The notes under the pieces: generated by a model
Databases searched by the model: none
Seen by the model: only the letters and a program-made list of their open reading frames with translations
Told to the model about the DNA's origin: nothing
Source of the DNA: a virus
DNA length: 24,308 nucleotides
Virus record (IMG/VR): IMGVR_UViG_3300017757_000152
Coordinates: 1 to 24,308 of that record
Strand: one strand, 5' to 3'
Made by a program: the position numbers and the translations under genes
Shown here: in pieces, positions 1 to 24,308 of the stretch
Position numbering within the stretch: position 1 is the stretch's first letter
Layout: each line of letters starts with the position of its first letter

Positions 1-1
1 A

Positions 2-817
2 TACAATAAATTCCATTCATTTAAATATACTAAAAATGATAATTTAATAGAACAAGGAATAACTAAAGGTAAAAGATTATTAAATAAATTACAAATTAGA
101 AACGAGCAAATAACTTCATCATCTAAAAGGTTAAAACAAGGTAAAATAGATCCTAGAAGAATATATGCTGCTGGTTTTGAAGAAGATTTATTTTATAAAA
201 TAGACAAAGCTAATTATAAACCTATAAGCTTAAATATATCAATTGATGGTAGTGGTAGTATGAAAGGAGATAAATGGAATCAAACACTAATCAATACTAT
301 AGCATTAGGCTATATATCCCTTAATATGAATAATATTGACGTATTAATATCTATTAGAACTACTGGAGATGTATTTACAGGGGGTATAGTACCATTATTA
401 ATTTTAGCTTTTGATAGCAAAAAACATAAATTAAAAGACCTAAAAAAATTAAAATATTATCGTGAAAGTGGATTAACTCCTGAAGGTATATGTTTAGAAA
501 CATTAAATATACCTAATTCTTCATATTATTTAGATTCATACCTCATTAATATGAGTGATGGAATGCCTACATTTCTTGATTATAAAGATGAAAAAGCTAT
601 ATTAGATACAGCTAGAGTAGTAAAAAATATCAAAAAAGGTGGGGTTAATATATTAAGTTATTTTATAGAAGGTGAATATAATAGTTATAAACATGATGCA
701 GAAAATAATTTTAAGAAAATGTATGGTAAAGATGCATCTTTTATTAATATCAATAATATAAATGAAATAACTAAAACATTAAATAATTTATTATTAAAAA
801 AAGAATTAGTATCATGA
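2..817 (+). CDS. CobT-like VWA (von Willebrand A) domain protein, C-terminal part
   Basis: The reading frame is open from the left window edge, so the N-terminus is missing; an internal Met at 260 is not the start. Visible sequence has a basic helix (KGKRLLNKLQIRNEQ), then KIDPRR and FYKID, then the metal-ion adhesion motif DGSGSM (DxSxS) at the end of a hydrophobic strand, followed by a Rossmann-like alternation and a second conserved segment near YLINMSDGMP. This order matches the C-terminal VWA domain of CobT, the partner of MoxR/CobS-type AAA+ ATPases. T4-like phages of marine bacteria often carry CobS/CobT-like pairs. The role in phages is not settled; a chaperone or remodelling role is an inference, not cobalamin synthesis as such. 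The ATPase partner would be expected upstream, outside the window. The next gene starts in a 4-nt ATGA overlap, which suggests translational coupling. Confidence 0.75.
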   Translation, partial: YNKFHSFKYTKNDNLIEQGITKGKRLLNKLQIRNEQITSSSKRLKQGKIDPRRIYAAGFEEDLFYKIDKANYKPISLNISIDGSGSMKGDKWNQTLINTIALGYISLNMNNIDVLISIRTTGDVFTGGIVPLLILAFDSKKHKLKDLKKLKYYRESGLTPEGICLETLNIPNSSYYLDSYLINMSDGMPTFLDYKDEKAILDTARVVKNIKKGGVNILSYFIEGEYNSYKHDAENNFKKMYGKDASFININNINEITKTLNNLLLKKELVS

Positions 818-1152
818 AAGAAAATAGAGGAAGACCTAAAGAAAATGTAGAAAAAAAAATGAAATTCACTGTAGATTATGGTGATTCTAGATGGTATTAT
901 GATTTAAATAAATACCCCCGTGGACCTTATTTAGTAGAACAACTAGACACAACATACGATAAACTTGAAAAATTATATTATAAATTAGAAAAATTAAAAG
1001 AACCTAAATATCATGAAAATGGAAGAAAAAAGCGAATCACTAAAGATTGTAAGAAAAAGATGGAATTGGCTGAGAAAAAATATTGGACAGAGCATTATAG
1101 ACTTTTTCCAAATGAAAGACCAAAAAGAAGAGGAAGAAAACCTTCTAAATGA
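814..1152 (+). CDS. small basic protein with AT-hook-like motifs at both ends
   Basis: A 112-aa Lys/Arg/Tyr-rich protein of unknown family. It begins with ENRGRPKEN, which contains the canonical AT-hook core RGRP, and ends with PKRRGRKPSK, a second AT-hook-like element. The middle is a predicted coiled-coil or helical stretch (LEKLYYKLEKLKEP). AT-hooks bind the minor groove of AT-rich DNA, so DNA binding is a reasonable inference in this very AT-rich genome, but no enzymatic domain is seen. The start overlaps the preceding stop (ATGA), which fixes the start codon well. The C-terminal 40 nt overlap the next gene in another frame. Confidence 0.7.
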   Translation: MKENRGRPKENVEKKMKFTVDYGDSRWYYDLNKYPRGPYLVEQLDTTYDKLEKLYYKLEKLKEPKYHENGRKKRITKDCKKKMELAEKKYWTEHYRLFPNERPKRRGRKPSK

Positions 1153-1303
1153 TGAAGAAGATATTGAACTATTATTAGAAGAAGCTAGCGCTTATGGGTT
1201 AAGAATAGAAGTAGAACAATGGGCTATACAGCTTCTTAAAGAAGACCCCGATCTCCCCAGACTTGAAGCATATGTACAGGCATATAACGAATGGATTAAA
1301 TAA
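1112..1303 (+). CDS. small acidic hypothetical protein
   Basis: A 63-aa protein with a very acidic N-terminus (KDQKEEEENLLNDEED) followed by a compact helical region (LLLEEASAYGLRIEVEQWAIQLLKEDPDLPRLEAYVQAYNEWIK). That ending, with a repeated Glu-Ala-Tyr spacing, resembles small proteins found repeatedly in marine T4-like phages, but I know no function for it. The frame stays open further upstream to a Met at 1013, but starting there would overlap the preceding gene by 140 nt and add a Lys/Trp-rich stretch unlike the rest. The internal Met at 1112 gives a 41-nt overlap and is preferred. The next gene starts 1 nt after its stop. Confidence 0.6.
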   Translation: MKDQKEEEENLLNDEEDIELLLEEASAYGLRIEVEQWAIQLLKEDPDLPRLEAYVQAYNEWIK

Positions 1304-1304
1304 A

Positions 1305-1475
1305 ATGAGTGCAAATCAAGAAGATACAATGTATCGAATTTATAGAGAGGTTGAAGAAAAAAAACTTCGTAAAAAATTTGACAAACAACTTAAAAAAATG
1401 GACACCCAAGAAAAACACAAATATAAAGAAATTTGTGAATTATGGGAATATGCTTTAAAAAGAGTTCAAGAATAA
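1305..1475 (+). CDS. small charged helical hypothetical protein
   Basis: A 56-aa protein starting MSANQEDTMYRIYREVEEKKL, almost entirely charged and probably one or two long helices (KKFDKQLKKMDTQEKHKYKEICELWEYALKRVQE). No known motif is seen. The frame extends upstream to a Met at 1263, but that would overlap the preceding gene by 41 nt. The Met at 1305 lies one base after the preceding stop and fits the packing of its neighbours. The stop overlaps the following start by one base (TAATG). Confidence 0.6.
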   Translation: MSANQEDTMYRIYREVEEKKLRKKFDKQLKKMDTQEKHKYKEICELWEYALKRVQE

Positions 1476-1615
1476 TGGAAGAATTATTAGAAAAAATAGA
1501 AACCCTTATTGATGATATAGAAAGAGATTCTCAATTAACTAGAGATGAAATATTAGAATCATTAAAAGAAATACATAACAAAACAGAAGACATCCATTTA
1601 GATTTGGATTATTAA
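1475..1615 (+). CDS. very small acidic coiled-coil protein
   Basis: A 46-aa reading frame (begins MEELLEKIETLIDDIERD, ends EDIHLDLDY). The start overlaps the previous stop by one base. The composition is a regular heptad-like Leu/Ile pattern with acidic residues, which predicts a short coiled coil. It is recognised only from its frame, start-stop coupling and amino-acid bias; function unknown. It is the last gene before the tmRNA. Confidence 0.55.
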   Translation: MEELLEKIETLIDDIERDSQLTRDEILESLKEIHNKTEDIHLDLDY

Positions 1616-1626
1616 AATATATTTAA

Positions 1627-1637
1627 TATATTTATAC
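1627..1637 (+). promoter_or_regulatory. putative late promoter of the tmRNA
   Basis: The sequence TATATTTATAC matches a motif seen upstream of four other transcription blocks here (about TATATTTATTA at 1976, 8148, 13697 and 17406). It ends right where the paired region of the tmRNA acceptor piece begins (1638-1640), the spacing expected if it is a -10-type element with transcription starting about 12 nt from its first base. Promoter function is an inference. Confidence 0.4.
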
Positions 1638-1938
1638 ACGGTCGCTAGTACTTATATTAGCTGCTTATTTGGACCCGGGTTCGATTCCCGGCATCTCCAC
1701 TAAAAATACACGATATGGGGATGACCGGCTTTGACAGTAAGTAAGGGTATGAGGAAGACCAACGCAGTAACCGGCAAACAGGTTAACACGACGATAGCAA
1801 GTATATTTGCTTCATTATCAGCTATTAGATCTCTTTCACAAGAGACTATAGTTGCTAAAGAGCAAGTATTTGCAATGGCTGCCTAGTTAGGTACCCGCGT
1901 CACACGGTAAACAAGGATCATGTCGTCAAAATCCTAGG
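1638..1938 (+). ncRNA. ssrA: circularly permuted (two-piece) tmRNA
   Basis: tmRNA rescues stalled ribosomes by acting as alanyl-tRNA and then as a short mRNA for a degradation tag. Here the order is permuted. The acceptor piece comes first: GGAC, then T-stem CCGGG (1675-1679), T-loop TTCGATT, CCCGG (1687-1691), then CATCTCC (1692-1698) and discriminator A (1699). The coding piece starts at 1717 with GGGGATG, which pairs over 7 bp with CATCTCC, including a G3:U pair as required by alanyl-tRNA synthetase. It is followed by the D-like segment CCGGCTTTGACAG. Helix 2 joins the two pieces: AGTAAGTA (1736-1743) with TGCTTATT (1662-1669), GTATGAG (1747-1753) with CTTATAT (1651-1657), and GACC (1757-1760) with GGTC (1640-1643). 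No T-arm exists after the tag, so the upstream one must be used. CCA is not encoded (ACTA). Only about 50 nt lie between the tag stop and the terminator, so there are probably fewer pseudoknots than in one-piece tmRNA. No SmpB gene is seen here. Confidence 0.9.
1854..1886 (+). other. tmRNA tag reading frame, peptide AKEQVFAMAA
   Basis: The resume codon GCT (Ala) follows TATAGTT, matching the conserved UAGUY just upstream of tmRNA resume codons. Ten codons encode AKEQVFAMAA and end in TAG. The C-terminal hydrophobic-Ala-Ala ending is the classic protease degron. A stem TCTCTT/AAGAGA (1830-1845) lies 8 nt upstream, where pseudoknot 1 normally sits. The full tag would carry one more Ala from the charged tmRNA. 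Confidence 0.75.
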
Positions 1939-1963
1939 AGCAGCTCGAAAGAGCTGCTTTTTT
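1939..1963 (+). terminator. intrinsic terminator after the tmRNA
   Basis: A perfect 8-bp stem AGCAGCTC / GAGCTGCT closed by a stable GAAA tetraloop is followed by five more T. It lies immediately after the tmRNA coding piece and before the next promoter-like motif. It is the only clear rho-independent terminator I see in the window. Confidence 0.9.
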
Positions 1964-1975
1964 ATTCCTCTTTTC

Positions 1976-1986
1976 TATATTTATTA
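1976..1986 (+). promoter_or_regulatory. putative late promoter of the envelope cassette
   Basis: TATATTTATTA directly follows the tmRNA terminator and starts 25 nt upstream of the ATG at 2001. The same 11-mer occurs at 8148 and 17406, with variants at 1627 and 13697, always in a gap before a gene block. Its position between a terminator and a gene start is the strongest case among the five. Confidence 0.5.
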
Positions 1987-2000
1987 GAAAAACCCACTAT

Positions 2001-3062
2001 ATGAGACATCTATTAGTTATGCTATTAGCATTTCCTCTTCTTATGTTTGGCCAAACAGAGGAAAAAAAGTTTAATTTTAATAAAGAAGTTAAAAAGGTAT
2101 TTAAATTTTCAACATTTTATGGTGCTATCAATGGAGGGACATCGATATCTGATGATGATATATATTCTATTACAACAGGTCAATTAAACCAAGATGTTAT
2201 AGAAACACCTTTTGACTATTCAATAAAATTTGGGGTAAGAAAAATTGCCAGGTTTGGTTATTTACCAAAGGAAGCATTTAAAAAAGGTAATGAAAACTCA
2301 TTCTCAGATGCTGCTACAATGGGTAAAATAACAGGATTTGAATTTTTATTTGAAGGAGAATATAAAAGACAACAAGGACTAACATTTTTTGACCAACATC
2401 ATTTTTTAAGATATGTAGCAGATAAATGGTTAGTTAAAGTAGAATACTACACAAACGGTTTTGCCGATATTGAATACTTTGAATCTACACAAAGATATAG
2501 ACAAAAATTAAGCAGAAAATTTTCACTTAACATAGGAGCAGTACAGAGAATTGCTGAACCTTATGGTTTTGACCCCTTAGCAGATTGGGTATTAGAAAAT
2601 GGCAATTTACATTACACATACTTAGCATTACAGGAAGGATATAATATAGATCCTATTACTAGTACATATACAGACCCTAATGGAAATGTAGTTGCAACAT
2701 CAAACGAAGTATGGAAGGAAGTTATTATACCAACAGTATTAGATGAGTTTGTTGAATCAGAAAGAAATAAATTAAACAATACACTACAACATTCTGTAAT
2801 TATTGGTTTTGACTTTTATCATTATGATAAAAAGTTTTGGTTACACTCATGGGGTAATTTAATGCCCTATCATTATGATGATGGGAATGAATATTCATAT
2901 CATAATTTTAATGGAGGTCAATGGTTAGATTATTCTGGCGGTTTGATTTTTGGTTATTGGTTTAATAAGAATTTAGGTGCCTTCGTTGAAGGTAAATATA
3001 ACAAATATTGGAATAGAGAATGGCATAATTTCTCACTCGGACTTAATTACAAAATATTTTAA
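2001..3062 (+). CDS. exported beta-barrel-like outer-membrane protein
   Basis: A 353-aa protein with a clear Sec signal peptide (MRHLLVMLLAFPLLMFGQ, cleavage near Gly17/Gln18) of the Bacteroidetes type. The mature part is rich in Tyr, Trp and Phe with alternating polar/hydrophobic strands (YKRQQGLTFFDQHHFLRYVADKW; VIIGFDFYHYDKKFWLHSWGN; GGLIFGYWFNKNLGAFVEGKY). It ends in FSLGLNYKIF: an amphipathic final strand with a terminal Phe, as outer-membrane barrels have for BAM recognition. I do not recognise a named family. An outer-membrane location in the infected host is an inference, with a possible role in receptor masking or superinfection exclusion. It opens a block of five genes with gaps of 3-13 nt. 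Confidence 0.65.
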   Translation: MRHLLVMLLAFPLLMFGQTEEKKFNFNKEVKKVFKFSTFYGAINGGTSISDDDIYSITTGQLNQDVIETPFDYSIKFGVRKIARFGYLPKEAFKKGNENSFSDAATMGKITGFEFLFEGEYKRQQGLTFFDQHHFLRYVADKWLVKVEYYTNGFADIEYFESTQRYRQKLSRKFSLNIGAVQRIAEPYGFDPLADWVLENGNLHYTYLALQEGYNIDPITSTYTDPNGNVVATSNEVWKEVIIPTVLDEFVESERNKLNNTLQHSVIIGFDFYHYDKKFWLHSWGNLMPYHYDDGNEYSYHNFNGGQWLDYSGGLIFGYWFNKNLGAFVEGKYNKYWNREWHNFSLGLNYKIF

Positions 3063-3065
3063 AAG

Positions 3066-3350
3066 ATGGCAAAAGAATTAAATGAAGATACAGGCTTTAA
3101 TGTAAGCATAAAAACCTTAGGAGGTATAGCAGTATTTATTTTTACTATAGTAGGACTATGGTTCACACTTCAAGCAGACATTGCTGAAGCTAAAGAACTT
3201 CCTATTCCCCCTAATCCAGATGTTACACGAATGGAATTTGATATGAAGGACAAAAACATACGACTAACTATTCAAAACACCCAAGATGACGTTCAAGAAA
3301 TAAAAGAAGACTTAAGACGTATTGAAGAAAAAATAGATCGACTAAAATAA
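3066..3350 (+). CDS. single-TM coiled-coil protein
   Basis: A 94-aa protein with one membrane segment around residues 17-37 (TLGGIAVFIFTIVGLWFTL), then a Pro-rich turn (LPIPPNPD) and a C-terminal coiled coil (residues about 58-94, DVQEIKEDLRRIEEKIDRLK). The charge distribution suggests a short cytoplasmic N-terminus with the coiled coil outside the inner membrane, but this is not certain. Small proteins of this form are common in phage lysis or envelope modules. Holin or spanin function is possible but nothing specific supports it. It sits 3 nt after the beta-barrel gene and 5 nt before the thioredoxin-like gene. Confidence 0.65.
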   Translation: MAKELNEDTGFNVSIKTLGGIAVFIFTIVGLWFTLQADIAEAKELPIPPNPDVTRMEFDMKDKNIRLTIQNTQDDVQEIKEDLRRIEEKIDRLK

Positions 3351-3355
3351 AACAC

Positions 3356-3691
3356 ATGAAAAAATTATTATTCTTATTATTATTACCCTTTTTAGCATAT
3401 ACTCAATCACCCTGTGATTCAGAACTTTGTGTAGTACAATTTAATGCTGGATGGAATTCAGCAAATGATGTAGAATGGGTAGAAAAATTAAAAGACTGCG
3501 AAATCCAATATATTGACATAGCAGCTGATGCAGCTGCTCAAGCAGAATGGGAAGTAGTAGTTGTACCAACCATCATAGTATTTAATGGAAAAGAAGTAAA
3601 GAGATTTCAAGCTGACATTTCGTTTACTATGAAAGCAACGAAAAACGAGGTACAAGAAGTAATAGATGAAATATTAATGGATCAATTTTAA
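3356..3691 (+). CDS. exported thioredoxin-fold protein without the CXXC
   Basis: A 111-aa protein with signal peptide MKKLLFLLLLPFLAYTQ. The mature part follows the thioredoxin pattern: strand CVVQFNAGW (residues 25-33), helix, strand IQYIDIAAD, then VVVVPTIIVFNGKEVKRFQ (residues 67-85) with the cis-proline P71 and the usual beta-hairpin after it. At the active-site position, where thioredoxins have WCGPC, it reads GWNSAN, so both redox cysteines are absent. Four other Cys remain in the precursor (C20, C25, C48 and none near the active site apart from C25), so disulfides elsewhere are possible. It is therefore probably a binding or scaffolding thioredoxin fold rather than an oxidoreductase. 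Its place in the exported cassette suggests periplasmic action. Confidence 0.7.
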   Translation: MKKLLFLLLLPFLAYTQSPCDSELCVVQFNAGWNSANDVEWVEKLKDCEIQYIDIAADAAAQAEWEVVVVPTIIVFNGKEVKRFQADISFTMKATKNEVQEVIDEILMDQF

Positions 3692-3694
3692 TTA

Positions 3695-4171
3695 ATGAAA
3701 ATTAAAACAATTGCACTGCCTTCAATAAAAAAAAGGCCAAGAAAAAACAACACAGCTACTGATAATAGATTTATTAGATTAGAAAATAATAAACCTTATA
3801 TAGATCAAGCAGCTGTAGAACAAGTTTTATACTCTTACTCTACCCCCACAATTAGAATGCAAAATGCAAATAATGAACCAGGACCTAAACAATCAGGTAT
3901 TAAAAATTTTTTAAAAGATAGATTTAGAGGTTTTTCTTTTTTTGTAAAAGCCTTAAACCTAAACCCAGACACTAAAATTTCTGAAGAAAAAATAGAAAAG
4001 TACTTTAAAGATGCTGTTAGTGTTTATTTCTATAAAGAAAAGGGTAAATGGCCATCAAAACAAGAAGAAACAAATATGAATCCAGAAGACTTTGAGAACC
4101 CTGATGACATGCCCCCTATAGATAAAGGATTATCTGAATTAAACTTAAAAAATGAAGATTTTAAAATTTAA
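3695..4171 (+). CDS. hypothetical soluble protein
   Basis: A 158-aa protein with no signal peptide and no recognised family. The N-terminus is basic (MKIKTIALPSIKKRPRKNN), the centre holds FLKDRFRGFSFFVKALNL and a helical segment (SEEKIEKYFKDAVSVYFYKEKGKWPSK), and the C-terminus is acidic (NPEDFENPDDMPPIDKG). It starts 3 nt after the thioredoxin-like gene. It is the one protein in this block that appears to stay in the cytoplasm. Confidence 0.6.
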   Translation: MKIKTIALPSIKKRPRKNNTATDNRFIRLENNKPYIDQAAVEQVLYSYSTPTIRMQNANNEPGPKQSGIKNFLKDRFRGFSFFVKALNLNPDTKISEEKIEKYFKDAVSVYFYKEKGKWPSKQEETNMNPEDFENPDDMPPIDKGLSELNLKNEDFKI

Positions 4172-4184
4172 AAAATATACGCGT

Positions 4185-7100
4185 ATGAAAAAGTTATTAT
4201 TACTATTATTATTACCCCTCTTTATATTCTCCCAAGATAGTTGGGTAAATGTTCAATTTGATTTTGATGGTTATGCAGATGAAGTCACATGGAATTTATA
4301 CAATGGAACAGACTCAATACCAGTAGCTTCCGGGGGAGGTTATGAAAATGGGCAGGCAGAAGCATTTCACCAAATAATTTTAGATTCAGGTGATTATACG
4401 TTTGAATTATTAGATTCTTGGGGGGATGGTTTAGGTTATCCACCAGATAATTTAGGTTGGTGTTTAGTTTCTAATGTATGTCAAGATACCTTATTTTATG
4501 CATCAGGTAATTATGGTGCAATGTTAATTGAATCATTAACAATTGCCCCCTGTGCTCCACCAGACCCTCCAGTAATTGGTTGTATGGATGAAAATGCACT
4601 TAACTATGATGAATCAGCTGATGTTAATGATGAATTCTTATGTGAATATCCAGCTTGTGATGGATTAGGTGAATGGTTTGTAGATCAAACTTGTGATGGA
4701 GGTTCTGCTCTTCTTTATTATAATTGGGGAGCTAATCCAGATAATCCTAATTGTAATGTAATTCAAATAACTTATGGAGGCCAAGGCACAAATACTTATA
4801 GTTATACTACAGATATTGATAATGGTATATTTGGTATTTATGCAGGTAATGGTCAAATGCCTCCTAACTGGGAAGAAGAATTTTCATTCCAAGCAACATT
4901 TGCAGACAGTACACAATCCGAAACAATATTATATACACCATACCCATGTACACAAGGTTGTACAGATGAGAATGCTCCTAATTACAACCCATGGGCAACT
5001 GTAGACGATGGTTCATGTGGGGGCCAATCATGTGATGTAGGATATACTCCTTTAACAATAGACATAACATTAGACAATTGGCCTGGAGAGACAGGTTGGT
5101 CATTTGTTAGTGGTGATGGTTCTATGGAAATTACAGATGGAACATATACTTTTCAAGATGTAGGACAAACTTATACATATGATGTTTGTGCAATGGAAGG
5201 AGGTTTTGAATTTATTATAACAGATACTTACGGTGATGGTATGGCAGGTTCAACTACTGGTGGGACAATGGATGGTGAAGTCGTTATAACTGGATGTGAT
5301 GGAGATACAATTACTACATTATCATCAGGAACATGGGTTAATGCAGCTCAAGAAAATGTTGGTGTAGGTTTTGGAGAAGTAGGTTATTCAACTTGGTTAG
5401 AAGTTCCTATATGTGGTGGTGAAGAAGCTGTTGAAGGATGTACAGATAGTGACTATCAAGAATTTAATTCAAGTGCAAATGTAGATGATGGCTCTTGTTT
5501 AAATGAACATATATTTGGTTGTACAAATGAAAATGCATTTAATTATAATCCAGATGCAACACAAATGGAAATATATCCTAATTGTAATTATGAATTATGG
5601 ATTGGTGATGCAGGGGCAGATGGATGGGGTAATTCATTTTTAGGGGTTGTTCAAGGAGATAATATGTGGTCATTTACAATGGGGCCAGGACAATATGAAC
5701 AAACATTTCCCATATGGTTAGAAACAGATAAGCCAGTCACATTTTATTATTTTGCAGTTGGGGGTGCACAAACTCCACCAGAAGAAGTAGAATTTCAAAC
5801 ATTGCATAATTCATTTAAATTAACTAATGCAAATGGAGTTATATTATTATATGAAGGATGGAATCCTTTTGCAGACAATGGTCAAGGTGCACTTCAACCA
5901 TTCCAACCACCATTTTTTCAAACATATTCAGCAATGCCATTTTGTGGTACACTTTGTATTCCAACAGTTTTAGGTTGCACAGATAGTACAGCATATAATT
6001 ATAATGAAGATGCCAATACTGATGATGGTAATTGTATTCCCGTTGTTGAAGGTTGTACAAATGATTTAGCATTTAATTATAATGAAAACGCTAATACGGA
6101 TAATGGTTCTTGTGTTTCAGTAATTGTTGGTTGTATGGATGAAGAGGCCTTTAACTATAATGAAGAGGCAAATGTTGATGATCCTGATTCATGTATTCCA
6201 GTAATTGAGGGTTGTATGGATGATACTCAATTTAATTATAACCAAGCAGCCAATACGGATAATGGATCTTGTGAGCCTTTTATTTATGGTTGTACAGACC
6301 CAACAGCTACAAATTATAATGAAGAAGCCAACACAGATAATTTTAGTTGTATACCGTTTATTTATGGGTGTACTGATCCAGCTGCATTCAATTATAATGT
6401 TTTAGCCAACACAGATGATGATACATGTATAGCAGTCGTATTAGGTTGTACAGATACTTTAGCCATTAACACTGATACATTAGCTAATACAAACTTTGGT
6501 TGTATTTATCCTATTTTAGGTTGCACTGACCCAACATCATTCAACTATGATGTTAATGCAAACACTGATGATGGTAGTTGTGAAGCTGTAGTTATTGGAT
6601 GTACCGACCCAACAGCACTAAATACAGATACATTAGCAAATACAAATTCTGGTTGTATATACCCCTCATTAGGATGTACAGACCCTGATGCTTTTAATTA
6701 TGATGTTAATGCAAATGTAGATGATGGTTCATGTGAAGAAGTAATTATTGGATGCACAGACCCAACAGCATTAAACACAGATACACTTGCTAACACTAAT
6801 TCAGGTTGTATTTATCCTATTTTAGGTTGTACTGATCCAGCTGCTTTTAACTACAATGTGTTAGCTAATACAAATGATAATTCATGTATTGAAGTTGTTT
6901 TAGGTTGTACAGATACTTTAGCTATAAACACAGATACTCTTGCAAATACTAATTTTGGTTGTATTTATCCTGTTTTAGGTTGTACAGATCCTACAATGTT
7001 TAATTATGAAGTCAATGCAAATACAGACAATGGATCATGTATTCCATTTATTTATGGTTGTACAGATCCAACTATGTTTAATTACGATATCAATGCAAAT

Positions 7101-8129
7101 ACAGATAATGGTAATTGTATAGCTTATGTATATGGTTGTACAGATAGTACAGCGTTTAATTATGACCCATTAGCTAATACAGATAATGGATCATGTATTG
7201 CAGTTATAGAGGGATGTACTAATCCTATTGCTTTAAATTACAATGTAGATGCAAATGTAGATGATTTTAGCTGCATATTACCTATTTATGGTTGTACTGA
7301 TAGTACTGCATTAAACTATGATGAGAATGCTAATGTAGACAACGGCTCATGTATTGCAGTTGTTGAAGGATGTACAGACCCAACTGCTCTTAATTATAAT
7401 GAATTAGCTAACGTAGATGACTTCTCTTGTATACTACCCATTTATGGTTGTACTGATCCAGAAGCATTCAATTATAATGAATTAGCTAATATTGATAATG
7501 ATTCTTGTATACCCGTAGTTTATGGTTGTACTGACGAAACAGCATTTAACTACAATTCAGAAGCAAACACAGAAGACTTTTCATGTATAGAAGTCGTTTA
7601 TGGATGTACAGATGAAAATTCATTTAACTACGACGAAAATGCTAATACGGATAATGGGTCATGTATTGAAATATTAGAGGGCTGTACAGACATAAATGCT
7701 TACAATTATGATGGAAATGCAAACACAGACGATAATTCATGTGAATATGATGCAGAATGTAGTGGGGGGCCAGGAGTCCCATATTGGTTACCTAATGAAT
7801 GTTTTGAATGGGTAATATCAATTGACACAGAATGTTGTACAGGTGATTGGAATTCTTATTGTATTGAATTATATAATTATTGTGACTTAGGGTGGCCTAT
7901 TGATTTAGAAGAATTTTCTTCTGAATTATTAATATACCCTAACCCAGTAATTGACATATTAAATTCAAATAAAGAAATTGATATAAAAGTATATGATATG
8001 ATGGGTAAATTAGTTATTTTTAAAGAAAAAACAAATGAAATAGACATGACTAACTTACCAAGTGGTGTTTATAATTTAAATATTACTTACAATAACCAAA
8101 ATATAAACAATAAAATTATAAAACAATAA
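4185..8129 (+). CDS. giant secreted Cys-rich repeat protein with T9SS type A sorting domain
   Basis: A 1314-aa protein. The start at 4185 is chosen because it gives a clean signal peptide (MKKLLLLLLLPLFIFSQ); an in-frame Met 33 nt earlier would put charged residues in front and overlap the previous gene. After the signal come beta-rich modules with Ca-loop-like motifs DSWGDGL (about residue 77) and DTYGDGM (about 347), and four scattered Cys repeats. A tandem array of about 23 repeats GCTDxxAFNYxxxANTDDGSC follows (residues 597-1186), then a Cys-rich WLPNECFEW/CCTGDW segment. The C-terminal domain (residues 1248-1314) has IYPNPVIDIL, KVYDMMGKLV, DMTNLPSGVYNL and terminal KIIKQ: the T9SS type A sorting signal that anchors proteins to, or releases them from, the Bacteroidetes surface. 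It should pass through Sec and then the host type IX system. Function is unknown; surface display, adhesion or host-coat modification are possibilities. Confidence 0.9.
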   Translation: MKKLLLLLLLPLFIFSQDSWVNVQFDFDGYADEVTWNLYNGTDSIPVASGGGYENGQAEAFHQIILDSGDYTFELLDSWGDGLGYPPDNLGWCLVSNVCQDTLFYASGNYGAMLIESLTIAPCAPPDPPVIGCMDENALNYDESADVNDEFLCEYPACDGLGEWFVDQTCDGGSALLYYNWGANPDNPNCNVIQITYGGQGTNTYSYTTDIDNGIFGIYAGNGQMPPNWEEEFSFQATFADSTQSETILYTPYPCTQGCTDENAPNYNPWATVDDGSCGGQSCDVGYTPLTIDITLDNWPGETGWSFVSGDGSMEITDGTYTFQDVGQTYTYDVCAMEGGFEFIITDTYGDGMAGSTTGGTMDGEVVITGCDGDTITTLSSGTWVNAAQENVGVGFGEVGYSTWLEVPICGGEEAVEGCTDSDYQEFNSSANVDDGSCLNEHIFGCTNENAFNYNPDATQMEIYPNCNYELWIGDAGADGWGNSFLGVVQGDNMWSFTMGPGQYEQTFPIWLETDKPVTFYYFAVGGAQTPPEEVEFQTLHNSFKLTNANGVILLYEGWNPFADNGQGALQPFQPPFFQTYSAMPFCGTLCIPTVLGCTDSTAYNYNEDANTDDGNCIPVVEGCTNDLAFNYNENANTDNGSCVSVIVGCMDEEAFNYNEEANVDDPDSCIPVIEGCMDDTQFNYNQAANTDNGSCEPFIYGCTDPTATNYNEEANTDNFSCIPFIYGCTDPAAFNYNVLANTDDDTCIAVVLGCTDTLAINTDTLANTNFGCIYPILGCTDPTSFNYDVNANTDDGSCEAVVIGCTDPTALNTDTLANTNSGCIYPSLGCTDPDAFNYDVNANVDDGSCEEVIIGCTDPTALNTDTLANTNSGCIYPILGCTDPAAFNYNVLANTNDNSCIEVVLGCTDTLAINTDTLANTNFGCIYPVLGCTDPTMFNYEVNANTDNGSCIPFIYGCTDPTMFNYDINANTDNGNCIAYVYGCTDSTAFNYDPLANTDNGSCIAVIEGCTNPIALNYNVDANVDDFSCILPIYGCTDSTALNYDENANVDNGSCIAVVEGCTDPTALNYNELANVDDFSCILPIYGCTDPEAFNYNELANIDNDSCIPVVYGCTDETAFNYNSEANTEDFSCIEVVYGCTDENSFNYDENANTDNGSCIEILEGCTDINAYNYDGNANTDDNSCEYDAECSGGPGVPYWLPNECFEWVISIDTECCTGDWNSYCIELYNYCDLGWPIDLEEFSSELLIYPNPVIDILNSNKEIDIKVYDMMGKLVIFKEKTNEIDMTNLPSGVYNLNITYNNQNINNKIIKQ
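5973..7742 (+). repeat. tandem coding repeats, about 23 copies of 20-22 aa plus linker
   Basis: The period is about 75-80 nt at the DNA level (20-22-aa core plus a 4-6-aa linker). Each copy reads GCTDxxAxNYxxxANxDxxSC, with two Cys bracketing an acidic, Asn-rich loop that looks suited to metal binding and one disulfide per unit. Within copies 6-13 of the array a second subtype (LNTDTLANTNSGCIYP) alternates with the main type, giving a two-unit higher-order repeat. Synonymous codons differ a lot between copies, so the array is not a fresh expansion. Confidence 0.9.
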
Positions 8130-8147
8130 CGCCTTTTAAAATTAATT

Positions 8148-8158
8148 TATATTTATTA
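8148..8158 (+). promoter_or_regulatory. putative late promoter
   Basis: TATATTTATTA, identical to the motif at 1976 and also followed by G, in the 47-nt gap between the T9SS-cargo gene and the next gene, 29 nt upstream of the ATG at 8177. No terminator hairpin is seen in this gap. Confidence 0.5.
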
Positions 8159-8176
8159 GGGAATAAGACTTATAAA

Positions 8177-9142
8177 ATGGCAAATAATAAATTTCGAGGA
8201 TATACACCTAATTACTCAAAACAAAAAAGAGTAAAAGGAAGCACAAAAGTAGAAAACAGACTAGATCATGTTAACCCATATGAATTTTCAAAAGGTATGG
8301 ACTATGTTTTATCAGAAATGGGATGCGATAGATTATCTGAATCATCACCTGAAGAAAGAATGAAAGCAACAGAAACAGTTTTACACAACTTACAAGAACA
8401 TCCTTCTTATTATTCTGGTATGCTTCAATATGAAAATACATTTTTAAATAAGTCTAAAAAACCATCTTTTAAAAGATGGATAAAAGAATTTCAAGAAGAA
8501 ACTTCAATGAAACCAGCTTCAGGAAAAAATAAACTTAAAGAAGCTATAAAAAACCAAATTAAAAAAAACCTACTAAAAGAACAATCAGATGATTTAGATC
8601 TTGATTTTGAAGACGATGAAGATACAATATCTAAACAAGCTACAAAAGTAGGAAAGAAAAGTGGTAAAGGTATGAAAGGTTTAGATAAAGAAGAAGAAAA
8701 ACTAAGAAATGAAAAAAAATCGTTACAAGATAAAGTACGTCCTTTAGCTCAAGCTTTTAATGCAAAGAAAAAAGGCAAAAAATCATATAATAGAGAAGAT
8801 TACGAATCAGATCTAAAAAAAATAAAAACATCAGATAAATCACCTGTATATAGTGGGGATGGTACAGACCATGTTACTGATAGGATTAAAGCTATTAACA
8901 CAAGATTAGAAGATATAGAAAAAGAAAGAGAAGATATCTTATTAAAAGAAAAAATAGACAGAAGATCAGTAGCAGGAACTCTTATGGATAGAGAAGTCCA
9001 TAAAGAACTATTAAATATAATCAAAGAGTACGGAATAAATTTAAGAGAAGGATCAAGTAAAATTAAACCTTACTATGAAATAGCAAAAATAGCATATATG
9101 GAAGGCTTAACATGTGGACTAGGAGACCCTAATTCTAATTAA
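8177..9142 (+). CDS. hypothetical protein, probably virion- or assembly-related
   Basis: A 321-aa, highly charged, mostly helical protein. The N-terminal third (residues 1-115) looks folded (YTPNYSKQKRV; NPYEFSKGMDYVLSEMGC; FKRWIKEFQEE). The middle contains LKEAIKNQIKKNLLKEQ followed by an acidic run (DDLDLDFEDDED), and the rest is a long coiled coil (DKEEEKLRNEKKSLQDKV; RIKAINTRLEDIEKEREDIL). The C-terminus is compact (LNIIKEYGINLREGSSKIKPYYEIAKIAYMEGL). Similar charged proteins with a 'LKEAIKNQI' helix accompany head and neck genes in marine T4-like phages, but I cannot assign a role. It is the first gene of its block, with a promoter-like motif in front. Confidence 0.6.
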   Translation: MANNKFRGYTPNYSKQKRVKGSTKVENRLDHVNPYEFSKGMDYVLSEMGCDRLSESSPEERMKATETVLHNLQEHPSYYSGMLQYENTFLNKSKKPSFKRWIKEFQEETSMKPASGKNKLKEAIKNQIKKNLLKEQSDDLDLDFEDDEDTISKQATKVGKKSGKGMKGLDKEEEKLRNEKKSLQDKVRPLAQAFNAKKKGKKSYNREDYESDLKKIKTSDKSPVYSGDGTDHVTDRIKAINTRLEDIEKEREDILLKEKIDRRSVAGTLMDREVHKELLNIIKEYGINLREGSSKIKPYYEIAKIAYMEGLTCGLGDPNSN

Positions 9143-9155
9143 AAATAAAAACAAA

Positions 9156-9560
9156 ATGGCAGAATTTAATTACAAAAAATGGATAATAGAAAATAAATAT
9201 GGTAAACTTCCTAATAACGAAGGTAAGAAGAGAGACGTAGATGGAGACGGAGACATAGATTCTGATGATTATCTAGCAGCTAAAGATCAAGCTATAAAAA
9301 AAGCAACAGGTAAAGATAATAAAGATAATATAGATGAGACTCTACAAACAAGATTAAATGAAGATCCTTCTATGTGGTCAGCTATAGGAGGGATAATGGG
9401 ATTACTAGGAACCGCTAGTATAGTAGCTTCTCTAGAAATGATGTCTGAAGATCCAGCAATGCAAGAAAAATACCCTAAAGCAACAGATGCTTTAAAAAAA
9501 ATATTTGGATTTTTAAGAAACACAGGTATAGGATCATCTGTAGGAGGTTATAAAAGATAA
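9156..9560 (+). CDS. small protein with EF-hand/dockerin-like calcium loop and one hydrophobic segment
   Basis: A 134-aa protein. Residues 27-38 read DVDGDGDIDSDDY, an almost ideal Ca-binding loop (DxDxDGxIDxxD) as in dockerin or EF-hand repeats, present once. A hydrophobic stretch at about residues 68-90 (MWSAIGGIMGLLGTASIVASLEMM) may be a membrane or buried helix. The N-terminus (FNYKKWIIENKYGKL) is the type seen in small marine phage structural proteins. A second such loop occurs in the nuclease-like protein at 10385. Function unknown; a virion component stabilised by calcium in seawater is an inference. Confidence 0.6.
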   Translation: MAEFNYKKWIIENKYGKLPNNEGKKRDVDGDGDIDSDDYLAAKDQAIKKATGKDNKDNIDETLQTRLNEDPSMWSAIGGIMGLLGTASIVASLEMMSEDPAMQEKYPKATDALKKIFGFLRNTGIGSSVGGYKR

Positions 9561-9588
9561 AAAACAAAAAACAAAAAACAAAAAAGTT

Positions 9589-9837
9589 ATGATAAAATAT
9601 TTTAAAAGGTTATGGAATGCTCTTTGGAATTCAACAACAATAGATGAGAAAGCTGAAGCAGCATTAAAAGAAACAAAAACTAGGCTTAAAGCAATGAGAA
9701 GAGAGCTAGTAGATGTTAAAAATGCATTTAAAAACGTTGCAAATCAATCTAAAGACGTTCTTGAAGCAGCAAAAGGAAAAAAAAGACGAGGAAGAAAACC
9801 TCGTTATAAAAAATATAAAAAAAGTAAGACTAATTAA
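9589..9837 (+). CDS. small basic protein with C-terminal AT-hook-like tail
   Basis: An 82-aa protein with an N-terminal aromatic patch (MIKYFKRLWNALWNST), a central amphipathic helix (EKAEAALKETKTRLKAMRRELVDVKNAFKNV) and an extremely basic tail KKRRGRKPRYKKYKKSKTN. The tail contains RGRKP, the same element that ends the protein at 814-1152, with KRGRK in the sigma factor at 12914. Binding to DNA, perhaps packaged DNA, is an inference. The 28-nt leader is a run of A-rich heptamers (AAAAAAC repeated) with no Shine-Dalgarno sequence. Confidence 0.6.
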   Translation: MIKYFKRLWNALWNSTTIDEKAEAALKETKTRLKAMRRELVDVKNAFKNVANQSKDVLEAAKGKKRRGRKPRYKKYKKSKTN

Positions 9838-9859
9838 TACAACTTAAAATAAAAAAAAA

Positions 9860-10381
9860 ATGACTTTAAAAGAATTACAAAAAATGATTAAAGAAGAATT
9901 TAATCAATACGTTAATGAACAGGTCCCAGGAATGCCACCAGCACCAGGAGCTCCTGGTATGCCAGCACCACCAATGGGAGGCCCTGGTGTACAAGTAGAT
10001 AATGGAGATATTGATGCTATGGAAGCACCCGCAGGAGGTCCTGATGGAGCTGAAGCTCAACTACAAAAAATATTTGGTATGTTAAAATCTTATTTCGAAG
10101 GAGGTGAAGAAGGAATGGAACCAGAAATGGATGACGAAGAAGAAGTAGACGCAGACCTAGATGCAGGTCCAGATGCGCCTGAAGATATGGTAGAACCAGC
10201 TGGAGATGAAGAAGAAGCACCTATGGAAGAAGCATATGGTGAAAAAACAGGTGGAAATGCAGCAAGCACTTCAGGAAAATATGGAGGTTCATATGGAGCT
10301 ACAGGAGAAGATAAAGGCAATGCTCAATTACACGAAGGTGTAAAATCCCGTTTACAAAAATTGGCTAATATAAAAAGATAA
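9860..10381 (+). CDS. low-complexity Pro/Gly- and acid-rich protein
   Basis: A 173-aa protein. Helix MTLKELQKMIKEEFNQYVNEQ is followed by a Pro/Gly/Ala stretch (VPGMPPAPGAPGMPAPP), a short helix (AQLQKIFGMLKSYF), an acidic run (MEPEMDDEEEVDADLD) and a basic C-terminal end (VKSRLQKLANIKR). The composition is unlike its neighbours, with Gly/Pro/Ala codons raising the local GC. Antisense frames over it are by-products of this bias. The LKELQKMIKEE opening is shared in style with the protein at 17438. It could be a disordered head or scaffold protein; no function can be assigned. Confidence 0.6.
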   Translation: MTLKELQKMIKEEFNQYVNEQVPGMPPAPGAPGMPAPPMGGPGVQVDNGDIDAMEAPAGGPDGAEAQLQKIFGMLKSYFEGGEEGMEPEMDDEEEVDADLDAGPDAPEDMVEPAGDEEEAPMEEAYGEKTGGNAASTSGKYGGSYGATGEDKGNAQLHEGVKSRLQKLANIKR

Positions 10382-10384
10382 GCC

Positions 10385-11569
10385 ATGACTCTCGATGAGT
10401 TAGTATTAGAATGGTCTTATAGAACTCAAAAGGGTTATCCGGCAATGGATAGCCCTTCTGATGTTCAAATTTTAAAAGAAATACTAACAGAATTAAATCT
10501 TCCTACAGATCATATATTTGATCAATTCAACCCTGACAATACAGATTTTATGCATTCATTAGACAAAATTAAAGCTAATGAACCAAAACCAGAAGAAGAA
10601 CCAGAACAAACAGCTGATATTACTAGTACTGGCTTAGACCTTGATAATGATGGAGAAATTGATCCTCCTAAAGAAGGATCTGAAACCTATGATACTGTTA
10701 TTAAAAAACATCTAGTAGAAAATCGTGGTTGGGATCCAAAAAAACCTATACCTACATCTAAACATATTTATCCCTTTCCAGGTAAAGGAGGGAATACTTT
10801 TAACATTAAAGTTAAACCAGATGACTTAAAATGGTGGCAAGAATTTTGGGAACTGACTCCTCCTAAAGAAGGAGAAACAGAAGGAGGAACTAAAGGAGTA
10901 GGAAATGGAGAAGTAGCCCTATATTGGTTATATAATCATTCTAAATCTCCAGTAAATGTATTAGATACAAGAGGAGCAGATAACCCTGATTTAGAATTTA
11001 ATGGCGTAGGAGTTGAAGTAAAAGCTTTTAAATCACATATTGGTAAAAAAAGTTTAGGTCGTTTTGGTCAAGATAGAGAACAATTAAAAATGTTAGGTAT
11101 TATTTTTGGAATTAATGCTTTAACTACAATATTTAAAGGTATCCCAGAAGGTAAAAAGAAAGGACCTAAAGATGTAAATCCTTTAACATGGGATGGAAAA
11201 AATTTAGTAGAAGCTTTTGAAGAAATAATAAAAATACGAACTGTAGATTTTTCCCAATTAGCAGAAATATATGAAATATTCTCACAAATAGAAACTAACC
11301 TAAACTTTTTAGACGACAGATTAGGAGAATATAAAACAGCAGATGAAGGTGCTAGAGCTATGGCTATAGAATTTGTTAGACCTAAAATACAAAGAAAACC
11401 AGGACAAGGAGGTTTTTTAGCTAATTTATTAAAAAACGGAGATTGTAGGTTTTGGGCTATAGATTTTGACAAAATAAATACAAATCCTGATGCTTTAAAC
11501 CATATAAAAACCGCCCAAGGTTCTATGGCTTTAGATTTTGATGCTATTTTTGGTAAAGCCTCTGAATAA
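10385..11569 (+). CDS. PD-(D/E)XK nuclease-like protein
   Basis: A 394-aa protein. The N-terminal region (1-100) is helical, then acidic, and carries a Ca-loop-like LDLDNDGEID (residues 84-93). The central part shows the pattern of PD-(D/E)XK nucleases: GNGEVALYWL (E176), a spacer, then a hairpin DLEFNGVGVEVKAF, giving D202 and E211-x-K213 as putative catalytic residues. The C-terminal half is helical and unassigned. Proteins with this 'GxGE...DLxxNGxxxEVKA' pattern occur in phages and are usually unnamed. Its place between virion-type genes suggests a packaged or assembly-linked nuclease rather than a replication enzyme, but that is inference. It starts 3 nt after the previous gene. Confidence 0.55.
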   Translation: MTLDELVLEWSYRTQKGYPAMDSPSDVQILKEILTELNLPTDHIFDQFNPDNTDFMHSLDKIKANEPKPEEEPEQTADITSTGLDLDNDGEIDPPKEGSETYDTVIKKHLVENRGWDPKKPIPTSKHIYPFPGKGGNTFNIKVKPDDLKWWQEFWELTPPKEGETEGGTKGVGNGEVALYWLYNHSKSPVNVLDTRGADNPDLEFNGVGVEVKAFKSHIGKKSLGRFGQDREQLKMLGIIFGINALTTIFKGIPEGKKKGPKDVNPLTWDGKNLVEAFEEIIKIRTVDFSQLAEIYEIFSQIETNLNFLDDRLGEYKTADEGARAMAIEFVRPKIQRKPGQGGFLANLLKNGDCRFWAIDFDKINTNPDALNHIKTAQGSMALDFDAIFGKASE

Positions 11570-11625
11570 ATATTTGGTTTTCTAAATTTCCCTTATTATA
11601 TACCCCTATAAAATAAAATATTATT

Positions 11626-11856
11626 ATGAAATACGCACGACAAGTACAAGCAAATTTAGAAAGATTAGACCAAAATCTATTAGCTCTTAACAAAATAATA
11701 AGAGCAGGTAAACAACAAGAAGCCATAGAATTTATGGAAAATGGACCCCTTAAGGACGCTTACGAAGACCTCCAAAACATAATAACAATAGCAGGAGGAG
11801 AAGGATCAAGTGGTATAGGAGCTAGTGGTGCACCACAAACAGGCATGTTTCAATAA
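11626..11856 (+). CDS. small helical hypothetical protein
   Basis: A 76-aa protein with a helical N-terminus (MKYARQVQANLERLDQNLLALNKIIRAGKQQEAIEFMEN) and a Gly/Ser-rich flexible tail (GGEGSSGIGASGAPQTGMFQ). Similar short proteins occur next to structural genes in marine T4-like phages. No domain is recognised. A 56-nt gap precedes it (AT-rich, no clear hairpin, no copy of the late motif). Confidence 0.6.
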   Translation: MKYARQVQANLERLDQNLLALNKIIRAGKQQEAIEFMENGPLKDAYEDLQNIITIAGGEGSSGIGASGAPQTGMFQ

Positions 11857-11868
11857 AAAATAAAGGTT

Positions 11869-12654
11869 ATGTTATCAGCAGAAAAAATCCAATCAAATTG
11901 GGATCGTTATTTAAACGAAATAAAAACAAATATATCTAAAGAACGAACAGATATATTAATTCCCTTTTTAGAAAAATTCGAAGATAGAATAATGATGATG
12001 CCTGCAGCAGCTAAGAATTGGCATCATTCAGCATTTGCTGGTGGTTATGTTGACCACGTTTTACGTGTATATGATTGTGCAAATGAATTATATAAAACGT
12101 GGAATAAAATGGGAGGTGATATATCCACATATACCATTGAAGAAATGCATTTTGTCGCTTTATTCCATGATTTAGGCAAGATGGGCCAACAAGAAGGCGA
12201 ATATTATCAACCAAATGATTCTCAATGGCATATAGATAAATTAGGCCAAATTTATAAATTTAACACTGATATCCCTGCTATGAAAATACCAGAACGATCT
12301 TTATTTTTATTACAACAAATAGGGTGTATAGTATCTCAAAATGAATATATAGGAATCAAAATCCATGATGGATTATATGATGAAAGTAATAAATTTTATT
12401 TTATGTCAGGTATGAAAGAGACTAAATTAAGATCACACTTACCTTTACTAATGCACCAAGCAGACCATATGGCAGCTCAAATTGAGTTTGAAATATGGAA
12501 CAATGCAACAGATGCAGTGCCTAAACAATCAAAACCTAAAAATGCATCTAAAGGAGACAAAACTTTAAGAAATGCTAAAAAATTAAATACTAAAAATAAC
12601 CCGAATCTATCTAACGCTACTTTAGACGTTATAGATTCTTTTTTTAAAGACTAA
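11869..12654 (+). CDS. HD-domain metal-dependent phosphohydrolase
   Basis: A 261-aa protein. HD-superfamily metal ligands are visible in order: H63 in GGYVDHVLRV, H100-D101 in ALFHDLGKMG, and D199 in MHQADHMAA. The H...HD...D pattern with the following GK is diagnostic. HD enzymes hydrolyse phosphate esters, often nucleotides or cyclic di-/oligonucleotides; the substrate here cannot be read from sequence. Related HD proteins are frequent in marine T4-like phages. A role in nucleotide-pool control or in removing a host signalling nucleotide is possible. The C-terminus (residues 217-250) is a basic tail. The next gene starts 3 nt after the stop. Confidence 0.8.
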   Translation: MLSAEKIQSNWDRYLNEIKTNISKERTDILIPFLEKFEDRIMMMPAAAKNWHHSAFAGGYVDHVLRVYDCANELYKTWNKMGGDISTYTIEEMHFVALFHDLGKMGQQEGEYYQPNDSQWHIDKLGQIYKFNTDIPAMKIPERSLFLLQQIGCIVSQNEYIGIKIHDGLYDESNKFYFMSGMKETKLRSHLPLLMHQADHMAAQIEFEIWNNATDAVPKQSKPKNASKGDKTLRNAKKLNTKNNPNLSNATLDVIDSFFKD

Positions 12655-12657
12655 ATT

Positions 12658-12912
12658 ATGGGATGGACAATTGCAACAATAATACTTACAATAACAGTAA
12701 CATCATTAAGTTTTGCTCTTTTTAATTTATTGAAAAAAAATGAAGCTTTAGAAGATTTTATAGCAAAACAAAGTGAAGCTATAAATCACTGTGGTATAAG
12801 ACTAAAAGATATAGACAACAAAAATATATTCTACGCAGATGATGAGATAGGATGGTTTTTTGAAGAAGTTAAAAAAATACAAGATGCTTTAAACGAATTT
12901 ACACTTAAATAA
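12658..12912 (+). CDS. small N-terminally membrane-anchored protein
   Basis: An 84-aa protein with a hydrophobic segment at residues 3-25 (WTIATIILTITVTSLSFALFNLL) followed by a charged helical region (KKNEALEDFIAKQSEAINHCG and EVKKIQDALNEFTLK). It is probably anchored in the inner membrane by an uncleaved N-terminal helix, with a short coiled coil on the other side. No known family. It sits tightly between the HD hydrolase and the sigma factor. Confidence 0.6.
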   Translation: MGWTIATIILTITVTSLSFALFNLLKKNEALEDFIAKQSEAINHCGIRLKDIDNKNIFYADDEIGWFFEEVKKIQDALNEFTLK

Positions 12913-12913
12913 T

Positions 12914-13690
12914 ATGCCTAATAAACATAGTTTTATCCCAAAACCCCCTATAGAACCAGTACATACTGGTTCTTCTGTCCCAGGACCTAAAAAGAGAGGA
13001 AGAAAAAGAACAAAAAAAAGATATTTCACTGAAGATACAGACTTAGCTATAAAACAATATTTAGCTTCTTCAAACCAAGATGAAAGAGATTATATTTTTT
13101 CTTCAAGAATACACTATCCCTTCTACAAGCTAGCTGAAAACTTAATTCATACTTTTAAATTTTATTACACAGAAGTAGATGATTTAGAAGATTTAAAGCA
13201 TGAAGTTATTTGTTTTCTTTTAGAAAAATTAGATTATTTTAATCCTGATAAAGGAACAAAAGCTTTTAGTTATTTTTCAATTGTAGGTAAAAATTACCTT
13301 ATATTATATAATAACAATAACTATAAAAAAAAGAAACAAAAAGTAGATCTACTAGCAGCAGATGAAGATGCAGGAGTAATACATCAACTAGGAAGAGATC
13401 AACGCAAAAAAGACATAAAAGAATTTATAGACTACTACACAGAATATGTAGATAAACATATATTTACTTTATTTAAAAAAGATAAAGACCGAAAAGTAGC
13501 GGATGCTATTAATATACTCTTTAAAAGAAGAGAAAATTTAGAAATCTTTAATAAAAAGGCACTATATATTTATATTCGTGAAATGACAGATGTAGATACT
13601 CCTGTAATTACAAAAGTTACAAAAAAACTAAAACAATTACATAAAAATCTACATTACGAATATATCGATACAGGGTATGTAAGAATTTAA
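12914..13690 (+). CDS. gp55-like late-gene sigma factor
   Basis: A 258-aa protein resembling the divergent sigma-70 family factors of T4-like phages (gp55). After a Pro-rich and basic N-terminus (KKRGRKRTKKR), residues about 41-135 look like sigma region 2: DTDLAIKQYLAS, a helix ending FYYTEVDDLEDLKHEVICFLLEKLDYFNPDKG (region 2.1/2.2 core-binding type), then TKAFSYFSIVGKNYLILYNNNN (region 2.3/2.4 type, promoter melting and recognition). No region 4 is obvious, as in gp55, which relies on a sliding-clamp partner. The C-terminal half is charged and helical. It would direct RNA polymerase to late promoters; the recurrent AT motif in this window is the obvious candidate target. It is the last gene of its block. 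Confidence 0.7.
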   Translation: MPNKHSFIPKPPIEPVHTGSSVPGPKKRGRKRTKKRYFTEDTDLAIKQYLASSNQDERDYIFSSRIHYPFYKLAENLIHTFKFYYTEVDDLEDLKHEVICFLLEKLDYFNPDKGTKAFSYFSIVGKNYLILYNNNNYKKKKQKVDLLAADEDAGVIHQLGRDQRKKDIKEFIDYYTEYVDKHIFTLFKKDKDRKVADAINILFKRRENLEIFNKKALYIYIREMTDVDTPVITKVTKKLKQLHKNLHYEYIDTGYVRI

Positions 13691-13696
13691 AAATTC

Positions 13697-13707
13697 CATA
13701 TTTATAA
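13697..13707 (+). promoter_or_regulatory. putative late promoter of the baseplate operon
   Basis: CATATTTATAA is a two-mismatch variant of TATATTTATTA, in the 31-nt gap after the sigma factor and 25 nt upstream of the ATG at 13722. The weaker match lowers confidence. Confidence 0.35.
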
Positions 13708-13721
13708 TAAACATAAAAGAT

Positions 13722-14099
13722 ATGGATTCATTAAACCAAATAATTTTTGATGATAAAAGCTTTTCTGACTTATTAAAAGAAATTCACAAAAATCAATCAA
13801 AAAAATCAAAACAATTAGCATCTTTAATAGCTGAATTACGCCCTCTTATTACTTCTTTAGGAGATGCCACCGTAGTAGTCCCCTTAATTAAGGAATACAT
13901 GGAAATTAGTGTCAAAAATGATGACCAATTGATAAAAATGGCAGCCATAGTTCAACGTTTATCTACGGGTAACGCAAATACAGGAGATGGAGGGTTATTA
14001 ACAGAAGAAGAGATGAATCAGCTACAAGAAGTCGCAGAAGAAATAGCAAAAACTGTAGAAAAACCAAAACAAATAAAAGCACCCGAAGATGGTATATAA
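13722..14099 (+). CDS. conserved-type small protein at the head of the baseplate operon
   Basis: A 125-aa mostly helical protein (IIFDDKSFSDLLKEIHKNQSKKSKQLASLIAELRPLITSLGDATVVVPLIKEYMEISVKNDDQLIKMAAIVQRL) with an acidic C-terminal tail. This pattern is of the type found just upstream of hub genes in marine T4-like phages; I know no function. Its last 11 nt overlap the next gene, suggesting coupled translation and that the two products act together. Confidence 0.6.
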   Translation: MDSLNQIIFDDKSFSDLLKEIHKNQSKKSKQLASLIAELRPLITSLGDATVVVPLIKEYMEISVKNDDQLIKMAAIVQRLSTGNANTGDGGLLTEEEMNQLQEVAEEIAKTVEKPKQIKAPEDGI

Positions 14100-14937
14100 A
14101 AAAGACACAGGTATTTTTGGTTCAAGATCTGCTAAAACAAAACATTTAGAAGCAGTAAGAGTCTTAGACATAATATTAGATATAAATCACCCTTTCGCAG
14201 AAAAATATGGAGGGTATGACTCTATAGGAACTATAACCTATACTAAACTAAAAGATAACACACCTTTAGAAGCTCCTTGGGATAATCAAAAAGTAGCTAT
14301 TCCCTTTTTTTCTTTTATTAAAAAATATCCTTTAAGAAATGAAATAGTTTTAATAGCTTCTACTTTTGACAAAAAAACATATAACGATAATTCTAGAACT
14401 AATTATTATTTTCCTGACTTAAACATATGGAACCACCCACACCATAATGCTCTTCCTACAACACTATTTGAAACAAATGAACAAAACGCTAGCGACTACC
14501 AAAGAACAGAAGCAGGAATATCTAGACAAGTAACAGACGGAAGCACAGATATAGATTTAGGAAGATATTTTCATGAAAAAATGGACATAAAACCCCTATT
14601 ACCCTATGAAGGAGACATGATATTAGAGGGTAGGTTTGGTAATTCTATTAGATTGGGTTCAACGACTAAAGAACAAAAAGACGAAACTATAATACCTAAA
14701 GAAAATACAAACAATTGGAGTGATTCAGAAGAAGGAACAACAGGAGACCCTATAATAATAATAAGAAATGGACAAACAGTAGAAACAGAAGACAAAGGAT
14801 GGATACATACAACAGAAAAAATAGACACTGATGATTCAAGTATATATTTAACTTCAACTCAAAAACTAACCAACTTTACAGTAGCTTCAGACAATGATCA
14901 ATCATATCATGCTGAACCAACAGAACCACAAGAATAA
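14089..14937 (+). CDS. baseplate hub / OB-fold-type structural protein
   Basis: A 282-aa beta-rich protein. Residues 1-120 give strands typical of a hub or OB-type domain (HLEAVRVLDIILDINHPF; SIGTITYTKL; NQKVAIPFFSFIKKYPLRNEIVLIAS). It continues with the signature PYEGDMILEGRFGNSIRLGST, then GDPIIIIRNGQ and SSIYLTSTQKL. This order (promoter of the spike, 'EGRFGNSIRLGS') is a recognisable phage baseplate hub arrangement, equivalent in place to the gp5 OB-fold without its lysozyme domain. The following genes supply a peptidase and a beta-helix spike, so the gp5 functions look split over several genes. It overlaps both neighbours (11 nt and 1 nt). Confidence 0.6.
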   Translation: MVYKKDTGIFGSRSAKTKHLEAVRVLDIILDINHPFAEKYGGYDSIGTITYTKLKDNTPLEAPWDNQKVAIPFFSFIKKYPLRNEIVLIASTFDKKTYNDNSRTNYYFPDLNIWNHPHHNALPTTLFETNEQNASDYQRTEAGISRQVTDGSTDIDLGRYFHEKMDIKPLLPYEGDMILEGRFGNSIRLGSTTKEQKDETIIPKENTNNWSDSEEGTTGDPIIIIRNGQTVETEDKGWIHTTEKIDTDDSSIYLTSTQKLTNFTVASDNDQSYHAEPTEPQE

Positions 14938-15791
14938 TGGCTAAAAAACCAAACATAATAATAGAACCTCAAATAGAAAAACAGCCTTTTACTAATGTAA
15001 ACGAGGATATAGTGTTAAATACTCCTCGAAGAGTTACCCAAAAAGAAATAATAAAAGAAGAATTAAAAGAACTGCCTTGGTATACAGTTGAAAATACTTC
15101 CCTTATAATAGAAAGAAAAACAGATACTCAGCGTATAAAACCTACAGACGAAACCATATTAAATATGGAAACAAAACCTACAGAGGGAGTACCTGAATTA
15201 TATGCTTTATCTTCAGGAAGTATATCTGAGATACATAGCCCCTTAGATCAAGAAATAGGAAAATATTATAAATTAAAACATTTAGTCTCTTATGATTATA
15301 ATAATCCTTATTACTATAAATTAAACAACTATCCAGGGGTAAATAAAGAATATAATGGGGAACAAATAGTACAAAATTTAAAAGATCTTATGGAAAATTG
15401 TTTAGATAAAGTAATAGAACAATATCCTAATTTAATAATACTCTCAGCTTATAGAAGTATAGAACTAAATAGAATGGTAGGAGGATCTCACCCTTTTAAC
15501 ACTCACTTATCAGGACGTGCTGTTGATTTTAAAGTACCTGAAGAACATACCTCATATATATTTAATTGGTGTATAAACAACTTACCAAAATGGAATGAAT
15601 TAATGTGGGCTTACCCTGAAAGGGGAAACAAATCATGGATACATCTATCATACAAAGCAGGAGAAAATGATAATCAAACTACTTTGGCTTCTGAAAGAGA
15701 AAACATCCATGAATACTATAAGGGAGAAAGAAGGGGAGCCCATAAAGAATACCAAGATGGAATAACAGAAGCAATTCAAAATATAGTATAA
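14937..15791 (+). CDS. tail-associated M15 family peptidoglycan peptidase
   Basis: A 284-aa protein. The C-terminal half holds the zinc site of M15 (VanY/D-Ala-D-Ala carboxypeptidase-like) peptidases: YRSIELNRMVGGSHPFNTH with H190 in THLSGRAVDF, D197, and H236 in KSWIHLSYK; E222-region LMWAYPERG supplies the usual segment before the last ligand. It should cleave peptide bonds in peptidoglycan stems or cross-links. The N-terminal 130 residues are unlike M15 domains and probably bind the baseplate. Its place between the hub and the spike suggests local cell-wall opening during DNA injection, replacing the gp5 lysozyme of T4. It could also contribute to lysis, but there is no signal peptide. Confidence 0.8.
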   Translation: MAKKPNIIIEPQIEKQPFTNVNEDIVLNTPRRVTQKEIIKEELKELPWYTVENTSLIIERKTDTQRIKPTDETILNMETKPTEGVPELYALSSGSISEIHSPLDQEIGKYYKLKHLVSYDYNNPYYYKLNNYPGVNKEYNGEQIVQNLKDLMENCLDKVIEQYPNLIILSAYRSIELNRMVGGSHPFNTHLSGRAVDFKVPEEHTSYIFNWCINNLPKWNELMWAYPERGNKSWIHLSYKAGENDNQTTLASERENIHEYYKGERRGAHKEYQDGITEAIQNIV

Positions 15792-15792
15792 T

Positions 15793-16269
15793 ATGAGTGA
15801 AAATATAAAACCTAATACATATGAAGGTAAACAAGTAATAATAAATTCAGATAGATTAGTATTTAATGCTCGAAATGATGCTATACTTCTATATTCAAAT
15901 GAACAAATAGGATTTAGTACAAACGGTAATTTTCATTTTAATACAAGTAATTTACCTGAAAATAAATTTATAATAAATGCCCCCAATATATATTTAGGTT
16001 TAAATAGAGAGGGTTTACCCTATAGTCCCGCAGTAAAGGGACATGAATTAGGAGTATATTTAGGGGGAACAGGAGGCCTGTTAGAAACATTAGAACAAAT
16101 GATAGACGTAATAACAGGACAACTAACTTTTATTTCACCTTCCCCTTATGGGCCTGTTACATCACCTAATGTAAAAAATGAAGCAAAATTTTCTAAAGTT
16201 TTAGATAGAATCTCTGATTTAAAAAAAGAAGTAAATAATTTTAAAAGTAACATAACAAAAGTAGCATAA
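15793..16269 (+). CDS. beta-helix-type spike/baseplate protein
   Basis: A 158-aa protein. The first half is a series of short strands (KQVIINSDRLVFNARNDAILLYSNEQIGFSTNGNFHFNT; KFIINAPNIYLGL), the spacing seen in the triple-stranded beta-helix ends of phage central spikes such as gp5 C-terminal repeats. The second half is helical (LLETLEQMIDVITGQL; KVLDRISDLKKEVNNFKSNI). It starts 1 nt after the peptidase stop, so it probably belongs to the central spike complex. The exact role is inferred. Confidence 0.55.
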   Translation: MSENIKPNTYEGKQVIINSDRLVFNARNDAILLYSNEQIGFSTNGNFHFNTSNLPENKFIINAPNIYLGLNREGLPYSPAVKGHELGVYLGGTGGLLETLEQMIDVITGQLTFISPSPYGPVTSPNVKNEAKFSKVLDRISDLKKEVNNFKSNITKVA

Positions 16270-16270
16270 T

Positions 16271-17398
16271 ATGGCAGTAGAACAATTAACACAGATGCTT
16301 AATAAACAGTGTGGAGGACCTCTAGGAGATGCTAAAATGAAAGTACAAGAAGAAGGTAAAAAGCAAGTAATGAAAGTAGTAGAAAAATTACCTTCTAAAG
16401 ATGAAATAAAAGAAAAATTAATATCTGCTGCTTGTAGTATACAGGCTCAGAAAAAAATGAAAAGAATATATGATAAAGTTCATGGTTTAATATCAAAATT
16501 AGAAAACGTTTTATTAAAAGCTAAAGGAAAATTAGATTCTTTAAAAGCAAAACTACAAAAAATAGTAGACAAAGTACTACCAAAAATCGCAGAAATTATG
16601 GCTGTTTTAGCAGGTATAATAATTGTATTAAAAATAATAGTAATGTTAGCTCCTATTACTTTAGCGTTTTGTCCACCAGTAGGAGGAGGACCTTGCATAC
16701 AAAAAATCTCAGACATTATTGCAAAAGCTAAAGGAATAGTACAAGCCTTTGGAGGTGCAATAAAATCAGTCCAATCTCAAGTAACTAAATATATAAAAAT
16801 AGCACTAGGAATAATAGCTACAATAGCAGCAGCAATTCTTTTAATAACACCAATATTAATGCTTGTACAAAAAATAAAAGCACTTATAGAATATTTATAT
16901 ATGATGTACATTCAAATGTGTAATACTTCAGATACCTCTGTAATGGACGAAGATGGAAATATAAATGAAAAATTATTAGAAGAAGAAATACTAAAAAACG
17001 ACCCTACAGGACTGTTTGCATTAGAAAGAGACTTAGAAGAAATAGCCATAGCAGAATACGAGGCTGCTAACCCAACGGGAGAGGTTGTTGGAGATGTCAG
17101 TGGGGTTGAAAGCCCTAATCAAGAAGCAGATTATGGGTTAGGAGGTGAAAACGGACTTGGAGGATATGGAAATACAGGAGTACAAGGAACAACCTCAGGA
17201 TTTGGACATACAGGGTTAGGAAATAATACAAGACCCAATAACGAATTATATGGAATATCAGATAAATTAGCACAATTATATGAAAGTCTTTTATTAGAAC
17301 TTGAAGGACAAGGCAAAACAGAGATAATAGAACGATTAAATGCTACAGATTTTGGATTCCAAACACGCTTTGAGAGAAAAATTGTACCAATAAATTAA
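16271..17398 (+). CDS. large helical protein with hydrophobic segments in the baseplate operon
   Basis: A 375-aa protein. The N-terminal part is Lys-rich amphipathic helix (KLENVLLKAKGKLDSLKAKLQKIVDKVLPK). Two strongly hydrophobic stretches follow: IAEIMAVLAGIIIVLKIIVMLAPITLAF (about residues 108-135) and IALGIIATIAAAILLITPILMLV (about 176-198). The C-terminal third is acidic then Gly-rich (YGLGGENGLGGYGNTGVQGTTSGFG). The hydrophobic helices recall tape-measure or membrane-penetrating tail proteins, but the protein is short for a tape measure. A role in membrane perforation during injection is an inference. No family recognised. Confidence 0.55.
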   Translation: MAVEQLTQMLNKQCGGPLGDAKMKVQEEGKKQVMKVVEKLPSKDEIKEKLISAACSIQAQKKMKRIYDKVHGLISKLENVLLKAKGKLDSLKAKLQKIVDKVLPKIAEIMAVLAGIIIVLKIIVMLAPITLAFCPPVGGGPCIQKISDIIAKAKGIVQAFGGAIKSVQSQVTKYIKIALGIIATIAAAILLITPILMLVQKIKALIEYLYMMYIQMCNTSDTSVMDEDGNINEKLLEEEILKNDPTGLFALERDLEEIAIAEYEAANPTGEVVGDVSGVESPNQEADYGLGGENGLGGYGNTGVQGTTSGFGHTGLGNNTRPNNELYGISDKLAQLYESLLLELEGQGKTEIIERLNATDFGFQTRFERKIVPIN

Positions 17399-17405
17399 AA
17401 AAAAT

Positions 17406-17416
17406 TATATTTATTA
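17406..17416 (+). promoter_or_regulatory. putative late promoter before the wedge genes
   Basis: TATATTTATTA, identical to the motifs at 1976 and 8148, in the 39-nt gap after the gene ending at 17398 and 32 nt upstream of the ATG at 17438. The gap also contains an A-run but no terminator hairpin. Confidence 0.5.
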
Positions 17417-17437
17417 ACATATAAAAATTAGAAAATA

Positions 17438-17905
17438 ATGAAAGCAAAAACATTCGAAAATCTAATTAGAAAAATAGTTAGAGAAGAAATAGATTATGCG
17501 TTACGTAGAGAAATAAAATCACTTAAAGAAGATTTACGTGATGAGTTAAAACCAACTATTACAGAACAAACTAAACCTACTACTACTACTAATAGTCTTA
17601 AAAATAATTTAAAGGAAAAATTATCACCACCAAAACCAACTATAAATAAAACAAGAAAAATCAAAAAAACAAAACAAAATTTTACAAACAATTCTACTTT
17701 AAATGATCTATTAAATGAAACAGCAATGTCAGGAGTTAGCATCCCTTCAGATGCTAACACAAGCCCTGTAAGTTTATCACAACCCTTTTCATCAGGCGCC
17801 CCTATGCCTGTAGAAACAGCAGGGATGCCTGAATCTGTAGCTAATGCAGTAACAAGAGATTATAGTAGTTTAATGAAAGCAATAATTAAAAAAAAGAAAA
17901 AATAA
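17438..17905 (+). CDS. hypothetical structural-type protein with N-terminal helix
   Basis: A 155-aa protein. The N-terminal amphipathic helix (FENLIRKIVREEIDYALRREIKSLKEDLRDEL) resembles the openings of other small proteins here (9860, and the LKEAIKNQI segment at 8177). A Thr/Lys-rich disordered linker (TTTTNSLKNNLK; PKPTINKTRKIKKTKQN) follows, then a conserved-looking end (LNDLLNETAMSG; MPESVANAVTRDYSSLMKAIIKKKKK). Proteins of this design occur next to gp25 in marine T4-like phages; the function is unknown to me. Confidence 0.6.
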   Translation: MKAKTFENLIRKIVREEIDYALRREIKSLKEDLRDELKPTITEQTKPTTTTNSLKNNLKEKLSPPKPTINKTRKIKKTKQNFTNNSTLNDLLNETAMSGVSIPSDANTSPVSLSQPFSSGAPMPVETAGMPESVANAVTRDYSSLMKAIIKKKKK

Positions 17906-17908
17906 CAT

Positions 17909-18313
17909 ATGCCTATAATTCAAGGAACAAAAAGAATAAACCCTTTAGATATTAACAATAATGTTACTATTGGGGTAGCTTTTCCTTTAGATGAAACAAA
18001 TATGTTTACAGGAACCCCTACTACTAAAGATCAAGTAAAAAATAATTTAATAAACCTTTTATTAACAAAAAAGGGAGAAAGAGTAAACCATCCTAACTTT
18101 GGCGTAGCTTTACAGGATTATTTGTTTGAACAAACAATAAATCCAGATAATATTGAAGAAGAAATAAATCAACAAATCAATATATACATCCCAGAAATAT
18201 TTCTAGTAAACACAGATACAGATTTTATTCCTGATGAACACACCTTAAACATAAAAATAACTTATCAGTTCAAATTAGATAACACACAAGATGCTATCAC
18301 AATTACTATTTAA
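17909..18313 (+). CDS. gp25-like baseplate wedge protein (GPW/gp25 family)
   Basis: A 134-aa protein, the usual length of gp25. The family signature is clear: VKNNLINLLLTKKGERVNHPNFGVALQDYLFEQTINPDNIEEEINQQI, i.e. NLL.TxxGER..xPxFGxxLxxxLFE. gp25 forms the inner core of the baseplate wedge together with gp6 and gp53 in T4 and triggers sheath assembly. The family is related to lysozyme-like folds only by old naming; no lysozyme catalytic residues are expected. The gp6-like gene follows after 2 nt, the classical order for contractile-tail systems. Confidence 0.9.
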   Translation: MPIIQGTKRINPLDINNNVTIGVAFPLDETNMFTGTPTTKDQVKNNLINLLLTKKGERVNHPNFGVALQDYLFEQTINPDNIEEEINQQINIYIPEIFLVNTDTDFIPDEHTLNIKITYQFKLDNTQDAITITI

Positions 18314-18315
18314 TA

Positions 18316-20208
18316 ATGGCTTATACAAAGATTACAAATAAAAATCAAGATAAAGATGTTAAATATTTAAATAAAGATTATAACTCTTTTAAAGATCAGT
18401 TAATAGAATTTGCTGAAATTTACTTTCCTAATAACTTTAATGACTTTAGTGAAGGTAATCCTGCTATGATGTTTTTAGAAATGTCTGCCTATGTAGGAGA
18501 TGTTTTATCTTTTTACACTGATACACAAATGAGAGAAAGCTTTTTACTTTTAGCTCAAGAAGAAGAAAATTTATATAACTTAGCCTATACTATGGGTTAC
18601 AAACCAAAATCAACTACAGCAGCTAGTACTGATTTAGAAGTTTTTCATTTAGTTCCCTCTATATTTCATGATAATGCTTATCAACCAGATTTTGATTATG
18701 CTTTAACTATAAAAGAAAACTCAACATTTTCTTCAACAGACGGTCCTATTTTTTACTTAACAGAACCTATTAGATTTAGTTATTCTTCTTCAATAGACCC
18801 TACAGATACTAGTATCTACCAATATGATAATTCTAGTAACCCTGAATATTTTTTATTAAAGAAAAAAGTAAAAGCAATATCTGGAAACATAATATCCCAA
18901 ACCTTTCCTATAGGATCACCTGAAAGATTTAAAACTCTTACTATCTTTAATCCTAACATAATATCTATTGAATCTATAACAGACGATGCAGGAAATACAT
19001 GGTCAGAAGTACCTTATTTAGCTCAAGATACAATTTTTGAAGAAGTAGAAAATACAGGAGCTAATGATCCTGAACTACATCAATATAACCAACAAACACC
19101 CTATCTTTTAAAAATAAAAAAGGTACCAAAAAGATTTGTATCTCGTTTTAAATCAAGAGGAGAATTAGAAATCCAATTTGGACCTGGATCTACAGATAAT
19201 TCTGACCCTATAATAACACCAGATCCTAATAATATAGGATTAGGAATAAAAGATGGTAGAAGCAAATTAGATACTGCTTATGACCCTTCTAACTTTATGT
19301 ACACTAAAGCATACGGAGAATCCCCCGCAAATACAACACTAACAGTTAAGTATCTTGTAGGGGGAGGAATATCATCAAATGTAAATTCAAACACTATCAC
19401 TCTAGTAGACAATATAATTACTACTCCCAAACCCAACTTATCTGTAGCTATGTCTAATTTTGTAAAGGGATCAGTAGCTTCTAATAACCCAGAATCCGCT
19501 AGAGGAGGGGGAGACGGAGATAGTATAGAAGAGATTAGAATGAATGCGATGGCTAACTTCTCAGCTCAACAAAGAACAGTAACAAAAGATGATTATTTAA
19601 TTAGAACTTTATCTATGCCCCCTCGATTTGGAAGTGTAGCAAAAGCTTACATAACACAGGATGATCAAATTACCCCTATGACTAATGAGCCTAATCGTAT
19701 ACCTAATCCTTTAGCCCTTAACCTATATACTTTAGGATACGATGCAAATAAAAGCTTAACTAATCTAAATAATGCTACAAAAACAAATTTAAGAACATAT
19801 TTAGAACAATACAGAATGCTAACAGATGCTGTTAATATTAAAAACGGCTTTGTTGTTAATTTTGAAGTAGAATTTGACATAACAGTTTTTAAAAACTATA
19901 ACAACCAAGAAGTATTAGTAAAATGCATAGCAGAATTAAAAGATTACTTTAATATAGATAAATGGCAAATAAATCAACCAATAATTATATCTGAAGTAGA
20001 AAACTTAATAGCAGGAATACAGGGGGTACAAACATTAGAAAAAATACAATTTAGAAACAAAACAGGAACTTCTTTAGGATATTCTCAGTATAAATATGAT
20101 TTTCATGGAGCTACTAGAAAAAGAGTAATATACCCCTCATTAGATCCTAGCATATTTGAAATAAAATACCCTAACACAGACATTAAAGGACGAGTAACAA
20201 CATATTAA
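18316..20208 (+). CDS. gp6-like baseplate wedge protein (baseplate J family)
   Basis: A 630-aa protein, close to T4 gp6 in length. The N-terminus carries the conserved block YLNKDYNSFKDQLIEFAEIYFPNNFNDF, GNPAMMFLEMSAYVGDVLSFYTD and LYNLAYTMGYKPKS. The C-terminal half has the baseplate-J pattern ARGGGDGDSIEEIRMNAMANFSAQQRTVTKDDYLIRTLSMPPRFGSVAKAYI, followed by a domain starting near LRTYLEQYRMLTDAVNIKNGFVVNFEVEFDI. gp6 dimers link neighbouring wedges into the inner baseplate ring. It sits between gp25 and a beta-rich wedge or fibre protein, with 2-nt and 1-nt gaps. Confidence 0.9.
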   Translation: MAYTKITNKNQDKDVKYLNKDYNSFKDQLIEFAEIYFPNNFNDFSEGNPAMMFLEMSAYVGDVLSFYTDTQMRESFLLLAQEEENLYNLAYTMGYKPKSTTAASTDLEVFHLVPSIFHDNAYQPDFDYALTIKENSTFSSTDGPIFYLTEPIRFSYSSSIDPTDTSIYQYDNSSNPEYFLLKKKVKAISGNIISQTFPIGSPERFKTLTIFNPNIISIESITDDAGNTWSEVPYLAQDTIFEEVENTGANDPELHQYNQQTPYLLKIKKVPKRFVSRFKSRGELEIQFGPGSTDNSDPIITPDPNNIGLGIKDGRSKLDTAYDPSNFMYTKAYGESPANTTLTVKYLVGGGISSNVNSNTITLVDNIITTPKPNLSVAMSNFVKGSVASNNPESARGGGDGDSIEEIRMNAMANFSAQQRTVTKDDYLIRTLSMPPRFGSVAKAYITQDDQITPMTNEPNRIPNPLALNLYTLGYDANKSLTNLNNATKTNLRTYLEQYRMLTDAVNIKNGFVVNFEVEFDITVFKNYNNQEVLVKCIAELKDYFNIDKWQINQPIIISEVENLIAGIQGVQTLEKIQFRNKTGTSLGYSQYKYDFHGATRKRVIYPSLDPSIFEIKYPNTDIKGRVTTY

Positions 20209-20209
20209 A

Positions 20210-21472
20210 ATGGCATATTATAATATCTTTCCAGAAATAGACACAACAATATATAGTCACCCTGACAGACTTCACCTAAATACAGGGCATGATGAAATTA
20301 TTGAAGTAGTAAAAGAAAAAGGATCATCAGATCAAAAACATTATCCTTCAAGAATCCTTATAAGATTCTCAAATGATGATATTACAGAAGCAATTCAAAA
20401 TACTTTAGGATCCTCTAACTTTAATACAAAATCAACATGTAGTTTACAATTAACATCCACAGAACCTAAAAATCTAACTCAAATATTAAATCTACAGGCA
20501 TATGCTGTATCACAATCATGGCAAGAAGGGTCAGGAAGATATTCAAACCTCCCTACAGGGTCAGATGGGGTTAGTTGGTTAAATAGAAATGGAAGTATAT
20601 ATGAAAATAAATGGATACACCCTGGAGCTGGAATAGGCTTCTCTGCAGTAACAGATTCATCTGCTTCTTCTGATGGGTTTGTTATAGGAACATACCTTGA
20701 AGATGCAACAGGAGCTCCTGCATATATGACTCCAGGAACTACAGGATCTATAAGCAGTTCTGGTGGAGAATTTAAAATGACACACGGTGGGGGGATGTGG
20801 TATACAGGTAGTGGATTTGAAGCAACACAACAATTTTTATTTGGGAGTGAATTAAATACAGATATAGATGTAACTGATATAGTTAAAAAATGGAGTGGTA
20901 GTTTATTTGCAAGTAATACTTATCCTGATGGTGTTGAAAATTATGGGTTTTTAATAAAACAACCAGATTCAGTTGAATCTAACACCACAGCTAGTTTTGG
21001 TGAAATGCAGTATTTTTCAGTAGAAACAAAAACAATTTATCCTCCTAAAATGGTTTTTAAATGGGATGACAGTACCCATAATAAACAATCCTCAGCAAAA
21101 CAAAGTGGAGAGTTAGATGTTTGTCTTTATAGAAATAAAGAAGAATACAATCAAAATGATATTGCAACATTTAGAATTCATGTAAGAGATAAATACCCAA
21201 CAAGAACCTTTTCAACATCTTCAAACTATTTAAATGTAGGTTATTTTACAACAAGCTCCTACTACAGCATAAGAGATGCATATACAGAAGAAGAAGTAAT
21301 CCCTTTTGATACTTCTAATACAAAAATGAGTGCAGATAATAATGGGATGTATTTTAAAATTTATATGAAAGGATTACAACCAGAAAGATACTATCGTTTA
21401 TTATTTAAACATAAAAATAATGAAGGAACTGCCGTTTATGATAATGATTATTATTTTAAAGTAGTTAGATAA
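20210..21472 (+). CDS. beta-sandwich virion protein, possibly carbohydrate-binding
   Basis: A 420-aa beta-rich protein. The opening (PEIDTTIYSHPDRLHLNTGHDEIIEVVKE, then PSRILIRFS) resembles the N-terminal strands of DNRLRE/CBM-type beta-sandwich domains (TxIY...LNxGxDEIxEV...SRxLIxF). A Gly/Ser/Thr-rich middle (TPGTTGSISSSGGEFKMTHGGGMWYTGSG) and a C-terminal immunoglobulin-like section (KSGELDVCLYRNKEEYNQNDIATFRIHVRDKYPTRTF; ERYYRLLFKHKNNEG) follow. It takes the place of the T4 gp7/gp8 genes downstream of gp6. It is most likely an outer wedge protein or fibre connector; sugar binding is a guess from the fold likeness only. Confidence 0.55.
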   Translation: MAYYNIFPEIDTTIYSHPDRLHLNTGHDEIIEVVKEKGSSDQKHYPSRILIRFSNDDITEAIQNTLGSSNFNTKSTCSLQLTSTEPKNLTQILNLQAYAVSQSWQEGSGRYSNLPTGSDGVSWLNRNGSIYENKWIHPGAGIGFSAVTDSSASSDGFVIGTYLEDATGAPAYMTPGTTGSISSSGGEFKMTHGGGMWYTGSGFEATQQFLFGSELNTDIDVTDIVKKWSGSLFASNTYPDGVENYGFLIKQPDSVESNTTASFGEMQYFSVETKTIYPPKMVFKWDDSTHNKQSSAKQSGELDVCLYRNKEEYNQNDIATFRIHVRDKYPTRTFSTSSNYLNVGYFTTSSYYSIRDAYTEEEVIPFDTSNTKMSADNNGMYFKIYMKGLQPERYYRLLFKHKNNEGTAVYDNDYYFKVVR

Positions 21473-23193
21473 TGGGAAAAATAGGTATAGGATATGATGA
21501 CAAATTTGTACCAGAACGCCAACAAAAAATGGTTTTGGGTAAAACTGTATACAATAATAAAGAACTCACAGATTCTCTTGATAGAGATTTTTCTAGTCTT
21601 TTAAGATCACAGCCTAATGTTAATGTAGAAAGATTTTTTAATATATATAGAGAATTATTTTATAAAATCCAAAGATCAGGAGAACCAACAGATACATCAG
21701 CTACAGAAGACCCAGCTAGCCTATCTCATTGGCAGTTAATAAGAGAAAGTCAAGACTATTTAAATAATTATATAGATTGGAGAGATAAGGTTATAGATAA
21801 CTTATTTGACCAAATAAATGAACTAAATGAAATACTATTAAATAAATTAAATAGAGAAAACAATCAACATCCTATGTATCCTGACGGAACCTTTTTAAGA
21901 TCTCCTGCAAGAAATTCAGATGGACTTCCTATATGGGTTATGCAAAATGGTGTTAAGAGAGAAATTCAAAACTATAACACTTATAAAGCCTTAAAAAGAG
22001 CATCCTCAAACGAGTATGATGACTCTGACGATGATATTTGTCAACTATTAGAAATATCAACTTTAGATGGTATATTAGATGGTCCTCCTATAGTTGTAGA
22101 TAAAGATCTAAATCTTATGAACTGGCAAGCAACAGACTTAGATATAACATTACAAGGAATCACAGATTATATAGAATCAGAATTAACGTGTTTAGAAGGA
22201 TCAGATGTTTCTGATTTAGCTCCCGTTTTTTCCTCAGCAGAAATGTTTAATACAGAAGCTTATCAACCAAGATTTAGTTATTGTGAAATAGAATATACCT
22301 CTTTGGATATTGTTGTTCCTGGAGATAGTAAAGAAACTACAGAAAAGATATTTCCCGGAGATACTATTACTATAAAATATAGAGCAAATACTAATGAAAA
22401 CATATTATCTTTAAATGTTAAGCAAGGATTTACACAAGAAAAAATAATAAAAAATACACAAAAAGAATTAAGAGAACCCATAAGAAAAGATGCATTTGGA
22501 AATTGGGTAGATGAATTAGGAAATATAATATATAAATACCATGATCTTCCAGGAGTTCCCTATAGTATGAAAACATTATGGGCATCTTCTTATGGCACAA
22601 CTAAAGTACAACCAAATGAAAGAGCAACAGATACTTCCTGGTGGTTACCTTACAAAGACCATGGATGGAATGATGAAGCAGAATTAGAAATTCAAACAAA
22701 ACTATGGGAAGAAGTATTTGATGATTCAACTAATGTATATTATAATGATAGTGTAGAATGGAATGGGTGGCAAGGGCCTCGTGGTGGGCTTTATGGTGAG
22801 CCTATATATTATATAACACCTCCCTTAGGACAAGAAGGAGGATGGAGCAATTTATTCGCAGTAAAAGCAGGAATAGATTTTGCAAATTTAGCAGGGGGAG
22901 GATATAGCAATTTTGTAATTCAATATTATGTTATTTTAAATAAAGATTATGCTCCTTTCAATCAACTTGATAGAATAAAAGCAGCTGTAAAATACCCATT
23001 ATCATCACAAATTATAGAACAAGCAGGAGGGATGGAAGCTATATCAAACATATCTTCTTTTGAAGCAGCACAGATAGCATCAACATTGAGCCTACCTGCA
23101 GAAGTATTTACAAATAATTGGTCAATAGTTATGAGTAATGCTACTAGAAGTAATCAAAAATTAGCATACCCAGGATTTAATTTTATATATTAG
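21472..23193 (+). CDS. large baseplate/tail structural protein, paralogue of the next gene
   Basis: A 573-aa protein. The N-terminal 215 residues align in pattern with the next gene: start with DRDFSSL, then VERFFNIYRELFYKIQRSGE, a coiled coil (DKVIDNLFDQINELNEILLNKLN), HPMYPDGTFLRS, MQNGVKREIQNYNTYKALKR, and LLEISTLDGILDGPPIV. The C-terminal 350 residues are unique to this copy: a beta region (EIEYTSLDIVVPGDS, IFPGDTITIKYRAN) and an aromatic/Gly-rich part (WNGWQGPRGGLYGEP). It is likely a wedge or short-fibre attachment protein. The start overlaps the previous stop by 1 nt. Confidence 0.6.
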   Translation: MGKIGIGYDDKFVPERQQKMVLGKTVYNNKELTDSLDRDFSSLLRSQPNVNVERFFNIYRELFYKIQRSGEPTDTSATEDPASLSHWQLIRESQDYLNNYIDWRDKVIDNLFDQINELNEILLNKLNRENNQHPMYPDGTFLRSPARNSDGLPIWVMQNGVKREIQNYNTYKALKRASSNEYDDSDDDICQLLEISTLDGILDGPPIVVDKDLNLMNWQATDLDITLQGITDYIESELTCLEGSDVSDLAPVFSSAEMFNTEAYQPRFSYCEIEYTSLDIVVPGDSKETTEKIFPGDTITIKYRANTNENILSLNVKQGFTQEKIIKNTQKELREPIRKDAFGNWVDELGNIIYKYHDLPGVPYSMKTLWASSYGTTKVQPNERATDTSWWLPYKDHGWNDEAELEIQTKLWEEVFDDSTNVYYNDSVEWNGWQGPRGGLYGEPIYYITPPLGQEGGWSNLFAVKAGIDFANLAGGGYSNFVIQYYVILNKDYAPFNQLDRIKAAVKYPLSSQIIEQAGGMEAISNISSFEAAQIASTLSLPAEVFTNNWSIVMSNATRSNQKLAYPGFNFIY

Positions 23194-23196
23194 GAT

Positions 23197-24000
23197 ATGG
23201 CATCTAGAAAAATTATAATTAGTCATGATATATACGGATCTAAAAGATCTCAAGAGAATTTAGATGGAGACTTTAAAGAACTTCAAGTAAAAAAATACAA
23301 TATAGAGGAGTTTTTTGAATTATATTATCAATTATTTTATGAAATTGAAAAAAAAGGAAAACATTCACATACTACTATAGTAAACGCAAGCACAGAATAC
23401 GCAGGAACACCACCAAATCCTAAAGACCTAGAAATAGAAGACTTAAAACAACAAGTACAAGACTTGCAATGGGAAATAGATTCTATTGAAGAAGAACACC
23501 CTTTCCTCCCTAATAACAGTACAGTTATCCAAGCTAGGACAGAACCTTCTCTTAGATACTACATGCAGTCAGGTAGAAGAAGACAAATAAAAAGCGATGA
23601 AGTATTTGACTTATTAAAAACTAGAGCAGGATATACCCAAGATACCCCTAATGAAGATTTCTCAGTACTATTAAGTATGGAAGCTATTCAGGGAATTTTA
23701 CCAGGTCCTGACATAAATTCACAAGAAGATTTAAACATAGATATAGCATATATAAATAGGTTTACTCCTGGATTAAATCCAAATGATCCCTTAGATAATA
23801 TAAATATTTATCCTCAACAACCTGATTTAAGAGTTAATTCATCTATCCCGGAAACAAACAATTATAATGTAATGGCACATATAGAGGAACCCCCTGTAAC
23901 ACCTGAGGGACTTTCAATCCCTAATATATTTAATACAAATTCATTTAACCAAAATGCTGCTTCTCCTTTAGGTACTTACGAATATAATTTAGATAGTTAA
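23197..24000 (+). CDS. shorter paralogue of the upstream tail protein
   Basis: A 267-aa protein that repeats the N-terminal architecture of the preceding gene without its C-terminal extension: DGDFKEL, IEEFFELYYQLFYEIEKKGK, coiled coil (LEIEDLKQQVQDLQWEIDSIEEEHPFLP), MQSGRRRQIKSDEVFDLLKTR, and VLLSMEAIQGILPGPDI. The last 90 residues are Asn/Pro-rich and look disordered. Tandem duplication followed by loss or gain of the C-terminal domain explains the pair. The two may form a hetero-complex in the baseplate. Confidence 0.6.
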   Translation: MASRKIIISHDIYGSKRSQENLDGDFKELQVKKYNIEEFFELYYQLFYEIEKKGKHSHTTIVNASTEYAGTPPNPKDLEIEDLKQQVQDLQWEIDSIEEEHPFLPNNSTVIQARTEPSLRYYMQSGRRRQIKSDEVFDLLKTRAGYTQDTPNEDFSVLLSMEAIQGILPGPDINSQEDLNIDIAYINRFTPGLNPNDPLDNINIYPQQPDLRVNSSIPETNNYNVMAHIEEPPVTPEGLSIPNIFNTNSFNQNAASPLGTYEYNLDS

Positions 24001-24001
24001 G

Positions 24002-24308
24002 ATGGAAAACATATTAAACATAAAAAAGAATCAATCTCTTGTTCTTAAACAAAGTTCAGTAGCTCAAACAAATATACTAAAATCTTTTGGTAAACCAGGA
24101 GATCGTGTAGAATTATACGTTTATGATCTTAGAGATAATCTTATACATGTTAACATTAATTTTAGTGATTATTCTCTTGAATCTGGGGCTATACCTCCTT
24201 CATCCCCTCAATATCCTACAAATGTACAGCCAGAAGTAGTAAGACCTGATTCTCCTGGAGCAGGAGAAACTGTCCCTGGGAGCGAATTACCAGGACCTAA
24301 CCAAGCAA
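24002..24308 (+). CDS. virion-type protein, N-terminal part (cut by window end)
   Basis: The frame starts at ATG 24002, one base after the previous stop, and stays open to the window end (102 codons). The visible part reads MENILNIKKNQSLVLKQSS, then SFGKPGDRVELYVYDLRDNLIHVNINFSDYSL, then a Pro/Gly-rich linker (IPPSSPQYPTNVQPE; GAGETVPGSELPGP). The 'GDxVELYVYDLxxNL' block is of the kind found in large tail proteins of marine T4-like phages. It is probably a long gene continuing past the window; function unknown. Confidence 0.6.
   Translation, partial: MENILNIKKNQSLVLKQSSVAQTNILKSFGKPGDRVELYVYDLRDNLIHVNINFSDYSLESGAIPPSSPQYPTNVQPEVVRPDSPGAGETVPGSELPGPNQA

Follow-up and report, generated by a model that had tools for sequence, protein, structure and literature searches.

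Two-piece tmRNAs are usually drawn with two pseudoknots, PK1 and PK2, flanking the tag (PMC3985003), and in Rfam they are represented by a general permuted model (RF04321) and by models for the alpha (RF01849), beta (RF01850) and cyano (RF01851) clades. The permuted form has already been published from phages, where 53 of 133 unique tmRNA structures were two-piece, 50 of these 53 being marine or aquatic (PMC9004378). Among the marine phages with a permuted gene are Melnitz, a phage of OM43, and the pelagimyophages, whose tmRNAs are reported to be alphaproteobacterial in type and to lie under a glutamine riboswitch (PMC9004378). The 2025 paper on the tmRNA database, which holds 79 phage sequences, gives 10 residues as the commonest tag length (PMC11915505). 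In the searchable literature we found no description of a permuted lineage from Bacteroidetes phages.

The gene described here is a member of a family of tmRNAs from Bacteroidetes phages that has been little described. It shares with the tmRNAs of RF04321 the gene order, a helix 2 that joins the two pieces, the G3:U70 pair, a tag ending in AA plus a stop codon, a pseudoknot after the tag and a score above the cut-off of the model. It departs from them in having no room for PK1, in resuming at a glycine codon and in carrying a hairpin within the tag frame, which brings the tag to 37 residues; these features, and not the permutation of a phage tmRNA, are what is new. Unlike the Melnitz and pelagimyophage genes, it has Bacteroidetes-type signatures and a promoter motif of its own, and an Rfam search of the whole stretch of DNA analysed returned no riboswitch over cut-off.

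The gene lies in an IMG/VR virus record from a marine phage, probably of Bacteroidetes; the whole 24,308-base stretch that was analysed is referred to as the window. An initial annotation, made from the letters of the window, had proposed a phage-encoded circularly permuted tmRNA, and this is borne out by three lines of evidence: positions 1640-1886 match RF04321 (tmRNA_permuted) from end to end (78 bits, E 1.2e-13, cut-off 47), ARAGORN calls the permuted form (tmRNA*) at 1608-1977, and the helices covary. The fold z-score of the tmRNA is -4.0. That annotation had also expected covariance models to return a permuted architecture, which the general model did; the clade-specific models did not, the top match in the tmRNA clan (beta_tmRNA, 48.6 bits) falling far below its cut-off of 84 and no alpha or cyano match surfacing in the clan search. 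A one-piece tmRNA with its own downstream T-arm was looked for with RF00023 and a T-loop scan. The one-piece model gave nothing over cut-off in the window, and no perfect match to a second T-loop occurs anywhere in it, in agreement with the earlier remark that no T-arm follows the tag.

In this gene the T-arm and 3' acceptor strand are encoded upstream of the 5' acceptor strand. The acceptor piece (1640-1699, plus strand), delimited by the RF04321 alignment and by covariation, contains the 3' strands of helix 2, the T-arm (1675-1691), the acceptor strand CATCTCC (1692-1698) and the discriminator A1699; the CCA end is absent from the gene, in which CTCCA is followed by CT. An intervening segment of 17 nt (1700-1716, plus strand) separates it from the coding piece and would be removed if the transcript is processed like other permuted tmRNAs. 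The 5' end of the coding piece (1717-1760, plus strand) comprises GGGGATG (1717-1723), a D-arm with TTGACA (1731-1736) and the 5' strands of helix 2, ending in GACC (1757-1760). The two acceptor strands pair as first described, with G1719:U1696 forming the alanine identity pair G3:U70, a pair kept in 22 of the 23 relatives (the window counted among them) and replaced by U-A in the remaining one. The length of the spacer had likewise been given correctly, but its shortness is not unusual: other spacers found are 5-35 nt long, with a few of at least 89 nt, and within the family most measure 16-22 nt, those of L263 and L272 being 89-91 nt.

Helix 2 is formed between the pieces by the three segments that the initial annotation had pointed out (1662-1669/1736-1743, 1651-1657/1747-1753 and 1640-1643/1757-1760), which are 100, 100 and 91% paired across relatives. 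Covariation was counted over 47 pairs in an alignment of 23 family members (A1). Standard pairs fill 95.1% of cells, compared with 86.4% in shuffles and 35-46% when the partner strand is slid by 1-3 columns, and in 19 pairs both partners change, compared with 12.2 in shuffles (0 of 500 as high). Such changes occur in helix 2 across the pieces (ten pairs, over helices 1-3), in the T-stem and in the pseudoknot.

Helix 2 and the resume codon are only 12 nt apart, which leaves no room for PK1; none fits, and the single pseudoknot is placed after the tag (1904-1935, plus strand; stem 1 1904-1909/1921-1926, stem 2 1914-1918/1931-1935). All five pairs of its second stem change on both sides among the 23 relatives. 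A hairpin resembling helix 5 encloses the stop codon (1880-1893, plus strand; 1880-1884/1889-1893), with 95.7% of cells paired and one pair changed on both sides. An intrinsic terminator, AGGAGCAGCTCGAAAGAGCTGCTTTT TTATT, follows at 1936-1961 (plus strand). The permuted gene had thus been placed rightly at the outset, and its extent now grows by the 37-residue tag, the pseudoknot, which had gone unnoticed, and the terminator.

Just upstream of the start of helix 2 stands ATATTTAT (1628-1635, plus strand), a likely phage promoter motif that extends to TATTTATA at 1629-1636. The same ATATTTAT occurs at window positions 1628, 1977, 8149, 13698 and 17407, in four of the five cases 23-30 nt before an ORF and in the fifth before the tmRNA. 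The motif stands no more than 45 nt before the ORF start in 16 of 64 cases in the related phage G044, 23 of 62 in the related phage G045 and 4 of 13 in the window (1/64, 2/62 and 0/13, respectively, for its reverse complement), and it also precedes other tmRNAs of the family. The recurrence suggests that ATATTTAT probably represents a class of phage promoter. With this motif on one side and the terminator on the other, the tmRNA therefore looks like a transcription unit of its own.

The tag frame, GKQVNTTIASIFASLSAIRSLSQETIVAKEQVFAMAA followed by TAG (1773-1886, plus strand), was placed by comparison with relatives carrying short tags and with relatives carrying tags of 37 residues. From the resume codon GGC (1773-1775) it is open for 37 residues to TAG at 1884-1886 and ends in VFAMAA, with Ala-Ala before the stop codon. 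In most relatives the tag resumes at GGC and is 10 residues long (GEQVELAMAA, for example), and the resume context TAAC(T/C)GGC is common to these and the window at an equal distance from helix 2; in a sister phage (G015, baseplate 70% identical) the permuted gene has the short tag DETVNMAMAA. The tags of L056, L240, L241, L263, L268 and L272 match the window's in length with diverged sequence, L063 has a 36-residue tag with a different insert, and the sequence of L269 is cut near its end. Despite their divergence, the long-tag members keep a fixed frame length, with no stop or indel. Tags known from other tmRNAs are up to about 35 residues long. The tag reported by ARAGORN for the window, AKEQVFAMAA (10 residues), was rejected as the full tag, since the relatives identify it as the C-terminal end of the 37-residue frame. 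ARAGORN also reports no gene in two siblings, L240 and L241, and shortens the tag in others; because the hairpin within the tag frame makes the standard gene finder miss or shorten the gene in this way, the spread of hairpin-extended tags is probably underestimated.

The additional length amounts to about 81 nt, or 27 extra codons, and folds into a hairpin within the frame (1797-1873, plus strand; 1797-1804/1866-1873, 1809-1817/1856-1863, 1821-1825/1848-1852 and 1830-1835/1840-1845), with a fold z-score of -4.3 in the window. Across six sequences, 95.8% of its cells are paired, compared with 33-51% in slid controls, and eight pairs are changed on both sides, compared with 3.2 in shuffles (0/500). 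A covarying hairpin in the extra sequence argues that the tag was lengthened by a structured insert in frame, which is an unusual solution. A covariance model of the insert, run on 539 kb of sequence from phages and prophages, matched only tmRNA tags, the L063 type included at 43 bits. We rejected the idea of a dispersed mobile element, as no further copies were present in the 539 kb of phage DNA. The tag peptide gave no evidence of purifying selection (dN/dS about 0.5-1 or more, with no third-codon-position excess in the extension), and an amphipathic helix in the long tag was dismissed, as it scored no better than shuffles.

A Bacteroidetes host, assumed in the initial annotation, is likely from the protein content of the window. 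The product of 4152-8129, of 1325 residues, carries a C-terminal sorting domain of type IX secretion (T9SS, Pfam PF18962), and the baseplate protein (18316-20208) is closest to that of the Baltic Sea Flavobacterium phage immuto (48.5% identical over its full length), with a Microcystis phage a close second at 45.6%; neither of these two phages has a tmRNA over cut-off. Among sequenced phages we found no DNA relatives of the window, no full-length relatives of its tmRNA and no relative of the 1325-residue protein. The latter also contains many GCTDPTAFNYNxxANTDDGSC repeats, here in a phage.

A degenerate pattern of T-arm-acceptor followed by GGGG hits at least 119 stretches in IMG/VR, and those tested were mostly ARAGORN permuted tmRNAs, with some tRNA pairs; a family-specific pattern yields 53 stretches, and the family comparison set comprises 31 distinct tRNA-like sequences. 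IMG/VR is also rich in permuted phage tmRNAs whose tags are of other types. Bacteroidetes themselves normally have one-piece tmRNA, as the initial annotation had stated: 141 of 148 Bacteroidota genomes contain one over cut-off. RF04321 exceeds its cut-off in one of 395 genomes (G289); the match sits in a phage-like region that encodes a DNA polymerase of phage type and numerous small ORFs, and G289 possesses a one-piece tmRNA of its own besides. In this survey the permuted form in Bacteroidota turned up only in phages, and the hosts keep the one-piece form, so that permutation and host type are separable. The match in G289 (L289:1410-1807, minus strand) and L021 represent a second permuted type, with tags GKVIQMNNAPVRLAA and GKVINLFSAPVRLAA; one copy, in a Bacteroidota phage-like region, adjoins tRNA-Met and tRNA-Ile.

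Permuted tmRNAs annotated merely as SsrA are also present in Chryseobacterium phage MA9V-3 and in the crAss-like phages cr114_1, cr125_1, cr50_1 and cr10_1, all over the RF04321 cut-off except that of cr125_1, which falls below it. Like the window gene they are permuted and have a tag that starts with G; the crAss-like genes share the D-arm TTTGAC with the window family, and cr114_1 and cr125_1 have a similar AACGGC...ATGTCGTAAAA pseudoknot motif after the tag. They differ in their longer intervening segments, of 60-214 nt, and in tags of 13-17 residues and other sequence.

By knowledge of the family, trans-translation is the most likely function of the window tmRNA, and we consider it probable that the locus encodes a working two-piece tmRNA, transcribed from its own promoter to its own terminator, which is cut, charged and used to tag proteins with 37 residues. 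On this reading the transcript (about 1640-1961) would fold, and host RNase P and RNase Z would excise the 17-nt intervening segment; the host CCA-adding enzyme would complete the acceptor piece, and alanyl-tRNA synthetase, reading G3:U70, would charge it, helix 2 keeping it attached to the coding piece. No SmpB gene was found in 44 related phage records, some of 133-153 kb, and host SmpB is therefore presumably used. With it and EF-Tu, the tmRNA would enter ribosomes stalled during infection, translation would resume at GGC1773, and the added tag ending in VFAMAA would send the nascent protein to host proteases; in the sub-clade with the in-frame hairpin, the ribosome would have to melt about 81 nt of structure during tag translation. 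The family may offer a way to test for phage reprogramming of the cellular degradation tag.

The same lack of a phage SmpB would suit a decoy, in which the phage RNA is charged and binds SmpB but mainly competes with the host tmRNA, as suggested for mycobacteriophage DS6A, and a phage tmRNA consisting only of the tRNA domain is reported to inhibit host tmRNA (PMC4131195, PMC11915505). A decoy, however, needs none of the tag frame, stop-codon hairpin and pseudoknot that are conserved over diverged members, and we regard this explanation as distinctly unlikely. It is also conceivable that the extra 27 codons are not translated as tag, the hairpin being bypassed or translation resuming downstream to give AKEQVFAMAA. 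Such an arrangement would agree with the strong structure of the insert and with the lack of a third-position excess, but the resume context, which short-tag relatives also have at an equal distance from helix 2, and an open frame of fixed length in every long-tag member, make it unlikely. That the sequence is decayed, or resembles a tmRNA by chance, is hardly credible: ARAGORN does overlook two siblings and shorten the tag elsewhere, but helices paired in 95.1% of cells over 23 relatives, with double changes, refute chance pairing or a pseudogene. A working two-piece tmRNA accordingly remains our preferred reading of the locus.

As to the origin of the permutation, for which the initial annotation had offered either an independent event or a transfer, the signatures favour a link to Bacteroidia, and the trees and a profile test do not. 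The Bacteroidia one-piece tmRNAs (RF00023) differ from the family in their standard gene order, the presence of PK1 and tags of 9-10 residues, but resemble it in the GGC resume codon (tags GENNYALAA etc.), the TTGACA D-arm and the acceptor and T-arm region. TTGACA is found throughout the family (31 of 31), in 31 of the 104 one-piece genes from Bacteroidota and in 4 of 64 other permuted phage genes, and a randomly drawn one-piece gene (L380) starts with GGGGATGACTGGTTTTGACAGCAAG, as does phage L269. Across 84,980 genomes, the only matches to the family's 3'-piece pattern are six one-piece tmRNAs of Bacteroidota and a single phage contig binned in the MAG of a marine archaeon. These six genes were left out of the fair trees because they had been chosen by the phage pattern itself; a grouping of the family with Bacteroidia one-piece genes has support of 95/73 with such pattern-selected relatives and is absent without them. 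It is very nearly an even call that the gene came instead by transfer from one of the known permuted lineages (those of Alphaproteobacteria, Betaproteobacteria or cyanobacteria), with another marine phage as a possible intermediary, and afterwards became adapted to hosts among the Bacteroidetes. The abundance of other permuted phage tmRNAs in the same collection is in keeping with transfer, as are AU tests on fair samples, in which a single clade uniting all permuted tRNA-like domains is not rejected (p 0.51 and 0.46), a class-profile test that places most family members nearer the permuted set but favours broad classes, and the position of beta_tmRNA as top clan match; the score of that match far under cut-off, the Bacteroidia signatures and the narrow distribution of the 3'-piece pattern argue against it. 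With trees of 100-127 columns unresolved and the profile test, biased though it is to broad classes, pointing the opposite way, independent permutation as an established fact was withdrawn. What we propose, tentatively and with somewhat more doubt than confidence, is that Bacteroidetes phages (marine myovirus-like, crAss-like and Chryseobacterium) may hold a fourth bacterial-type permuted lineage, one that arose in phages by permutation of a one-piece Bacteroidia gene, the hosts remaining one-piece, and that in one clade the in-frame hairpin would give the infected cell a second, phage-specified degradation tag of 37 residues.

Several intervening segments and flanks hold further RNAs. In L263 (4541-4930, minus strand), the 91-nt segment between the tmRNA halves contains an intact tRNA-Ala(TGC), and that of crAss-like cr114_1 (L440:644-1086) an intact tRNA-His; both fit cutting by tRNA-processing enzymes. 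A tRNA in this position was called unique when reported in a nominally archaeal permuted tmRNA (PMC11915505), which, because L263 holds a tRNA likewise, may come from a phage contig of the window's family. Separately, a phage contig with a permuted tmRNA of the family (L286, CALBOT010000027.1) is binned in a MAG of the archaeon Candidatus Nitrosopelagicus, a misbinning of a kind that can create false archaeal tmRNAs and that is relevant to the 'archaeal' permuted tmRNAs reported recently. The structured RNAs RAGATH-9 and RAGATH-22 are located no more than about 0.5 kb upstream of the crAss-like permuted tmRNAs (L442:489-657, L440:221-388 and L441:57-223), one of them reaching into the gene bounds given by ARAGORN.
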